Shown here one piece after another: positions 1 through 64,000 of a stretch of 64,000 bases of DNA. Under the pieces are notes generated by a model. It saw only the letters and a program-made list of their open reading frames with translations. It was not told where the DNA came from and did not search any database. The position numbers were made by a program, and so were the translations under genes. Source of the stretch: an uncultured Paraprevotella sp. (GTDB lineage: Bacteria > Bacteroidota > Bacteroidia > Bacteroidales > Bacteroidaceae); assembly GCA_944321345.1 (NCBI GenBank), contig CALUKY010000005.1:1-64000 (forward strand), written 5' to 3'. Within the stretch, counting starts at the first letter, position 1; every line of letters begins with the position of its first letter.

Positions 1-56
1 GGTAGAGCAAAGGACTGAAAATCCTTGTGTCCCCGGTTCGATTCCTGGTGGCACCA
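1..56 (+). tRNA. tRNA-Phe (GAA), 5' part outside window
   Basis: The window starts inside a tRNA. The anticodon stem AAGGA/TCCTT (10-14 and 22-26) encloses the loop CTGAAAA, which puts GAA at 17-19, a phenylalanine anticodon. The T loop TTCGATT is at 37-43 with a mostly paired stem, and the acceptor 3' strand is at 49-55 with discriminator A56. No CCA is encoded if the usual T-stem length holds. The 5' acceptor and most of the D arm lie outside the window. Confidence 0.93.
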
Positions 57-80
57 CTTTGAAGAAAAGCAAAAGATAGT

Positions 81-117
81 AAGATCCTGATTCCAAGCGA
101 AATCGGGATCTTTTGTT
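81..117 (+). terminator. Terminator after tRNA-Phe
   Basis: An inverted repeat around AGATCCTGATT and AATCGGGATCT (82-92 and 101-111) is followed by TTTTGTTTTC. Its position just after the tRNA fits an intrinsic terminator. Confidence 0.7.
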
Positions 118-399
118 TTCCCCAAGCACGCAAAAAACGGCAAAACATTACCGTTCGAGGTGGAGCAAAAACCTCCACCGAATTACCTGAATGCCTATAT
201 CGAAAATGCGAGAATCAAGTTACATCTGATTTTTTGTGAGCTGGAATTTTTTTTCAGACAGGAACAAATTGTAATCAAAGAACTTATCCTGCGGATAATA
301 AACCGCAAATTTTGCGGCTAAGAAACCTAAAGAGGTGTGTGCCAGTTCTGACAACTGATGGCACACACCTCTTTAGGTTACATTGCAGATATATAAGGA
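118..399. other. Non-coding gap with hairpins
   Basis: No convincing gene is seen here. The gap has a short hairpin near 161-180 (GGTGGAG/CTCCACC), another at 303-317 (CCGCAA/TTGCGG), and the much larger one listed separately at 324-379. Confidence 0.5.
324..379 (-). terminator. Long hairpin downstream of the rsmI-like gene
   Basis: Two perfect 21-bp arms (324-344 and 359-379) can pair. Inside them CAGTT/AACTG can extend the stem past a bulge. The hairpin lies 21 bases beyond the stop codon of the leftward gene ending at 400. Only a short T-rich run (TTTCTT on the minus strand) follows, so it may act as terminator, RNA-stabilising stem or both. Confidence 0.6.
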
Positions 400-1107
400 T
401 CATTTATAGATCAAGAATATAGCCGGAATCTTACTAAGATCAGGCAAAGTTGTTTCCTTCCACTCTTTTACAGTTTTGGTTCGAATATACTCTTCGGCAC
501 AAGTGATACCAGCAGCAATGCAAAGGCGTGTAGAGGGCTTGCATGTACGCAAAATATCATCTATCATCTTAGCATTACGATAAGGCGTTTCTATAAAAAG
601 CTGGGTTTGGTGTTCCTGATATACCTTTTGTTCCAATGATTTGATTTTTTGAGTCCGCTCACCTGGATTGATCGGCAGATAACCATTAAACGCGAAACTC
701 TGCCCATTAAATCCCGAAGCCATTACTGCCAAAATCATAGAAGATGGTCCTACCAAGGGAATAACTCTAAGTCCCTTACGCTGGGCTATAGCTACCACAT
801 CAGCCCCCGGATCGGCCACAGCCGGGCATCCGGCTTCGGAAAGCACTCCCATCGGAACACCTTGCTCCAACGGCTTCAGATAAGAAGAAAATACATCATG
901 AGAGGCGTGCTTTCCCATAGGATAAAAGGTTAGTTCGTCAATGACTATTGAACTGTCAACCTTTTTGAGAAAGCGACGTGCAGAACGCACATCCTCAACA
1001 ATGAAATGCTTCAGACCTAAAATGATTTCTTTGTTATAGGCAGGGAGAACCTGACTGACAGGGGTATCTCCTAAAGTTACCGGTAATAAATAAAGTGCTG
1101 CTTCCAT
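400..1107 (-). CDS. RsmI-like SAM-dependent methyltransferase (tetrapyrrole methylase family)
   Basis: This 235-residue protein is a SAM-dependent methyltransferase of the tetrapyrrole methylase fold. That family includes RsmI, which methylates the 2'-O of C1402 in 16S rRNA. Visible signatures are the SEAGCPAVADPGADVV segment near residues 90-106, containing the family's ADPG loop, and VGPSS near residue 119. The N-terminal YLLPVTLG replaces the usual YVVATPIGN start of classical RsmI. This suggests the Bacteroidetes-type paralog, so the exact substrate is less certain than the fold. It sits 8 bases after gldB in the same direction and is probably the last gene of that unit, before the long hairpin at 324-379. 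Confidence 0.85.
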   Translation of the reverse strand: MEAALYLLPVTLGDTPVSQVLPAYNKEIILGLKHFIVEDVRSARRFLKKVDSSIVIDELTFYPMGKHASHDVFSSYLKPLEQGVPMGVLSEAGCPAVADPGADVVAIAQRKGLRVIPLVGPSSMILAVMASGFNGQSFAFNGYLPINPGERTQKIKSLEQKVYQEHQTQLFIETPYRNAKMIDDILRTCKPSTRLCIAAGITCAEEYIRTKTVKEWKETTLPDLSKIPAIFLIYK

Positions 1108-1115
1108 TTTATATT

Positions 1116-2105
1116 TTACGGATTATATCCTGAATTTTGATAAATAATTTTTGAATCGGTATGCAGCAGCTCTTGCCATTGTATATTCTTATTATGCTTC
1201 ATATAACTGTCTACAATCTGAGCACCGAGCCATAACCCCAACTGGTCTGAAGACTCCTTACCAAAAGCCGGAGTGCACTCACGAGGTTCTATAAACTCCA
1301 TGGTACGCACCCAATCGGTTGTTTCCAGCAATTTGCTGTTTTTCAACGACAGCCAAACTTCTTTTTCATGATCGACACACCATTTCAAACGATCTCCGGA
1401 AAAATTCATCTCCTCGTACAATGGCTTATCCAACAAAGCCGCAATGATCCAATGCATTTTTCCTGCAAAAATAATCCGCTCTAACAAAGTACGGTTCTGA
1501 AAAGCGTCATACCGATCTGCCAGATAATAGAACAAGATGTCTGAAACAATCTGATCGCGTTCCATGCTCCGCCGTTGCCAGATATAATAGTAGCTTTTGT
1601 ATAAAGGATAATCAGCTCCAAGATATTTATCCAAACCAACGCCAATTACAGAATCATTGATAATGATACTTTCGTTCAAAGCACATACTTGTGTGTAAAC
1701 AGTAGGAACCACAAAAGCAGAATCAGCTTCTTTCAAAGCTGTAAAAGCATCGTACAACAGTTCTTCTTCCGTATCCATATCACCATATTGCCGGCGTACT
1801 TCACGATACAGGGCCTGCACAATGGAATCCTGATAAAAAGCACGTAATTTACGGTCTATACCGGGATCCTGTACATTACCGATCCCCAGTACGTCTTCGA
1901 TCAACATGCTTGTCTGCAAAGAAAACTCAGTATTAAGTCTCATCAAAGCAGAATAGCTGTTTAATGATACAAAATCATCAACCACCTCATCGTAACGAAG
2001 AATCTTAACTTTTTCGTCTGAGGTGTCCACCCATCTTTCCCAACTTCCCGTACAAGAAACAAAAAGTGTGCACAATAATAAGAATATATACGTACTTGTT
2101 TTCAA
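1116..2105 (-). CDS. gldB: GldB-like lipoprotein
   Basis: This is a 329-residue lipoprotein homologous to GldB. GldB is a cell-envelope lipoprotein needed for gliding in Flavobacterium and also present in non-gliding Bacteroidales, where its role is unclear. The signal peptide (LLLCTLFVSC) ends in a lipobox cysteine at residue 18. The family-typical segment GVGLDKYLGADYPLY lies near residues 154-170. The mature protein is predicted soluble and periplasm-facing, with no further membrane segments. It precedes the rsmI-like gene by 8 bases. A separate promoter candidate lies upstream at 2131-2161. Confidence 0.8.
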   Translation of the reverse strand: MKTSTYIFLLLCTLFVSCTGSWERWVDTSDEKVKILRYDEVVDDFVSLNSYSALMRLNTEFSLQTSMLIEDVLGIGNVQDPGIDRKLRAFYQDSIVQALYREVRRQYGDMDTEEELLYDAFTALKEADSAFVVPTVYTQVCALNESIIINDSVIGVGLDKYLGADYPLYKSYYYIWQRRSMERDQIVSDILFYYLADRYDAFQNRTLLERIIFAGKMHWIIAALLDKPLYEEMNFSGDRLKWCVDHEKEVWLSLKNSKLLETTDWVRTMEFIEPRECTPAFGKESSDQLGLWLGAQIVDSYMKHNKNIQWQELLHTDSKIIYQNSGYNP

Positions 2106-2130
2106 AATGTCTATAGTTACTTCCTAAATG

Positions 2131-2161
2131 CAAAAATAACAAAGATTTTTTTAAAAAACAA
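2131..2161 (-). promoter_or_regulatory. Promoter candidate for gldB
   Basis: On the minus strand, TATTTTTG (2138-2131) matches the Bacteroides -7 element TAnnTTTG. A TTG at 2161-2159 lies 20 bases further upstream, the usual -33 spacing. The -7 box is about 26 bases before the gldB start codon. Confidence 0.45.
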
Positions 2162-2251
2162 TTTTTATTCAAAAAAACAGAAAAAGTTTTTAAAACGTAT
2201 TCCCTCTGTTTTTGATACGTATTAAAGACATAGAGCCGCCATATATAATAT

Positions 2252-3307
2252 TCAAATCTTCAATGCATTATTGGCTGTTATTTGTGAAAAACGTTTCCGA
2301 CCTCGAACCATATAAAGCCATACCATACTTTGAGGCAGAACACATGAGAGTGTCTGACAGACAGCCCTTTTCTGTACTTCCTGACGCTTTATCTTATATT
2401 GGGGCTTACTATCACGGAACGCATTATGAGCCTGAACAACAGCCTTGAAATTTCCCCACTGTCCTTTCAAAAGAAATTGCAATGCCGCTACACCATCAAG
2501 CAACATTCTGATCCATAAAATTTTTTTCAGATCTTTATCGGGCAAATTCTTATAGAGCATCAGCAAGTTATTGCGGAAATTAAGATAGGTTTTGCGGGGA
2601 TTTTCTTTAGGCAAAGTTCCCCCACCCCAATGATAGGCCACAGAGTCGGGAATACAAACCAACTTGCGCCCCATAGCATTCAAGCGCCAACAAAGATCGA
2701 TCTCTTCCATATGGGCAAAAAAATCACCATCAAGACCACCCGCACTCCAATAATCTTCACTACGAATCATCAAAGCCGCTCCGGTTGCCCAAAAAATCCG
2801 CGTAATATCATCATATTGTCCCCTGTCTGTTTCTACTGTATCCAATACACGTCCACGACAGAAGGGATAACCCAAATAATCAAGATAACCTCCGGCTGCA
2901 CCTGCATACTCAAAACTGTCTTTCTGAAAATAACTCAACAGCTTTGGCTGGCAAGCGGCAACCTCGGGATGCGCATCCATATAGCGCACCAGTGGTTCCA
3001 ACCATCCGGGAGTAACCTCTACATCTGAATTCAAAAGCAGATAATATGACGCACTGATTTGCTTTAACGCGCGGTTATACCCTTCGGCAAAACCATAATT
3101 CCGGTCAAGAATAACAAGCGGAACTTGCGGGAATTCCTTCCTCAAATAGTCAATGGAATCGTCGGTCGAGGCATTGTCGGCAACGTAGACAGTACCCATT
3201 GGTTCGGTATGAGCAACGACACCGGCCAGAAACTTTTCGAGCATCTTCTTCCCATTCCAATTCAAAATGACCACTGCCACGCGATCCTTTCCTGTATTAC
3301 TTTCCAT
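2252..3307 (-). CDS. Family 2 glycosyltransferase
   Basis: This is a 351-residue GT-A fold glycosyltransferase of family GT2, like rhamnosyl- and other surface-glycan transferases. The N-terminal nucleotide-binding part reads VVILNWNGK (residues 12-20) and ADNASTDDS (43-51). The metal-binding acidic motif is SDVEV (94-98). A downstream HMEEIDLCWR (near 193) is the usual catalytic-acid region. The C-terminal ~100 residues are basic and may touch the membrane. Donor and acceptor cannot be told from sequence. The gene begins 5 bases after mtaB and so is probably co-transcribed with it, though the functions look unrelated. Confidence 0.88.
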   Translation of the reverse strand: MESNTGKDRVAVVILNWNGKKMLEKFLAGVVAHTEPMGTVYVADNASTDDSIDYLRKEFPQVPLVILDRNYGFAEGYNRALKQISASYYLLLNSDVEVTPGWLEPLVRYMDAHPEVAACQPKLLSYFQKDSFEYAGAAGGYLDYLGYPFCRGRVLDTVETDRGQYDDITRIFWATGAALMIRSEDYWSAGGLDGDFFAHMEEIDLCWRLNAMGRKLVCIPDSVAYHWGGGTLPKENPRKTYLNFRNNLLMLYKNLPDKDLKKILWIRMLLDGVAALQFLLKGQWGNFKAVVQAHNAFRDSKPQYKIKRQEVQKRAVCQTLSCVLPQSMVWLYMVRGRKRFSQITANNALKI

Positions 3308-3312
3308 AAAAA

Positions 3313-4659
3313 TTAAATTAATTGGGCATTGACCATACCATTCTCCTGGTTCAGATCCAGCAAACGGACTTTTACAATACGGTTGTCATCCAACGGGATT
3401 TCAGGATGCAATTCTACCTTGATATAATTATCTGTAAAGCCATGCATCACCAATGGATTTTTAGAACGCTCGAGCAACACACTACGTTCCTGCCCCAAAT
3501 AACGGTGATAGAAAGCATTTAGTTTTCGGTCCGAGAGTTCCAGAAGGATCTGGCTACGGCGATGTTTTTCTTCAGCACTGACCTGATGATCAATCTCAAG
3601 AGCCTTGGTACCCGGACGCTCGGAATAACTGAACACATGCAATTGAGAGATATCCAACGACTCGATAAAACGACAGGCATCCTCGAAATAAGCTTCAGTT
3701 TCACCTCGTGTTCCGACAATAACATCTACACCGATAAATGCATCCGGCATCAGTTCGCGGATACGCTCTACCTTGGAACGGAACAAAGCCGTATCATATT
3801 TACGACGCATAAGACGCAACACCTCGTCACTTCCGCTCTGCAGCGGAATATGAAAATGCGGCATGAAAGCACGTGATGTAGCGCAATACTGCAATATCTC
3901 ATCCGTAAGCAGATTCGGTTCTATGGAGGAAATGCGATAACGCTCTATACCTTCAACCTGATCGAGCGCACGGATCAGATCCAGAAAACTTTCTTTTGTA
4001 GTACGGCCAAAATCACCGATATTCACTCCGGTCAATACGATTTCCTTTCCTCCTTCACGTGCCACACCTTCGGCCTGCTCAACCAAGGAAGCGATAGATC
4101 CGTTACGGCTGCGTCCACGAGCAAACGGAATGGTACAATAGGTACAATAATAATCACAACCATCCTGAACCTTCAGAAAATAGCGGGTCCGGTCACCACA
4201 AGAACAGGAAGGCGCAAAAGTACGTATATCTTTCACCGCAACCGTAAATGACTCATGTGCGGCATCAGCCGGTTTCCTTTCCTGAGGCAATAAAGGCAAG
4301 CGCTCTTCAAGATATTTCAGAATATCCCCTTTCTGCTCAGCTCCCAAAACCAAATCCACTCCTTCTATGGCAGAAACCACTCCCGGCTTAAGCTGGGCAT
4401 AACACCCGGTCACGACAACAAAAGCTCCCGGATGCTGTTTCACCATCTTGTGGATAGCCTGACGACACTTATGATCAGCCACCTCAGTTACCGAACAGGT
4501 ATTGATGATGCAGATATCGGCTTTCTCACCATCACGTACGGTTTCAACCCCCATCTGCTTCAACAGTTTTCCAACAGAAGATGTTTCGGCAAAATTAAGC
4601 TTACATCCTAAAGTATAGTAAGCAGCCTTTTTATTTTGAAAAATAGATGCTTCGGTCAT
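3313..4659 (-). CDS. mtaB: tRNA t6A37 methylthiotransferase MtaB
   Basis: MtaB is a radical-SAM methylthiotransferase that converts t6A37 to ms2t6A in ANN-decoding tRNAs. All expected parts are present in 448 residues. The N-terminal MTTase domain has cysteines at 19, 55 and 86 (LGCKLNFAE, NTCSV, TGCYA) for the auxiliary cluster. The radical-SAM cluster motif is C168-x3-C172-x2-C175 (CDYYCTYC). A C-terminal TRAM-like segment follows. The mature SCSCG insert near 151-154 is unusual but cysteine-rich inserts occur. Its substrate base depends on threonylcarbamoylation, for which a TsaC-like enzyme is encoded at 22047-22616. A minus-strand TAATTTTG at 4691-4684 may be its -7 box. Confidence 0.93.
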   Translation of the reverse strand: MTEASIFQNKKAAYYTLGCKLNFAETSSVGKLLKQMGVETVRDGEKADICIINTCSVTEVADHKCRQAIHKMVKQHPGAFVVVTGCYAQLKPGVVSAIEGVDLVLGAEQKGDILKYLEERLPLLPQERKPADAAHESFTVAVKDIRTFAPSCSCGDRTRYFLKVQDGCDYYCTYCTIPFARGRSRNGSIASLVEQAEGVAREGGKEIVLTGVNIGDFGRTTKESFLDLIRALDQVEGIERYRISSIEPNLLTDEILQYCATSRAFMPHFHIPLQSGSDEVLRLMRRKYDTALFRSKVERIRELMPDAFIGVDVIVGTRGETEAYFEDACRFIESLDISQLHVFSYSERPGTKALEIDHQVSAEEKHRRSQILLELSDRKLNAFYHRYLGQERSVLLERSKNPLVMHGFTDNYIKVELHPEIPLDDNRIVKVRLLDLNQENGMVNAQLI

Positions 4660-4993
4660 ATTTTATTATATGGATATTAATTACAAAATTAGAAAAAAAC
4701 GTCCATATACCTCTCCTTTCTCCCTATTTATTAGATTTTAATAAGAAACAAAACAGTATTCCAGCTGTCAAAACAATCCTCATAACAAGAAAAGACACTA
4801 ATAAAGATTTTATTTTGAAAGAAGATTCATTTTTAACATTTTACAATTCATTGAATTACAGCACATTATAAAGAAAGCAAAAAAAAGTATGAAAAAAAAA
4901 CGCCCAAAGTAGTACAACGTATCAAAAAACTCCTTACCTTTGCAATGTTTTAATAAGCAATTGATTGTTTTACAGATTTAAAAAAGCAGAAAA
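4660..4993. other. Divergent promoter region
   Basis: This AT-rich gap lies between leftward mtaB and the rightward small lipoprotein. It holds a minus-strand -7 candidate (4691-4684) and a plus-strand one (4935-4942). No gene is seen in the rest. Confidence 0.5.
4935..4942 (+). promoter_or_regulatory. -7 box for the small lipoprotein
   Basis: TACCTTTG matches TAnnTTTG exactly, about 50 bases before the start codon. No clear -33 element was found at the standard spacing. Confidence 0.5.
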
Positions 4994-5197
4994 ATGAAAA
5001 AATTAGCATTTGTTTTCGTAGCAGGTTTGGCTATGACTTTCGCATCTTGTGGTGGTAACAAAACTGAGCAGGTTCCTGCTACTGACAGCGTTGCTACTGA
5101 CTCTGTAGCTGTTGAGACTATCGACAGCGTTGCTACTGACTCTGTAGCTACTGACTCTGTAGCTGCTGACACTACTGCAGCTCCTGTTGCTGAATAA
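4994..5197 (+). CDS. Small lipoprotein with TDSVA repeats
   Basis: This 67-residue lipoprotein has a signal peptide (MKKLAFVFVAGLAMTFASC) whose lipobox cysteine is residue 19. The mature part is nearly all a low-complexity acidic repeat of (A)TDSVA units, five in all including variants. At the DNA level a 27-bp stretch is repeated exactly at 5084-5110 and 5123-5149. No hydrophobic core is visible after the signal, so the chain is probably an extended, disordered tether on the membrane surface. I do not recognise a function. It has its own promoter and terminator, and a clean start with the expected lysine-rich n-region. Confidence 0.8.
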   Translation: MKKLAFVFVAGLAMTFASCGGNKTEQVPATDSVATDSVAVETIDSVATDSVATDSVAADTTAAPVAE

Positions 5198-5228
5198 TTT
5201 CAGCTTACGAAAGCAAAAAAAAGAAATG

Positions 5229-5262
5229 AGGTTTGTCCTTTAGAGGACAAACCTTTTTTTAT
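5229..5262 (+). terminator. Terminator of small lipoprotein gene
   Basis: An 11-bp stem (AGGTTTGTCCT at 5229-5239 with AGGACAAACCT at 5244-5254) is followed by seven T's. Confidence 0.88.
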
Positions 5263-5404
5263 ATCCATACCTTTGAACCCTTATATAAGAAACAGGCTCG
5301 CTTTATCTGTAGCGACACCAAACACAAGACACCGGGAAAACTATCTGAAAAGCCCCTCATTAGCACACTATTAGAAACAGAATCTTACAAAAAAACAAAA
5401 AAAA

Positions 5405-5464
5405 GAAGACGCCTTCTCAAAGCGTCTTCATATAAAAGAAGGGCAGGAGTTATTCCTGCCCTTC
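5405..5464 (-). terminator. Tandem terminators after rplI
   Basis: Two hairpins lie past rplI on the minus strand. The first has an 11-bp stem (5438-5448 with 5454-5464). The second has an 8-bp GAAGACGC/GCGTCTTC stem (5405-5412 with 5422-5429) followed on that strand by a very T-rich run. Together they would end the rpsF operon. Confidence 0.85.
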
Positions 5465-5483
5465 CTAAAATATAACATAATGA

Positions 5484-5930
5484 TTAAGCCTCTTCTGCAA
5501 CAACTTCGAAAGGAATCTCAACAGAAACTTCCTTATGAAGCTTAACAGTTGCTACGTATGAACCTACAGCCTTAACATCCTTAACGATGATGATCTTACG
5601 ATCGATGCTGAAGCCCTTCTTCTGCAACTCTTCTGCAATCTGCAAGCTGTTTACAGAACCATAGATAACACCGGTAGCACTTACCTTTGTAGGGATAGTC
5701 AATGAAACCTCACCCAACTTGGCAGCCAATGCCAATGCATCGTTCTTGATTTTCTCCAACTTGTGTGCCTTCTGCTTCAAATCCTCTGCCAAAACTTTCT
5801 TAGCAGACTCAGAAGCGATAACACCTTTACCAGTAGGAATAAGATAGTTACGTCCGTAACCAGGCTTTACATTTACAATATCATTCTTGTAACCCAAGCC
5901 AATAACGTCTTCTTTCAATATAATTTCCAT
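5484..5930 (-). CDS. rplI: 50S ribosomal protein L9
   Basis: L9 binds 23S rRNA domain V near the L1 stalk base. The 148-residue length is normal. The N-terminal domain shows MEIILKEDVIGLG and the conserved VKPGYGRNYLIP (residues 21-32), followed by the connecting helix rich in Lys/Ala/Glu. The C-terminal domain is complete. It is the last gene of the rpsF-rpsR-rplI operon, 16 bases after rpsR. Confidence 0.98.
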   Translation of the reverse strand: MEIILKEDVIGLGYKNDIVNVKPGYGRNYLIPTGKGVIASESAKKVLAEDLKQKAHKLEKIKNDALALAAKLGEVSLTIPTKVSATGVIYGSVNSLQIAEELQKKGFSIDRKIIIVKDVKAVGSYVATVKLHKEVSVEIPFEVVAEEA

Positions 5931-5946
5931 GCTTACTCCTCCTTTA

Positions 5947-6213
5947 TTATTTCATCATATCAGTTACAAATGGAAGAAGAGCCAAGTGACGAGCTCTCTT
6001 AACAGCCTGAGCTACACGACGCTGATACTTCAAAGAAGTACCGGTGATACGACGTGGAAGGATCTTACCCTGCTCGTTCAAGAACTTCTTCAGGAACTCA
6101 GGATCTTTATAATCGATGTACTTAATACCGCTTTTCTTAAAACGACAGTATTTCTTTTTCTTTACGTCAACTGTGGGCGGAGTCAAATATCTGATTTCTG
6201 ATTGCTGTGCCAT
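5947..6213 (-). CDS. rpsR: 30S ribosomal protein S18
   Basis: S18 partners with S6 on the 30S platform. The 88-residue protein shows the conserved core [21 protein letters not shown] (split here across residues ~45-66) and the C-terminal [13 protein letters not shown] motif. It begins 2 bases after rpsF, an arrangement common in bacteria that keeps S6 and S18 synthesis matched. Confidence 0.98.
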
Positions 6214-6215
6214 GA

Positions 6216-6557
6216 TTAATCCTCCTTTTTAACTTTGTTATTTCTTCTCTTCTCAGCATATTCTGCTGCGTACTTCTCCATCTTTACAGTCAAGTAGCGA
6301 AGTACTTTCTCATCACGACGGTAATTTACTTCCAAAGTCTTAATTACCTCAGGCTGTGCCTTGAACTCAATCAGGATATAGAAACCTGTTGATTTCTTAT
6401 CAATAGCATAAGCCAACTTCTTCAGGCCCCAGTTCTCTTCGTTGATAACCTCTGCACCATTGCTGGTCAGGATACCCTTGAACTTGTTGACCGCTTCCTT
6501 CATCTGATCATCAGACAAAACGGGAGTTAAAATGAAAACGGTTTCGTATTGATTCAT
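6216..6557 (-). CDS. rpsF: 30S ribosomal protein S6
   Basis: S6 forms a heterodimer with S18 on the 30S platform. The 113-residue protein begins [16 protein letters not shown], typical of the family, and contains [12 protein letters not shown] and the GFYILIEF strand. It is the first gene of the three-gene ribosomal operon. The upstream gap to 6763 carries AT-rich sequence where its promoter must lie. Confidence 0.98.
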
Positions 6558-6758
6558 AAATACGTTAATTAATAGATTAATTGTTAATTTTTAAAATGCG
6601 GTGCAAAGATAGTATGATTTGGCAGATTCTGCAAGAGTTGAACTTATTTTTTATGATTTTTCATGGAAGTTAATATAAATCAAAACGAAAAAGGCCGTCA
6701 AAAGGTTCAAAAATCTATAATAATAAGGATTTTTTCCACTCAGTTGACAAAAACATTG

Positions 6759-6766
6759 TATATTTG
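6759..6766 (+). promoter_or_regulatory. -7 box for the marR gene
   Basis: TATATTTG matches TAnnTTTG. It overlaps the most upstream possible start codon (TTG at 6764), which argues that translation begins further downstream. Confidence 0.5.
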
Positions 6767-6802
6767 TCCGATTTAGGAATTTATAAAATCAAGTATCAGG
6801 CA

Positions 6803-7246
6803 GTGGAACATTTTAGTTTTGACATCAAGTTAATCTTTGCCATCCTTAACGGGAAGGTATCTGCAGCCATAAACCGTAAGCTGTACCGCAACTTCAGAGA
6901 ATATAATCTGGAAATAACTCCGGAACAATGGACTGTCCTACTCTATCTTTGGGAGAAAGAAGGAGTAACCCAACAAGAGTTGTGCCATGCCACCTTTAAA
7001 GACAAGCCCAGTATGACCCGTCTGATCAATAACATGGAAAAGCAGAATCTGGTAAAGAGAACCGACTGCGAAGAAGACAAAAGAATAAACCTGATCTATC
7101 TGACGGCATATGGGAAAAGCCTTGAAGACAAATCCAGATATGTTGCCAACAAAACCCTTAAAGAAGCATTATGCGGTTTAGGTCTTGAAGAACTGCGTAT
7201 CAGTCAGAATGTATTAAGAAAAGTATTTTCAAATACAAAAGATTGA
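6803..7246 (+). CDS. MarR-family transcriptional regulator
   Basis: This is a winged-helix regulator of the MarR family, expected to bind DNA as a dimer and respond to a small molecule. The core shows ITPEQWTVLLYLWEKEG, then VTQQELCHATFKDKPSMTRLINNMEKQ (recognition helix) and the wing KRTDCEEDKRINLIYLT. No ATG is available early. The open frame extends to a TTG at 6764, but that codon lies inside a likely promoter -7 box, so the GTG at 6803 giving 147 residues is preferred. A small membrane protein gene follows 112 bases later. The regulated target is not evident. Confidence 0.88.
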   Translation: MEHFSFDIKLIFAILNGKVSAAINRKLYRNFREYNLEITPEQWTVLLYLWEKEGVTQQELCHATFKDKPSMTRLINNMEKQNLVKRTDCEEDKRINLIYLTAYGKSLEDKSRYVANKTLKEALCGLGLEELRISQNVLRKVFSNTKD

Positions 7247-7358
7247 CTTTATCATAGCATTATTGTTTTTTTACTTCAAAAAGTTTCTCTTTTTAAAGAA
7301 TTATGCTTTAATTTGTGGAATAAATCAAGAAAAACAATTTAAAATAACAATAAACAGT

Positions 7359-7523
7359 ATGAAGTATTTAGGTCTGCTCCTTATTATACTGGGAGCTATC
7401 ATTTTGATTCTAAGCTATACATTTGGCTGGGTAGACAACAATATGGTTAACGGTGGCGCCATGCTCCTGATGATTATCGGATTGGTGGCTCACATTATTC
7501 TGAACAAAAAATATCAGGACTAA
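7359..7523 (+). CDS. Small two-helix membrane protein
   Basis: This 54-residue protein starts at ATG 7359 (MKYLGLLLIILG). The frame is open further upstream but without a plausible start. Two hydrophobic helices (about 3-22 and 30-48) are separated by a short WVDNNMVNGG turn, and the tail is lysine-rich (NKKYQD), suggesting an inner-membrane hairpin. I do not recognise a named family. A strong terminator follows, so it is either monocistronic or the last gene after marR. Confidence 0.75.
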   Translation: MKYLGLLLIILGAIILILSYTFGWVDNNMVNGGAMLLMIIGLVAHIILNKKYQD

Positions 7524-7563
7524 TACTCTGTGTTTCTACCAAATCATCTATCTAACCGGAGAT

Positions 7564-7599
7564 AAAAAAACAGGCAATCAAATGATTGCCTGTTTTTTT
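7564..7599. terminator. Bidirectional terminator
   Basis: A near-perfect hairpin (AAAAAAACAGGCAATCA at 7564-7580 with its complement at 7583-7599) carries A's on one side and T's on the other. It would serve both the rightward membrane-protein gene and leftward rprY. Confidence 0.92.
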
Positions 7600-7607
7600 A
7601 TCTGAAT

Positions 7608-8309
7608 TTATTCCTCATCTCTAGGAACAATCAAACGATATCCCTTACCGTGCACATTGTTAATTTCAATAGACGGATCATCTTTCAAATGCTTACGCAA
7701 CTTAGTAATATATACATCCATACTACGTGCATTAAAATAATTGTCGTCTATCCAAATGGTTTTCAGAGCGAGTTCACGCTGCAGAACATCATTGGCATGA
7801 GCACACAACAAAGACAGCAACTCACTCTCTTTGGTAGTAAGCTTAGTCTGTTTTTCACCAATAGACAGAATCTGACGCTGTGTATCAAAAGTAAAGTTAC
7901 CTAACTTATATACACTGGTTTCCTTAACCTTCTTACCTCTTACGCGTCGCAAAATAGCTTCCATACGGAATACAAGCTCCTCCATAGAGAATGGCTTGGT
8001 AATATAATCGTCCGCACCAATCTTGAAACCATCAAAGATATCTTCCTTGAGATTTTTTGCTGTCAGGAAAATAATAGGTACTTCCTGATTGATCTGACGG
8101 ATTTCCTGAGCCAAAGCAAAACCATCCTTCTTAGGCATCATGACATCCAATACACACATGTCATATTTATTTTTCAGAAAAGCCTTATATCCGGCCTCTC
8201 CGTCTGGATGTAATTCTGCATCATATCCTTTTGCCTGTAAATATTCACGGAGCAACATACCCAAGCTCTCATCGTCCTCGCACAACAGAATTCTTAATTT
8301 ATCTTCCAT
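7608..8309 (-). CDS. rprY: Response regulator RprY
   Basis: RprY is an OmpR-type DNA-binding response regulator, known in B. fragilis as the partner of RprX. The 233-residue protein has a receiver domain with acidic residues EDD (11-13), the phospho-acceptor D55 in VLDVMMP and the lysine in ITKPFSMEEL. It is followed by a winged-helix domain (TKLTTKESELLSLL ... RSMDVYITKLRKHLK ... VHGKGYRL). It lies 4 bases after rprX, so the two are co-transcribed. The family has been linked to stress and metabolic responses, but the signal here is unknown. Confidence 0.92.
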   Translation of the reverse strand: MEDKLRILLCEDDESLGMLLREYLQAKGYDAELHPDGEAGYKAFLKNKYDMCVLDVMMPKKDGFALAQEIRQINQEVPIIFLTAKNLKEDIFDGFKIGADDYITKPFSMEELVFRMEAILRRVRGKKVKETSVYKLGNFTFDTQRQILSIGEKQTKLTTKESELLSLLCAHANDVLQRELALKTIWIDDNYFNARSMDVYITKLRKHLKDDPSIEINNVHGKGYRLIVPRDEE

Positions 8310-8313
8310 AATT

Positions 8314-9846
8314 TCAGTTTTTTAATATCGGTATTGTTATTATAAATTTAGTTCCTTCTCCAATTTCGCTTTCGGCCCGAATGGTCCCCTTATGCAAATC
8401 TATTATCTTTTTGACATAGGCCAATCCCAAACCAAAGCCTTTTACATCATGTTTGTTTCCGGTATGCACCCGGTAGAATTTTTCAAAAATCCGCTTCAGA
8501 TCATCTTTCTGGATGCCGATTCCATTATCCTCAACACTAATATATAACTTGCCGTGTGAGTTCCAGGTACGCAAAGTAAGATGCAGCTGTACATCATCAC
8601 GCTTATATTTGACGGCATTATCCATCAGGTTAAAGATTACATTGGTAAAATGCATCTCATCCACATAAATCTGTGCTTCTTTTGCCTGCAGATCTGAAGT
8701 AATTTCACCTCCATTCTGCGAAACCTTCAGGGTAAAGGTCTTGATAACACCTGCTATCAACGCATTTGCATCAACCTCTTTTTGCTTGAAAGCAATATTA
8801 TCCCGATCATATAATGACATCTGCAACACCTTCTCTACCTGAAAGCGCAAGCGCTTGGTTTCATCATTAATGACTCGCGAAAGACTCTCATACATCTGGT
8901 CGCTCTTCTTTATAGACTGATCGGCCAACATCTGAGCCGCCAAAGATATGGATGAAAGCGGCGTCTTGAACTCATGAGTCATATTGTTAATGAAATCATT
9001 CTTCATCTCTGATACTTTTTTCTGCCTCAAAATCATATAGAGCGTGAAGATGAAGGTTATGATCAGAATCACGGTGAAAACCAGTGATGGAATCATCATA
9101 CGGACAGTACCCAATATATAATGGTTCATATCCGGAAAATGAATCCGAACAATGCCCATCTTATTGGAAGAGTCATTACGGAACAGAACCTGTGAATAGG
9201 TGTATTCCTCTCCTTTTTTCTCATAATCCGGACAACGATACACCTCGCGTCCGTCGCTCGTGCTTACAGTAAAATGATAAGGCAAATGAATACCATTACA
9301 CTCCAACGCCGAACGAATATCCTGATCAAACAGTTTAAAATTGATACGCTCCGACAGAGGACGATTACTTGCCTGATACAAGATGGAATAAATCACTTCA
9401 TCCAGAACTCCTTTCTGATATACATAAGCATTCTTTACAAAAGCCTGAAAAGCCTTGGAAGCTTCGTTTATGGAATTCTTACTCTTTAACGTCAGAGCCT
9501 TATGCATTTTAGATGGCTTTTTTATCTTGCTTGCCACTTGAAACGAAGAATTGAACTTCACAGCACTGTCAATCAAAGGACCGCTTTGCAACATAAGCAA
9601 ATAGTCTATAGAATCAAGCTGACTGCGATATAATTCCGACTCCAAAGATATTTTTTCCAAATACCGGAAAGTTTCGTTCTGCTCCAAATTACGGGCAGCC
9701 TGATCCAGACTCCGGAAGACCGATTCGTCAAACTGCTCTTTACGCATCTTGGTCATCTGCCTGATATAGGTAGTCTGTAAATAGAGTAACGCCAATAGCG
9801 AACACCCCATAATGACGCTGATTATCCAAATAGTAGACTTTTTCAT
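8314..9846 (-). CDS. rprX: Sensor histidine kinase RprX
   Basis: RprX is the membrane sensor kinase paired with RprY. The protein of about 510 residues has a transmembrane helix at the N-terminus (STIWIISVIMGCSLLALLYL), a periplasmic domain of ~210 residues, and a second helix (LVFTVILIITFIFTLYMIL). The cytoplasmic kinase core has H-box NNMTHEFKTPLSS near residue 290, N-box NLMDNAVKY, G1 DNGIGI and G2 GFGLGLAYV. The frame runs upstream to a TTG at 9894, but the ATG at 9846 gives a normal signal-anchor start. A minus-strand TATATTTG sits only 3 bases before that ATG. Confidence 0.92.
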   Translation of the reverse strand: MKKSTIWIISVIMGCSLLALLYLQTTYIRQMTKMRKEQFDESVFRSLDQAARNLEQNETFRYLEKISLESELYRSQLDSIDYLLMLQSGPLIDSAVKFNSSFQVASKIKKPSKMHKALTLKSKNSINEASKAFQAFVKNAYVYQKGVLDEVIYSILYQASNRPLSERINFKLFDQDIRSALECNGIHLPYHFTVSTSDGREVYRCPDYEKKGEEYTYSQVLFRNDSSNKMGIVRIHFPDMNHYILGTVRMMIPSLVFTVILIITFIFTLYMILRQKKVSEMKNDFINNMTHEFKTPLSSISLAAQMLADQSIKKSDQMYESLSRVINDETKRLRFQVEKVLQMSLYDRDNIAFKQKEVDANALIAGVIKTFTLKVSQNGGEITSDLQAKEAQIYVDEMHFTNVIFNLMDNAVKYKRDDVQLHLTLRTWNSHGKLYISVEDNGIGIQKDDLKRIFEKFYRVHTGNKHDVKGFGLGLAYVKKIIDLHKGTIRAESEIGEGTKFIITIPILKN

Positions 9847-9849
9847 ATC

Positions 9850-9858
9850 CGCAAATAT
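9850..9858 (-). promoter_or_regulatory. Possible -7 box immediately before rprX
   Basis: The minus strand reads TATATTTGC just before the ATG at 9846. If it is used, the rprX transcript would have almost no leader. No -33 match at the standard distance was found, so this is tentative. Confidence 0.25.
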
Positions 9859-9992
9859 AAAACTCGCTTTATAGAAAATAAATTGGAATAGCAAAAAAAA
9901 ACGTTCAATTTAACCAAATTAACCAAAAACAGGTTTGTTATGTATGTATAGCAAACTAAACATAGAACAAACAGCTTTTAAGGATAATAAAA

Positions 9993-10034
9993 GCTGCATC
10001 TGATTCTTATGGTTCAGACAAGAAACAGATGCAG
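9993..10034 (-). terminator. Terminator of EF-G-like gene
   Basis: A 10-bp stem GCTGCATCTG/CAGATGCAGC (9993-10002 with 10025-10034) is followed on the minus strand by a T-rich run, 38 bases past the stop codon. Confidence 0.75.
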
Positions 10035-10071
10035 CCCTAATTAATATCTGCAACAAAACAATTTTTCCATC

Positions 10072-12228
10072 CTATTCTGCTCCTTCTGTCATTTCAAACT
10101 GCTTGATAAGCTGAGCCTGAACATCAGCAGGAACCAGTTCATAGCTGGCATATTTCATAATAAACGACGCACGACCTCCAGTAAGCGAGCTCAAGGAAGT
10201 GCTGTAATTAGACATTTCCTTCAAAGGAACTTTGGCAACCAGTTTCTCATAGCCGTTTTCACTGGACATACCCAGAATCATACCACGACGTCCTTGCAAA
10301 TCGCTCATCACATCACCCATCTTATCTGAAGGTACAAACACTTCTACATCATAAATAGGCTCAAGCAATTTCGGAGCAGCATTCTTAAATGCCTGACTGA
10401 AAGCATTGCGACCTGCCAGCATAAAGGACAATTCATTAGAATCTACCGGATGCATCTTTCCATCATAAACAATAACGCGCACGTCACGGGCATAAGAACC
10501 AGTAAGAGGTCCTTGCTCCATACGCTGCATGACTCCCTTCAGGATAGCTGGCATAAAGCGTGCATCAATAGCACCACCTACAACTGAATTAATGAATACC
10601 AGTTTACCGCCCCAATCCAGAGATACTTCCTCTTTACCTTTAATATTAATACGGTACTCCTGACCGTCGAACTTATAAACATCCGGATCGGGCATTCCTT
10701 CATAATAAGGTTCTACAATGAGGTGTACCTCACCAAACTGACCAGCACCACCGGACTGTTTCTTGTGACGGTAATCGGCACGGGCTGCCTTGGTAATCGT
10801 TTCACGATAAGGAATACGGGGTTCATCAAACACAATATTGATCTTATCGATATTCTCCATACGCCACTTCAAAGTACGCAAATGGAATTCACCCTGACCA
10901 TGAAGCAAGATCTGGCGTAACTCCTTGCTCTGCTCAACCATCCAAGTCGGATCTTCCTCATGCATACGCCACAGAGCATTCATCATCTTCTCGGTCTCGG
11001 CTTCGTTCTGGGCACGTACCGCACGGGTATACTTCGGATTCGGATATTTGATGAAGTTGAAACGGTTCTCGGCATCCTTGGCATTCAAGGTATTTCCGGT
11101 CTTCACATCTTTCAACTTCACAGTACAACCGATATCACCGGCTACCAGTTCCTCAACCTTGATACGGTTTGGACCGGCACAAACAAACAACTGCGACATA
11201 CGCTCCTTGGAACCACGATCGGCATTGGTCAGATCATCACCTTCGTGTACTTTTCCGCTCATCACCTTAAAATACTGTACTTCACCGATATGCGGTTCTA
11301 CAGCAGTTTTAAAGAAATAAAGAGAGGTCGGACCATCAGAATCAGGTACCACTTCAACACCACGGGTATTGTGTACTTTAGGCATCTCATTTACAAAAGG
11401 TACCACATTGCCCAAGAATTCCATCAAACGGCGCACACCCATATCCTTTCCGGCACAAACACAGAATACCGGGAACATACTGCGGGCAGCCAATCCCTTA
11501 CGGATACCTTCACGCATTTCATCTTCAGTAAGACTTTCGCTTTCAAAGAATTTCTCCATCAAAGTTTCATCGTTTTCAGCAGCAGCCTCAACCAAAGCCT
11601 TATGCATCATCATAGCTTTCTCTTTCTGCTCTTCCGGAATCTCTTCAATAGTCGGTTCACCGCCATCCGGACCCCAAGAATATTTCTTCATCAACAAGAC
11701 ATCAATCAATGAGTTGAACGACGGACCGGTTTCTATAGGATATTGAACCGGAACGACCTTATTGCCATAAATAGAAACCAACTGATCCAGAATCATGTCG
11801 TAATCGCATTTCTCATCATCCAATTGGTTAACCAGGAAAATCACAGGTTTACCCAACTTTTCCGTATATCGGAAATGATTTTGGGTACCTACCTCCGGAC
11901 CATACTGTCCGTTCAGCAACAAAATCGCCGTATCGGTAACATTCATTGCGGTAATCGCACTTCCGATAAAGTCATCAGCTCCCGGACAATCAATAATATT
12001 CAGCTTCTTGCCATTCCACTCTACATGGAACACAGAAGAAAAAACAGAATATCCATATTCCTGCTCTACCGGAAAATAATCACTCACTGTATTTTTGGCT
12101 GTGATTCTTCCTCTGCGCTTGATCAGTCCGCTCTCATAAAGCAATGCTTCTGTTAAAGTAGTCTTACCTGAACCGTCATTTCCTAATAAGGCAATGTTCT
12201 TAATCTCATTTGTCTGATATATTCTCAT
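10072..12228 (-). CDS. fusA2: Elongation factor G paralog (EF-G2 type) with altered GTPase motifs
   Basis: This 718-residue protein has the full EF-G domain order, but its G-domain motifs deviate from canonical EF-G. G1 is GNDGSGKTT (16-24) instead of AHxDAGKTT. Switch I reads EYGYSVF where RGITIT is expected. G3 is DCPGADDF (80-87), with alanine where the catalytic histidine of DTPGHVDF sits. G4 is NQLD (134-137) instead of NKxD. Established knowledge: Bacteroides thetaiotaomicron encodes an EF-G paralog, EF-G2 (BT2167), reported to support translation without GTPase activity and to matter in the gut. The neighbouring rpsF operon and rprXY match my recollection of that locus. Orthology is inferred; loss of hydrolysis is inferred from the missing histidine. 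Confidence 0.88.
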   Translation of the reverse strand: MRIYQTNEIKNIALLGNDGSGKTTLTEALLYESGLIKRRGRITAKNTVSDYFPVEQEYGYSVFSSVFHVEWNGKKLNIIDCPGADDFIGSAITAMNVTDTAILLLNGQYGPEVGTQNHFRYTEKLGKPVIFLVNQLDDEKCDYDMILDQLVSIYGNKVVPVQYPIETGPSFNSLIDVLLMKKYSWGPDGGEPTIEEIPEEQKEKAMMMHKALVEAAAENDETLMEKFFESESLTEDEMREGIRKGLAARSMFPVFCVCAGKDMGVRRLMEFLGNVVPFVNEMPKVHNTRGVEVVPDSDGPTSLYFFKTAVEPHIGEVQYFKVMSGKVHEGDDLTNADRGSKERMSQLFVCAGPNRIKVEELVAGDIGCTVKLKDVKTGNTLNAKDAENRFNFIKYPNPKYTRAVRAQNEAETEKMMNALWRMHEEDPTWMVEQSKELRQILLHGQGEFHLRTLKWRMENIDKINIVFDEPRIPYRETITKAARADYRHKKQSGGAGQFGEVHLIVEPYYEGMPDPDVYKFDGQEYRINIKGKEEVSLDWGGKLVFINSVVGGAIDARFMPAILKGVMQRMEQGPLTGSYARDVRVIVYDGKMHPVDSNELSFMLAGRNAFSQAFKNAAPKLLEPIYDVEVFVPSDKMGDVMSDLQGRRGMILGMSSENGYEKLVAKVPLKEMSNYSTSLSSLTGGRASFIMKYASYELVPADVQAQLIKQFEMTEGAE

Positions 12229-12356
12229 GATGTAATATATTTTTAAGGTTTTATTTTTTAAGCGAGGGCAATTTATAAAAAATCATCGAAGATGCCATAA
12301 AAAAAAGAACTTATTATTTATGTTATTCAACATGTTCCATATTCCTACAAAATCAC

Positions 12357-12364
12357 TAACTTTG
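12357..12364 (+). promoter_or_regulatory. -7 box for hemW
   Basis: TAACTTTG matches TAnnTTTG and lies 25 bases before the hemW ATG. Confidence 0.5.
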
Positions 12365-12388
12365 TATCAAACTGATAATAGAACTTTT

Positions 12389-13555
12389 ATGGCCGGAATT
12401 TATATTCATATCCCTTTCTGCAAACAACGTTGCGTATACTGCGATTTTTATTCTACAACTCACCAGGAGAAAGAAGACCGCTATATTGAAGCTGTATGCA
12501 CGGAACTGAAATGGCGCAGACAAACACTATCCGACCAGATTCATACTATATATATAGGTGGAGGCACTCCTTCATTACTTCGCCCTCAGTCTATTGAGCA
12601 ACTCAAAAAAAACATATACCAATACTATCCGATAGCCCCAGAACCGGAATTTACCATAGAAGCCAATCCGGATGACATTACCCCGGAATGGCTGGAAGCA
12701 ATGAAATGTATTGGTATAAATCGTATCAGTATGGGAGTACAAAGTTTTCATAATGATATGCTAAAACTGATCCACAGGAGACATAGTGGCGAAAAAGCAA
12801 TTGAGGCCGTAAAACTTTGCCAGAAACATGGATTCAAGAATATAAGCATTGATCTGATCTATGGTCTGCCGGGACAAACGCTACAAGACTGGCAAGAAGA
12901 TGTAAGGCTGGCTATAGCTCTGAATGTGCAACATATCTCGACATATGCTTTAATCTATGAGGAAGGCACCCTCCTATGGCAATGGCGGGAACAAAAAAAA
13001 GTATATGAAGCGGACGAAGAATTAAGTCTGGCCATGTTTGAATATCTGATTACCCAACTCAAAGAGAATGGCTTTGAGCATTACGAGATATCAAATTTCG
13101 GCAAACCCGGATTTCACTCCCGCCATAATTCTTCTTACTGGAACAATATACCTTATCTGGGATGTGGTGCAGCAGCGCATTCGCTAATCGGCACGGAAAG
13201 GATGTATAATGTGGCCAACCTAAATCAATATATGGACAATATGAATCAATATGATAAAGGCAACCTGAACTACAAAGATGTATGTCATTGTGAAGAACTC
13301 AGTTTCCATGAACGTTATAATGACCGAATCATCACTTGCCTGCGGACAGCGGCCGGACTTAACCTGAAAGAACTGGAAACTGATTTCGGTACGGGCCTGA
13401 AAGACTATTGCCTTAAAATGGCAGCACCACATCTGAATGAAAAAACCTTGCAGATAACCGATACTGACCGTTATCCGCAAGGTGTACTGAAATTAACTCA
13501 TCAAGGAATATTCCTGTCTGATGGAATTATGAGTGATTTACTTTGGGTCGAATAG
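12389..13555 (+). CDS. hemW: Radical-SAM heme chaperone HemW
   Basis: HemW is a radical-SAM protein related to HemN that binds heme and delivers it to acceptor proteins. It was long misnamed oxygen-independent coproporphyrinogen oxidase. The start MAGIYIHIPFCKQRCVYCDF begins at ATG 12389 and gives 388 residues. The [4Fe-4S] motif is CKQRCVYC (C-x3-C-x2-C). Further family marks are IYIGGGTPSLL, EANPDDITPEW, GINRISMGVQSF and DLIYGLPGQT. The ~388-residue length fits HemW rather than the longer HemN. A frame upstream to 12320 is open, but it would cross the promoter. Confidence 0.92.
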   Translation: MAGIYIHIPFCKQRCVYCDFYSTTHQEKEDRYIEAVCTELKWRRQTLSDQIHTIYIGGGTPSLLRPQSIEQLKKNIYQYYPIAPEPEFTIEANPDDITPEWLEAMKCIGINRISMGVQSFHNDMLKLIHRRHSGEKAIEAVKLCQKHGFKNISIDLIYGLPGQTLQDWQEDVRLAIALNVQHISTYALIYEEGTLLWQWREQKKVYEADEELSLAMFEYLITQLKENGFEHYEISNFGKPGFHSRHNSSYWNNIPYLGCGAAAHSLIGTERMYNVANLNQYMDNMNQYDKGNLNYKDVCHCEELSFHERYNDRIITCLRTAAGLNLKELETDFGTGLKDYCLKMAAPHLNEKTLQITDTDRYPQGVLKLTHQGIFLSDGIMSDLLWVE

Positions 13556-13572
13556 ATTCTTTCGCAAGAATC

Positions 13573-14262
13573 CTACTCTTCCTGATAACTGATTTCATAG
13601 AAACAAGGATAAACCCGGTTGCTGGCATCTTTCTGTCCCTGAGAATGAGGTACGATCAAACGCACTTTGGCTATCGGCTGAGCCGTATTTTGCCGTCCGA
13701 TATTAATATAAGTAAAAGGAACCAACCAACCCGAAGGAACCGATTTGTCTCCATAAGACGTATACATAGCTCCCCATCCGGCTTCTCCCATTACAAAACT
13801 TCCGGAAATAGTACCCGATGTATTGTTTGCCTCTATAATATCCGGACGCGGCTCCCAATAGAAGCTGTTATTGGTAGTCTGCAAACTGTCTGCCATAATA
13901 TTATACTCCGTATAACGGCAATAAACCCGTTTCGTCTCACCAGACTTTAATTTCTCACCGGGACCTTTTGAAAGAATCTGCATGTACACACCGGTACTCT
14001 TAAAAAGAACATATTCGTTCTTCTCTACATTGGTTGTACTGTCCTGCTGATAAAACTGTGATTCTGAAATCACATTAATCTTGCCAATATGGATCAGAGT
14101 ATCGGTTTCACTTTCCATTACCACTGCATCTCGCTTTAAAAACGCAGCAATGGCATCACGCTCTTTTTCTTTCTGCTCTGCATAGGTTTCTCCGTCATTA
14201 CATGCTCCGAAAACCGCAAGCATCAACCAGCCGAAGCATAAAGCCTTTATTTTATTTTTCAT
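13573..14262 (-). CDS. DUF4827-type lipoprotein
   Basis: This 229-residue lipoprotein has a signal peptide ending in VFGAC (lipobox Cys 20). The mature part resembles the DUF4827 proteins of Bacteroidales, which share distant similarity with FKBP-type peptidyl-prolyl isomerases. Visible segments are VYCRYTEYNI, GSFVMGEAGWGAMY and PSGWLVPFTYI, the last resembling the FKBP-like core strand region. Whether it has isomerase activity is unknown. It follows nrnA by 14 bases and is probably the last gene of the rpe-comEC-nrnA unit. It converges with hemW across only 17 bases. Confidence 0.72.
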   Translation of the reverse strand: MKNKIKALCFGWLMLAVFGACNDGETYAEQKEKERDAIAAFLKRDAVVMESETDTLIHIGKINVISESQFYQQDSTTNVEKNEYVLFKSTGVYMQILSKGPGEKLKSGETKRVYCRYTEYNIMADSLQTTNNSFYWEPRPDIIEANNTSGTISGSFVMGEAGWGAMYTSYGDKSVPSGWLVPFTYINIGRQNTAQPIAKVRLIVPHSQGQKDASNRVYPCFYEISYQEE

Positions 14263-14276
14263 TCTAAATTATATTC

Positions 14277-15311
14277 TTATGATTTTAATAAATTCGCATA
14301 CTTCCGTACAGCCTTCTTGGCCAATTCTATAGCCTCGTCCAGACTACAATATAATGTACCACCGGCTGCGTTCAAATGCCCCCCACCATTAAAAAATTCA
14401 GCAGCCATCTGATTACAAGGAAAATCATCTACAGAGCGCAACGAAACCCGTATATTGTCCTGTTCCGTATTCTCACGTAAAAAGATACTCAATTTATTAC
14501 CTTGTATCTGCAGGGGAATATTCACAAAACCCTCCGTGTCACCTTTCTTATGCGAAAAGCGTTTCTGCTCCTCACGATCCAATGAAAGAATCACCGAATG
14601 GTATTCATGCAACATCTCCATCTTTACATAAAGTACATATCCCATCAAGCGGAAACGCTCTGCCGAGTATTCATAGAATACATTCCGATAAATTTTATCC
14701 TTATCGATTCCTTTCTCCAAAAGTTTCCCGATAATATAGTATATGTCACTGCGCGAAGAATTATATGTGAAGGCTCCGGTATCTGTCATCATACCGGTAT
14801 ACAGACATACCGCTTCATCATAGCAGATAAAATCTTCACCATAAAGAGCCACTAGCACACGATACAATAACTCGCAGGTGGAACTCATCTGTGGAAAGGA
14901 TATCAGGCAAGCTGAAAAATCTTCAGGGTTCGGATGATGGTCAATGACAATCTTAGGAGCCGGATTTGCCTGAACCACATTTTCCATGGCCGACATACGC
15001 GACGGTCCGTTAAAATCAAGACAAATAAACAAATCAGCCTCTTTCAACAATGGATCCAGCTGTTCCTCATTTTTTTCATAAACCAGGATTTCGTCTGCAC
15101 CTGGGAGCCACTTTAAGAAATCGGGAAATATATTCGGTGTGACAGCACAGACATCCTTGTTCTGACGCTTCAACGCGCTTAACAAAGCGGTCAAAGATCC
15201 CATGGCATCACCGTCCGGCGAAACATGACAAGTCAAAACAATCTTCCGTGCTTCATTCAACAGGCGCTTCAGGTCTACCAGCTGCTTATCTGAAACTAGG
15301 GTTTCAATCAT
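14277..15311 (-). CDS. nrnA: DHH-family oligoribonuclease / pAp phosphatase NrnA
   Basis: NrnA-type enzymes degrade nano-RNAs (2-5 nt) and dephosphorylate 3'-phosphoadenosine 5'-phosphate. The 344-residue protein shows the metal ligands: SPDGDAMGS (D33, D35), D99 in CLDFNGPSR, and the signature DHH at 124-126 (IDHHPNP), then MMTDTGAF. The C-terminal DHHA1 domain carries the glycine-rich FNGGGHLNAAGG. Length and motif order match the family. It follows comEC by 67 bases and is followed closely by the DUF4827 gene. Confidence 0.92.
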   Translation of the reverse strand: MIETLVSDKQLVDLKRLLNEARKIVLTCHVSPDGDAMGSLTALLSALKRQNKDVCAVTPNIFPDFLKWLPGADEILVYEKNEEQLDPLLKEADLFICLDFNGPSRMSAMENVVQANPAPKIVIDHHPNPEDFSACLISFPQMSSTCELLYRVLVALYGEDFICYDEAVCLYTGMMTDTGAFTYNSSRSDIYYIIGKLLEKGIDKDKIYRNVFYEYSAERFRLMGYVLYVKMEMLHEYHSVILSLDREEQKRFSHKKGDTEGFVNIPLQIQGNKLSIFLRENTEQDNIRVSLRSVDDFPCNQMAAEFFNGGGHLNAAGGTLYCSLDEAIELAKKAVRKYANLLKS

Positions 15312-15378
15312 ATTATCAATTTTATTCCATTATATAAAATTCCACGCAAAGATAGCACATTTATTGGCTTTCCATATA

Positions 15379-17523
15379 TCAGAAAGCAACTTTTAACGCT
15401 CCATCCCGACGCATGTCATGATATTTCCATTTCAATTGAATACACAGATAAAGATAGCGTTTGTATTCATAATCTGTCAGAGAACGATCCAACACCACAA
15501 GCTTTGGCGCAAGCTTCTGGGCAAGTTCTTTCAGATTCCCCTTGAACCCACGCGCTAAAACCAGATAATCCAATTGTCCGATTCCTGTCCAACTGACATT
15601 TTCCGGAATATTTCCATGCAGAAATCCCAATTTAAAGTCACGCGTAAAAAGCAATCCACCGGCACAGCAAAGATAATCATCAGAAAACCGACGAGCAGAC
15701 AGCACCATAGGCAAAGAATCAGTAAACCGGTTCCAAAAGTTTTCCTTAATATAGGTATAATCATTCCAGTTTACAGTATCTTTACTCTGAAGCAGATAAC
15801 TGCGCTCCGGTGAATAAATAATATGCACCGAGGGAGCCCGATAATTATTGTAAAAAATCAAGACCGGAAAAGAAGACGCCAAACGATACGACTCAACCGC
15901 CCGCCAAACCAGACAACCGGAAAATGCGACTACCAGCCCCAAAGCCGGAAGTAATTTATGGCGTAACCTTAAAAACAAAACACCCATCAACAAACATAAG
16001 TAAACAGCCATGACTTCCTGCCAGGAAAGATAAAAAGGGCCAAGCATTGATGAAGGCCACGATGAAAACCATCGCAAAACCGAATGCTGCCAGCCAATCA
16101 GAACCGACACCCCTTGCAACAGAATACCGGAAATCCATTCCACCTGAAAAAACAAAAGATAAACAGGCAGAATATAAAGCAAAAAGGAAGACAAAAAGGA
16201 CAAGACCAATGTAGCCCAAATACTGGTAGTAGCCACATAATGAAAATAATACACCACTAAAGGTAATGTCATGATCTGCGCCGCCAAAGAAACGGCTATG
16301 CCTGACCACAGACTTTGCAAAACGGTCCAACGGAAACGAATCAGACGTTCGATCTGCTTTTGAAACAACAGAATGCCCAACATAGCAGCAAAAGAAAGCT
16401 GGAAACCGACATCCAGCAAGGTATCCGGATCGACCCAAAGCATCAGACTTGCCGTCCAAAACAAGATATTCAGGGAAAAACCTCTGCGAAGCATCATCAT
16501 ACCACATAGAGTAAAGGTATACATTACCGAAGCGCGTACCAGAGAAACCGGCATACCGGCCAATAAAGTATAAGCCCACACCAGCATAACCGCCAGGAAG
16601 CAAAAACACCACTTCCAAGACGAATATTTCAATCCATGCGCAAAAATGTAATAAAAGAAAAACATAAGAATACTCAGATGCATCCCAGAAAGAGCCAATA
16701 TATGGGTTGTACCCGTTTGGGAATAAAGTTCCTCAGTTTCTCTAGACAGAAAGGCTTTCTCCCCCGTTGTCAACGCTGCATACACAGCAAAAGCTTCTCC
16801 ACTCAACCCATCGCCCCTCATCTGTTCTACCAACTCCTGACGTAAAGTCAGAAAGAAAAGTTTTGTGCGTTGCCAAAAAGGAACTTCCTGATACAAACGG
16901 ACATAATCCCTACTTTCCCGTGGTATATTCTGCCAATCCCGTTGAAACAGCATCACTTCGCCCACAAAACCAGCCCGTTTCAAGTAGCCGGCATAATCGA
17001 ATTCATAAGGATTTCCTGACGGACGAAGCGGACGAACCGATGCCCGAATACTCAAAGCATCACCTATAGTCAAACGCATACTGACCGTATCCTTCCATAG
17101 TGCCAAACGAATCTTTCGTTTTGACTCCCAAAGAGAGTCTTCGGAAAAGCGATACAAGACCAAAGCATCCGCCCTCATCGTCTTTGCTGTCGGCTGGGGT
17201 TGTGTAAGCAAAACAACCTGATACCCCTGTTTTTCTTCGGGAAAAGAATAATCTTTCTGCTTTTTGGAATTCAAACCAGCACATACTCCTAAAGAAAACC
17301 ACAACAGGAAAAAAGCCAGGTTCCATCCTAAAACAAAATAGCCTGTACCGTGTTTGGACTTTAAAACGCCTAACACGATACAAGCCAATAATATCATCAA
17401 AGCCAAAGCAACATAAGTTCCGGTTCCACCTGTTTCGAAGGTAGAAAAGCCTATCCCAACGAGCAAAGGCAACAGCACCTTCACTCCGGGATAAGCCTGC
17501 CCGATGTGCCCATCCCGTTGCAA
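15379..17523 (-). CDS. ComEC/Rec2-family membrane protein
   Basis: This 714-residue polytopic inner-membrane protein belongs to the ComEC/Rec2 family, the channel for single-stranded DNA uptake in naturally competent bacteria. The signature TGTTHILALSGMHLSIL is near the start of the membrane competence domain, preceded by a DUF4131-type N-terminal part. A C-terminal soluble region follows, but I see no intact metallo-beta-lactamase HxHxDH motif, so it may lack the nuclease-like domain. Natural competence in Bacteroides is not well established and the role here is open. Its start lies 3 bases after rpe. Confidence 0.85.
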   Translation of the reverse strand: MQRDGHIGQAYPGVKVLLPLLVGIGFSTFETGGTGTYVALALMILLACIVLGVLKSKHGTGYFVLGWNLAFFLLWFSLGVCAGLNSKKQKDYSFPEEKQGYQVVLLTQPQPTAKTMRADALVLYRFSEDSLWESKRKIRLALWKDTVSMRLTIGDALSIRASVRPLRPSGNPYEFDYAGYLKRAGFVGEVMLFQRDWQNIPRESRDYVRLYQEVPFWQRTKLFFLTLRQELVEQMRGDGLSGEAFAVYAALTTGEKAFLSRETEELYSQTGTTHILALSGMHLSILMFFFYYIFAHGLKYSSWKWCFCFLAVMLVWAYTLLAGMPVSLVRASVMYTFTLCGMMMLRRGFSLNILFWTASLMLWVDPDTLLDVGFQLSFAAMLGILLFQKQIERLIRFRWTVLQSLWSGIAVSLAAQIMTLPLVVYYFHYVATTSIWATLVLSFLSSFLLYILPVYLLFFQVEWISGILLQGVSVLIGWQHSVLRWFSSWPSSMLGPFYLSWQEVMAVYLCLLMGVLFLRLRHKLLPALGLVVAFSGCLVWRAVESYRLASSFPVLIFYNNYRAPSVHIIYSPERSYLLQSKDTVNWNDYTYIKENFWNRFTDSLPMVLSARRFSDDYLCCAGGLLFTRDFKLGFLHGNIPENVSWTGIGQLDYLVLARGFKGNLKELAQKLAPKLVVLDRSLTDYEYKRYLYLCIQLKWKYHDMRRDGALKVAF

Positions 17524-17526
17524 TGC

Positions 17527-18177
17527 TTATAAATTATTCAAGAATTCAATTTCTTCCAAAGGATTCTCTGCCTTGAAAACGGCATTACCCGCAACCAAAA
17601 CATCAACTCCGGCTTCAACCAGCTGTTTTCCGGTTTCACGGTTTACACCACCGTCCACTTCGATCAGAGCTTTCGAACCGGTACGTTCAATCAAAGCACG
17701 CAGTTCCTTTACTTTCTCCAAGGTATGTGGAATGAATTTCTGACCACCGAATCCCGGATTTACAGACATCAGCATCACCAGATCCAAGTCACCGATGATA
17801 TCTGCCAGCATGCTTACAGGTGTTGCCGGATTAAGGGTTACTCCGGCTTTCATTCCAGCCTCCTTGATCTGCTGTACCACACGGTGCAGATGCGGGCATG
17901 CCTCAAAATGTACATTCATCGTATAGGCACCCAAGGCCTTAACCTCTTGGATAAACTTCTCGGGCTGCACAATCATCAGATGTACATCCAGTTTTTTTTC
18001 ACACAACTCGGCCACATATTTCAACACCGGAAATCCGAAAGAAATATTCGGAACAAACACTCCGTCCATCACATCAATATGCAACCATTCACATTTACTC
18101 TGATTAATCATTGCCAGATCGGTTTTCAGATCTCCGAAATTCGCTGACAATAAAGAAGGGGAAACTATTGTACTCAT
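17527..18177 (-). CDS. rpe: Ribulose-phosphate 3-epimerase
   Basis: Rpe interconverts ribulose-5-phosphate and xylulose-5-phosphate in the pentose phosphate pathway. This is a 216-residue TIM barrel starting MSTIVSPSLLSANF. Active-site segments are LHIDVMDGVFVPN (metal His and catalytic Asp), DVHLMI, MLMSVNPGFGGQKF and the second catalytic Asp in EVDGGVN. Length and all motifs are normal. It opens the rpe-comEC-nrnA-DUF4827 unit. Confidence 0.96.
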   Translation of the reverse strand: MSTIVSPSLLSANFGDLKTDLAMINQSKCEWLHIDVMDGVFVPNISFGFPVLKYVAELCEKKLDVHLMIVQPEKFIQEVKALGAYTMNVHFEACPHLHRVVQQIKEAGMKAGVTLNPATPVSMLADIIGDLDLVMLMSVNPGFGGQKFIPHTLEKVKELRALIERTGSKALIEVDGGVNRETGKQLVEAGVDVLVAGNAVFKAENPLEEIEFLNNL

Positions 18178-18255
18178 AGGTTTTTATTTACAAAGTTAGT
18201 GAAAATCCGGAGAATATATTCCGCACCTGCTGGAAAAAACAAAAAAAAGATGATC

Positions 18256-18393
18256 TCAGCTCAATAAAAGTTCCAGATATTCATCATTTTCCACTTCCAC
18301 AGCCCTGTAATTTCGGGCAAACTTCTTCAAAAAAGCTATTGTTGAGGGTTTAGGAGCAACCTTTTCTTCTTTAGTAAAATAATCCATAGGCAT
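18256..18393 (-). CDS. Small protein of 45 residues, conserved-looking
   Basis: A minus-strand ORF of 45 codons starts at ATG 18393 (MPMDYFTKEEKVAPKP) and ends at TGA 18256; a second in-frame ATG is at 18387. The peptide has a charged N-terminal part, a basic helix (FLKKFARNYRAVEV) and an acidic C-terminus (ENDEYLELLLS). No membrane segment is visible. It lies 88 bases downstream of the ECF sigma factor gene in the same direction and 78 bases upstream of rpe. I recall similar short ORFs in Bacteroides but cannot name a function. The composition is protein-like rather than random. Confidence 0.6.
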   Translation of the reverse strand: MPMDYFTKEEKVAPKPSTIAFLKKFARNYRAVEVENDEYLELLLS

Positions 18394-18481
18394 CAAACCG
18401 TTTATTTATCATTTTATGATAATAACGTGATCCTCTGCATTATATTATCTATTAGGACTTTTTTTTACGTTCTTTATGTTT

Positions 18482-19081
18482 TCAGGAAGCAACAGTTGCC
18501 AAAGAGGTACGCCGCCTTGTATGCATTTTCCGCAAATTAATCAGCGCATAACGCATACGCCCCAAAGCAGTATTGATACTGATATCCAAAATATCGGCAA
18601 TTTCACGAAAAGAGAGATCCTGATAGAAACGCATAAATACGATTTCACGCTGACTCTGCGGAAGGAGTTCTATCATCCGTCGTAGTTCCGCATGCGTCTG
18701 TTCACAAATCATACTCGTTTCCACATTATCCTCCAGCAGATTTCCATCATAAACACGGTTTTGCTCTACAGAATCGAATAGAGAAACAGATTCTTTCTTA
18801 TCTTGACGGAACTGGTCTACAATATAATTATGAGCAATACGCATAATCCAGGAAGAAAACTTTCCGCTAAACACATAACGATTCTGTTGCATCATCACAA
18901 TGGCTTTCACAAAAGTTTCCTGAAAGACATCGTTTGCCAACTCTTCATCACGCACCAGAAAGTAAATATAGGAAAACAACTTATTTTGATGTCTTTCCAA
19001 CAAGACATCAAACGCTTCATTATTGCCTGCAATATATGCCTTAACCAACTCATCGTCGGCGGCATTTGAAAATCGCTTCAT
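18482..19081 (-). CDS. ECF-type RNA polymerase sigma factor
   Basis: This is a sigma-70-family ECF factor of 199 residues from ATG 19081. The frame is open to 19219, but the upstream part would cross a terminator hairpin. Region 2 is visible in LVRDEELANDVFQETFVKAI and FSSWIMRIAHNYIVDQFR. Region 4 is ELLPQSQREIVFMRFYQDLSFREIADILDISINTALGRMRYAL, a helix-turn-helix for the -35 region. No anti-sigma factor is adjacent, so this is not the usual FecI/FecR-type pair. It is a stand-alone gene, probably with its own promoter upstream of 19081. Confidence 0.92.
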   Translation of the reverse strand: MKRFSNAADDELVKAYIAGNNEAFDVLLERHQNKLFSYIYFLVRDEELANDVFQETFVKAIVMMQQNRYVFSGKFSSWIMRIAHNYIVDQFRQDKKESVSLFDSVEQNRVYDGNLLEDNVETSMICEQTHAELRRMIELLPQSQREIVFMRFYQDLSFREIADILDISINTALGRMRYALINLRKMHTRRRTSLATVAS

Positions 19082-19186
19082 TACTATGTCATTTAAAATT
19101 AAAGTAATGTTTTCTCTATAGGCAATATGGTTTTTAAAGTTTGTAATTATTTTGCTTTCTGGGGCAAAATAAATCAATTTATACAT

Positions 19187-19222
19187 AAAATGCAACTTTA
19201 TACGGGCATAAAGTTGCATTTT
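19187..19222. terminator. Bidirectional terminator between fmt and the sigma gene
   Basis: A perfect 14-bp stem (AAAATGCAACTTTA at 19187-19200 with its complement at 19209-19222) has an 8-base loop. It lies 22 bases past fmt and separates it from the sigma factor gene. Confidence 0.88.
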
Positions 19223-19243
19223 AACATTTTCAATATCTGTAGG

Positions 19244-20221
19244 CTAAACTACAAAATAGTTTTCATCAATTCTGGCTCCTCGCAGAAAATCAGTAACCGG
19301 CATGCGTTTCTTTCCAGATATCTGAATCTCCTGAAGCACAAGGAAACCTCCGTCAACCGCAATCTTCAGATAAGATTTTCCATCAGTACATACGGCTCCG
19401 GTTTTCATAGAATGTACTGCTGACTCCTTGGCTGTCTGATAGATTTTCATCACCACCGGCTTTTCACCTTCCGCACGCAACAGTTCGGTCCACGCTGCCG
19501 GATAAGGTGACAGGCCACGCACAAAGTTATAAAGCTGCTCCAGATTCTTTTGTTCCCAGTCTATACGACAGGTTTCCTTGAAAATCTTCGGGGCTGGCTT
19601 CAATTCCGTACCGGGTTCCATTTCCTCCTGTGGTATTGCCTTTACGGTTCCATCCAGAATACGATCTACGGTATCGGTCACCAACTGTCCGCCGAGCATC
19701 ATCAGTTTGTCATGCACATCGCCCACATTATCGGTTTCTAAAATCGGAATACGTACCTGCTGGATCACGGCTCCGGTATCAATCTCATGTTTCAGGAAAA
19801 AGGTGGTAATACCGGTTTCCTTTTCTCCGTTGATCACCGCCCAGTTGATTGGAGCGGCACCGCGGTACTGTGGCAACAGAGAGGCGTGCAGATTAAAAGT
19901 ACCCATTGGAGGCATGTTCCAAACCACCTCTGGCAACATACGGAAGGCAACTACGATCTGCAAATCAGCCTGAAGCGAGCGCAATTCTTCAATAAATTCC
20001 GGATCTTTCAGGCTCACAGGCTGAAGAATGCGTAATCCTTGTTCCACAGCATACTTTTTAACGGCACTGGGCTGAAGTGTTTCCTGATGACGTCCCATCG
20101 GTTTGTCGGGCATGGTAATAACACCCACCACGTTATACCCTCCTTCTACGAGGCGTTTCAGACTTTCCACCGCAAAGTCCGGTGTGCCCATATATACGAT
20201 TCTCAAATCTTTCTTTTCCAT
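19244..20221 (-). CDS. fmt: Methionyl-tRNA formyltransferase
   Basis: Fmt formylates Met-tRNAi using 10-formyl-tetrahydrofolate. This 325-residue protein begins RIVYMGTPDFAVESLKRL. The folate-binding signature is FNLHASLLPQYRGAAPINWAV, with the catalytic Asn/His pair and downstream Asp (HEIDTGAVI). A C-terminal OB-like tRNA-binding domain follows. The gene is 12 bases after the ClC gene in a long leftward operon and ends at a strong terminator. Confidence 0.97.
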   Translation of the reverse strand: MEKKDLRIVYMGTPDFAVESLKRLVEGGYNVVGVITMPDKPMGRHQETLQPSAVKKYAVEQGLRILQPVSLKDPEFIEELRSLQADLQIVVAFRMLPEVVWNMPPMGTFNLHASLLPQYRGAAPINWAVINGEKETGITTFFLKHEIDTGAVIQQVRIPILETDNVGDVHDKLMMLGGQLVTDTVDRILDGTVKAIPQEEMEPGTELKPAPKIFKETCRIDWEQKNLEQLYNFVRGLSPYPAAWTELLRAEGEKPVVMKIYQTAKESAVHSMKTGAVCTDGKSYLKIAVDGGFLVLQEIQISGKKRMPVTDFLRGARIDENYFVV

Positions 20222-20233
20222 AATTTCTTCATA

Positions 20234-22033
20234 TTAATCATCAGACAAATCTGCCAACAATTGTCTGTAATTTGTAAACACCTTAGACTTGCGGATAAAT
20301 CCGACAAAAACGCCATCGTCATCCACCACCGGAAGCGTCCAGGCATTGGTTTTGTCAAAAGTAGCGACCACCACATCCATGGAATCATTAATGCTCAACC
20401 GGGCCGGATACTCCTGCATCAACTCGCCCACTGTAAAGCGATGATACAATTCCTGACGGAACATGATGTGACGGACATCATCCAGATAAATAATTCCAAT
20501 CAGCACATTACTCTTGTCCACCACCGGAAAGACATCTCTTTTTGATGAGGAGATAATGCGCACCAACTCACCCAAATTCATCTGAGGGGTCAAATATTCA
20601 TCATATTTGTCGATCACCGTATCCAAGCTCATCAAGGTAAGAATGGCACGGTCTTTATGATGGGTAAGCAACTGTCCTTTCTTGGCCAGTCGCATGGAAT
20701 AAATACTATGCGGTTCAAAGGCGATGATGGTAAGATAAGAGCATACCGAAACAATCATCAGTGGCATAAACAGTTGATAACCTCCCGTCAGCTCGGCAAT
20801 CAGGAAAATGCCGGTAAGAGGCGCGTGCATCACGCCACTCATCAGACCACACATGCCCAGCATGGCAAAATTCTTCTCCGGCACATATACATTCATCAAG
20901 GAATTGATATTCCACAAACGTGAAAAGATAAAGCCGGAAATACATCCCAAGAAAAGACTTGGCGCAAAAATTCCTCCACAACCACCTCCACCGTTGGTAG
21001 CAGTAGAAGCAAAAACCTTGAACAGAAGTACCAGAGCCAAATAAAGCAACAGCAAATCTCCATGCCCGTAAAACAGTGAATTTTCCATTGCACTGTTCCA
21101 ATCCTCCGGACCGTTGCCATTCATCAAGAGAGCAATCAGTTCATAACCTTCGCCATAAAGTGAGGGCAACAAATAAATCAGGATACTCAGAATGGAACCA
21201 CCGATGAGTAGTTTCATATATGGATTGCTGTATTTACGGAATACATCCTCCAAGGAATTCATCGTCCGGGTAAAATACAAAGATACCAAGCCACAGAATA
21301 CCCCTAAAAGGATATAAGCCGGAATACGATCTACGCGGAATGCATCCTGCATATGAAATTCAAAGACAGTACCCATACCCGACACGGCAAATGTCAGACC
21401 GGCAGCCGTAACACAGGAAATCAGCAATGGCAACAGGGAAGCCATCGTCAGATCGATCATCAGAACCTCCAGCGTAAACACCAGTCCGGCAATAGGAGCC
21501 TTGAAAATGCCCGATACAGCGCCGGCAGCTCCGCATCCCACAAGCAGCATCAGTGTCTTGCTGTTCATGCGGAATACACTTCCCAAATTCGAACCGATGG
21601 CCGAACCGGTCAGTACGATAGGAGCCTCCGCTCCAACCGAACCACCAAAACCAATGGTAATAGCACTGGCCAAAACGCTGGACCACGTGTTATGTCCCTT
21701 GATTTTGCTTTGTTTCTGAGCAATGGCAAAAAGGATTTTGGTAACACCATGACTGATATCGTCCTTCACCACATAACGCACAAACAAGCCTGTCAGGAAA
21801 ATACCGATCACTGGATATACCAGATAAAGCCAGTTGGATCCGGTCGCATCAAACTGATTGGTCAGAAAATACTGAATCTTATGGATCAGCTCCTTTAGTA
21901 TCAAGGCTGCACAAGCTGTCAGAATACCCACCATAAAACTGAGCATCAGAATAAAAGTACGCTCACTGAAATGTTTTCTACGCCACAGGAGCAAGCGCTC
22001 GAAGATGGTCAGTTCTGTCTGTTCTGCTTTCAT
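20234..22033 (-). CDS. ClC-family chloride channel/antiporter with CBS domains
   Basis: This 599-residue ClC protein has about ten membrane helices. Selectivity-filter segments are SHGVTK (in place of GSGIP), GGSVGAEAP, which keeps the gating glutamate, and GGIFAPSLFLG. Two CBS motifs follow the membrane part from about residue 460 (VFPVVDKSNVLIGIIYLDD and TLPVVDDDGVFVGFIRKS). They would bind nucleotides and regulate transport. Whether it is a channel or a Cl-/H+ exchanger cannot be decided; the internal proton glutamate is not obvious. It is part of the tsaC-clc-fmt stretch. Confidence 0.92.
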   Translation of the reverse strand: MKAEQTELTIFERLLLWRRKHFSERTFILMLSFMVGILTACAALILKELIHKIQYFLTNQFDATGSNWLYLVYPVIGIFLTGLFVRYVVKDDISHGVTKILFAIAQKQSKIKGHNTWSSVLASAITIGFGGSVGAEAPIVLTGSAIGSNLGSVFRMNSKTLMLLVGCGAAGAVSGIFKAPIAGLVFTLEVLMIDLTMASLLPLLISCVTAAGLTFAVSGMGTVFEFHMQDAFRVDRIPAYILLGVFCGLVSLYFTRTMNSLEDVFRKYSNPYMKLLIGGSILSILIYLLPSLYGEGYELIALLMNGNGPEDWNSAMENSLFYGHGDLLLLYLALVLLFKVFASTATNGGGGCGGIFAPSLFLGCISGFIFSRLWNINSLMNVYVPEKNFAMLGMCGLMSGVMHAPLTGIFLIAELTGGYQLFMPLMIVSVCSYLTIIAFEPHSIYSMRLAKKGQLLTHHKDRAILTLMSLDTVIDKYDEYLTPQMNLGELVRIISSSKRDVFPVVDKSNVLIGIIYLDDVRHIMFRQELYHRFTVGELMQEYPARLSINDSMDVVVATFDKTNAWTLPVVDDDGVFVGFIRKSKVFTNYRQLLADLSDD

Positions 22034-22046
22034 AAGGCCTTAATCT

Positions 22047-22616
22047 TTACTTACGAATGATCTGTATCTCCCCATTCACACCCAACTTGATGATGCTGCT
22101 GGAATGGCATTTGCGTGTATCTTTCTGGCGTGATCCCATAATATAGTCTACTGCTCCACGGATTTCTTCAGAAATCTCAGCAAAGCAGGCAGCCGAGGGT
22201 TCACCGCTGACATTGGCCGAAGTGGAAACGATCGGTTTCTGAAAACGATAGCACAAACGGTTGCTCACTTCTTCACGGGTAACCCGGATGCCCACGCTAC
22301 CATCCTCAGCCAACAGATTTGGAGCCAGATTCTTGGCCCCGTCAAAAATAATGGTCAGAGGTTTATCGGTAAGTTCCATCAGATCCCAAGCCACAGCCGG
22401 CACTTCACGTACATAACGCTGCACGCGGTCGGGCGAATCTACCAGACAGATCAGAGCCTTACTGTCGGCACGTTTCTTAATTTCAAAAACCTTACGGACA
22501 GCCTCTTCGTTTGTGGCATCGCAACCGATGCCCCATATCGTGTCGGTGGGATAAAGGATTACCCCACCCTGCCGCATCACTTCTACGGCTTTCTTAACGT
22601 CTTCGTCTAATGTCAT
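22047..22616 (-). CDS. tsaC: L-threonylcarbamoyladenylate synthase (TsaC/Sua5 family)
   Basis: The enzyme makes threonylcarbamoyl-AMP from threonine, bicarbonate and ATP, the donor for t6A37 in tRNA. The 189-residue length matches the TsaC/YrdC form, without the C-terminal Sua5 domain. The characteristic start is VILYPTDTIWGIGCDATNEEAV. Further marks are KKRADSKALICLV, SVGIRVTREEV and IVSTSANVSGEPS. The product's later methylthiolation is carried out by MtaB (3313-4659). It sits 13 bases after prfC. Confidence 0.93.
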   Translation of the reverse strand: MTLDEDVKKAVEVMRQGGVILYPTDTIWGIGCDATNEEAVRKVFEIKKRADSKALICLVDSPDRVQRYVREVPAVAWDLMELTDKPLTIIFDGAKNLAPNLLAEDGSVGIRVTREEVSNRLCYRFQKPIVSTSANVSGEPSAACFAEISEEIRGAVDYIMGSRQKDTRKCHSSSIIKLGVNGEIQIIRK

Positions 22617-22629
22617 ACCACTTTATTTT

Positions 22630-24198
22630 TTAGAACTCACTGGTAAAATGGAATTTGATGTGCTCAAAGTCGGCCTGAGCCATTTGGAGTACATAACCGC
22701 TGTCGGCCAGGAACACATCGCGCCCCTCGCGGTCTTTGGCCATATACTGGTATTTTCTTTTCTTGAATGCCTCCAGTTGCTGCGGATCATCGCTTTCAAT
22801 CCAGCAGGCCTTGTACAGGCTCACCGGTTCCCAACGGCACTTGGCATTGTATTCGTTCTCCAAACGATACTGGATTACCTCAAACTGCAACTGCCCCACA
22901 GTACCGATAATCTTGCGGCCGTTGAACTGGTTCACAAAGAGCTGGGCCACACCTTCGTCCATCAGCTGCTCAATACCCTTGTTCAGTTGCTTGGTCTTCA
23001 TCGGATCGGCATTCTCAATATATTTGAACATTTCCGGAGAGAAGCTGGGCAATCCTCTGAAGTGCATCACCTCGCCTTCGGTCAGTGTATCACCGATTTT
23101 GAAGGTTCCGTTATCCGGCAAACCGATGATGTCGCCCGGATAGGCCTCTTCAATCGTGCTCTTCTTCTGCGCCATAAACTGAGTAGGCGATGAGAAACGC
23201 AAGGTTTTTCCCTGGCGCACGTGCAGATAAGGAGCATTACGGACGAACTTACCGGAGCACACCTTACAGAAGGCGATACAAGAACGGTGGTTCGGGTCGA
23301 TATTGGCGGTAATCTTGAAGATAAAGCCGCTGAACTTCGGTTCCTCGGGCATGACAACGCGCTCCTCGGCCTTCGTAGGACGGGGGCTTGGAGCAATCTG
23401 CACGAAGCAGTCCAACAACTCCTTCACACCGAAGTTATTCAAAGCCGAACCGAAGAACACCGGCGCGGTCTTTCCGTCCAGATATTCCTGTACGTCGAAC
23501 TCCGGATATACTCCATCTATCAGCTCCAGATCCGTACGCAGTTTCTCGGCATCGGCCGTACCCACATGTTCCTCCAACTGATTGCTGTTGATGTCTACCT
23601 CTACTTTCTCGGTCACTTTCTGTTTGTCGGGAGTGAACAGGTTCAGATTCTGCTCATAAATATTATATACACCCTTGAAGCGCTGTCCCTGATTGATAGG
23701 CCAACTCAGCGGACGCACCTGAATTTTCAACTCAGCCTCCAGCTCATCAAGCAAATCAAACGGATCTTTACCCTCACGGTCCATCTTGTTTACGAAGATG
23801 ATTACAGGTGTATTGCGCATACGGCACACTTCCATAAGCTTACGGGTCTGTGTTTCCACACCTTTGGCACCGTCCACCACAATAATTACACTGTCCACCG
23901 CTGTCAGTGTGCGATAAGTATCCTCGGCGAAATCCTGGTGACCCGGAGTATCCAGAATATTGATTTTATAATCATTGTAATCAAACTCCATCACGGAGGT
24001 AGTTACCGAAATTCCACGCTGTTTTTCGATATCCATCCAGTCGGAAGTGGCTGTTTTCTTGATCTTATTCGATTTTACGGCACCAGCCACCTGAATCTGT
24101 CCTCCGAAGAGCAACAATTTTTCGGTAAGCGATGTCTTTCCGGCATCCGGATGCGCAATGATTGCAAAAGTTCTTCTTCTTTCTATTTCGTTCATCAT
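22630..24198 (-). CDS. prfC: Peptide chain release factor 3
   Basis: RF3 is a GTPase that recycles RF1/RF2 after termination. The 522-residue protein has intact G motifs: AHPDAGKTS (15-23), RGISVTTS (61-68), DTPGHQDF (83-90, catalytic His 87) and NKMD. It thus contrasts with the EF-G paralog at 10072-12228, which lacks the histidine. Domain II and III segments are complete. It is separated from rfbD by 19 bases in the same direction. A second ATG directly follows the first; either start may be used. Confidence 0.96.
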
Positions 24199-24217
24199 AA
24201 TTTATGGAAGTTACTTT

Positions 24218-25078
24218 TTATTTTTCTAAAATCTGAATACATTCGGCCAGAGCTTCTTCCCAATATGGAATCTCCAGACCATAGGTTTTCTTTATTTTGG
24301 TCTTGTCGAGGATTGAATAATGCGGACGTGCTGCCGGTGTTGGATATTCCTCCGTATGCAAAGGCTTTACACGGCAACCGGTCACTCCGCCCAGACGATG
24401 GACAGCTTTGGTAAAATCATACCAGGAGGCCACTCCCTCATTGCTGTAATGGTAAACACCGGGTACCAGTCCTTTGTTCAGAATCACGAGAATGGCACGG
24501 GCCAAATCGCGTGCATAAGTCGGTGTGCCCACCTGATCGGCCACCACTCCCAGTTCGGGTTTCTCCTGTCCTAATCGCAACATGGTCTTCACAAAGTTCT
24601 TGCCATAGGAAGAATACAGCCAGGCCGTGCGGATAATCACAGAATTCGGACACGCTTCGGCCACAGCCCGCTCGCCGCCCAGTTTGGTTATACCATATAC
24701 AGAAACAGGACAAACAGCATCGTCCTCACGATAAGGAATATGCGCTGTACCGTCGAACACATAATCCGTAGAAATCTGAATCATTCCTCCTTTTCGGCCG
24801 GCAACTGCTTTCGCCAATATAGCCGGAGCGGTTTCATTCAGGGTGCGGCAAAAATCGGCCTTGCTTTCGGCCAAATCCACTGCGGTAAAGGCAGCACAGT
24901 TTACCACACAATCTATCTCATGTCCGTTTACAAAACGGTTTACGGCTTCTTCGTCGGTAATATCAAGTTCCTCAATATCCGTAAAGAAAAACGTCAGTCC
25001 GTTTATCCCTTTCTGCGTCAGATAACGCAATTCGCTGCCCAACTGACCGTTGCAGCCTGTAACCAAAATATTTTTCAT
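24218..25078 (-). CDS. rfbD: dTDP-4-dehydrorhamnose reductase
   Basis: RfbD catalyses the last step of dTDP-L-rhamnose synthesis. This is a short-chain-type Rossmann protein of 286 residues from ATG 25078 (MKNILVTGCNGQLGSEL). An ATG five codons upstream would overlap the preceding gene. The cofactor loop is GCNGQLG and the catalytic pair is YGITK. ISTDYVFDG and AWLYSSYGKNFV are typical of the family. The other rfb genes are not nearby, so the pathway is split across the genome. Confidence 0.93.
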   Translation of the reverse strand: MKNILVTGCNGQLGSELRYLTQKGINGLTFFFTDIEELDITDEEAVNRFVNGHEIDCVVNCAAFTAVDLAESKADFCRTLNETAPAILAKAVAGRKGGMIQISTDYVFDGTAHIPYREDDAVCPVSVYGITKLGGERAVAEACPNSVIIRTAWLYSSYGKNFVKTMLRLGQEKPELGVVADQVGTPTYARDLARAILVILNKGLVPGVYHYSNEGVASWYDFTKAVHRLGGVTGCRVKPLHTEEYPTPAARPHYSILDKTKIKKTYGLEIPYWEEALAECIQILEK

Positions 25079-25085
25079 TGAAAAA

Positions 25086-25631
25086 TCAGTCAAATTTTAA
25101 ATTTCCTTGTTTATCTTGAACATAATAATCGGAAAGCATACCCAGCAGCTTGCTGATATCGGCCACCGCTTTCTGGGTATCGGCACTGACGACCTTTTTC
25201 TGCATCTTCAGCAGCATCACTCCATACAAAATCTCAAAACAGGATTCCAACTCCGGAAGATCGCGGTTGTTGCTGCGCGCACGAATCTCCACGATATAAG
25301 GTAAAGCTTTGTAATAGGCTGCCGAATAAAATGGGAATTTAGGAGAGTTGAGCAACTGCAAATGCAAATCGGTAAGCAAAATGATCATGTTCTTGTTTAT
25401 CTGTAAATGCCCTTTTTCCTGCACTTGCTCAGAACGCATCATTTCTATCAGATTAGCATACCACTCCACCATCTCCTTTTCCTGTTCGGGAGAGGGGTTG
25501 AATTTGCTGATATAATTGGTTTTCAGTTCTTCGATTTCCAAATGATTGGCACGGATCAAATCCTCCACCTGCCACATATAGAGCAGATATTCTGCCACAT
25601 TCTTTTCTTTCAGTTGTTTAGCTATATACAT
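25086..25631 (-). CDS. DUF4924-family protein
   Basis: This 181-residue soluble, largely alpha-helical protein fits the DUF4924 family of Bacteroidetes, whose function is not known. There is no signal peptide, membrane helix or catalytic motif. It starts MYIAKQLKEKNVAEYLLYMWQVEDLIR and has a charged helical middle. It begins directly at the end of the lysE gene and ends 7 bases before the rfbD start, so it is translated within the operon. Confidence 0.8.
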   Translation of the reverse strand: MYIAKQLKEKNVAEYLLYMWQVEDLIRANHLEIEELKTNYISKFNPSPEQEKEMVEWYANLIEMMRSEQVQEKGHLQINKNMIILLTDLHLQLLNSPKFPFYSAAYYKALPYIVEIRARSNNRDLPELESCFEILYGVMLLKMQKKVVSADTQKAVADISKLLGMLSDYYVQDKQGNLKFD

Positions 25632-26291
25632 TTAATATAATGATAATCCGGTTAGTGTAACGAACAGTCCTAATACGGCTGCAATAATAACAATGGTTCC
25701 GATCACTTTATTCAGCATCCAAATACCTTTTACCTCAAAACGTGACTTGAGTTTGGCAATACCATATCCCAAAGCAAACCACCAAAGCAAAGCACCAACA
25801 AAAATCGACACATAGCCCAACGATTGTTGCAACAGATGATCAGGAACAACAAAAGCAAAACGGGCAAACAAAGCCACAAAAAGGAAAATAATCAACGGAT
25901 TGGAAAAAGTTACCAAAAAACCGGTAACCATATTATGAATCAATGTTCCTTTACGATTTGACGGCGGGCGCATAGAACTCACCGGATTAGTCCGATAAGT
26001 ATAGATACCAAAAAACAAGAGCATTACACTTCCGGCCAACTGCAAATAAAACATGTTGGTTTTATTCTCGATAAACTCGACTACAAAACTCATACCGAAT
26101 CCCGTAATCAAAGCATAGATAATATCGCTGAACGCAGCTCCCACTCCGGTCATAAACCCATACCAGCGTCCTTTATTCAGAATACGCTGAATACACAACA
26201 CTCCTACAGGCCCCATTGGCGCAGACGAAACTATGCCGATGATCAGGCCCTTTAATATCAAATCTATTGTATTGACTTGTTCAAACCACAT
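25632..26291 (-). CDS. LysE/RhtB-family amino-acid exporter
   Basis: This 219-residue inner-membrane protein has about six helices and belongs to the LysE superfamily of amino-acid exporters. The family mark SSAPMGPVGVLCIQRIL lies near residue 21. GFLVTFSNPLIIFLFVALF is the conserved NP motif helix. The substrate is unknown. It is the first gene of the long leftward stretch. A 160-base divergent region separates it from the ROK kinase gene. Confidence 0.88.
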   Translation of the reverse strand: MWFEQVNTIDLILKGLIIGIVSSAPMGPVGVLCIQRILNKGRWYGFMTGVGAAFSDIIYALITGFGMSFVVEFIENKTNMFYLQLAGSVMLLFFGIYTYRTNPVSSMRPPSNRKGTLIHNMVTGFLVTFSNPLIIFLFVALFARFAFVVPDHLLQQSLGYVSIFVGALLWWFALGYGIAKLKSRFEVKGIWMLNKVIGTIVIIAAVLGLFVTLTGLSLY

Positions 26292-26411
26292 AATAGTGCA
26301 AAATTCGCATTTTTTTGCGAAAATAGGAAAAAAGCAGAGATCTTTTTCTATTATCTAAAAATAATGAATCAAAAAAAATGATTTTTAAATACTATTTTAA
26401 AGCATTCTTTC

Positions 26412-26419
26412 TATCTTTG
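26412..26419 (+). promoter_or_regulatory. -7 box for glucokinase
   Basis: TATCTTTG matches TAnnTTTG, 32 bases before the ATG at 26452. Confidence 0.55.
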
Positions 26420-26451
26420 CTCAAAAGCAAACTAATATACAAATTCAAATT

Positions 26452-27420
26452 ATGGAACAAGAACAGAAACCTTATGTAATCGGTCTGGATCTGGGAGGAA
26501 CAAACTCTGTTTTCGGTATAGTGGACCGACGCGGGACAATCGTTGCCTCTACCTCTGTCAAGACTCAGGAACAGAATGATGTAGAGATTTATGTAGACAA
26601 CTGCTGCACAGAATTAAAGAAGATCATTGAAGAAGTGGGCGGAATAGAAAAGATTCAGGCCATGGGTATCGGAGCCCCGGACGCAAACTATTATACCGGA
26701 ATCATTGATAATCCGGCCAATCTGCCCTGGAAAGGCGAAATTCCATTGGCTAAAATGTTCAGCGACCGTTTAGGTATTCCGGTAGCTTTAACTAATGACG
26801 CCAACGCAGCCGCCATCGGCGAAATGGCCTATGGCGCAGCCAAAGGTATGAAAAACTTTATCATGATTACTTTGGGCACCGGTGTAGGCAGCGGTATCGT
26901 GGTAAACGGACAGGTAGTTTACGGTTCTGACGGATTTGCCGGTGAACTGGGTCATGTCATTGTAGACAAATCAAGCGAAGCCCGCAGCTGCGGATGTGGT
27001 CGTAAAGGATGCCTGGAAACTTACTGTTCGGCAACGGGTGTAGCCAGAACAGCAAAAATAATCGTTTCTTCAAGTGAACGCCCAACTTTGTTGCGTAACA
27101 TTCCATTAGAAGAAATTACTTCTAAGGACGTGGCCATTGCAGCCGGTCAGGGTGACGAAGTGGCCAAGGAAATTTTCGAATACACCGGAAAGATTTTAGG
27201 CGAAGCCTGCGCAGACTTTGCTGCCTTCAGTAGTCCGGAAGCTTTCATTTTCTTTGGCGGACTGACCAAAGCAGGTGATTTGCTAATGGATCCGATTAAA
27301 AAAGCATACGATGAACATGTGCTTTTCCTTTATAAGAACAAGGCACAAATGATTGTTTCCGAATTAGATGATGCAGGCGCAGCCGTATTGGGCGCCAGCG
27401 CATTGGGTTGGGAATTATAA
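26452..27420 (+). CDS. ROK-family glucokinase
   Basis: A 322-residue ROK-family sugar kinase, most likely the main glucokinase. ATP-binding DLGGTN is at residues 14-19. The catalytic-Asp region is LTNDANAAAIGE. The zinc-binding ROK signature CGCGRKGCLETYCS lies near 182-195, with the partner His in ELGHVIV. FFGGLTKAGD follows. No N-terminal DNA-binding domain is present, so it is a kinase and not a ROK repressor. It has its own promoter and terminator. Confidence 0.92.
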   Translation: MEQEQKPYVIGLDLGGTNSVFGIVDRRGTIVASTSVKTQEQNDVEIYVDNCCTELKKIIEEVGGIEKIQAMGIGAPDANYYTGIIDNPANLPWKGEIPLAKMFSDRLGIPVALTNDANAAAIGEMAYGAAKGMKNFIMITLGTGVGSGIVVNGQVVYGSDGFAGELGHVIVDKSSEARSCGCGRKGCLETYCSATGVARTAKIIVSSSERPTLLRNIPLEEITSKDVAIAAGQGDEVAKEIFEYTGKILGEACADFAAFSSPEAFIFFGGLTKAGDLLMDPIKKAYDEHVLFLYKNKAQMIVSELDDAGAAVLGASALGWEL

Positions 27421-27444
27421 CTTATCAGATCAAGATTGCATTTT

Positions 27445-27473
27445 ATCGGCTCCATATGGGGCCGATTTTTTTA
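27445..27473 (+). terminator. Glucokinase terminator
   Basis: ATCGGCTCC pairs with GGGGCCGAT (one G:T) and is followed by seven T's. Confidence 0.85.
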
Positions 27474-27520
27474 TATTCCCTATCATTCTTATGGATCATA
27501 AAGACATATTTAATAAATAT

Positions 27521-27574
27521 TTTCCTGTCAGTAATAAATTACGGACAAGAAAGTAAATCATTACTGACAGGAAA
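27521..27574. repeat. 15-bp perfect inverted repeat
   Basis: TTTCCTGTCAGTAAT (27521-27535) is repeated inverted at 27560-27574 across a 24-base spacer. It lacks a T-run and lies between two separate terminators, so its role is unclear. Confidence 0.7.
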
Positions 27575-27585
27575 GTAATCAACAA

Positions 27586-27619
27586 AAAGTGCCATGCCGA
27601 AAAATCAGCATGACACTTT
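27586..27619 (-). terminator. Hairpin downstream of the DUF5723 gene
   Basis: AAAGTGCCATGC and GCATGACACTTT pair with one mismatch (27586-27597 with 27608-27619), flanked by A's and T's. It is probably the terminator of the leftward envelope genes. Confidence 0.65.
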
Positions 27620-27656
27620 ATGAACAAATAGATGTAAAATATATTTCTTACCTCAA

Positions 27657-29090
27657 TTACAGATTGAAGTTGATACCCATAGAGATACTCATATTGGCAT
27701 TGTTTACAGGCAAGAACTGAGGAGTAATCTTAAAGAACTGGTGATCTGATCCGATAAAGAAGTTAAACTTGTTCGGATGGAAATTGATTAACCAGCCCAA
27801 AGAAGAGCCAAAAGAAGATATGCCATAGTTTACAGAAGCATCAAACCATTCAGTAGGAGCTACATTGGCTGAGAAACGACCTTCAGACCATGAATACTTA
27901 CCCTGAATACGTGTTGAAGACAGGAAACCAAACTTCAGACCTTCATAATAAGGTAAAGTATATAAAGCGCCCAAATTCAAGGTTGCTCCTAAAGCTGTTG
28001 TTCTGCCAGAAGGCTCTCCATCTCTCTGGAAACTGAAATAATCCTCCAAACCTTCGGTCAAATCATCAATCTGATTTTCCAGACTGTTTGGTTTTTCGTT
28101 TCCGAACTCATCTTCAGAATCATATGGGACATTCTTGAAGCCATTGAAGGTCCATGGCTCCATGCTCATTACTCCACGTGTATTATTACCCCAAGAAATA
28201 AAACCTAAATCCAACAAAGAAGCTGAAAATTGCAGATCTTCACGGAATTGATAAGTAGCGCCCAAATCAATAGCCATACCAAAACCACCTAATCCAGGAG
28301 ACTCGACTTCAAGGTCTGAATAATTAATGCTATTCGCCTGTTCTGGCTCGTAGTCACTAGGATCCTTACTTTCTGCATTTGTCGGTACGTTCAATCCTTT
28401 CATTGCCAGATTCATCGTTCCTGTTCCCTGAACTTTCCACTGTTCATCCGTCAGTTCTACATCCATCTGATCAATCATGGCACTCACATTATAGGCTCCC
28501 AAAAGGAACTTCAGTTTTCCACCAACACGCCATTGCTCATTGATATCCCGAGAATGGCCTAAAGCCAGTTCTACATAAGCTTTTGAAGACAAACCGATGT
28601 TTTCGATATGATAAACCGTATTATCACCCTTACCAGCGACCTTCATAAACTCAAATAACTCATAAGGCATGGTTGCAGATAAATTGGTACGCAGATTAAT
28701 ACCGATAGTATTATAGCCACCGAACTTACTGAATCCCATGGAAAAGATTCCATAATTAAAATCTACCCCCAAACGATTATTCTGATTGATCCCCCCCAGG
28801 AAATCAGAATAAGAAACAGATTCATTGAGGAATGTTGTCAGATTACCGTCCGGAGTCTTATACAAGAAATTAGAAACTCCGACATTACCAGACATTCCGA
28901 CATTAATATTACCCAAGAACGGAAAGCTTACAAACCCTTGACGATCCGGACCAAAAGCCGGATTCATTACATGTCTGTATTCATATCCTTCCAGGAAATA
29001 ACCGGAACGCAAAGCCTGTTGAGCAAAAGCAGCAGTAGGTGCACACAAAAGAGCACCGGCCAAAAAACCATATATTTTATTTTTTTTCAT
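27657..29090 (-). CDS. DUF5723-family outer-membrane barrel protein
   Basis: A 477-residue exported protein with a signal peptide (MKKNKIYGFLAGALLCAPTAAFAQ, cleavage after AFA). The mature part has alternating aromatic/glycine beta strands throughout and ends in a typical C-terminal strand (SISMGINFNL), consistent with an outer-membrane beta-barrel of the DUF5723/PorV-like type. MNPAFGPDRQGFVSFPFLGN near the mature start is the region I recognise from DUF5723. The function is unknown. It follows the 607-residue lipoprotein by 36 bases, so the two probably form one envelope unit. Confidence 0.75.
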   Translation of the reverse strand: MKKNKIYGFLAGALLCAPTAAFAQQALRSGYFLEGYEYRHVMNPAFGPDRQGFVSFPFLGNINVGMSGNVGVSNFLYKTPDGNLTTFLNESVSYSDFLGGINQNNRLGVDFNYGIFSMGFSKFGGYNTIGINLRTNLSATMPYELFEFMKVAGKGDNTVYHIENIGLSSKAYVELALGHSRDINEQWRVGGKLKFLLGAYNVSAMIDQMDVELTDEQWKVQGTGTMNLAMKGLNVPTNAESKDPSDYEPEQANSINYSDLEVESPGLGGFGMAIDLGATYQFREDLQFSASLLDLGFISWGNNTRGVMSMEPWTFNGFKNVPYDSEDEFGNEKPNSLENQIDDLTEGLEDYFSFQRDGEPSGRTTALGATLNLGALYTLPYYEGLKFGFLSSTRIQGKYSWSEGRFSANVAPTEWFDASVNYGISSFGSSLGWLINFHPNKFNFFIGSDHQFFKITPQFLPVNNANMSISMGINFNL

Positions 29091-29126
29091 TTGTCCTGAT
29101 CTTTAAATTTAAAACACACATCATCA

Positions 29127-30950
29127 TTAATTCAAATCCAAAGTGACTCCACCCTTGATTCGCAATTTCAAATCATCCAATTTTAAAGTTTGGTTAGCAT
29201 TAAGAGTCTTTGAATTCCATTCATTGTCCGTCTGATCTGGATTTTCCTCCATGAAAGCCTTTCCATCCAAACGCAAAACCAGACCGTCCAGATTTTTAAT
29301 GCGTGTTCCATCATTCTTACTCAAATTAAACACTAAAGTTTTAGTACTCGGATTTACCTTATCACCTGCCGCAATAAGTCCTTCGGTAGTTACAATGACA
29401 TCACTCATTTCATTACCTGCTGTATCAATTGCAGTGGCAGACAATGTCAGATTCAATGGAATACGGTTTATAGCACTCAAAGAAATCTCAACTTCTTTCA
29501 TTTCGAAGTCTTCGATATCTTCACTCCATCCGTTGATTGTATCTTTGTAAACAATACTGAATTCCTTTCCGAATTCCAAAGGTGCATTCATATCATAATC
29601 AGTTGTGACATTATTTTTTACACCCAGATCCAAAGTATAGAAGTTCTGCAAAACTTTAGCTTCAATACTTTCAACTTTTATCAAATCAGGAATTGACTGG
29701 ATCAAATCAGGCAAATCTTCAACCTTTACCCAATCATAACCTTCAGGTACATTCTCATTTAATGGAGAAATACACAGCAAATTATCTGAATTCGCCTTCA
29801 AACGAATCGTTTTATCATTATCCTCAGAAAGAGCTGTTCCGATTTTTACTTCTTTCAAGCTGTTTCCTTCTTTATAAGAATGCAATACGGCCTGGAAATT
29901 TACATCCACTTCTGCTCCATTTTTAACACGCAACAAAACTTGTGGATTTGTCAAATCGGCATTTACATCATTATCATTCAAAAAGTCCGGAAGGCTCTCA
30001 ATCTTCACATCAGAAACTGTGAAATCGATCTCTGGATCTACTTTTGCACATACACGTCCTAAAATCATTTCATCTGATTCAACCGTACTAACAAGATTAA
30101 AATCAGCTTTATTACTTCCTACAGGGAAATCATTTTCTTTCAGAAAGACATCACCGTCAACAGGAATACTAATATTAAAAACAATCTTTCTTGTTTTCGG
30201 ATCAAATCCTTCTCCTGATGGTATATCTATACCTTCAGATGCTTTGAAATAAATTCTAGAAAGAGAAACGTTCCATTTTCCTCCAGACGGTAACAAATGA
30301 ATATTCTTTTTCAATATCATCACAGTCCCGTCATCATTCAATTTAAAACAACTTAAAGTATTTGGATCTGTCAAAGTAACTCTCAGATAATCAGGGAAAG
30401 TAAAAGTCATACCCTCTTTTAACCAGACTCCATTTGTGTTCCCTTTTATATTTAAATTCAGAGTCACCTCATTATTACGGATATCATCTGCAAATTCCAA
30501 ATCCACAACATCACTCGGAACTTCTTCATTTTCATTTCTCAACTTCCATTCCGGATTCAAGTCTTCAATAGGCAATGGACTGGTTTCTCCATTCACAAGC
30601 ATAGATCTTGTAAATGTCAACAAATTAGACTCGTTTGGCTCTGAGTCTGAACTCGCAACAGTCACATCACTCACCTCTACAGTTGAGTAAGTAGGCTCTC
30701 CATTTACACGAAGTACGAAATCACCATTTTCCAAAGTATCCAAATCGGAGGTTTCGTAATCTACATCAAACAAATCATTCAAAGTAATTTCCTCCGATGA
30801 GTTTCCCGGAGTGGTCAAGTCTCCTCCAACCGTAACCGTCATGTCAATGTCCTTAGACAAATCGTAGGAATTATCAACACAAGCTGAGGTGATTCCTAAA
30901 GCAGATAGCAACAAGCAACCAACTGTTCCTTTTTTCATTTTTTGTTTCAT
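29127..30950 (-). CDS. Large lipoprotein of unknown function
   Basis: A 607-residue protein with an N-terminal signal and lipobox (LLLSALGITSAC, Cys 24). The mature chain is acidic (many Asp/Asn), with a repeated pattern of beta-rich segments of ~150 residues (examples DLEFADDIRNNEVTLNLNIKG and DVIVTTEGLIAAGDKVNPSTK). No catalytic motif is visible. It is probably a surface or periplasm-facing beta-sandwich lipoprotein that works with the barrel protein encoded just downstream. I do not recognise a named family. Confidence 0.7.
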   Translation of the reverse strand: MKQKMKKGTVGCLLLSALGITSACVDNSYDLSKDIDMTVTVGGDLTTPGNSSEEITLNDLFDVDYETSDLDTLENGDFVLRVNGEPTYSTVEVSDVTVASSDSEPNESNLLTFTRSMLVNGETSPLPIEDLNPEWKLRNENEEVPSDVVDLEFADDIRNNEVTLNLNIKGNTNGVWLKEGMTFTFPDYLRVTLTDPNTLSCFKLNDDGTVMILKKNIHLLPSGGKWNVSLSRIYFKASEGIDIPSGEGFDPKTRKIVFNISIPVDGDVFLKENDFPVGSNKADFNLVSTVESDEMILGRVCAKVDPEIDFTVSDVKIESLPDFLNDNDVNADLTNPQVLLRVKNGAEVDVNFQAVLHSYKEGNSLKEVKIGTALSEDNDKTIRLKANSDNLLCISPLNENVPEGYDWVKVEDLPDLIQSIPDLIKVESIEAKVLQNFYTLDLGVKNNVTTDYDMNAPLEFGKEFSIVYKDTINGWSEDIEDFEMKEVEISLSAINRIPLNLTLSATAIDTAGNEMSDVIVTTEGLIAAGDKVNPSTKTLVFNLSKNDGTRIKNLDGLVLRLDGKAFMEENPDQTDNEWNSKTLNANQTLKLDDLKLRIKGGVTLDLN

Positions 30951-31274
30951 AAAATTCTATAATAAAAAACTATTTTAACATATTAATTTTATCCTGAAAG
31001 ATACTATAAATATTCCCCAAACCACTAAATTTCAATCAAAAACGTATTATCCAAATCTGATACTCAGAAAGAATACATCTTAATAAATCTACAAAAACCA
31101 AGACAAAGATAAAGTAAAAAATACAAACAGCAAAAGAGATTTTAAGAAAATAATCAAATACTACGTATTTCCCTTAATATATTAGAGTACATCACAATTA
31201 TTTCTTCTTCTACATTTCTTTTTTGTGTATTTTTACTAACTTTGCAAACAAAGTTTTTAATAAACACTCTATTT
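30951..31274. other. Divergent intergenic region before purL
   Basis: This AT-rich gap lies between the leftward lipoprotein gene and purL. It contains the -7 candidate TAACTTTG at 31237-31244 for purL. I see no riboswitch-like structure and no small gene. Confidence 0.5.
31237..31244 (+). promoter_or_regulatory. -7 box for purL
   Basis: TAACTTTG matches TAnnTTTG. It lies 31 bases before the ATG at 31275, which supports that start over the non-ATG frame extension to 31242. Confidence 0.5.
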
Positions 31275-34200
31275 ATGCCTATTGTATTTTTTAGAACTCC
31301 CAGCAAGAGCGTAATTGCAACAGAATGTGATCATTCGCTCAATCCTGAAGAAATTGAAAAATTGTGTTGGCTTTATGGTGAGGCCAAAGTGGAAGAAGAA
31401 AGCAGTCTGACCGGTTGCTTCGTGGGTCCGCGCCGTGAAATGATTACTCCATGGAGTACAAATGCCGTTGAGATTACTCAAAACATGAGCCTCAGCGGTA
31501 TTTCTCGTATAGAGGAATACTTTCCGGTTGCCGACGAAAATGCCGACTATGACCCTATGCTCCAGCGTATGTACAAAGGGCTGAATCAGGAAATCTTCAA
31601 GATTGACCTGAAACCCGCTCCTATCATGTATATCGACAATCTGGAAGAATACAATGAGCAGGAGGGACTGGCCCTGTCTCCGGAAGAAATTGAATATCTG
31701 CATGATGTAGAAAAACAACTGAGCCGCAAGTTGACTGACTCTGAAGTTTTCGGCTTCGCACAGATCAACTCGGAGCACTGCCGTCACAAGATCTTCGGCG
31801 GAACCTTCATTATCGACGGACAGGAAATGGAATCTTCCCTGTTCCAGATGATCAAGAAAACCACTCAAGAAAACCCACATAAAATTATCTCTGCCTATAA
31901 GGACAATGTGGCTTTCGCACAAGGACCTGTTGTAGAACAGTTCGCTCCGAAAGACCACTCTACTTCTGACTACTTCGTAATCAAAGATATCGAATCTGTC
32001 ATCTCTATCAAGGCAGAAACACATAATTTCCCGACTACCGTAGAGCCGTTCAACGGTGCTTCTACAGGTACCGGTGGTGAAATCCGCGACCGTATGGGTG
32101 GTGGTGTCGGCTGTTGGCCAATCGCCGGAACTGCGGTTTACATGACTTCTTATCCACGTACAGACGAAGGACGTGATTGGGAAAACATTCTCCCGGCACG
32201 CAAATGGCTGTATCAGACTCCGGAACAGATCCTGATCAAAGCATCTAACGGTGCTTCGGATTTCGGCAACAAGTTCGGACAACCCCTGATTACCGGTTCC
32301 GTCCTGACTTTCGAGCATCAGGAGAACAACGAGCGTTACGGTTACGACAAGGTAATCATGCTCGCCGGCGGTGTCGGTTACGGAACCAAGCGCGACTGTC
32401 TGAAAGGCACTCCGCAAAAAGGCAACAAGGTGGTGGTTGTCGGTGGTGACAACTATCGTATCGGACTGGGCGGTGGTTCTGTTTCATCAGTAGATACCGG
32501 ACGTTATTCCTCGGGCATCGAATTGAACGCCGTACAACGTGCTAACCCGGAAATGCAGAAACGTGCCAACAATCTGGTGCGCGCTCTGTGCGAGGAAGAT
32601 GTCAATCCGGTAGTATCCATCCACGACCACGGTTCAGCCGGACACGTAAACTGTCTGTCAGAGTTGGTAGAAGATTGCGGTGGATTGATCGACATGAGCA
32701 AGCTGCCTATCGGTGACAAGACTTTGTCTGCAAAGGAAATCATCGCTAACGAGTCACAGGAGCGTATGGGTCTGCTCATCCAGGAAGAGCATATTGAACA
32801 TGTACGCAAGATTGCCGAGCGCGAGCGTGCCCCAATGTATGTAGTTGGTGAGACTACCGGTGACGCACACTTCGCTTTCCAGCAGGCCGACGGCGTACGT
32901 CCTTTCGATCTGGAAGTATCTCAGATGTTCGGACACAGCCCGAAAACCTATATGAAGGACAACACCGTAGAGCGCACTTACGAAAATGTAACGTACGATG
33001 CGGCTCACCTGAATGAATATGTAACCCGCGTGCTTCAGATGGAGGCTGTAGCTTGCAAAGACTGGTTGACCAACAAAGTAGACCGTTCGGTAACCGGTAA
33101 GGTTGCCCGTCAGCAGTGCCAGGGTGAAATCCAGTTGCCGTTGAGCGATTGTGGTGTCGTTGCACTGGATTACCGCGGAAAGGCTGGTATCGCTACAGCG
33201 ATCGGACATGCTCCGCAAGCTGGTTTGGCTGATCCAGCAGCCGGTTCTGTACTTTCTGTAGCCGAATCTTTGACTAATATTGTATGGGCTCCGCTGACCG
33301 ATGGCCTGGACAGCGTATCACTCTCAGCAAACTGGATGTGGCCATGCCGTTCACAGGAAGGTGAGGATGCCCGTTTATATAAAGGTGTAAAAGCTCTGTC
33401 TGATTTCTGCTGCGCACTGGAAATCAATGTACCTACCGGTAAGGACTCTCTGTCAATGACTCAAAAGTATCCTGACGGCGAGAAGGTAATTTCTCCGGGA
33501 ACCGTAATCGTGAGCGCCGGTGGCGAAGTAAGCGACATCAAGAAAGTAGTTTCTCCTGTTATGGTCAACAAGGAAAAGAGCACATTCTACCACATCGACT
33601 TCAGCTTCGACGAGTTGCATCTGGGCGGTTCAGCCTTCGCACAGTCTCTGAACAAGGTGGGTTCAGATGTTCCAACCTGCCAGAATCCGGAATATTTCCG
33701 TGACGCATTCAACGCCGTACAGACCTTGATCAACAAGGGATTGGTATTGGCTGGTCACGACATTTCAGCCGGTGGTCTGATCACTACCTTGCTCGAAATG
33801 TGCTTCGCCAACACAGAAGGCGGTATGGAAATCAGCCTAGACGGTATCAAAAACGATGATATCGTAAAGATCCTTATGGCCGAGAACCCGGGTGTTGTCG
33901 TACAGATTGCCAATAAGAACAAGTCTGAGTTTAAGAAGATTCTGGAAGACGCCGGCGTAGGTTACGTCAAATTGGGTACTCCAACCGACGAGCGCCTCAT
34001 CCAGGTTTACAAGGACGGTGCTGAATATCAGTTCGGTATCGACTATCTGCGCGACATCTGGTTCAGCACTTCATATTTACTCGACCGTAAGCAGAGCATG
34101 AACGGTTGCGCCAAGGCCCGTTTCGAGAACTACAAGAAGCAGCCTCTGGAAATGGTCTTCAACAAAGACTTTACCGGCAAATTATCACAGTTCGGTTTGA

Positions 34201-34979
34201 ATCCGGATCGCCGCACTCCTTCTGGCATCAAGGCTGCCATCATCCGTGAAAAGGGTACCAACGGTGAGCGCGAAATGGCTTACTCTCTGTACCTGGCCGG
34301 TTTTGATGTGAAAGACGTTATGATGACCGACCTTATCTCTGGAAGAGAAACTCTGGAAGATATCAATATGATTGTATTCTGCGGCGGATTCTCTAACTCA
34401 GACGTATTGGGTTCTGCAAAGGGTTGGGCCGGCGCCTTCCTGTACAACCCGAAAGCCAAGGCCGCCCTTGATAACTTCTATGCACGCGAAGACACTCTTT
34501 CATTGGGTATCTGCAACGGTTGCCAGCTGATGGTGGAATTAAACCTGATCAATCCGGAGTTCAAGAAGAAGGCACATATGTTGCATAATGACTCACACAA
34601 ATTCGAGTCTTCTTACGTCGGCCTGACTATTCCTACCAACCGCAGCGTTATGTTCGGTTCACTCAGTGGCAACAAGTTAGGTATTTGGGTTGCTCACGGA
34701 GAAGGAAAGTTCTCTCTGCCTTACGAAGAGGACAAGTACAACGTAATTGCCAAGTACAGCTACGACGAGTATCCAGGAAATCCGAACGGATCTGATTACA
34801 GCGTAGCCGGCATCTGCAGCGCCGATGGACGTCATCTGGCCATGATGCCTCACTTGGAGCGCGCCATCTTCCCATGGCAGAATGCTTGCTATCCGGCAGA
34901 CCGTCGCAACGACGAAATCACTCCGTGGATGGAGGCCTTCGTCAATGCCCGCAAGTGGATTGAAGCAAACAAGAAATAA
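31275..34979 (+). CDS. purL: Phosphoribosylformylglycinamidine synthase
   Basis: The large single-chain PurL catalyses the fourth step of purine synthesis (FGAR + Gln + ATP to FGAM). It has 1234 residues from ATG 31275. The N-terminal part (MPIVFFRTPSKSV) and linker precede two AIRS-type ATP-binding halves. Examples are KAETHNFPTTVEPFNGASTGTGGEIRD with the ATP/Mg loop, and GHDISAGGLITTLLEMCFANTEGG. The C-terminal glutaminase domain has the nucleophile in SLGICNGCQLM (near residue 1080) and the His/Glu of MMPHLERAIFPWQ. All parts are intact. Confidence 0.97.
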   Translation: MPIVFFRTPSKSVIATECDHSLNPEEIEKLCWLYGEAKVEEESSLTGCFVGPRREMITPWSTNAVEITQNMSLSGISRIEEYFPVADENADYDPMLQRMYKGLNQEIFKIDLKPAPIMYIDNLEEYNEQEGLALSPEEIEYLHDVEKQLSRKLTDSEVFGFAQINSEHCRHKIFGGTFIIDGQEMESSLFQMIKKTTQENPHKIISAYKDNVAFAQGPVVEQFAPKDHSTSDYFVIKDIESVISIKAETHNFPTTVEPFNGASTGTGGEIRDRMGGGVGCWPIAGTAVYMTSYPRTDEGRDWENILPARKWLYQTPEQILIKASNGASDFGNKFGQPLITGSVLTFEHQENNERYGYDKVIMLAGGVGYGTKRDCLKGTPQKGNKVVVVGGDNYRIGLGGGSVSSVDTGRYSSGIELNAVQRANPEMQKRANNLVRALCEEDVNPVVSIHDHGSAGHVNCLSELVEDCGGLIDMSKLPIGDKTLSAKEIIANESQERMGLLIQEEHIEHVRKIAERERAPMYVVGETTGDAHFAFQQADGVRPFDLEVSQMFGHSPKTYMKDNTVERTYENVTYDAAHLNEYVTRVLQMEAVACKDWLTNKVDRSVTGKVARQQCQGEIQLPLSDCGVVALDYRGKAGIATAIGHAPQAGLADPAAGSVLSVAESLTNIVWAPLTDGLDSVSLSANWMWPCRSQEGEDARLYKGVKALSDFCCALEINVPTGKDSLSMTQKYPDGEKVISPGTVIVSAGGEVSDIKKVVSPVMVNKEKSTFYHIDFSFDELHLGGSAFAQSLNKVGSDVPTCQNPEYFRDAFNAVQTLINKGLVLAGHDISAGGLITTLLEMCFANTEGGMEISLDGIKNDDIVKILMAENPGVVVQIANKNKSEFKKILEDAGVGYVKLGTPTDERLIQVYKDGAEYQFGIDYLRDIWFSTSYLLDRKQSMNGCAKARFENYKKQPLEMVFNKDFTGKLSQFGLNPDRRTPSGIKAAIIREKGTNGEREMAYSLYLAGFDVKDVMMTDLISGRETLEDINMIVFCGGFSNSDVLGSAKGWAGAFLYNPKAKAALDNFYAREDTLSLGICNGCQLMVELNLINPEFKKKAHMLHNDSHKFESSYVGLTIPTNRSVMFGSLSGNKLGIWVAHGEGKFSLPYEEDKYNVIAKYSYDEYPGNPNGSDYSVAGICSADGRHLAMMPHLERAIFPWQNACYPADRRNDEITPWMEAFVNARKWIEANKK

Positions 34980-34998
34980 GATTAAAGCGATTCTATAG

Positions 34999-35036
34999 AA
35001 AAGTGCGCCATTCTTTCAAAGATGGCGCACTTTTTG
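34999..35036 (+). terminator. purL terminator
   Basis: A 13-bp stem (34999-35011 with 35022-35034, AAAAGTGCGCCAT and complement) ends in a T-run. It overlaps the next promoter box. Confidence 0.9.
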
Positions 35037-35044
35037 TATCTTTG
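35037..35044 (+). promoter_or_regulatory. -7 box for the chromate transporter genes
   Basis: TATCTTTG matches TAnnTTTG and begins immediately after the purL terminator, 20 bases before the ATG at 35065. Confidence 0.5.
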
Positions 35045-35064
35045 CAACACAAAAAAGAAACAAA

Positions 35065-35610
35065 ATGAATATCTATTGGGAAAGCTTCAAGACTTTTACG
35101 CGCATCGGAATGTTTACAATCGGTGGTGGTTATGCCATGCTCCCACTGATTGAAGCAGATGTCGTAGACAAGAAGCAATGGATCGGTAAAGAAGAGTTTG
35201 TTGATCTGGTAGCCATCGCACAGAGTTGCCCGGGCATTCTGGCCGTAAATATCAGTATATTCCTTGGTTATAAGCTAAAGGGGGTCCCCGGAAGTATCGT
35301 ATGCACTTTGGGAACCGTTCTTCCTTCTTTTCTCATCATTCTGCTCATTGCTCTTTTTTTCCAGACTTTCCGTGAAAATGAAACGGTACAGAGCATCTTT
35401 TTAGGAATCCGCCCCGCCGTAGTAGCGCTGATAGCGGCTCCAACCTTCAAAATGGCCAAAAGCGCCAAAATAGGCTGGACCAACATTTGGATTCCAGTAG
35501 TCAGTGCTTTGCTGATCTGGCAGATGGAAATTTCACCGGTCTATATCATTATTCTGGCCGGTTTATTCGGTTTTTTATATGGAAAATTTGTAGAACAGAA
35601 TGAAAAATAA
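35065..35610 (+). CDS. Chromate transporter, first half (CHR family)
   Basis: A 181-residue membrane protein corresponding to one half of ChrA, the CHR-family anion antiporter that exports chromate in resistant strains. Visible marks are the TRIGMFTIGGGYAMLPLIEADVV start and VAIAQSCPGILAVNISIFLGYKLKG, which is the family's conserved helix region. About five or six membrane helices are present. The short-chain CHR type is encoded as two adjacent half-size genes. The partner starts 4 bases downstream. The natural substrate may be sulfate or another oxyanion. Confidence 0.9.
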   Translation: MNIYWESFKTFTRIGMFTIGGGYAMLPLIEADVVDKKQWIGKEEFVDLVAIAQSCPGILAVNISIFLGYKLKGVPGSIVCTLGTVLPSFLIILLIALFFQTFRENETVQSIFLGIRPAVVALIAAPTFKMAKSAKIGWTNIWIPVVSALLIWQMEISPVYIIILAGLFGFLYGKFVEQNEK

Positions 35611-35613
35611 ACT

Positions 35614-36189
35614 ATGATCGTACTTCTTTTAAAACTGTTTTATACCTTCTTCAAAATAGGCTTGTTCGGATTCGGCGGAGGATATGCCATGATTTCCATG
35701 ATTCAGGGCGAAGTGGTCACACGATATAACTGGCTCACCATGGGACAGTTTACCGATATTGTTGCCATCAGCCAAATGACTCCCGGTCCAATCGGTATCA
35801 ATTCGGCCACATATGTGGGTTATACCAGTCTGGTCAATGCCGGATACAGCCATGCCATGGGAGTTATGGGAAGTGTAACAGCCACTTTTGCCGTGGTATT
35901 GCCCTCGTTTATTCTCATGCTGCTCATCAGTAAGTTTTTACTGAAATTCAAGAATCATCCAGTTGTTGAACATATTTTTCTTGGATTACGACCCGCTGTA
36001 ATCGGTCTGATTGCCGCAGCAGCATTGTTGTTACTGAACCGTGAAAACTTCGGCACCTCAGATACCCCGTGGCAATTCTATATAAGCATCTTTATCTTCG
36101 TCACTACGTTTATCGGTACATATGTTTACAAGATCAATCCGATCCTGCTAATTTGTAGTGCCGGAGTAGCAGGCTTTCTGCTTTTTTAA
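35614..36189 (+). CDS. Chromate transporter, second half (CHR family)
   Basis: A 191-residue homolog of the preceding gene, with the matching FKIGLFGFGGGYAMISMIQGEVV and VAISQMTPGPIGINSATYVGY segments and about six membrane helices. The two halves would pair with opposite orientation in the membrane, as in other short-chain CHR pairs. They are co-transcribed, with 3 bases between stop and start. The pair ends at the terminator near 36248-36286. Confidence 0.9.
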   Translation: MIVLLLKLFYTFFKIGLFGFGGGYAMISMIQGEVVTRYNWLTMGQFTDIVAISQMTPGPIGINSATYVGYTSLVNAGYSHAMGVMGSVTATFAVVLPSFILMLLISKFLLKFKNHPVVEHIFLGLRPAVIGLIAAAALLLLNRENFGTSDTPWQFYISIFIFVTTFIGTYVYKINPILLICSAGVAGFLLF

Positions 36190-36247
36190 AGAAAAGAAGA
36201 TTCCAACGTTTTGCATTTTACAGACAAAAGAAGTTCAAGAAATATTC

Positions 36248-36286
36248 AAAAACTCCGTTCCATTATTTCGGTTCGGAGTTTTTTTA
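36248..36286 (+). terminator. Terminator after the chromate transporter pair
   Basis: AAAAACTCCG pairs with CGGAGTTTTT (36248-36257 with 36274-36283), followed by T's. The sialidase -7 box follows at once. Confidence 0.8.
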
Positions 36287-36289
36287 TTG

Positions 36290-36297
36290 TATATTTG
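36290..36297 (+). promoter_or_regulatory. -7 box for sialidase
   Basis: TATATTTG matches TAnnTTTG, 31 bases before the ATG at 36328. Confidence 0.5.
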
Positions 36298-36327
36298 TTC
36301 ATCATTCACTATTATTTATTACATCTG

Positions 36328-37608
36328 ATGAAATCTAGACTCTTACTTTCTGCTTTTCTGTCGGGAACGCTTACGTTCTCTCTCCAAGCATTCAATCCGG
36401 AAAACCTTTGCCATGAAGAAATCATGGCACAAGATCTAAAACAACATACAGACACTCATTCCGTCTGCCTGTTCCACACTCCTGACGCCAAAGGGATTCC
36501 CTATCGCATTCCAGCAATCCTGTCCACTCCTCAAGGACGTCTTATTGCCATGTCGGACTATCGTTATTGCGGCGCAGACATCGGTTTCGGACAGATTGAT
36601 ATTGTCGGTAAATATAGCGACGACAATGGAAAAACCTGGTCGGAACAGTTCGATATCGTCAAAGGAAACGGCATCAAGAACGATCCGGCCTGCGGATATG
36701 GAGACGCTGCCACGCTGGCCGACAGCAAGAGCGGCGACATCCTGTTGATGTGTTGCACCGGAAACGTGACTTACTGGAATTCAACCCGTGAAAATCCGCT
36801 GCGCGCGGCACGTCTATACAGTAAGGATGAAGGAAAGACCTGGTCTGCTCCCGAGGATATTACCGAAGATATTTACGGTCTTTTCGACCAACGTGAGCAG
36901 GGCCCCATCAAAAAACTCTTTATCGGTTCGGGCAAGATTTGCCAGTCCAAGCAGATTAAAAAAGGAAAATACAAACGTATCTATGCCGCCTTGTGTACCG
37001 ACGGCGGAAACTATGTGATCTATAGCGACAACTTCGGAAAGGAATGGAAGGTGCTTGGCGATGTAAACCAGTCGCCGGCTCCTAAGGGAGACGAACCGAA
37101 GTGCGAAGAATTGCCTAACGGCGATGTTCTGCTGAGCAGCCGTAAGGGATACGGACGTTTCTACAACATCTACTCTTATAAGAACAAGAAGAAAGCCATC
37201 GGAAGCTGGGGTGAAGTGGTAGCCTCGCACGATTGTCCGGGAGGAATCAAAACCGGAGCCAACGCAACCAATGGCGAAGTCGGTATCTTCAAGGCAATAC
37301 GCAACAGTGACGGAAAAGAAGTGGACCTGATCATCCAGTCACTTCCGGCCGCAGACAAGCGCGCAGAAGTAACCATCTATTACAAGGCCTTAGAAAGCGA
37401 AGCAGATTATGCCACTCCAAAAGACTTGGCCTCTAACTGGGAGGGTTCCTATCTCGTTACCCATTCCGGTTCGGCCTACTCTACTTTCTGTGTCCAGAAA
37501 GACAAGAAAATCGGATTCTTCTACGAAGAGGAACCGGGATATTATAATATGGTATACAAAGCCTTAAGCGTGGAGGATATTACTTCCGGCAAGTATTCCA
37601 TGAAGTAA
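36328..37608 (+). CDS. Exo-alpha-sialidase (neuraminidase)
   Basis: A 426-residue GH33-type sialidase, expected to release terminal sialic acid from host glycans. The start at ATG 36328 gives a signal peptide (MKSRLLLSAFLSGTLTFSLQAF). Family marks are YRIP near residue 59 (variant of FRIP) and three Asp-boxes: SDDNGKTW (~97), SKDEGKTW (~165) and SDNFGKEW (~233). The beta-propeller fold is complete. The frame opens earlier at 36211, but that would cross a terminator and the promoter. No nan genes are adjacent, so it stands alone. Confidence 0.9.
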   Translation: MKSRLLLSAFLSGTLTFSLQAFNPENLCHEEIMAQDLKQHTDTHSVCLFHTPDAKGIPYRIPAILSTPQGRLIAMSDYRYCGADIGFGQIDIVGKYSDDNGKTWSEQFDIVKGNGIKNDPACGYGDAATLADSKSGDILLMCCTGNVTYWNSTRENPLRAARLYSKDEGKTWSAPEDITEDIYGLFDQREQGPIKKLFIGSGKICQSKQIKKGKYKRIYAALCTDGGNYVIYSDNFGKEWKVLGDVNQSPAPKGDEPKCEELPNGDVLLSSRKGYGRFYNIYSYKNKKKAIGSWGEVVASHDCPGGIKTGANATNGEVGIFKAIRNSDGKEVDLIIQSLPAADKRAEVTIYYKALESEADYATPKDLASNWEGSYLVTHSGSAYSTFCVQKDKKIGFFYEEEPGYYNMVYKALSVEDITSGKYSMK

Positions 37609-37811
37609 TTCTGCCCAAGAGAAATACGGAAACCCGCAAAAAGCAAGGGAAATACTCATTTCTGCCGGTTGCAACAGTCGGAATGTACTGACAAACACCT
37701 GCATGCATGAGACCTAATTTAGGGAAAGAAGACAACAGGAAGCTGTAACCGGACCATGCAAAAGAGCATTGAAGAAACATTTCCCTCCCCAAGGTTCCCC
37801 GCAATGAAACA

Positions 37812-37860
37812 GAAAACCGCCTTGCCAATCCTGTGAAGGAATTTTGGCAAGGCGGTTTTC
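37812..37860. terminator. Bidirectional terminator between sialidase and thrA
   Basis: A perfect 17-bp stem (37812-37828 with 37844-37860, GAAAACCGCCTTGCCAA and complement) has a 15-base loop and T/A flanks on both sides. It serves the convergent sialidase and thrA genes. The 200 bases before it (37609-37811) hold nothing I can identify. Confidence 0.9.
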
Positions 37861-37874
37861 TATTCTATAACTGA

Positions 37875-40310
37875 TTAAATATTAGCAATACTCATAATGT
37901 CGGCAAAGACACCGGCCGCCGTAACACTCGCTCCGGCTCCATAGCCCTGAATAATCATCGGGTACTCATTGTAGCGCTCAGTAGTAAGCAATACCACATT
38001 GTTCGAACCCTCCAGAGAGTAGAACGGATGACTGCGGTCTACAGCGCAAAGCGAAACAGAGCCCTTTCCGTTCTCATATTTCGCCACAAAGCGCCAGCGC
38101 TTGTTTTCGGTTTCCAGTTTCTGACGCTTTTCTTCGAACTCAGCGTCCAGTGAAGGCAGTTTTGCCCAAAACTCCTCAACAGAACCTTGAAACAGTTCAT
38201 CCGGTATGAAGAGATGAGCCTCTACATCCTCCTGTTCAATCTGATAGCCCGATTCACGGGTCAGGATGACCAGTTTACGGATAACATCTTTTCCGCTCAA
38301 ATCAATTCGTGGATCCGGTTCACTGTAACCCTCCTCCTTGGCCATCTGTACGGTCTTACTGAAAGGAATCTCACGCGAAATCTTATTGAAGATGAAATTC
38401 AACGTACCGCTCAATACAGCCTCTATGCGGAGAATCTTGTCGCCACTGTTACGCAAATCGTTCAGTGTGCGGATAATCGGCAGGCCGGCTCCAACGTTTG
38501 TTTCAAACAGATACTTCACTCCACGCTGGAATGCCGTGTGTTTCAAACGGGAATAGTTGGCATAATCTGAAGAAGCGGCCACTTTATTGGCAGCCACCAC
38601 CGAAATATTGTGCTCCAGGAAGTCCTGATATAAGGAAGCGACCTCGGCACTTGCCGTACAGTCCACGAACACTGAGTTGAAGATATTCATATTGATGATT
38701 TCATCACGCAGGTGTTGCAAGGTGCTGGGGGCAGAAGCACGCAAACGCTCCTTGTAATCGGTGAGCGAAAGTCCCTTGCGGTCGAACAACGCATTACGGC
38801 TGCTGGCAATACCCACTACATTGAGCTTGAGTCCCTTTTCCTTCATCAATTTTTCACGCTGGGCGGCAATCTGCTCAATCAGGCTGCCTCCCACAGTACC
38901 AACTCCGCACAAGAAGAGGTTCAGCACACGGTATTCGGACAGGAAGAAGCTGTCGTGAATCACATTCAGCGTCTTTCTCAAATAAGTCGATTCTACGACA
39001 AAGGAAATGTTGGTCTGCGAAACGCCCTGTGCACAGGCAATGACATTAATACCGTTGCGTCCTAATGTACCGAACAGTTTTCCGGCCACTCCCGACACAT
39101 TTTTCATGCTCTCGCCTACTACAGCCACAGTAGCCAGTCCGCTGCTGGCCTGCATCGGGAACATGGCTCCGGTCTGGATTTCCTTGGCAAACTCCTCGTC
39201 CAGAACACGACATGCCTTTTCCACATCCTCGTCACGCACACCGATTGAGGTACTGCTCTCGGAAGAAGTCTGCGCTACCATGAATACACTGATTCCGTTA
39301 TTGGCCAATGCCGAGAAAATACGCTGGTTCACACCAATCACACCCACCATAGACAAACCGGAAACAAAGATGAGCGAAGTATTGTTAATGCTCGAAATAC
39401 CACAAATCGGCTTACCGGTACGGTCGCGCTCCACTTCTTTCTTGATAATGGTTCCCTGCGCTTCGGGCTTGAAGGTATTCTTAACCCAGATCGGAATGTT
39501 CTTGGCGCACACCGGATAAATGGTCGGCGGATAGACCACTTTGGCACCGAAGTTACAAAGCTCCATGGCCTCTACATAGCTCAACTCATTAATGGTATAT
39601 GCCGTAGAGATGACTTTCGGATCGGCAGTCATGAAGCCGTCCACATCGGTCCATATCTCCAGAACAGAAGCGTCGAGAGCGGCTGCCAGAATAGAAGCCG
39701 TATAGTCAGAACCGCCTCGTCCCAGATTGGTAGTTTCACCCGACTCAACATCGCTGGATATGAATCCCGGAACCAAAGCTACTTTCGGTAACTTTCCAAA
39801 AGTTTCTCCAATCAGACGATTGGTTTCCTCAGAAGCCAACAAACGGCGCCCTCCGCGCACTTCCGTTTTAATAAATGTACGGGAATCGTACCATACCGAA
39901 CCGGTAATCAGTACAGATATAATATTTGAAGAGATACGCTCGCCATAACTTACAATCATATCCTGAGTCTTGGCAGACAAATCCTTAATCAGATAAACAC
40001 CCTGATAAATACTATGCAATTCTTCAAACAGGGAATTGACAATAGAAAGCAACATCTCCTTGCGAGGACCGGCAGGAATAATCTGATCTATCATCTGGTA
40101 ATGACGGTCTGTCAGTTCCATAAAAGACTTCTTGTAATCCAGATTTCCAGACACAGCCAGTTGTGAAGTATGAATCAACTTGTCGGTAACTCCTCCAAGA
40201 GCAGAAACCACCACAATCACCGGTTCAGACTGTTCCTCAACAATTTTCTTTACGTTTAAGATACTTTCTACGGAACCTACCGAGGTTCCTCCAAATTTCA
40301 GTACTTTCAT
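37875..40310 (-). CDS. thrA: Bifunctional aspartokinase / homoserine dehydrogenase
   Basis: ThrA carries out the first and third steps from aspartate towards threonine, methionine and isoleucine. The 811-residue chain opens with the aspartokinase signature MKVLKFGGTSVGSVESI. It continues with NLGRGGSDYTASILAAAL and two ACT-type regulatory segments. The C-terminal homoserine dehydrogenase starts near LFLCGVGTVGGSLIEQI and includes the conserved KKEGYSEPDPRIDL-like segment EGYSEPDPRIDLSG. Both halves are intact. The -7 box TAACTTTG lies on the minus strand at 40406-40399. No threonine-rich leader peptide is evident in the transcribed leader. Confidence 0.95.
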   Translation of the reverse strand: MKVLKFGGTSVGSVESILNVKKIVEEQSEPVIVVVSALGGVTDKLIHTSQLAVSGNLDYKKSFMELTDRHYQMIDQIIPAGPRKEMLLSIVNSLFEELHSIYQGVYLIKDLSAKTQDMIVSYGERISSNIISVLITGSVWYDSRTFIKTEVRGGRRLLASEETNRLIGETFGKLPKVALVPGFISSDVESGETTNLGRGGSDYTASILAAALDASVLEIWTDVDGFMTADPKVISTAYTINELSYVEAMELCNFGAKVVYPPTIYPVCAKNIPIWVKNTFKPEAQGTIIKKEVERDRTGKPICGISSINNTSLIFVSGLSMVGVIGVNQRIFSALANNGISVFMVAQTSSESSTSIGVRDEDVEKACRVLDEEFAKEIQTGAMFPMQASSGLATVAVVGESMKNVSGVAGKLFGTLGRNGINVIACAQGVSQTNISFVVESTYLRKTLNVIHDSFFLSEYRVLNLFLCGVGTVGGSLIEQIAAQREKLMKEKGLKLNVVGIASSRNALFDRKGLSLTDYKERLRASAPSTLQHLRDEIINMNIFNSVFVDCTASAEVASLYQDFLEHNISVVAANKVAASSDYANYSRLKHTAFQRGVKYLFETNVGAGLPIIRTLNDLRNSGDKILRIEAVLSGTLNFIFNKISREIPFSKTVQMAKEEGYSEPDPRIDLSGKDVIRKLVILTRESGYQIEQEDVEAHLFIPDELFQGSVEEFWAKLPSLDAEFEEKRQKLETENKRWRFVAKYENGKGSVSLCAVDRSHPFYSLEGSNNVVLLTTERYNEYPMIIQGYGAGASVTAAGVFADIMSIANI

Positions 40311-41011
40311 TTGCTGTCAATTATTTAGGTTTAAGCTGCCTGCATTATTCAAAAAGCAAAAGACAACCTTTCATGTTCACAGATGTACATTCTAAAGACA
40401 AAGTTACAATAAAAAAATCATATATAGAAAAATGAAATTAACTATTAAAAAGTAGTTCCACAAAATAAATTTAATCTTAACATTCAACAAAAAGCATCCA
40501 ACTGAATATCGTTATCCCCCCTAATTTACCCACAAAACAAGTAATCCGCGTTATAATAACACAAACCTAAATCATTTGTATAAAACATAATACGAAGCTA
40601 TTAAAAAGGTACTACAACGAAATGGTGATCACAATTGGGCCTCAACAACTGAAATCCCCAATCACGACCTCTGCACAGACAAGATAGATGCTACAAAGAA
40701 AGCATCAGACTAACATTAACATGGAAATGCTCTGTCACATAAGTATGTCTGTTATCCAAAACAGTATCCGATACATGCAAAAGTTCATCAATTATATTCT
40801 TTTCATCTAAAGCATATCCTTATTATAGGAATCAATAAAAAGAATATATAAAATACTTCATCCTTTAGCGTGGTTAAAAATTTTGCGCCCTTAAATTTTC
40901 AAAGATTGCGAAATGATGCAAAAGTATTAATTATTTCTCCAAAAGAAAGATGTTCCCGAAAAAAATTGTACTTTTGCCCACGTAAACCAAGGATATTAAA
41001 GCAAAAAGAAT
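40311..41011. other. 700-bp intergenic region
   Basis: It holds divergent promoter elements: TAACTTTG on the minus strand (40399-40406) for thrA, and TACTTTTG on the plus strand (40970-40977) for the barrel protein. On the minus strand around 40700-40820 a 42-codon open stretch without an ATG reads protein-like (ALDEKNIIDELLHVSDTVL). It might be a gene remnant, but support is weak. No RNA gene is recognised. Confidence 0.4.
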
Positions 41012-41722
41012 ATGATCAAAAAAATATTTTCTTTCCTGTTCCTGCTTTGCATGATGCCTGTAGGAATGGGATATATCGGAGCAGACGGCAATACAGTACG
41101 AGCCGAAGGTATCAGTGCCAGCCGTTGGTACAATTACGATCGCAGTAGCTATTTGGGCATTCGTGTAGGTTTGAATGTGCCACGTTTTTACTACCGTGGT
41201 TTTAATCCGGGGCCGGAAACCCAACCTCTCTCACTCATCAATGCCGGTCTTGTTTTCGGTAACCGTGTAGGACGTACGGTACCTCTCTATTTTGAAACAG
41301 GATTGCTTTATTCGGAAAAAGGAGCCAAATTCGATGCAACGGAAGATATAGAACGAAAAACCTATAATTTAAAATATTTGGAATTGCCATTGGTCTTCAA
41401 ATATAAAGCCGATGTAGGTTTTGACGATCTGACCATCCAACCTTATTTTGGCGGTTTCTTGGCTTGCGGTGTAGCAGGCAACGTGAAACTCTATGAACAG
41501 CGTATCAAAGAAAATCCGTTCTCAGACAAATATTTGAAACGTTTCGATGCCGGCTTCCGTGTCGGACTGGGAATGGCTTTTCAAAATTTTTATCTGGATT
41601 TCTGCTATGACATCGGTATGAACAATCTGGCTGGGAAAGAATTTCAGGATTACAACTATGATGATTTTGAAGGACGTATCCGTACTGGCTGTTTCACGGC
41701 CAACATAGGACTTGACTTCTAA
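41012..41722 (+). CDS. Outer-membrane beta-barrel protein (PorT/OMP_b-brl type)
   Basis: A 236-residue exported protein with an N-terminal signal (MIKKIFSFLFLLCMMPVGMG). The mature part consists of alternating strands ending in GCFTANIGLDF, whose C-terminal Phe is typical of barrels inserted by BamA. GLVFGNRVGRTVPLYFETGLLYSEKGAKF and KYLELPLVFKYK are the usual segments of the small porT-like barrel family. The function is unknown. It has its own promoter and a very strong terminator. Confidence 0.8.
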   Translation: MIKKIFSFLFLLCMMPVGMGYIGADGNTVRAEGISASRWYNYDRSSYLGIRVGLNVPRFYYRGFNPGPETQPLSLINAGLVFGNRVGRTVPLYFETGLLYSEKGAKFDATEDIERKTYNLKYLELPLVFKYKADVGFDDLTIQPYFGGFLACGVAGNVKLYEQRIKENPFSDKYLKRFDAGFRVGLGMAFQNFYLDFCYDIGMNNLAGKEFQDYNYDDFEGRIRTGCFTANIGLDF

Positions 41723-41748
41723 AACCAATATTTTTCTCCAGGAAAAAC

Positions 41749-41812
41749 AATAAGCCCCCTCTTTCCAGTAAAAATTCCACCAAACTGACTTTATGGAAAG
41801 AGGGGGCTTATT
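41749..41812. terminator. Bidirectional terminator
   Basis: A perfect 19-bp stem (41749-41767 with 41794-41812) with AT-rich flanks lies between the convergent barrel and oxidoreductase genes. Confidence 0.88.
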
Positions 41813-41850
41813 ATATACAATTTGTATTGTCTCCTTACAGGCCTAGAAAA

Positions 41851-43527
41851 TCAAGACAGACCGCTCAAATAAGCCGCTGCAGCCTCAGCGCAACGCTCAC
41901 CGTCGATACCGGCCGAAACAATGCCTCCAGCATATCCTGCTCCTTCACCACAGGGGAAAAGTCCCTCTACGGTAATATGCTGTAAAGTATCTGCATCACG
42001 GACAATACGTACGGGAGCCGATGTACGGCTCTCTACTGCTATCATCACAGCTTCATTAGTCAGAAAGCCACGACTGCTCCGGCCGAAAATCTGGAATCCG
42101 CCAGCCAAACGTCCGGCAATAAAATCCGGCATCCAAAAATGCAATGGAGAAGATATCAATCCCGGTGAATAGGAACTGCGTGGCAAATCGTAACTCAATT
42201 TCCGATTCACAAAGTCAACCATGCGTTGTGCCGGTGCCGTCTGACGATATTGTCCCTGCACCCAATTCTGGCGTTCGATAGCTTCCTGAAAGTAAAGCAA
42301 AGCCAAAGGATGCTCCTCAGGAGCTCCGTTCCATATCGAATCCGGATCGCAATAATGCAAGATATCTTTCAGGCTGTCACACTCGGGAGCCTCGATACTG
42401 TGCACATATCCTTTCATAAAACGGTGCATGGATGCCTCCTGCAAATCTTCAGGGTGCAGTTCTACAACCATACCGGAATTGCTCCACTGCGAACCACGAT
42501 TACTGGGCGACATACCGTTGACCACAATCTGCTGCGGCCCACTGGCAGCCGGTACAATAAATCCCCCGGGACACATACAGAAACTATATACACCACGACC
42601 GTTAACCTGAGTCACAAAACTATATTCGGCAGCGGGTAAATATTTTCCTCGGCCATTTTTATTATGATACTGTATCTGGTCTATCAGTTTGGAAGGATGC
42701 TCCAGACGTACACCCACGGCCAGGCCTTTAGCTTCAACCGGTATGCCCTGACGGAACAGATGGCGGTACACATCACGGGCCGAATGGCCGGTGGCCAGAA
42801 TGACCGGCCCCTTGAAAATCCGTCCGTCGTGGGTTTCGATACCTTCCACCTTGCCTTCGTGCACAATCAGGCGATCCATGCGAGTTTCAAAATGCACCTC
42901 GCCTCCGCATTGCAGAATGGTGTTGCGCATATTTTCGATGACGCGGGGCAACTTGTCTGTTCCGATATGCGGATGGGCATCAGCCAGAATGGCTGTGCTG
43001 GCTCCATGCTGACAGAACACATTCAGAATCTTGTCCACATTGCCGCGTTTCTTGCTTCGGGTGTAGAGCTTGCCGTCGGAATAGGCACCGGCTCCTCCTT
43101 CTCCGAAACTGTAATTACTCTCGGGATCCACTTTATGCTCGCGCGAGATACGGGCCAGATCCAGTTTCCGGTCGCGCACATTCTTACCACGCTCCACGAC
43201 AATCGGGCAATAACCTAATTCTATCAGACGCAGGGCCGCAAAAAGTCCTCCGGGACCGGCACCCACCACAATCACACGGCACAACCCCTCTACATTCTGA
43301 TATTCCGTAGGCACATAAGCCTCGTCTGCAGGTAACTCATTAACGTAAACCCGTACTTTCAGATTGATATAAATAGTACGCTGACGGGCATCGATGCTTT
43401 TCTTCAGGATACGTACCCCCTGAATGGTCCTCTCATCCAGTCCTTTCTCACGAGCTACAAAGCGGCGCACAGCCTGTTCATTGTAAGCCTGTTCTGGCAG
43501 AACCCGCAATTGAAATTCATGTATCAT
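41851..43527 (-). CDS. FAD-dependent oxidoreductase (COG2509 type)
   Basis: A 558-residue FAD-binding protein of the uncharacterised dehydrogenase group COG2509. An N-terminal ~90-residue domain precedes the Rossmann motif VVGAGPGGLFAALRLIELG (around 88-106). Other marks are the SFGEGGAGAYSDGKL segment, ATGHSARDVY and the C-terminal GEGAGYAGGIVSAGIDG, which closes the FAD site. No physiological substrate is known for the family. It stands just after radA (51 bases apart, same direction). Confidence 0.88.
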   Translation of the reverse strand: MIHEFQLRVLPEQAYNEQAVRRFVAREKGLDERTIQGVRILKKSIDARQRTIYINLKVRVYVNELPADEAYVPTEYQNVEGLCRVIVVGAGPGGLFAALRLIELGYCPIVVERGKNVRDRKLDLARISREHKVDPESNYSFGEGGAGAYSDGKLYTRSKKRGNVDKILNVFCQHGASTAILADAHPHIGTDKLPRVIENMRNTILQCGGEVHFETRMDRLIVHEGKVEGIETHDGRIFKGPVILATGHSARDVYRHLFRQGIPVEAKGLAVGVRLEHPSKLIDQIQYHNKNGRGKYLPAAEYSFVTQVNGRGVYSFCMCPGGFIVPAASGPQQIVVNGMSPSNRGSQWSNSGMVVELHPEDLQEASMHRFMKGYVHSIEAPECDSLKDILHYCDPDSIWNGAPEEHPLALLYFQEAIERQNWVQGQYRQTAPAQRMVDFVNRKLSYDLPRSSYSPGLISSPLHFWMPDFIAGRLAGGFQIFGRSSRGFLTNEAVMIAVESRTSAPVRIVRDADTLQHITVEGLFPCGEGAGYAGGIVSAGIDGERCAEAAAAYLSGLS

Positions 43528-43578
43528 TATTTTATTGCTTCTTTTTAATATATAAATTTAGAGATAACAGAATGGCAC

Positions 43579-45003
43579 TTATCCAAACAGAGCACGCAGA
43601 GCCTCTTCCACCTTACGTACCGGCACCAATTCTATCTTCATTTTCTTATAGTCAAATCCCTGAAGGTTGGAACGCGGAACAATCATTCGACTGAATCCCA
43701 ATTTCTCGGCCTCAGCTATGCGTTGTTCGATACGGTTTACTGGGCGGATTTCCCCACTCAGCCCAACTTCCCCAGCCATACAGACACCTGATTCTATACC
43801 TGTGTCCACATTACTACTCAACACGGCAGCAATGACCGACAGATCTATAGCCGGATCATTCACACGTAATCCGCCGGCAATATTCAGAAACACATCTTTT
43901 TGAGCCAATTTGAATCCCACACGCTTTTCCAATACAGCCAATAACATATTCAACCTACGCAGATCAAATCCGGTAGACGAACGCTGCGGAGTACCATAAG
44001 CTGCAGTACTGACTAAAGCCTGAGTTTCGATCAAAAACGGTCGTACACCTTCAATTGCTGAGGAAATCGCAACTCCACTCATTCCCTCATGATCCTCTGT
44101 CAACAAAAGTTCAGACGGATTGCTCACCGGCCGGAGTCCCGTCTGTCGCATTTCGTAAATACCCAGCTCTGCCGTACTTCCGAAACGATTCTTAATGCTA
44201 CGCAAAATACGATACATATAATGTTGGTCGCCTTCGAACTGGAGTACAGCATCCACAATATGCTCCAAAACCTTCGGACCGGCTAAAGTACCCTCCTTAT
44301 TAATATGACCGATAAGAATTACAGGAATATTACTTTGTTTGGCAAATTTCAACAATGCCGCCGCACACTCACGCACCTGAGTGATACTTCCAGGTGAAGA
44401 ATCCACAGCCTCTGTCATGATTGTCTGGATGGAGTCAATGATGACCAATCCCGGTTGCTCATTCTTAATATGAAGAAAGATCTGCTCCAACAAAGTTTCG
44501 CAGACAATCATGCACGAAGACGAGGTCAGCAGATCCAGTCCTCCCGAGGGCTGGGTACTGACTATACGGTCGGCACGCAGTTTGATCTGACGGGCACTTT
44601 CTTCACCACTGACATAAAGTACACGACGTTGTGGCATATGCAACACGGTTTGGAGTACCAGAGTTGATTTACCGATACCAGGCTCTCCTCCCAAAAGTAT
44701 AAGAGATCCCGGAACCAAACCACCTCCTAATACACGATTCAGTTCTTCATCTCCCATATCCAAACGAGGTTCGGCACAAGAATCAATCTCGCCGACAGAC
44801 AAAGGACGAACACGTACACTACCCGAAACAGGAAGAGCCGATAATCCTCCATAGGAACCGGCCGCTATTGACGCCGAAGATTCTTTTCTAATCCGAAATT
44901 CCTTAAAAGTATTCCAGGAGCAACATGAAGGACATTTTCCCACCCATTTAGGAGATTCCTGGCCACAGTTTTCACATACATACACCGTCTTTTCCTTTGC
45001 CAT
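43579..45003 (-). CDS. radA: DNA repair protein RadA
   Basis: RadA (Sms) is a RecA-like helicase that helps branch migration in recombination. It has 474 residues from ATG 45003 (MAKEKTVYVCENCGQ). The N-terminal zinc finger is C-x2-C-x10-C-x2-C (CENCGQESPKWVGKCPSC). Walker A is GGEPGIGKST. The RadA-specific KNRFGS motif is followed by TAELGIYEM. A C-terminal Lon-like domain is complete. The frame extends upstream to 45144 but without family similarity. Confidence 0.96.
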   Translation of the reverse strand: MAKEKTVYVCENCGQESPKWVGKCPSCCSWNTFKEFRIRKESSASIAAGSYGGLSALPVSGSVRVRPLSVGEIDSCAEPRLDMGDEELNRVLGGGLVPGSLILLGGEPGIGKSTLVLQTVLHMPQRRVLYVSGEESARQIKLRADRIVSTQPSGGLDLLTSSSCMIVCETLLEQIFLHIKNEQPGLVIIDSIQTIMTEAVDSSPGSITQVRECAAALLKFAKQSNIPVILIGHINKEGTLAGPKVLEHIVDAVLQFEGDQHYMYRILRSIKNRFGSTAELGIYEMRQTGLRPVSNPSELLLTEDHEGMSGVAISSAIEGVRPFLIETQALVSTAAYGTPQRSSTGFDLRRLNMLLAVLEKRVGFKLAQKDVFLNIAGGLRVNDPAIDLSVIAAVLSSNVDTGIESGVCMAGEVGLSGEIRPVNRIEQRIAEAEKLGFSRMIVPRSNLQGFDYKKMKIELVPVRKVEEALRALFG

Positions 45004-45222
45004 AATAGCTATATACTTAATATTTCGAGCATAAAAATACAGATATTTATCGGGTGTAGCGTCATAAATCCATAAAAAAAAGCAGCAAAGATTGAACAAC
45101 GTAAAAATTCTATACAAAAACAACAACGTACCCAATATTTTCATTCTTCTATTATAATAGGCTGCTTCACTTTATAAGACCATAAACAACAGAGGGTGTA
45201 AAGATGGAAAAAACACCTTTTT

Positions 45223-45241
45223 AAAAGATCTCGAATCTTTT
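45223..45241. promoter_or_regulatory. Dyad AAAAGAT-N5-ATCTTTT
   Basis: A perfect 7-bp dyad with a 5-base centre lies directly upstream of the FNR-like site. It could be an operator; no known motif is matched. Confidence 0.35.
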
Positions 45242-45244
45242 GAC

Positions 45245-45258
45245 TTGATATAAATCAA
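45245..45258. promoter_or_regulatory. FNR/CRP-like dyad TTGAT-N4-ATCAA
   Basis: TTGATATAAATCAA is an exact match to the classical FNR box TTGATnnnnATCAA. Its centre lies about 80 bases upstream of the expected start site of the downstream promoter, a distance at which upstream activators of this family can act. Which Bacteroidales regulator, if any, binds it is unknown. Confidence 0.45.
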
Positions 45259-45294
45259 GAAAAGGTGATTTTTTGCATAAAAACTGAATAAATA

Positions 45295-45326
45295 TTTGCT
45301 GTGTAGGCAAACAGTCACTACCTTTG
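45295..45326 (+). promoter_or_regulatory. Bacteroides promoter (-33 TTTG, -7 TACCTTTG)
   Basis: TTTG at 45295-45298 and TACCTTTG at 45319-45326 are separated by 20 bases, matching both elements and spacing of the Bacteroides housekeeping promoter. Transcription would start near 45331. Confidence 0.7.
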
Positions 45327-45446
45327 CAATGTCATAAGGAAATAAGGGTAACATATTAAGGTATTAGTTAGAATCTCGTGAGAGATAGATTAGGTAAAAG
45401 ATTGTTTAGTTTTAAGGGTAATTTAAGGTAATTAAGGTAGTGACTT

Positions 45447-45581
45447 ATGACTCATGAAGAAGAATTCACTGTTAGTCATTTTTATGACTACAGTGAGCAA
45501 GTTCTTCAAGGAAGAAAATTGAAAAATATTTACTTCCAGAACAAACAGGTGCTACATACTGTGAAGTTAAGGCACCTTTAG
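45447..45581 (+). CDS. Candidate 44-residue small protein (or structured small RNA)
   Basis: An ATG at 45447 opens 44 codons (MTHEEEFTVSHFYDYSEQVL..., ending VKLRHL) before TAG at 45579-45581. The peptide is rich in aromatic and charged residues with a basic C-terminal half, and no membrane segment. The 5' part of the frame coincides with a strong hairpin: TCACTGTTAGTCAT pairs with ATGACTACAGTGA around a TTTT loop, with an outer GAAGAA/TTCTTC stem. So the transcript could be a folded RNA, a small protein, or a structured mRNA. It lies between a good promoter and a terminator with no other gene. No family is recognised. Confidence 0.5.
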   Translation: MTHEEEFTVSHFYDYSEQVLQGRKLKNIYFQNKQVLHTVKLRHL

Positions 45582-45604
45582 AATGATTTTATTCATATTA
45601 ACAT

Positions 45605-45645
45605 AAAAAGCTGTATCGCAAAAACGATACAGCTTTTATTTTTAT
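45605..45645. terminator. Bidirectional terminator
   Basis: AAAAGCTGTATCG pairs with CGATACAGCTTTT (45606-45618 with 45625-45637), with T-runs on both strands. It ends the orphan unit and would also end the minus-strand gene whose fragment lies at 45670-45780. Confidence 0.88.
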
Positions 45646-45669
45646 TGTTAAAATTAAAGTTTCAGGATA

Positions 45670-45780
45670 TTATTTCCATCTTAACAGAGCACCACGACGG
45701 GTGTCTTGAACTTTTTCGTAAACAGATCCACCAATGCGTTTGCAGAGTGCTTCAATGCTAAAATCAAACAATTCAGAGCG
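45670..45780 (-). pseudogene. Displaced 3' fragment of a host gene
   Basis: On the minus strand, 36 codons without an initiator run from just after a TAA to the stop at 45670-45672. The peptide has the look of a real C-terminus (SIEALCKRIGGSVYEKVQDT, then RRGALLRWK). Upstream of it the frame is closed and prophage sequence begins. It also sits correctly before a bidirectional terminator. The best reading is that the prophage integrated near the 3' end of a host gene and left this piece behind. I cannot name the gene. Confidence 0.5.
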
Positions 45781-46153
45781 TTACTCAGAGGTGTCATTGA
45801 TGTACCGTTCTTCCTTTTCAGACTTTCTAAAATTTATGCATAATATGCTTTCCCCCACTAAATATCGGGTGAGCCGCCGTGAGCCGTCCCGATTCTGTCT
45901 ACGCCCGAAACAGAAAATAGAGATAACTCGCTAAAATTCAGCTTGTTATCTCTATTTTAGTTGCGGAGGCCCGACCTTTTCTTATTTTATCGTATTTTTC
46001 CGCATACTCATTATCAGGTTGTTACCGCTTGATTTTTGTGCGTTTTAGCTTTCTTTTGTCCCGATTTTGTCCCGGTACAAACGAAAAAAAACATGATTTT
46101 ATTTTTACTTTTTTACTATCTTGCAACCTTTCTTTGGATGGCTCCTATTCCAC
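45781..46153. other. Prophage left-end non-coding region
   Basis: There is no convincing gene here. A perfect 14-bp inverted repeat (AAAATAGAGATAAC at 45914-45927 with its complement at 45945-45958) lies in it. The attachment site core should fall between here and the host fragment, but cannot be fixed without the right end. The direct neighbourhood (GTTGCGGAGGCCCGAC at 45960-45975) faintly resembles a reversed tRNA 3' end. Confidence 0.45.
45914..45958. repeat. 14-bp perfect inverted repeat at prophage edge
   Basis: Both arms are exact and the loop is 17 bases. It could be a recombinase arm site or a terminator for the repressor gene, whose stop codon is ~195 bases away. Confidence 0.6.
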
Positions 46154-46597
46154 TTACACGGCATCTGCACATCCTGCACAGTCTTCCTTCTGGGCATGCA
46201 TTTTTTTCAGCTCGTCCATTTGTTGTTGGACGGTCTGGCTTAACTTCTGAATTTCTTCCAGAAGTATCTTATTCTCTTCGTAGTGCCTGATCCGTTCTTC
46301 GTGCATCATTTTTACTATTTCCAATGGTATCTTAGTATCAGCTCCATTTCCCAGAGGTTTCTTATCATACATTTCTCCCCTTCCGGCGAACAGCCATTCG
46401 TAAGATACACCAAAATAATCTGCAATTATACTTGCATTATAAGCAGAAGGTTTCTGACTTCCTGATCTATAATTGTCTAAAGTCACTCTTCCTATACCTG
46501 TAGCTTTACTTACACTACTACTTGTATATGGCTTATTTTCAGCATTATTCATCTCGAATAATTGCTTTATCCGTTTGTTTATGCCCTTTTCTTCCAT
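46154..46597 (-). CDS. Prophage repressor, XRE-type HTH with coiled coil
   Basis: A 147-residue protein with an N-terminal HTH of the XRE/CI type: SSSVSKATGIGRVTLDNYRSG carries the recognition helix, and ASIIADYFGVSYEWLFAGRGE closes the domain. The C-terminal ~60 residues form a coiled coil (KILLEEIQKLSQTVQQQMDELKK) likely used for oligomerisation, with a small CAGC tail. No LexA-like cleavage domain is present, so induction must not rely on RecA-stimulated self-cleavage. It is transcribed away from the early operon across the operator region at 46621-46682, as expected of a lysogeny repressor. Confidence 0.82.
   Translation of the reverse strand: MEEKGINKRIKQLFEMNNAENKPYTSSSVSKATGIGRVTLDNYRSGSQKPSAYNASIIADYFGVSYEWLFAGRGEMYDKKPLGNGADTKIPLEIVKMMHEERIRHYEENKILLEEIQKLSQTVQQQMDELKKMHAQKEDCAGCADAV
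46421..46436. promoter_or_regulatory. Operator-like site inside the repressor gene
   Basis: TGCAATTATACTTGCA differs in one base from the 16-bp palindrome TGCAATTATAATTGCA in the intergenic operator region. It encodes part of the HTH (ASIIAD), so coding constraint could also explain it. Confidence 0.35.
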
Positions 46598-46624
46598 TGT
46601 TAATCTATCTTAATACCGAAATTT

Positions 46625-46682
46625 TAATTGCACAATCCCCTTGCTATCTGCAATTATAATTGCATATTTGCATTGTGCAAAT
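46625..46682. promoter_or_regulatory. Prophage operator region
   Basis: Between the divergent repressor and early operon there are several related dyads. One is the perfect 16-bp palindrome at 46649-46664 (TGCAATTATAATTGCA). Another is ATTTGCA-TTG-TGCAAAT at 46666-46682. TTGCACAAT at 46628-46636 recurs inverted at 46672-46680. Shared half-sites (AATTGCA/TTTGCA) suggest cooperative binding by the repressor and possibly a Cro-like partner. Confidence 0.65.
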
Positions 46683-46750
46683 AAATACGCATCACGAATA
46701 TAAGAAAAAAGATTCTTAACAAGAATGTTTCATCCCTAAATATATTATAT

Positions 46751-46960
46751 ATGGTATTTATAGACTATATGAATTCGTTGAGAGATGTTCGAAGTGATGA
46801 AGTCAAAAAAATCGCTGAAATAACTTCCTCTTCTCGTGACTCTGTTTATCGCTGGATGTCAGGGAAAGTCGATCCACCGATGGTTAAAAAGAAAATTATT
46901 GCGCATTACTATGGCAAAAGTGTAAACGAATTATTCCCCTCTAACCATGAAACTGAATAA
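46751..46960 (+). CDS. Small HTH protein (Cro-like position)
   Basis: A 69-residue protein, the first rightward gene opposite the repressor. EVKKIAEITSSSRDSVYRWMSGKVDPPMVKKKIIAHYYGKSVNELF has the pattern of a helix-turn-helix of the XRE/Cro type (ITSSSRDSVYRWMSG as turn and recognition helix). By position it would be a Cro-like regulator or an early activator. An internal ATG at codon 7 is an alternative start. It overlaps the next gene by 14 bases. Confidence 0.7.
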   Translation: MVFIDYMNSLRDVRSDEVKKIAEITSSSRDSVYRWMSGKVDPPMVKKKIIAHYYGKSVNELFPSNHETE

Positions 46961-47504
46961 CATTGAATTTTATTCTACTCCTGATGGGAATATCATGGTC
47001 AAACCTATTGAGCAACCCGTGTTTCAGTTGACTCAATCCCATCGGGATATTATCCAAAGTGTCATATCTATCTTGATAGACCGTTACCCGATTGCATTCG
47101 AACGCCTATCACAGCTCTATTCTAGATCAGAAAGGAATCGAGACTTCTTCGAATTCAAGATGGTTCATCGTTTCCTTCGATGTAATTTCGGAGAATATGA
47201 TCAATATAATTATGATATTGATTCCTCTGGTGGATTCCGTTTTGAGGAAGTGCGTTGTCCGCTCCGTGGAGAATGTCTTGATGAAGATGTTATCTGTAAG
47301 CCTCAGTTGAACTCTTCTCTTACAGATCGAGAATCCCAAATCCTGGAACTGATTGGAGAAGGCTTACAAGCGCAAAATATAGCATCTGACCTTCACATCT
47401 CAATAGCGACGGTTAATCGCCATCGCGAAAATCTCAAAGCAAAGTTACATCTCAATTCTGTCGGACAAATAATCAAGTACTATCATGAAAACTGCAAAAA
47501 ATAA
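46947..47504 (+). CDS. LuxR-type HTH regulator (phage)
   Basis: A 185-residue protein with a C-terminal LuxR/GerE-type HTH (LTDRESQILELIGEGLQAQNIASDLHISIATVNRHRENLKAKL, about residues 125-168). The N-terminal ~115 residues show no receiver domain: there is no conserved Asp/Lys set, only a segment with four cysteines (VRCPLRGECLDEDVICKP) that might bind metal. It is thus not a classical response regulator. It probably controls phage gene expression by sensing something else. It overlaps both neighbours and lies second in the early operon. Confidence 0.8.
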   Translation: MKLNNIEFYSTPDGNIMVKPIEQPVFQLTQSHRDIIQSVISILIDRYPIAFERLSQLYSRSERNRDFFEFKMVHRFLRCNFGEYDQYNYDIDSSGGFRFEEVRCPLRGECLDEDVICKPQLNSSLTDRESQILELIGEGLQAQNIASDLHISIATVNRHRENLKAKLHLNSVGQIIKYYHENCKK

Positions 47505-47799
47505 AGCCATATTTATCACAAATCCAAATAGTGCCTTTTGGTTACGTATCTATAGGCGCAGTGGCAAATATCTTGCCTTAGGAAATTTTCTTCCTTCTGC
47601 CTATCCGTCATTTATTGACAATCTGGAAAAACTGGTTCATCTCGAGCAGGTCAGTAATTATGATGACACAATGATGGGTGTTTTTGTTTTTGGCTGTACT
47701 CGAGGTCTTCCAGTCGTTAGCATTCAGAATGCCTTGGTTCAACTCGATTATTTACCACCCCAAAATCATATTCATCATGGCCAAACAAAGCAACCGTAA
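47485..47799 (+). CDS. Hypothetical phage protein, 104 residues
   Basis: A 104-residue soluble protein, start overlapping the previous gene's end by 20 bases. No motif is recognised. Its middle (SGKYLALGNFLPSAYPSFIDNLEKLVHLEQ) looks globular. Its 3' end overlaps the next gene, which begins at 47777. Real by position and overlaps in a tight operon; function unknown. Confidence 0.55.
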   Translation: MKTAKNKAIFITNPNSAFWLRIYRRSGKYLALGNFLPSAYPSFIDNLEKLVHLEQVSNYDDTMMGVFVFGCTRGLPVVSIQNALVQLDYLPPQNHIHHGQTKQP

Positions 47800-48184
47800 T
47801 TGGACGGCTGATGAAGACCGAATTCTTCGGCGAGAAATCGCAAATCATCGCCCAATCGCATCCATTGCTCGTTTATTGGGTAAGACTGAAACGGCAGTTT
47901 ATCTATATGCTTATCGTCATCGTATAGCTTTGAAACCCACTATCAAAAATCCGGTTATGCGCAAACTTATTGAGATTAAGTTCGGTAGTGTGGAATATTT
48001 TTCTCCGACTCGTGACTTTTTTCAAAAAGTGAATATATCACAGAAACGATGGGCAGAATTGGTTTTCGGATATGCTCCGGCCACCACAGAAGAAATCTCA
48101 AGAGTTGCAAAGACTCTTAACTATTCCTTAGACGAGGCGTTTAAACTTTTGGACTGCAGACCTCAGAGTCTGTTCCCTGATTAA
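47777..48184 (+). CDS. SANT/Myb-like DNA-binding protein
   Basis: A 135-residue protein starting at ATG 47777 (MAKQSNRNWTADEDRILRREI). Its first ~50 residues have the Myb/SANT pattern with spaced Trp and a helix-turn-helix-like LLGKTETAVYLYAYRHRI. The C-terminal part (ISQKRWAELVFGYAPATTEEISRVAKTLN) is another helical module resembling a HTH. It is likely a small DNA-binding protein of the phage early region, placed directly before the primase-helicase. Its target is unknown. Confidence 0.65.
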   Translation: MAKQSNRNWTADEDRILRREIANHRPIASIARLLGKTETAVYLYAYRHRIALKPTIKNPVMRKLIEIKFGSVEYFSPTRDFFQKVNISQKRWAELVFGYAPATTEEISRVAKTLNYSLDEAFKLLDCRPQSLFPD

Positions 48185-48192
48185 TTAGTATT

Positions 48193-51100
48193 ATGGCAAA
48201 TATCATCCCACAACATATTATCGATTCCATCCAAGATGCTGCCAATATTGTGCAGATCATCGGAGAGGATATCAACCTGAAAAAAATGGGAGTTAACTAT
48301 GTAGGACTATGCCCGTTTCACTCTGATCGGACACCTTCTCTCATAGTTTCACCTTCTAAAAGGTTATTCAAATGTTTCGCTTGTGGAGAGGGTGGAAATA
48401 TTTTCGCCTGGTTCCAGAAGTATCATAATATGTCGTTTCCCGAAGCCGTTCGGGAAGTCGGCAAACGCTGTCACATCGAAGTGCCGACGGTGGATCTTTC
48501 GCCGGAAGAGAAGACAGCTATGCAGCTCAAAGAAGCTGCAGAACTGGTGTTGCAGGAATCTTCCCGTATTTTTCGGGCTAATCTGCAGACCAATGATCTG
48601 GCAAAAACCTATCTGGCCGAACGTAAAATCAATCAGGAGACCGCCGATCTTTACCAGATTGGCTATACTTCTGAATATAATGGCTTGACCACCACTTTGC
48701 GCAATCTTGGGTACTCCGAACTAAATATTCTAGCTTCGGGCATTGCCTATAAGAACGATCGCAATGAATTGCGCGATGCATATTTTTCACGTCTGGTCAT
48801 CCCCTTCTTCTCCATATCCGGCAAAATGCTCGGCTTTGTTGGGCGTGATATTACCGGTAAGCAAGCGGCTAAATATAAGAACAGCCCGGATACCGTCCTA
48901 TTCAAGAAGGATCATGTCCTGTTCGGCCTGTTCCAGGCGCGTAAAGCAATCACAGAAAAGGGATTTGTCTATATCTGTGAAGGACAGTTTGATGTGTTAT
49001 CACTGGCTCAGCGTGGTGTCCGTAATGTTATTGCGGCTAGCGGAACCGCCTTCTCGGAGCATCAGCGCCGTCTTCTCCACTCAGTTACAACGAAGCTTGT
49101 GTTCATCCTCGATGGAGATGCTGCCGGCATTAAGGCGGCACTTAAACATATCCCTGCGGCTGTCAAAGATAACTTTGAAGTCATGACCGTAGCTCTTCCT
49201 GACGGTAAAGATCCGGATGATATGGCTAAAAAGCTGGAGTCAGAACTTCCCCAATATCTGCAGGAGCATACGATATCTTATGTGCAATATTACGCCAAGT
49301 ATCTGTTGGCAGATAACGATGATGCATATACCAGACAAAACAAGATCAAGCAAATCCTTGAAGTCATTGCGATGGAACAGGACAGCATCATCCGGCAGAG
49401 ATTCCTGTCCGAGTTATCATCCCCCTCTGGCTATGCACTGGATGATCTAAAGCAAATGATCTCCAAACAAGTGCCAGACGTGCCAGTTCAAAGCACACCT
49501 GGCTTCTATGGAATGGAGTTCGCGCAGGATTTCATCGACGAAGATCTGAAGGAAATCCATCTCGTACGAGATTATAACAGATTTCAAACGCTTCTAGGTG
49601 AACAACAACCTTATCTTTATGTTTCAGGCATTCCACCTTTGGCATCCATTCAGGATCTCTCCAGTCAGATCGAACGTATTATCTTTCATTCTCCGGTTAT
49701 GGAAGCAGATGGCCGAAATGAAAGTGAAGACCTTAAAACCATGAAGGCCCTTTACACTTTTGGCTTGACAGTGGATGTATCTCTTGATAGCAAGGTTTCC
49801 GGTTTCATTTATGCTTACGTTTCTTTTTACGGAAACTTGATCACAGACTCTGCTCCAACGCCGGAAATAAAAAACACCTTCATTACCCGTTGCGCAGAGA
49901 TGATTTCTTATGCTTCTCAGCCGATTCAAACGGTCAATATGTCGGCGTGGGCCAACTACCTCGGGCTTAAAGTTTCAGCTCTCAAAGAGGTTCTGAAGCC
50001 CTTTGTTCAGGAACGTAAGAGTCAACGCAAAATTGAAAAGGAGCGTGGCGATGTCTATGCCGATACGTTAGATATTGATCTGGAGAAAGTTCCGGATTAT
50101 GTCACTCAGAATGATGAATACAACCGCATGCTGCAGCGTTACGGCTTTTTCCCGATCCTGAACAAAAAGCAGGAGCCGGTCAGTTATATGTTCCGTTCCG
50201 ACTCCGGGAGTCTTCGCCGTGTGGCCGACTTCTATATGCAGCCTCTTTTCCACGTATATTCTGATGATCCTAATGAGAATCGTCGTGTCATCCGATTGAC
50301 CTCTCTTTATCTGCCTGGAGCTAAATATGTGGAGTTCCCTTCGACGACCTTCGCCAAGCTGGGCAAATTAACTGAGCAGCTGATCAACAAAGGCGCTTAT
50401 AATTTTGAGGGTGGTTCCGCAGCAGACTACGCCAAAATCTGGGCATGCATGTCGTACAACTTCCCACTGGTAAATGAAATCAAGGTCTTTGGACAGCAAC
50501 CTGAAGGCTGCTTCCTTTTCGCCAACGGCATCCTGCATGAAGTTGAAGGTTGCTGGAAATTCGAATATGCCGATGAACTGGGCCTAATGGAACATCAGAA
50601 AACCCTGTTTTACAGTCCCGCCTTCAGCAAGGTAAACATGGCCATGCGTAAAGATTCAGACCGGTATGAGCAAGACCGATGGCTGGTCTATTCCGAAACT
50701 CCGGAGAATAAGAGAATCACCTGGCAGCACTGGGCAGAACTGATGGATGAAGTCTACAAGATCAATGACAACGGGAAATGGGCCATCATGTATGCGATTA
50801 TGTGTGCATTCCGTAGCGATATCCATCCGATCAACCGCCTGTTCACTTCCATCTTCTTCATTGGTCCTACAATGTCAGGAAAGACGCAGATAGCAGTTTC
50901 CATCCGTTCCTTATTCATTAAACCGGATGCTCCCTGCTTCAATCTCAACTCCGGAACAGACGCGGCCTTCTTTTCCGTTCTCGAGCGTTTCCGTGACGTT
51001 CCTCAGGTATTCGAAGAGTATAATGATGATATGATATCCGATGCCAAGTTTCAGGGATTGAAATCTGTTACTTATGATGGCGACGGCAAGCAGAAGCGCA

Positions 51101-52095
51101 AGGCAGCTACCGGCAACGATATCGAGACATCCAAGGTGAATGCACCGGTCGTTCTACTGGGACAGGAAGCACCACAAAAAGACGATAATGCCCTTTCAAA
51201 TCGTGTCGTTCTTTGCGAAGTGCCCAAAAAAGAAGAGATCAATGAGCAACACGCTCGAGAGATATTTGAAGAGCTGAAGGCTGCTGAAAAGGCCGGACTA
51301 TCTTACTTATTAGTCGAAATCCTGAAGCTTCGTCCAATCGTCCAAGAACACTTCGCCCGGTTGCAAAAAGAAGCTCAGACAGAACTTCGCAATGCCATAG
51401 AATCATCAGGTTCCACGTCCGGAGATCAAACCCGAGTGATCCTCACGGTTAGTATATTCCTGGGGATGTGCAAGCTGATGACGACTTATGCAACACACTT
51501 GAAGCTCCCATTCACCTACGAAAATTTCAAAAGTCTTGCTATTGAGAAAGTTAAGAAACAAGTCAGCATGCTGACGAAAACCGACAAACTGGCCACATTC
51601 TTCTCTACGATGGACTATCTGCTTGATAAAGGCACACTCAAAGCTGGCCGAGATATTAAGATTGAAAGTCCCGGAAGGACAATTCGGCTTAAAGGAGGCC
51701 GTGAATATACTCCACCTTCTGCAACCACTCAGCTTTTATATATGAATCTGAGCAACGTCCATAAGATGTATTGCGCGGCCATGACGGGCGACAAGCCCCT
51801 TTCCATTACCACACTCGAGGTAAACCTGAACTCTCACCCTGCCTTTGTCGGCATGGTATCTAATACCCGATTCCGCTGGCAGGAAACCGAAGAAGTGCCT
51901 TACGGCGGAACCATCGTCGAGAATGGTGTGAATGTTCCGGACACCACGATGCGCAAGGTTATCAAGCAAAGAGAGAAGCAGACCAGTGCTATCGTATTGA
52001 ATTACGACATCCTGAAGAACCTCTTAGGTATAGACCTCGAACGCTCTTGTCGTCAGGATCCGCCAGAAGCTATTGAACAAGAATTACCATTTTAA
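48193..52095 (+). CDS. Phage primase-helicase fusion
   Basis: A 1300-residue replication protein. The N-terminal DnaG-like CHC2 zinc finger has Cys40-x2-His43 and Cys61-x2-Cys64 (LCPFHSDRTPS; KCFACGEGGNIF). The Toprim core (~residues 255-315) shows EGQFDVLSL and FILDGDAAGIKAA. The C-terminal AAA+/SF3-like helicase half has Walker A GPTMSGKTQ at ~890-898 and an acidic FEEYND segment at ~940, followed by SNRVVLCEVPKKE. It would prime and unwind phage DNA in one chain. The middle ~450 residues are unassigned. The next gene begins 13 bases after. Confidence 0.85.
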   Translation: MANIIPQHIIDSIQDAANIVQIIGEDINLKKMGVNYVGLCPFHSDRTPSLIVSPSKRLFKCFACGEGGNIFAWFQKYHNMSFPEAVREVGKRCHIEVPTVDLSPEEKTAMQLKEAAELVLQESSRIFRANLQTNDLAKTYLAERKINQETADLYQIGYTSEYNGLTTTLRNLGYSELNILASGIAYKNDRNELRDAYFSRLVIPFFSISGKMLGFVGRDITGKQAAKYKNSPDTVLFKKDHVLFGLFQARKAITEKGFVYICEGQFDVLSLAQRGVRNVIAASGTAFSEHQRRLLHSVTTKLVFILDGDAAGIKAALKHIPAAVKDNFEVMTVALPDGKDPDDMAKKLESELPQYLQEHTISYVQYYAKYLLADNDDAYTRQNKIKQILEVIAMEQDSIIRQRFLSELSSPSGYALDDLKQMISKQVPDVPVQSTPGFYGMEFAQDFIDEDLKEIHLVRDYNRFQTLLGEQQPYLYVSGIPPLASIQDLSSQIERIIFHSPVMEADGRNESEDLKTMKALYTFGLTVDVSLDSKVSGFIYAYVSFYGNLITDSAPTPEIKNTFITRCAEMISYASQPIQTVNMSAWANYLGLKVSALKEVLKPFVQERKSQRKIEKERGDVYADTLDIDLEKVPDYVTQNDEYNRMLQRYGFFPILNKKQEPVSYMFRSDSGSLRRVADFYMQPLFHVYSDDPNENRRVIRLTSLYLPGAKYVEFPSTTFAKLGKLTEQLINKGAYNFEGGSAADYAKIWACMSYNFPLVNEIKVFGQQPEGCFLFANGILHEVEGCWKFEYADELGLMEHQKTLFYSPAFSKVNMAMRKDSDRYEQDRWLVYSETPENKRITWQHWAELMDEVYKINDNGKWAIMYAIMCAFRSDIHPINRLFTSIFFIGPTMSGKTQIAVSIRSLFIKPDAPCFNLNSGTDAAFFSVLERFRDVPQVFEEYNDDMISDAKFQGLKSVTYDGDGKQKRKAATGNDIETSKVNAPVVLLGQEAPQKDDNALSNRVVLCEVPKKEEINEQHAREIFEELKAAEKAGLSYLLVEILKLRPIVQEHFARLQKEAQTELRNAIESSGSTSGDQTRVILTVSIFLGMCKLMTTYATHLKLPFTYENFKSLAIEKVKKQVSMLTKTDKLATFFSTMDYLLDKGTLKAGRDIKIESPGRTIRLKGGREYTPPSATTQLLYMNLSNVHKMYCAAMTGDKPLSITTLEVNLNSHPAFVGMVSNTRFRWQETEEVPYGGTIVENGVNVPDTTMRKVIKQREKQTSAIVLNYDILKNLLGIDLERSCRQDPPEAIEQELPF

Positions 52096-52108
52096 AAAAT
52101 GATTGCTT

Positions 52109-52381
52109 ATGAGAAACATTGAAAAAGAAGTTATCCGACATAAAGTCATCAGGATTATCAAACCCTATTGTATTAACACCCCTGAATTGACAGATAAATT
52201 AAGTGCAGATTGCGGAATAGACAGTCTTGATGCTATGGGGATATCTGTGGATCTGGAACGCGAATTCAATCTTCCATTGACTTATGATGATGCTCTGGAT
52301 GTTCGTTGGTGTGACGCAACTGTTTCAGATCTGACCGAAGATATTATTAATCGTGTCGAACAAATAAACAAAGGCTTATGA
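52109..52381 (+). CDS. Acyl-carrier-like protein encoded by phage
   Basis: A 90-residue protein from ATG 52109 (a TTG two codons earlier is possible) with the size and shape of an acyl carrier protein. The 4'-phosphopantetheine site DSLD carries Ser39 in DCGIDSLDAMGISVDLEREF, and the acidic helix and C-terminal VSDLTEDIINRV follow. No fatty-acid or polyketide genes are near. It lies between a primase-helicase and small unknown genes, and its stop overlaps the next start (ATGA). It may sequester or redirect the host phosphopantetheine or fatty-acid machinery; that is speculation. Confidence 0.8.
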   Translation: MRNIEKEVIRHKVIRIIKPYCINTPELTDKLSADCGIDSLDAMGISVDLEREFNLPLTYDDALDVRWCDATVSDLTEDIINRVEQINKGL

Positions 52382-52845
52382 AACAGATCTATATGACTCC
52401 CAAGACTTCCGCGACCGGAAAAGCGGTCAACAAAGTCTTAGACAGATGTATTGAATTTACAAAAGCAGAAAAGCACTTTAAAGAAAAATATCATGTTAAA
52501 ACGATATTCCATTTCGTAGATCAGTTGTGTGGTGCTGTATGCGTCGAACTCACAGATAAGGCAAATCGTCAATTCTGGATACCCTTTTCATCTGAAAAAT
52601 ATATTCCAGGCAAAGACAAAGCTCTGATGAATGACTGGCATCACCTTCAATCTCTATCTGTACCTGTTGCAGACATTGATGCTTGCATAGGCGGTTATAC
52701 TTCTTTCTTTTTGTGTGGTTTTGAGCGTACTCGTGACCATTTCCTTTTTACAGTTGACTCTGACTGGGATTATGTTTTACCAGACGATTTACAACTTATT
52801 ACTGATGATCAATACCAACAATTACATAAAATAGAATCTCTATGA
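52378..52845 (+). CDS. Hypothetical phage protein, 155 residues
   Basis: A 155-residue soluble protein coupled to the acyl-carrier-like gene by an ATGA overlap. Helical N-terminus (KAVNKVLDRCIEFTKAEKHF), then mixed segments with aromatic residues and Asp-rich C-terminal part (LPDDLQLITDDQYQQL). No motif recognised. The tight coupling suggests a related function to the preceding gene, but none is known. It also couples to the following gene by ATGA. Confidence 0.6.
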   Translation: MKQIYMTPKTSATGKAVNKVLDRCIEFTKAEKHFKEKYHVKTIFHFVDQLCGAVCVELTDKANRQFWIPFSSEKYIPGKDKALMNDWHHLQSLSVPVADIDACIGGYTSFFLCGFERTRDHFLFTVDSDWDYVLPDDLQLITDDQYQQLHKIESL

Positions 52846-53048
52846 AACCACCAATCAAAGCTGAAGTATCGATTGATGCAGAATTTTATCTAAGTGAGGA
52901 CGGACAAGTATATGTCCGGAAACTCGTAACGAATGAACTTCCTGTATATCTGTCTGGGCAGTTAATTGAATCTCTTTCTCAAACTCTTTTGAATTATTAT
53001 GAAAAAAGAAATAATAAACATAACCATGATTCAAACTCGATATCATAA
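52842..53048 (+). CDS. Hypothetical phage protein, 68 residues
   Basis: A small acidic-to-neutral protein starting MKPPIKAEVSIDAEFYLSED. Its start codon overlaps the previous stop (ATGA). It reads like a small beta-strand protein (VYVRKLVTNELPVYLSGQLIE). The C-terminus is Asn/His-rich. No family recognised. Confidence 0.5.
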   Translation: MKPPIKAEVSIDAEFYLSEDGQVYVRKLVTNELPVYLSGQLIESLSQTLLNYYEKRNNKHNHDSNSIS

Positions 53049-53184
53049 TGGTCGGATTATCAATACCCCTACCAATATTTCGCTACCTCAAGATAGTCTT
53101 GAGGACTATCGGGCTACCATTTTAGCTTCTGAATCTGAAATCACTTCCGTTTTATTCACTTATGACTCTCCTTGTGAGGATTAA
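52999..53184 (+). CDS. Hypothetical phage protein, up to 61 residues
   Basis: A short ORF overlapping the previous gene by 50 bases. An internal ATG at 53026 would give 52 residues. The C-terminal part is acidic with LPQDSLEDYRATILASESEI. No motif is visible. Kept because it fills the space between coupled genes and the recombinase; coding status is uncertain. Confidence 0.4.
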   Translation: MKKEIINITMIQTRYHNGRIINTPTNISLPQDSLEDYRATILASESEITSVLFTYDSPCED

Positions 53185-53198
53185 CTTTACATTTTATT

Positions 53199-54311
53199 AT
53201 GGAATCTGAAAAAGAACAAACTCTAATTGAATATATCTCCTATCTATATCAAACAAATAGGAGTTATGAGGTTATTGGCAGACACATTAGGGCTGTTAAA
53301 GAGTTTCTGGATAGTGATAATCCGATATCCGTAAAAGGGTATAAAGATTACGTTAAAACGAATTCTTTAAATCTGATCCGTTGTCCGCTGGCAAAAGAAG
53401 CCTTATGTCAGTTTTTAAGGTATAAAGGTGTAGGGCATCGGAAGTCACCATCGAAAAAGGTAATAAAACCACTGGAAAAACTCAGTGTTATATCCGAAAA
53501 GAACCTGAAGTTAGTCAATGATTTTATCTATTACCTGACACAAGAAGAAGACTATTCTCCACATACCTTAGATGTCTATTCGGTTTCGCTCAAGAAATAT
53601 TTCGAATACGCAAACGAGATCTCCGTGGATAATTACAAACGTTTTGTGCAGATGATGGAAAATGAAGGGTATGCACCTCAGACGATAAGACTTCGTATCA
53701 CGGCTTTGGAACGTTTCAGCAAATGGATGAAGAAACCGATCGAATTAAAACGACCAAAATTCCAAAGAAGGCTTAACACAGAAAATGTTCCGACAGAAGC
53801 AGAATACCAACGACTGTTGGAATATCTCAAAACAAGACCTAACCAAGATCAATACTTCTTCATTAAGATTCTGGCCACTACCGGTGCTCGTATATCCGAA
53901 TTCATTCAATTTCGTTGGGAGGATATTGTTCGGGGAGAAGTAACTCTCAAGGGAAAGGGGAACAAATACCGGAGATTCTTTTTTACACGACAGTTGCAGT
54001 CAGAAGTAAAAGAATATATCCGTAACACCGACAAAACAGGATATGTGGCCGTAGGAAAGTATGGCAGGATGACACAACGAAATATATCCATGGCCATGAA
54101 GAACTGGGGCCGAAAGTGCGATATAGACAAAAGCAAGATGCACCCGCACGCCTTTCGTCACTTCTTCGCTAAAATGTTTTTGAAAAAGAACAAAGACGTG
54201 ATACAACTGGCCGAAATTATGGGACATGGAAGCATTGATACAACAAGAATTTATTTGCAGAAATCGTATGACGAACAAAAAAGAGATTTTAATCGAAATG
54301 TTACGTGGTAG
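53199..54311 (+). CDS. Tyrosine recombinase (phage integrase/XerC-like)
   Basis: A 370-residue tyrosine recombinase with all catalytic residues: R231 (ATTGARISEF), a candidate beta-hairpin lysine at K251 or K253, H317-x-x-R320 (HPHAFRHFF), H343 (MGHGS) and nucleophile Y352 (RIYLQKS). The N-terminal SAM-like core-binding domain spans about residues 100-190 (VNDFIYYLTQEEDYSPHTLDVY). It is the only integrase seen and the natural candidate for prophage integration, but it sits ~7.4 kb inside the left end. It overlaps the following methyltransferase gene. Confidence 0.9.
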   Translation: MESEKEQTLIEYISYLYQTNRSYEVIGRHIRAVKEFLDSDNPISVKGYKDYVKTNSLNLIRCPLAKEALCQFLRYKGVGHRKSPSKKVIKPLEKLSVISEKNLKLVNDFIYYLTQEEDYSPHTLDVYSVSLKKYFEYANEISVDNYKRFVQMMENEGYAPQTIRLRITALERFSKWMKKPIELKRPKFQRRLNTENVPTEAEYQRLLEYLKTRPNQDQYFFIKILATTGARISEFIQFRWEDIVRGEVTLKGKGNKYRRFFFTRQLQSEVKEYIRNTDKTGYVAVGKYGRMTQRNISMAMKNWGRKCDIDKSKMHPHAFRHFFAKMFLKKNKDVIQLAEIMGHGSIDTTRIYLQKSYDEQKRDFNRNVTW

Positions 54312-55266
54312 CATTACCCAGCTAAAAGAATTGCCACAATATATGACAGACGTGGATATATACACAGAAACCGGGCATGTAGATAACAAATTTCTGCTGG
54401 AGGCTTTGACGTGCGTCAACGAATTTATGTCGGTTAGTAATCTTGTGGTGAATACTATATCACAATTGTTGGCTCCAAATGTCGACAGTGGCAAAGACAA
54501 GAAGGCAGAGGATCAGGGTAGTAAATGGAGCGTAGAAGACATCCTGAAGCATTGCACATTAGAAGATAATATCCTCAAACTTCCGAAGGTGCAGTTTAAT
54601 AAAAAATCCTATGCCGAAGCCAAGAAGTGGATTGAAGAAGCTGGCGGAAGTTGGCAGGGTGGCAAGGTACAAGGATTCACATTCCCTTTCAATGCCGATC
54701 GTGTATTCTCGATCCTTCACGAGGGTAAACGCTGTAACTTACAGCAGGAGTTCCAGTTTTTTGCGACGCCCCCTGAGGTGGCCGACTGGTTGGTAATGCT
54801 TGCCGGAGGAATCCATGAGCGTGAAACAGTTCTGGAACCAAGTGCCGGAACCGGAGCAATTATTGATGCCATTCATCGAAGCTGTGAGAACGTGGTTGTA
54901 GATTGTTTCGAGCTCATGCCTGAGAATGTTGAGATCTTGAATAAAAAGACCAACATCCGGCTCTTAGGCGAAGACTTTACAACGGCCAATCTTAAGCTGT
55001 ATGACAAGATTATTGCTAACCCACCATTTAGCCGAAATCAAGATATCAGGCATGTTCGGAAAATGTATGATGCGCTAAAACCCAATGGAACAGTAGCGGC
55101 CATCACATCCTGCCATTGGCGGATCGCCAAAGAAAAGGAATGTTGTGACTTCCGAAATTGGTTAGATCAGGTCGGAGGCGTATGCTATTCCATAGATCAA
55201 GGAGAATTCGCAACAAGTGGAACAATGATCGAGACATTGGCGATTGTAATTAAGAAACAAAATTAA
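54268..55266 (+). CDS. Adenine-type DNA methyltransferase
   Basis: An N6-adenine-type methyltransferase with SAM-binding LEPSAGTGAIIDAI and the catalytic NPPF (IANPPFSRNQD). About 110 N-terminal residues form an unassigned helical extension, followed by KWIEEAGGSWQGGKVQGFTFPF, which may be target recognition or DNA binding. Start choices are ATG 54268 (332 residues) or ATG 54298; the frame opens earlier at 54226 within the recombinase. No restriction endonuclease is adjacent, so it is an orphan methylase, probably protecting or marking phage DNA. Confidence 0.82.
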   Translation: MTNKKEILIEMLRGSITQLKELPQYMTDVDIYTETGHVDNKFLLEALTCVNEFMSVSNLVVNTISQLLAPNVDSGKDKKAEDQGSKWSVEDILKHCTLEDNILKLPKVQFNKKSYAEAKKWIEEAGGSWQGGKVQGFTFPFNADRVFSILHEGKRCNLQQEFQFFATPPEVADWLVMLAGGIHERETVLEPSAGTGAIIDAIHRSCENVVVDCFELMPENVEILNKKTNIRLLGEDFTTANLKLYDKIIANPPFSRNQDIRHVRKMYDALKPNGTVAAITSCHWRIAKEKECCDFRNWLDQVGGVCYSIDQGEFATSGTMIETLAIVIKKQN

Positions 55267-55282
55267 AATTCAAAATATTATT

Positions 55283-55534
55283 ATGGCTTGTGACTGTTAT
55301 AATAGAGTTAAAGACTTAATCCGTGAAAAAACCGGAGATCCGAAAGCATCTTTCAATGGGATGGTAGTGATAGATAAGAATGGAGCTAGATGGATTCCAA
55401 CGATTGAGATATTTTATCATAAAAAGAAGAAAGATGGAACTTTTAACAAGAACCTCAGTAAAATGGATTTATCCTATGAATACTGTCCGTTTTGCGGTAA
55501 AAAATTAGAAGAAGATTACGAAGAGGAGGATTAG
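55283..55534 (+). CDS. Small zinc-ribbon-like protein
   Basis: An 83-residue protein with CDC near the start and a C-terminal YCPFCGKKLEED. The CPFCG half is typical of treble-clef or zinc-ribbon knuckles, with the CDC pair (Cys 3, Cys 5) as possible second half. It ends in a Glu-rich tail. Function unknown; similar small proteins are common in phage early regions. Confidence 0.55.
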   Translation: MACDCYNRVKDLIREKTGDPKASFNGMVVIDKNGARWIPTIEIFYHKKKKDGTFNKNLSKMDLSYEYCPFCGKKLEEDYEEED

Positions 55535-55536
55535 CT

Positions 55537-55941
55537 ATGAACAATATAAACTTAGGAATACCATGCAACACTGATTGTCCTCAGTACTGTTCCGGAACAT
55601 GCCCATTTGATGGGTATAGTCAAGAATCATGCCCCCGATGGCGAGCTGTACTCAAGGATATAAAGTATATTATTGATGCAATCAATATCCTGGATAAATA
55701 TTTCGATGATTATGCAGCCATGCATGACGATATCTCAAGAATTATCGTGTCATACGATCATGGCCTATTCATTATTAATGTAGAAATGAAAACATTTGAT
55801 GTTGCAGTCAAGTGGCCGATTCCTGCCGAAATGGAAACTCTTGAAAGCAACGGAAGTAAAACTGACTACATATACATGAAAGTCAGACATATCATAGATC
55901 GAATATTAAAAGGAGACTCTGATAAAACTAAAGTTCAATAA
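55537..55941 (+). CDS. Cysteine-rich N-terminus hypothetical protein
   Basis: A 134-residue protein beginning 2 bases after the previous stop. The N-terminal 33 residues hold five to six cysteines (CNTDCPQYCSGTCPF, then SCPRW) that could bind metal. The remainder is a helix-strand domain (YIIDAINILDKYFDDYAAMHDDISRI). No family recognised. Confidence 0.5.
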   Translation: MNNINLGIPCNTDCPQYCSGTCPFDGYSQESCPRWRAVLKDIKYIIDAINILDKYFDDYAAMHDDISRIIVSYDHGLFIINVEMKTFDVAVKWPIPAEMETLESNGSKTDYIYMKVRHIIDRILKGDSDKTKVQ

Positions 55942-55964
55942 ATAACTGATTAATTGGTAGAATT

Positions 55965-56255
55965 ATGACGACACATGACTTTTTTTATTTGGCTTTTGCC
56001 ATTATTGGTTTTTGGGTTCTATTGCTTATACAGCGATACTTCCAGACACGACATATTTATCGAGGACCTGTCACTCGAGAAATAGGAAAAGCATATTATA
56101 CGATCATTGGCCCTCTGATTAAGCTTGAGGTACGCAGATATATCGATTCAGGAACTTCCTTCGATATCCGGAACCATCAGATGGGTATATACTTCGAAAC
56201 GGAAACCGATGCAAAGCAACGCATTCAGGAAATCGAAAACTTCAACAAGGGATGA
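55965..56255 (+). CDS. Small membrane-anchored hypothetical protein
   Basis: A 96-residue protein with one N-terminal membrane helix (FFYLAFAIIGFWVLLLIQRYF) and a soluble C-terminal part ending FETETDAKQRIQEIENFNKG. It is the last gene before the repeat-rich non-coding region. Function unknown. Confidence 0.55.
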   Translation: MTTHDFFYLAFAIIGFWVLLLIQRYFQTRHIYRGPVTREIGKAYYTIIGPLIKLEVRRYIDSGTSFDIRNHQMGIYFETETDAKQRIQEIENFNKG

Positions 56256-56444
56256 CATTCAGCGGGTGTCGGCATTGCCGGCATCCGCTGCCGTGCATTC
56301 TTTGAGTGCCGACAGCCAGACATTCCTCCTGATCACAGTCAAGCATCTGCTTATTGGTGACTTCTCCTAAACAAAAATCCCCCGGGCCCCCTACCCTATA
56401 AAAGAGATTTTTTAAAGAGCCTTTGAAAAACGGCGAAAACCCCG

Positions 56445-56729
56445 ACCAACGGACCAACAGACCAACGGGGCGTGAATTTTTCAATATAATTTATGGATAA
56501 TATATTGATATATAGATAAATACTTCTTGTTGGTTGGTTGTTGGTTTTACGTTGGTTCGTTGGTTTTAGGGGGTGTTTTGTTGGTTTTAGGTGTTCTTAA
56601 CACTTTGTGTTAAAACCAACAGATAGGGGTTCTGTTGGTCTGTTGGTCGCTCTGTTGGTCGGATGATAAATGCTTAAATCTCTTATTTTCAAATATTTAT
56701 TATTTCTGTTGGTCTGTTGGTCGGTTGGT
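56445..56729. repeat. GTTGGT/ACCAAC iteron-like array
   Basis: Sixteen copies of GTTGGT in 285 bases. Four are inverted: ACCAAC at 56445, 56453, 56461 and 56615. Twelve are direct: 56529, 56533, 56540, 56551, 56559, 56580, 56634, 56642, 56654, 56708, 56716 and 56724. Many lie exactly 8 bases apart: the three left copies (GACCAACR units), 56551-56559, 56634-56642, and 56708-56716-56724 (TGTTGGTC units). Opposed arrays flank an AT-rich segment. Fits iterons of a replication origin; other multi-site binding is possible. Confidence 0.8.
56580..56620. repeat. Hairpin within the GTTGGT array
   Basis: GTTGGTTTTA (56580-56589) and TAAAACCAAC (56611-56620) are perfect 10-bp inverted arms, with a nested GTGTT-CTT-AACAC hairpin inside. 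It is built from the array units themselves. Could be a cruciform or a terminator of the early operon. Confidence 0.65.
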
Positions 56730-56757
56730 CGGCAAAAATCACAAAAAATAAAATCAC

Positions 56758-57339
56758 ATGAAAAATAAAACTCACTACTGTAATCTGAAGGTGACTCCTT
56801 ATGTCTATCATTACTTACTCCGCAACTATGGTGTCACATGTAAACTGCCCGATGCGGTTAGTTTTTCAAAGGATCCTGTTCTTCGTCGTATCATCACCTC
56901 GATGATAAAGGCTCCCAGCAATCGATATAACAAGCGCCAGCTGGGCTACAAGTTCACAAAGCGTACCTGTCAGGTTAGCATTGTCGTTCCTGAAGCGACT
57001 CACTCTGGTTGGCTGCTGACAGATACAGATGCCTCTGATCTTGCACTTATCCTTGAGCGACGTTGCCATGCCATTATGATTGCATACATCAATATGCACT
57101 TGATTTTTGCGTCGACGCTGAAGGAATGCATTCTTGACTTCCAGAAAAAATTTGGTTTTTCTGAGGATGTCTGGAGCTATGATACGATTCGCCGAATATA
57201 CAATCGGGACAATACTTTTGATCGATACAACGTCAAAAACTTTATTTTCCGCGAATTTAACAAAATTTATACTGTGCAAATGAGACGCGCAGGGCTACTT
57301 TATCAACAACTAAATGACATTGAAAATGAAACATTATGA
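56758..57339 (+). CDS. Basic hypothetical protein next to the repeat array
   Basis: A 193-residue basic protein (MKNKTHYCNLKVTPYVYHYL) starting 29 bases after the last array copy. It has mixed helix/strand composition with many Arg/Lys/Tyr. FGFSEDVWSYDTIRRIYNRDN near residues 140-160 could be a helix-turn-helix or a DNA-contacting segment. No catalytic motif. By position it is the first candidate for a protein that binds the array, or a late-gene activator. Not identified as any known family. Confidence 0.6.
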   Translation: MKNKTHYCNLKVTPYVYHYLLRNYGVTCKLPDAVSFSKDPVLRRIITSMIKAPSNRYNKRQLGYKFTKRTCQVSIVVPEATHSGWLLTDTDASDLALILERRCHAIMIAYINMHLIFASTLKECILDFQKKFGFSEDVWSYDTIRRIYNRDNTFDRYNVKNFIFREFNKIYTVQMRRAGLLYQQLNDIENETL

Positions 57340-57805
57340 TGAATCAAATGATCAGCGGGGAGGCTTGTCATATCTGTATGTAATTCCGCTTACCTCCTTC
57401 CTTCGGTACCGACATGATTACCTTACCGGCCTGGATCATCCGGAGTTTACCCGTCGGACCGACATTATCCAGCTTCCGGTGAGTGAGGGTACAGAATGGA
57501 GCGAAGAAGAAAAAATCACCTCGGGTGGGCATCTCTACTCGATTAAAATCAACGGAACGCTCAAGAAAAGCGACCGTATCGGCCCTCATCTTCTTCGGGA
57601 ACTAGAATGTGGCAGCTGGATGGTCCTGCACGTCGATAGCCTCGGAGTTTGCCGGATGTCAGGTTCTGAAGAAGTTCCTATGCGTTTCGAACTGACCTCG
57701 AAATCCGGATCAGCGCCTTCTTCCTCTAACATTCGCTCTTTCACATTCTCCTGTTCACAGGCTGCTCCTTCAGTAATTTGCTCCGTAGATCTTCCTATAT
57801 TATAA
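57326..57805 (+). CDS. Hypothetical phage protein, ~159 residues
   Basis: A protein starting at ATG 57326 (an in-frame ATG at 57314 adds four residues), overlapping the previous gene by 14 bases. Beta-rich segments with SGGHLYSIKINGTLKK and GSWMVLHVDSLGVCRMSGSEEVPMRFELTSKSG suggest a compact beta-domain. The C-terminus is Ser-rich. It ends before a strong terminator and the head gene module. It could be a minor structural protein; not proven. Confidence 0.55.
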   Translation: MKHYDESNDQRGGLSYLYVIPLTSFLRYRHDYLTGLDHPEFTRRTDIIQLPVSEGTEWSEEEKITSGGHLYSIKINGTLKKSDRIGPHLLRELECGSWMVLHVDSLGVCRMSGSEEVPMRFELTSKSGSAPSSSNIRSFTFSCSQAAPSVICSVDLPIL

Positions 57806-57810
57806 GGATA

Positions 57811-57856
57811 AACTCCCCTTCCTTTTGTCCTCGTGAAGGGGAGTTCTTTTTTTTTA
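57811..57856 (+). terminator. Terminator before the head genes
   Basis: AACTCCCCTT pairs with AAGGGGAGTT (57811-57820 with 57836-57845), followed by C and eight or more T's. It separates the preceding genes from the capsid module. Confidence 0.9.
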
Positions 57857-57884
57857 TTTTGTAGGCGTATAAGTTGTATAAGCG

Positions 57885-58961
57885 ATGAATGAGATTATTG
57901 TAGACTTGAACGGTGTGATCGATGATTATGGTTATTTCCGTTCACAGGTGAATTATCATCTGCAAAGAAATGTCGGACAACCGGTTCGCCTACGCCTGAA
58001 TTCTTATGGTGGTTCAGTGGGCGAAGCTCTTGCCATTTCCAAACTTCTGGAACAGCATGGGCAAGTCACCGTTGAGTTGATGGGCTTTGCAGCTTCTGCT
58101 GCCACCTGGATGGGCTTTTCCGCTCAGTGCGTCGAAATGCACGAGGATACGCTTTGGCTGTGCCACAAGTGTTCTTTGCCGGTTACGGAATGGGGGTATA
58201 AGAATGCTGACGAGCTACAGGCTCTTATTGAGGATCTGACGAACCAGAAAAAATCCGCTGAAGTGATTGATCTGACGATCGCCAAAAAGTATCTTGACCG
58301 TTGCAAGGAAAAGAAGAAAACTTTGCAGGACATTCTGGATCTGATGAAAGAGGAGCGTTATCTCTCCCCTGAAGACTGTCTGGAATGGGGCTTCGTCGAT
58401 AAGGTTATCCCGGGAATCAATAAAAGCCAGGTTAAGAATCTTCTTCCTATTGTTAATGCCATGCATTTCCCACCTCTTCCGGAACGATTGCTTCCTAAGT
58501 CCCCGGAATCCAATTATAATGCAATGGACCGCTTTTTTGAGCGTTTGGGCAATTTCTTTTCCGGCAAAAAAACAGACGATACCACACCTACACCACAAAC
58601 ACAAAATGAAACAGTTATGAATGAACAGTTTACCAGCGTGAATCAGTTACTGAATGTAACGGGATTCACAGAAAAAGATGGTCAGGTCACTTTGACTGTC
58701 TCTCAGCTGCAGACGATCAATGCGGCACTTGAGTCTATTTCATCTGCGGAGAAGGCTTTAGATCAGATTTCAGACCACGTTAAAAACATTGATGGCTTGG
58801 CCAACAAAGTCAATGCGCTGAAACTGGTTCTTGATCGCATTCCGGTCAGTTCTCCAGGCAACAACATCCCGAATAACCAGAGTGAAAACCCTATCGACTC
58901 AAGCAACATGAATGATCCGGTCAATACTTTTGCCCGTAAATTCAAGAAACGTAACAAATAA
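57885..58961 (+). CDS. Head maturation protease (ClpP/S14-like) with scaffold-like C-terminus
   Basis: A 358-residue protein. The N-terminal ~195 residues are a ClpP-fold serine protease: NSYGGSVGEALA (oxyanion region, residues 39-50), nucleophile S71 in GFAASAATWMG, and catalytic H94 in LWLCHKCSLP. It matures phage capsids by cleaving the scaffold. From ~220 on, a low-complexity linker and coiled-coil/Asn-Ser-rich region ending FARKFKKRNK looks like scaffold. An in-frame ATG at 58617 could start a separate 114-residue scaffold. It precedes the major capsid gene by 11 bases. Confidence 0.85.
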   Translation: MNEIIVDLNGVIDDYGYFRSQVNYHLQRNVGQPVRLRLNSYGGSVGEALAISKLLEQHGQVTVELMGFAASAATWMGFSAQCVEMHEDTLWLCHKCSLPVTEWGYKNADELQALIEDLTNQKKSAEVIDLTIAKKYLDRCKEKKKTLQDILDLMKEERYLSPEDCLEWGFVDKVIPGINKSQVKNLLPIVNAMHFPPLPERLLPKSPESNYNAMDRFFERLGNFFSGKKTDDTTPTPQTQNETVMNEQFTSVNQLLNVTGFTEKDGQVTLTVSQLQTINAALESISSAEKALDQISDHVKNIDGLANKVNALKLVLDRIPVSSPGNNIPNNQSENPIDSSNMNDPVNTFARKFKKRNK

Positions 58962-58972
58962 ACCTTACTACT

Positions 58973-59965
58973 ATGGCTGAAATGGATATGAAATCCCCTA
59001 TTGACATTTCCGAGGTAATCGGTGCTGTCAGAGAGCATCAGGACCTGTTAACCGCGCTCGATGCCGAAGATGCAGCTTCTGTTCTGCAGCATTTCACTCC
59101 TATTCCTGGAGTGAAAGACTCTATTGTCCTGGGTAGAACCACCCTGATGAAAATCTCCCGTAAATACACCGGGCAGTTTATTGGAAGTAAAGAAGCCGGC
59201 AAAATTGTTCCTCGTACATTGACCGTACATCCTTGTGTGATGGAAATGGACGATGAACCAGAGCGTTACCGTCGTACATACATCACCGAAGTGGCAGGCG
59301 GCTTGAATCCGGAATCTCATCCTTTTGAAATTTGGCTGATCAATTACGGTATCAAGTGTGCTTCTCAAGAACTGCACGATGTGATCATGATCGCAGATCT
59401 TAACTCTGAACAGAGTGAATTAAAAGACTCTTTTGATGGCGTGGGTACTATTCTGATGGACGAAAAGACCGCGACCAATATTTCGGCAGAGAAGGGTAAT
59501 ATGATTACAACCGAAGAGTTCAGTCGTGCCAACATCGGTGATGAGCTGCTGAAGATTTACCGCAACATGCCGAACACATTCCGCAACAAGACGGACATCA
59601 AGATGTTTTTATCTTCCGATTTGGGCGATATGTATGACGACTGGCTGGCTGATCAGGGTGTTTTTGTTTTGGGTAGCAATGCAGAAACGGCAGATACCAA
59701 GTATCTGCGTAACACCAAAGGCAAGGTTGAACTGGTCCGTCTGACGAATCTTCCAGAAGGTTCACAGCTCGTCATCCTCACGACCAAACAGAACATCTGC
59801 TATGGTTACGACGATCCTTCAGACTTTTCTTCCTTGACTCCGTTCAACTCGGGCAACCCTTACCACTTTACCGCTGCCGGTAAGTATGTATTAGGCTTCC
59901 AGTTCGTGTCATTGGATAAGTCAGAATTGTGTATTAACGACAAGCCGCTGACTCCGGCTGACTAA
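58973..59965 (+). CDS. Probable major capsid protein
   Basis: A 330-residue protein immediately after the head protease, where the major capsid protein is expected. It has no signal or enzyme motif. It is acidic and globular, with an N-terminal helix (DISEVIGAVREHQDLLTALDAEDAASVLQ) and a domain with long loops (RTLTVHPCVMEMDDEPERYRRTYITEVAGG). The length is typical of HK97-fold capsid proteins, but I cannot assign the fold with certainty from sequence alone. Confidence 0.7.
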   Translation: MAEMDMKSPIDISEVIGAVREHQDLLTALDAEDAASVLQHFTPIPGVKDSIVLGRTTLMKISRKYTGQFIGSKEAGKIVPRTLTVHPCVMEMDDEPERYRRTYITEVAGGLNPESHPFEIWLINYGIKCASQELHDVIMIADLNSEQSELKDSFDGVGTILMDEKTATNISAEKGNMITTEEFSRANIGDELLKIYRNMPNTFRNKTDIKMFLSSDLGDMYDDWLADQGVFVLGSNAETADTKYLRNTKGKVELVRLTNLPEGSQLVILTTKQNICYGYDDPSDFSSLTPFNSGNPYHFTAAGKYVLGFQFVSLDKSELCINDKPLTPAD

Positions 59966-59977
59966 AAACTAATTGAT

Positions 59978-60574
59978 ATGGCTACTAAACCAACACAACC
60001 CTGTGTCGCACTGGCCGACTTGATGGACTCGGTAAACTGTGTAGACTTAGACAATAGAGCCGGTGTTGCAACTGAGTTGCTCATCGGACTGGCCGACGAA
60101 GTTGCCACATGGCCGGATCTTCCAGCTCCAGAAGCTGAAACGCCTCTTACTTTCGCTGAAGCTGCCGTATGGGATGGCGCTCTCGCCTTCAATGAAGGCT
60201 GCTGTATGTATCGCGTTACCTTCACGGATGAACAGGCGGAGCTCAAGATTACAGAAGCTGGAGAAAACGGTAATGAAGTTGTTCTTTACGAGCTGGATCT
60301 GTCCCGATATCGTATGTCCAAGGAGTTCTTTGGCTTCTTGAATGCCATTAAGGGCCGCAGACTGGTTCTGATTGTTACCGACAAGAACGGCAACAAATAC
60401 CTGATGGGCGATAAACTGGCTCCAGCTCGTAAGGTGGCTGGCGACGGCGGAACCTCTGGCCGTGCGGCTACCGATGTCAACAAGCACTCGATCAAGTTCC
60501 AATATTACTGCCCTCGTTACCTGATGTACGATGGCGAAACGGATTCTCTTCTTAAACCCGCCGGTGCTGGATGA
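59978..60574 (+). CDS. Probable phage structural protein
   Basis: A 198-residue protein 12 bases after the capsid gene, without membrane or enzyme motifs. It contains beta-rich stretches (VVLYELDLSRYRM, RRLVLIVTDKNGNKYLMGDKLAPARKV) and a Gly-rich loop. The position suggests a head decoration or head-tail connector protein. It ends just before a strong terminator. Confidence 0.55.
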   Translation: MATKPTQPCVALADLMDSVNCVDLDNRAGVATELLIGLADEVATWPDLPAPEAETPLTFAEAAVWDGALAFNEGCCMYRVTFTDEQAELKITEAGENGNEVVLYELDLSRYRMSKEFFGFLNAIKGRRLVLIVTDKNGNKYLMGDKLAPARKVAGDGGTSGRAATDVNKHSIKFQYYCPRYLMYDGETDSLLKPAGAG

Positions 60575-60609
60575 TCATTCAGTACTTAATTGTTATCTAT
60601 CTTCATGTG

Positions 60610-60641
60610 AGGCAGTCCATCCCCGGACTGCCTTTTTTTTG
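60610..60641 (+). terminator. Terminator after capsid genes
   Basis: AGGCAGTCC pairs with GGACTGCCT (60610-60618 with 60625-60633), then eight T's. Confidence 0.9.
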
Positions 60642-60667
60642 TCCTTATTCCGCACCTGTTTTCGCAC

Positions 60668-60675
60668 TATATTTG
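60668..60675 (+). promoter_or_regulatory. -7 box for the packaging-region genes
   Basis: TATATTTG matches TAnnTTTG, 25 bases before ATG 60701. It lies just after the terminator, so a new transcript may begin here. Confidence 0.45.
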
Positions 60676-60700
60676 GTATGTTAATTTTATTTGTTTGTAT

Positions 60701-61576
60701 ATGCAGAAAACTAATTATTCAGAGCATCGCAAAGCTGCTATTGCTTGGATGAACTCAAAAAGAGATTTCAATCAAGGTATTCAGGTCCTCGAGACATCCG
60801 GTTTCCGCCCTGTCGTTGTAGCCAACCTGAAAAAACGCGGTGTCAATGCTCCGGCAGCAATGGCCAGACTGAAACATTTGATGCGCACGTTGATTAATGC
60901 CTGGGCACAACCGGGAGATGTTTGGGACGATACCGATCTGGAAGCTGGTATCCTCAACGGCAAGAAGATCACAGAAGATACGCCTGAACATGGACACATG
61001 AGCCTGATGGAAGCTTATGACGCTCTTAACTCCGGTCAGTTGGAACATTATCCGACTGAGGTTAAGAATATCATACTCGATTATCGCAATGCCTATGTGC
61101 AACGTGAAATGCTGCATCGGGAACTTGCAGAATTGGGTGAGGATAACACTGAGGAACTGTGTCAGCTTCGCAAAGAGAAGTCAGACCAAATGGCTGCCTT
61201 AGATTCGCGCCTTGAGGAACTTTATCCTCAGTTTATTGCTTATGTAGAAGATAAAAAGATACCTACTCCGGAAGATCCTGCTGAGGATAAAACTTCAGAT
61301 CCGGAGAAAGTCGATGACAAGCCTGCAGAAGAGGAAGAGGATGATAATTCGGTCGACTATGACCAGACGCCGCTCGACGACCTCAAGAAACTCAAGAAGT
61401 CCTTGAGTACAAAAGTCATCCGCGCAGTGAATCGTCTGAGATATCAGCAAGAAACCAAAGCCGAAAGTGAAAACCCGATGCCGGACGGTCCGGAGAGAGT
61501 CAAGTATGAAACCAAAATCCGCCGTTTGTCTGCCCAGATTGAAGAAATTAAAATGGCCATCGCCAAACACGGATGA
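60701..61576 (+). CDS. Acidic coiled-coil phage protein
   Basis: A 291-residue soluble protein from ATG 60701 (TTG two codons earlier). It is helical throughout. Charged coiled-coil segments around residues 140-170 (MLHRELAELGEDNTEELCQLRKE) precede a Glu/Asp/Lys-rich linker (EDPAEDKTSDPEKVDDK and following acidic run) and a final helix (KYETKIRRLSAQIEEIKMAIA). The stop overlaps the next start (ATGA). Function unknown; placement suggests a virion-morphogenesis or packaging accessory protein. Confidence 0.6.
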   Translation: MQKTNYSEHRKAAIAWMNSKRDFNQGIQVLETSGFRPVVVANLKKRGVNAPAAMARLKHLMRTLINAWAQPGDVWDDTDLEAGILNGKKITEDTPEHGHMSLMEAYDALNSGQLEHYPTEVKNIILDYRNAYVQREMLHRELAELGEDNTEELCQLRKEKSDQMAALDSRLEELYPQFIAYVEDKKIPTPEDPAEDKTSDPEKVDDKPAEEEEDDNSVDYDQTPLDDLKKLKKSLSTKVIRAVNRLRYQQETKAESENPMPDGPERVKYETKIRRLSAQIEEIKMAIAKHG

Positions 61577-62157
61577 CTTTAGTTTCTTGCCTACCGATTG
61601 ATTTTTCGGAGCAGACGGCTTCCGAGCTGTCTGTTCCGAGCATTGATCTTTCCGGTTGTGATGACGAGCAGCTGGTTGAGCGGATCAGTTCTCCTCCTGG
61701 ATTGGGCGCTTTACGGCAGAACTCGATAAAGCATTACTATTCGACCGGTGCCTTTAACTTGATTCAGTTGGTAATGTATATCCTCAAGCAGACCGGCCCG
61801 GCTCATGTATTCCTGGCAACTTACTCGATATCGGACCGCTCGATCACGGCGCTCAAGCGCCATCTGGACCAAGGTATAATCCGCTCCATCCGGTTCTTGC
61901 TGGATAATCGCGTTCGCTCTATTTCCCCAAAACCTTTTGATCACTTGATCACTTCTTTCCCGGACAGCGTCCGCTGTCGCGCGATACATGCCAAGGTTGC
62001 TTTGATTTATAATGATCAATGGCAGATATCGGTTGTCGGCAGCCAGAATGCCACCCACAATCCGAAACTGGAGAGGGGTATCATCCACTCCCTGCCGGAA
62101 GTTTTTGAATTCGATTATAAAATCTTATCTGATGAATTTAACTCAGGAACAGCTTAA
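61573..62157 (+). CDS. Phospholipase D-like domain protein
   Basis: A 194-residue protein with one half-site like that of the PLD superfamily: AIHAKVALIYNDQWQISVVGSQNATHNPKLERGII has the HxK of the HKD motif (HAK), a slightly displaced Asp and the downstream GSxN/T motif. Proteins with one HKD motif (for example Nuc) act as homodimers, as nucleases or phosphodiesterases. The N-terminal ~50 residues are unassigned. It is coupled to the previous gene by ATGA and overlaps the next gene by 26 bases. Whether the displaced Asp leaves it active is unknown. Confidence 0.7.
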   Translation: MTLVSCLPIDFSEQTASELSVPSIDLSGCDDEQLVERISSPPGLGALRQNSIKHYYSTGAFNLIQLVMYILKQTGPAHVFLATYSISDRSITALKRHLDQGIIRSIRFLLDNRVRSISPKPFDHLITSFPDSVRCRAIHAKVALIYNDQWQISVVGSQNATHNPKLERGIIHSLPEVFEFDYKILSDEFNSGTA

Positions 62158-62413
62158 AATCGTAAAAGAGATGGCTTATCGCCTGATCTCTCCGGAACTC
62201 ATTGCCATTAATCTTGAAGTCGATGTGTATGACTTCAAGATGGCGCTAGAAGCCGACGGCCCCATCCGGACCGCCTTCTTCTCCGGCTATTTGCAGCAGC
62301 TGATCGAAACGCGCGACGCACTGATCAAATCCGCTCACAATGGCAGTAATCCCGCCCAGCTGGAACTTCTGAAATTCATCCGCGATTTGAACAGACAGAT
62401 GAAATATGGCTAA
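62132..62413 (+). CDS. Small HTH-like phage protein
   Basis: A 93-residue protein from ATG 62132, overlapping the PLD-like gene by 26 bases. LISPELIAINLEVDVYDFKMALEADG resembles a helix-turn-helix, and the C-terminal half is helical (QLELLKFIRDLNRQMKYG). The position before the terminase genes and small size suggest a packaging-site or regulatory DNA-binding protein. It overlaps the next gene by 8 bases. Confidence 0.55.
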   Translation: MNLTQEQLKIVKEMAYRLISPELIAINLEVDVYDFKMALEADGPIRTAFFSGYLQQLIETRDALIKSAHNGSNPAQLELLKFIRDLNRQMKYG

Positions 62414-62990
62414 AAAAGGAACACCTTCACTGAGCGAACAGCGTTATGAAGTGATTCAGGCCCACATTCTGGATCCGGAACACTCTCCGCTTCCGGAGAA
62501 TCTTCGTGAGCAGTTCAACCGGGTGCTGCAGGTGGCTCGTCTTATCGATGATTATCCTGATGATAACCACATCATCAACCTGATGATGACCAAATATCGG
62601 GTGAGCCAGACGCAGATCCGCAAAGACATCGCGCTCGCCAAAGAACTTTTTAAGACCAATCACACCTTTGACTGGGACTTCTGGCAAGCCTGGCAGATCA
62701 AGGACCAGCTGGAGCTGATCCAAGAGTGCAAGTTGCGCGGCGACCTGAAGAACTGGAATGCGGCCAAAAAAGTGTTGGCGGTCATGATCGGCCAGAAGCC
62801 GGAGGCTGTAGATGATCCTCGGCGCATGGAGAAGAACGTCTTCAATGTCCAGGTGAACTATAACGGCCAGACATTGAATATTGACCTCGATAAGATCCGG
62901 AATCTACCGGCCAATGTAAAGCAGGATATCCTGCAGCAGTTGTATAGTTCGGTCGATGACATCACCGCCGAAGAGATTATGAACACATAA
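62406..62990 (+). CDS. Candidate terminase small subunit
   Basis: A 194-residue protein two genes before the large terminase. It is helical with a possible DNA-binding N-terminal half (YRVSQTQIRKDIALAKELF, HTH-like) and a central helical bundle (DQLELIQECKLRGDLKNWNAAKKVLAVMI). The size and position fit a terminase small subunit, which recognises the packaging site. I do not see a diagnostic motif, so this is an inference from context. Confidence 0.6.
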   Translation: MAKKGTPSLSEQRYEVIQAHILDPEHSPLPENLREQFNRVLQVARLIDDYPDDNHIINLMMTKYRVSQTQIRKDIALAKELFKTNHTFDWDFWQAWQIKDQLELIQECKLRGDLKNWNAAKKVLAVMIGQKPEAVDDPRRMEKNVFNVQVNYNGQTLNIDLDKIRNLPANVKQDILQQLYSSVDDITAEEIMNT

Positions 62991-63000
62991 TTTTTTAAAT

Positions 63001-63216
63001 ATGGAACGATTAACGAATAAAGAGCTGGTTGCTTACTGGATGGACCAGCGCAAAGTAAATGATATTATTATCCGTCCGACGAAGATTGTGATTCAGGTTC
63101 GCAAGTCTATGACTCCCGCAGAAGCTGATAAGCTAGTCGAACAGTGTGGCCACACTAAAGATGCACAGGCAGGAGTCAGCAATGGCCAGCATTACATCAT
63201 TATTTCGAGATATTAA
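63001..63216 (+). CDS. Small phage protein, 71 residues
   Basis: A short protein between the candidate small terminase and the large terminase. Beta-strand and helix alternate (NDIIIRPTKIVIQVRKSMTPAEADKLVEQ). No motif recognised. Likely real because it fills a tight gap (10 bases before, 6 after). Confidence 0.5.
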   Translation: MERLTNKELVAYWMDQRKVNDIIIRPTKIVIQVRKSMTPAEADKLVEQCGHTKDAQAGVSNGQHYIIISRY

Positions 63217-63222
63217 CGGCCT

Positions 63223-64000
63223 ATGGAATATAATGTATGGGAAGAGCCGATTTATGTCAATCCGGCTCAGCTGGCACTGATGCTCAATCCATGCAAAACC
63301 AAATATGCGTTGATGAGCCGTGCCAGCGGCAAATCATTCATCACGGGGTATGAGATCGACGAAAATGTCCGGCTCATGCCCCGTGGCATTACGACCATAG
63401 CTCAGGCTACCATCGGGCAAGCGTTGACCAAGACTCTTCCTTCAGCGTTCAAGATGATGGAGTTCCTGGGCTATAAGCGTTATGATCCGAAGACACAGAC
63501 GGGTGACTATGTGGTCTGCAGACGACCGCCAGAAGGCTGGTACCAGCCATACGAGCATATCATGTCTACCGACTACCTGATATCCTTTTCCAATGGGCAC
63601 GGCCTATATCTGCTGTCACAGGCTACAAATTCACGTGGTCCGAATGCCGATTACAACATCACGGACGAGGCGCTGACGATCGACAAGGAACAGTTCGATC
63701 AGGAGGTAGCACCGACCAATCGAGGCAATGAGCATATCTTTGGCCGGCAGTCTGCTCACCCTCTTCTGAAGCACCACGGTAACACCTTCCTCTCGTCAAT
63801 GGCATACACGCCGGAACAGCGTTGGCTGTTGGATCCGGCGGCCTACTATGAAGAAGAGCGGGATATCCGCCTGTTCGATGTCTGGAACCGGATCGTCGGA
63901 TTGCAGATGCAGCTCATCGAGGCGCATATCAACAAGGAACCGAAACTGTTCAAGGATATCTGGAATGAGATGCAGCGCCTTCGACGCACGATCACGCCGT
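63223..64000 (+). CDS. Terminase large subunit, N-terminal part
   Basis: An open frame from ATG 63223 continues to the window edge (259 complete codons). It is the ATPase half of a phage large terminase, which packages DNA into proheads. Walker A is SRASGKSF (residues 32-39). The Walker B-like segment is ADYNITDEA (142-150), where D148 and E149 would be the metal-binding and catalytic acids. The C-terminal nuclease domain lies outside the window. It follows the small proteins above and is located downstream of the capsid genes. Confidence 0.85.
   Translation, partial: MEYNVWEEPIYVNPAQLALMLNPCKTKYALMSRASGKSFITGYEIDENVRLMPRGITTIAQATIGQALTKTLPSAFKMMEFLGYKRYDPKTQTGDYVVCRRPPEGWYQPYEHIMSTDYLISFSNGHGLYLLSQATNSRGPNADYNITDEALTIDKEQFDQEVAPTNRGNEHIFGRQSAHPLLKHHGNTFLSSMAYTPEQRWLLDPAAYYEEERDIRLFDVWNRIVGLQMQLIEAHINKEPKLFKDIWNEMQRLRRTITP

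Follow-up and report, generated by a model that had tools for sequence, protein, structure and literature searches.

What does a dense block of short, oppositely oriented repeats do for the phage that carries it? In the window, by which we mean the whole 64-kb stretch of DNA analysed here, the hexamer GTTGGT and its complement ACCAAC occur in 16 exact copies within 285 bp (56445-56729), and a first-pass annotation had read this array as a phage replication origin, or else as a partition or packaging site. Because the array is conserved, its layout stays constant despite drift of its letters, and the origins of PICI elements provide a precedent, we infer, with a probability of roughly 0.77, that the segment 56379-56729 serves as replication origin (ori) for a temperate prophage of roughly 42 kb.

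That the array is real and far beyond chance is confirmed. In 2000 dinucleotide shuffles of the 322 bp around it, GTTGGT/ACCAAC appeared on average 0.56 times and never more than 4 times, and no hexamer with at least two G/C letters exceeded 6 copies; in the window outside the array, the densest such hexamer reached 5 per 285 bp. The whole window holds 48 copies of GTTGGT/ACCAAC against 27.4 expected, a count reached in none of 100 shuffles. In its own genome assembly (91% complete) the array matched nothing but itself, with no second copy there, and the cumulative GC skew showed no turn at the array.

Unit positions define a left iteron triplet of three ACCAAC on the reverse strand (56445-56466, starts at 56445, 56453 and 56461) and a right triplet of three GTTGGT on the forward strand (56708-56729, starts at 56708, 56716 and 56724), both stepped by 8 and 8 bp. 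Between them stand the central iterons (56529-56659, forward strand), in which GTTGGT predominates, a single unit (56615) is reversed, and a further pair at 56634 and 56642 is spaced by 8 bp. An inverted-repeat search recovered a hairpin of two opposed units at 56579-56621, whose arms (56579-56589 and 56611-56621) are 11 nt each and fully complementary. The tract at 56475-56522, a proposed DNA unwinding element on the basis of base composition and a stability scan, is 90% AT over its first 40 bp, and the 50-bp stretch that starts with it, lying between iteron sets, had the lowest stability of 17,950 stretches tested between 46 and 64 kb. A second AT-rich spacer, visible in the sequence, occupies 56664-56707. 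The first-pass annotation had already described the 16 copies, the 8-bp-phased opposed triplets, the AT-rich stretch between them, the hairpin made of two array units and a 193-residue reading frame just downstream, and all of these were borne out with two small corrections: the hairpin arms measure 11 nt, not 10 bp, and the reading frame starts 28 bp, not 29 bp, past the last repeat.

The surroundings of the array are those of a phage genome. A 22-bp direct repeat at 46054 has a second copy at contig position 88161, which adjoins an integrase gene (contig 86922-88115) and a tRNA-Met gene (contig 88240-88313), suggesting that the direct repeats bound a prophage of about 42.1 kb of which the window holds the left part; virion genes for a head maturation protease, a portal-like protein and a tape measure protein lie between them. 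On the forward strand, a gene at 47777-48184 codes for a small Myb-like helix-turn-helix protein, known from weak matches and an accessory candidate, with a QLSLF-like C-terminal tail (here PQSLF). It is followed at 48193-52095, also on the forward strand, by the gene for a 1300-aa primase-helicase, the proposed initiator; Pfam recognises a DnaG zinc ribbon, DNAG_N and Toprim, and we read a P-loop-like region beyond Toprim. The C-terminal region of the enzyme (51364-52092, forward strand) is a candidate iteron-reading domain.

The array stands 4.3 kb from the primase gene, with other genes between, among them a methyltransferase-like gene (54226-55266) before the array. Directly after the primase gene, a small gene (52103-52381) gives a phosphopantetheine-attachment (acyl-carrier-like) match (PF00550, E 7.3e-6). 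A tyrosine recombinase gene (53199-54311) also lies between primase and array, besides the integrase at the prophage end, and in the cultured Cellulophaga phage Ingeline_1 an integrase gene likewise separates the primase from the array. On its other side the array adjoins the 193-aa gene (56758-57339, forward strand), a conserved array neighbour with 79 homologous ORFs, after which come a head maturation protease gene and others. The gene at contig 63223-64947, 6.5 kb from the array, resembles a large terminase weakly (Terminase_6N, E 0.0009, below the Pfam cut-off) and had no PHROG match. Seventeen window proteins from the region 46.1-57.8 kb were scanned against Pfam or PHROGs, in scans that may overlook remote relatives, and gave no match to a Rep-type plasmid initiator and none to ParA/ParB-type genes.

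In order to compare the array with related loci, several searches were combined. With the 16-mer TGTTGGTCTGTTGGTC as octamer bait, IMG/VR DNA yielded 49 stretches, 17 of them with at least 4 units within 350 bp; several share the layout of triplet, AT core and triplet, and one octamer-found set has the array beside a homologue of the window primase and a small gene. These small genes are either of the window type (p193) or shorter (p156), and the two are joined by hhalign (E 1.3e-5, probability 80%); the joint family of p193 and p156 is called pl here. An alignment of the primase provided a search independent of the octamer, from which the best 80 of 244 viral relatives were taken. A protein search of phage records matched 320, 18 of them from Porphyromonas, and eight regions from such records, three of them Porphyromonas, were inspected. 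A Paludibacteraceae contig (L107) has both pl and repeats. Relatives such as this contig and the Porphyromonas phages suggest that the prophage's host probably belongs to the Bacteroidales. Other searches were less productive: the 193-aa protein alone found no related loci, and in 61 genomes (the window's own and 60 relatives) it occurred in the own genome and one other; the pattern CCCCCGNACCCCCNAAATT matched none of 393 genomes, not even the window's own, and is thus too strict; and a triple-octamer pattern scan of genome contigs gave at least 118 stretches, many of which resemble tandem octamer runs in one direction.

One set of loci was considered as sharing the window's reader and rejected. 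These loci (L012, L016, L032, L039, L046 and L056) carry a DUF3987 helicase, assigned by Pfam in three of them and by homology in the others, and because the octamer itself had been the bait, the octamer letters common to them may be chance. By hhalign, no alignment was obtained between this helicase and the primase (E 0.087 and 0.73) or between the protein beside the array and pl (E 0.25 and 0.32), and the sole remaining link is a weak, Myb-like one (hhalign E 1.6e-4, probability 51%). In these GC-rich loci (L012 5775-6041, L046 3041-3301 and similar ones), TGTTGGTC arrays stand directly at the 3' end of the helicase gene.

Deduplication kept 56 of 88 primase loci, the window among them, and 36 of these 56 also hold pl. 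An array was called where a single hexamer was present in 7 or more copies at the 3' end of the primase gene or the 5' end of pl, and this was so in 31 of the 36 loci with both genes (window counted) compared to 25 of 2640 random background pieces. Three of the five misses (L193, L197 and L199) have arrays of mixed GTWGGW letters with 12, 13 and 9 units, and the remaining two (L259 and L264) lack an array at both places. In the 26 loci where pl is more than 800 bp away from the primase, the array adjoins pl in 13 (window included) and the primase in 8, and it is present at both ends in one (L258) and, by hexamer count, at neither in 4; in the 8 with a primase-end array, pl starts 0.9-6.7 kb further on. 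The two arrays of L258 have different motifs, TCTACA at the primase end (7324-7538) and GTTACA before pl (12208-12437). Where the gap is 800 bp or less, 9 of 10 loci have the array inside the gap or over the predicted pl start. The 20 deduplicated loci without pl include 3 with a primase-end array and 17 with none by count, though in L190 and L191 among these 17 an array is visible by eye, and two contigs of the 17 end right after the primase. Because arrays were found in 31 of 36 loci against 25 of 2640 background pieces, the gene order primase-array-pl is conserved as far as these loci go, and inserted genes may separate the array from the primase or from pl.

The letters of the octamer vary between phages, with TGTTGGTC, TGTTGGAC, TGTAGGAC and TGTGGAAC all represented. 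L185 has TGTAGGTC/TGTAGGAC, L187 and L188 have TGTTGGAC, L189 has TGTAGGA, and further families occur elsewhere. The architecture was compared in 30 arrays of the GTWGGW kind with distinct layouts, a sample that includes near relatives and one doubtful array (L204); in this sample, reversed units come first and forward units last in 26 of 30 arrays, and in 29 of 30 a 40-bp AT tract ranks in the top 1% of its locus for AT content. The number of units reaches 19, in both directions (L195). The 8-bp period, which the first-pass annotation had pointed out, is kept in nearer relatives and absent from distant ones, where same-strand neighbours at 8 bp number 0 of 10 in L243 and 0 of 9 in L246, and on this comparison it is a trait of the window's lineage, nearer relatives included, and not of the kind of array. 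Two cultured phages fit by eye while falling below the hexamer-count threshold: Ingeline_1, with the octamer TGTGGAAC, 8-bp phase and an AT tract, and Flavobacterium phage FPSV-D35, with a TGTTGAGA array 3' of the primase. Comparison with related prophages, which had been proposed as a check of the origin reading, found the position and architecture of the array kept, and the flanking genes and octamer letters changed; the lack of conservation that the first-pass annotation had named as a refutation did not occur.

The left border of the module is marked by an element outside the interval 56445-56729 originally annotated, the C-box CCCCCGGGCCCCC (56379-56391, forward strand). The sequence CCCCCNNNCCCCC occurs at 34 distinct places, many of them near-copies, in 1.39 Mb of 89 loci, and 33 of the 34 lie at the left border of an array, on the same strand and one per locus (for L202, which is among these 33, the locus is truncated at that point). 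In 22 of the 30 distinct-layout arrays, a C-box stands 53-74 bp before the first repeat unit. As an independent seed, the 16-bp C-box AATCCCCCGCACCCCC was scanned over viral contigs and found 20 loci, 11 of which have an array just to the right, 7 on new contigs and 4 on contigs already in the set; in two of them (L278 and L287) the array hexamer count (6 and 11) only ties the locus maximum, and these were counted from the phased units seen. The loci found in this way include octamers never used as bait. Eight of the 9 without an array have a GC content of 0.49 or more and look like chance matches. In L276 (GC 0.38), a C-box around 1397 (reverse strand reading) comes with a pl gene and no recognisable array beside it.

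A search for the C-box sequence in literature text gave a paper on i-motifs in silkworm as its only match. The residue just before the CFGCG motif, which we take to be the zinc-domain lysine associated with a CCC start preference of primases, is K in the window primase; since phages that lack the box commonly have K as well, and the box-bearing L219 has H, this residue provides no test of priming at the C-box. An excerpt of PMC5204125 describes the primases of Aquifex and C. difficile as preferring CCC starts, a trait tied to a lysine of the zinc domain, and the C-box is perhaps, by analogy, a primer start site.

These elements can be assembled into a proposed mechanism. Octamers of the TGTTGGTC type would serve as binding sites for an initiator encoded by the phage, the likeliest candidate being the C-terminal domain of its primase-helicase, and the opposed triplets and central units would assemble a nucleoprotein complex at which the AT tract (56475-56522) melts. 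The helicase part would then load at the melted tract and the DnaG part would lay primers, possibly at the conserved C-box. The octamer would drift together with the initiator, giving each phage lineage its own origin address.

The place of the array directly upstream of pl, which precedes the head genes in the window, would also suit an operator or promoter region of a pl-led operon, where pl or another phage protein times late transcription. The array likewise stands at pl in 13 of the 26 wide-gap loci, and pl identity drops with octamer class about as primase identity does. We consider such an operator unlikely. In 8 of the same 26 loci the array keeps to the primase 3' end with pl 0.9-6.7 kb beyond it; a sigma-70-type scan, with other promoter types outside its range, was no richer than shuffles (4 versus 2.7 expected); and as many as 19 two-way units (L195) and the least stable DNA would exceed the needs of an operator. 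The partition or packaging site of the first-pass annotation, be it centromere-like or a pac/cos site bound by a small-terminase-like pl, loses ground in the comparison as the origin half of that alternative gains it. Phased repeats with a small-protein reader suit such sites, and pl precedes structural genes; set against this, the gene with the weak Terminase_6N match lies 6.5 kb away, some arrays are found beside the primase and at a distance from pl, 41 pl members compared to Pfam or PHROGs at E 0.05 gave no match to a terminase or ParB family, and the 17 window proteins scanned gave no Par-type match. We judge a partition or packaging function very improbable.

If the array is an origin, three proteins are candidates for reading the octamers. 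The Myb-like protein encoded just before the primase (47777-48184) has a Pfam Myb match at E 0.0084, below the cut-off, and its best PDB chain is a Myb protein (E 0.013); its tail, which in many relatives reads QLSLF, QLELF or QQSLF, resembles what we take to be a sliding-clamp binding motif. L185 and L235 differ both in the presumed recognition helix of this protein (V/M) and in the octamer. Parsimony changes on the primase, pl and Myb-like trees numbered 3, 4 and 3 for one octamer letter, 3, 3 and 2 for the other and 6, 6 and 5 for both together, which singles out no binder and leans, if at all, towards the Myb-like tree. Against the Myb-like protein, only 39 ORFs of it occur in 88 loci, many array-bearing loci do without it, including arrays with other letters, and the highest identity between octamer classes is 94.2% for it (L208/L235) as opposed to 74.5% for the primase and 78.3% for pl. 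L235 is split in this respect: its primase and pl group with those of L187 (GTTGGA), its Myb-like gene groups with that of L185 (GTAGGA), and its array goes with the primase and pl. By highest between-class identity, the octamer thus appears to track the primase and pl better than the Myb-like protein. The parsimony counts do not bear this out, and the association of single alignment columns with octamer class settles nothing, since the best leave-one-out values of the top columns are about equal (Myb-like 0.95, pl 0.96, primase 0.92). An origin read by the Myb-like protein seems improbable to us.

The octamer comparisons do not tell the primase from pl as reader. The pl family comprises 79 homologous ORFs in the collected loci, or 51 at 90% redundancy, and its AlphaFold model (pLDDT 88.9) matched nothing in the PDB at E 0.001 and a single BFVD entry at that threshold, from Polaribacter phage Leef_1 (E 8.7e-5). 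It is a broad phage protein family with a confident predicted fold and no convincing relative in Pfam or the PDB. The C-terminal region of the primase-helicase was modelled as two short helices followed by a long beta hairpin (pLDDT 90.2); the model had no significant PDB match, and we read the predicted fold as compatible with a winged helix. As initiator or helicase recruiter in place of the primase-helicase, pl would be a strong rival: it adjoins the array in 13 of the 26 wide-gap loci, the window being one of them, so that by position it could equally be the reader, its identity falls with octamer class, and it has no known PDB fold; we regard it as a possible reader, short of a probable one. 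On the other side, 8 of the 26 loci keep the array beside the primase, and in P4 the reader is a primase-helicase. The PICI precedents in an excerpt of PMC6092414 use a primase-helicase or Rep. Because of the P4 and PICI precedents and the loci in which array and primase stand together away from pl, the C-terminal domain of the primase-helicase is preferred as the most likely reader of the octamers.

No description of this module was found in the open-licence literature, including excerpts of PMC10367356 (P. gingivalis phages) and PMC8776804 (flavophages). Only tentatively would we extend the interpretation to a widespread, undescribed replicon family of Bacteroidota phages with a DnaG-fused helicase and self-addressed origins, in which octamers diversify between lineages like incompatibility groups, the strand-fixed C-box is a dedicated site where the fused primase starts its primer, and unwinding and first priming share one 350-bp unit. 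Should the origin reading hold, simple rules could locate origins in many uncultured members of this phage group, the drifting octamers would provide a natural series for joint change of initiator and site, and the C-box would make a simple, testable claim on the position of the first primer.

Finally, the proposed origin can be set beside known systems. In phage lambda ori and in iteron plasmids, iterons lie beside an AT-rich melting region; unlike these, the window has no Rep-type initiator match among the 17 proteins compared, and the phage codes for its own primase-helicase. The ori and crr of P4 carry octamer iterons in both orientations with the letters TGTTCACC, and the C-terminal winged-helix domain of P4 alpha binds iterons. 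The window resembles P4 in its two-way octamers and in having a primase-helicase as the proposed reader, and differs from it in the octamer letters. Alpha is a primase-helicase according to an excerpt of PMC8628076, and its family named there, PF03288, has no match in the window primase, to which Pfam assigns DnaG and Toprim domains only. A close parallel in layout is offered by the PICI origins, which, according to an excerpt of PMC6092414 that includes plasmid tests, have an AT-rich region between two iteron sets and follow directly on the 3' end of the gene for the initiator, an organisation stated there to be common to no other known bacterial replicon. Like the PICI/SaPI origins of that excerpt, the window has two iteron sets around an AT-rich region and iteron letters specific to the element; a position 3' of the primase gene occurs among relatives, the window array lying 4.3 kb away. 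Unlike the PICI satellites, the window element is a phage that codes for head, portal-like and tail proteins itself, and unlike their origins it combines a 1300-aa DnaG-type primase-helicase with 16 units that include a central block and with a C-box on the left. If the origin reading is true, a design that the same excerpt of PMC6092414 calls peculiar to phage-inducible islands would extend to ordinary tailed temperate phages.
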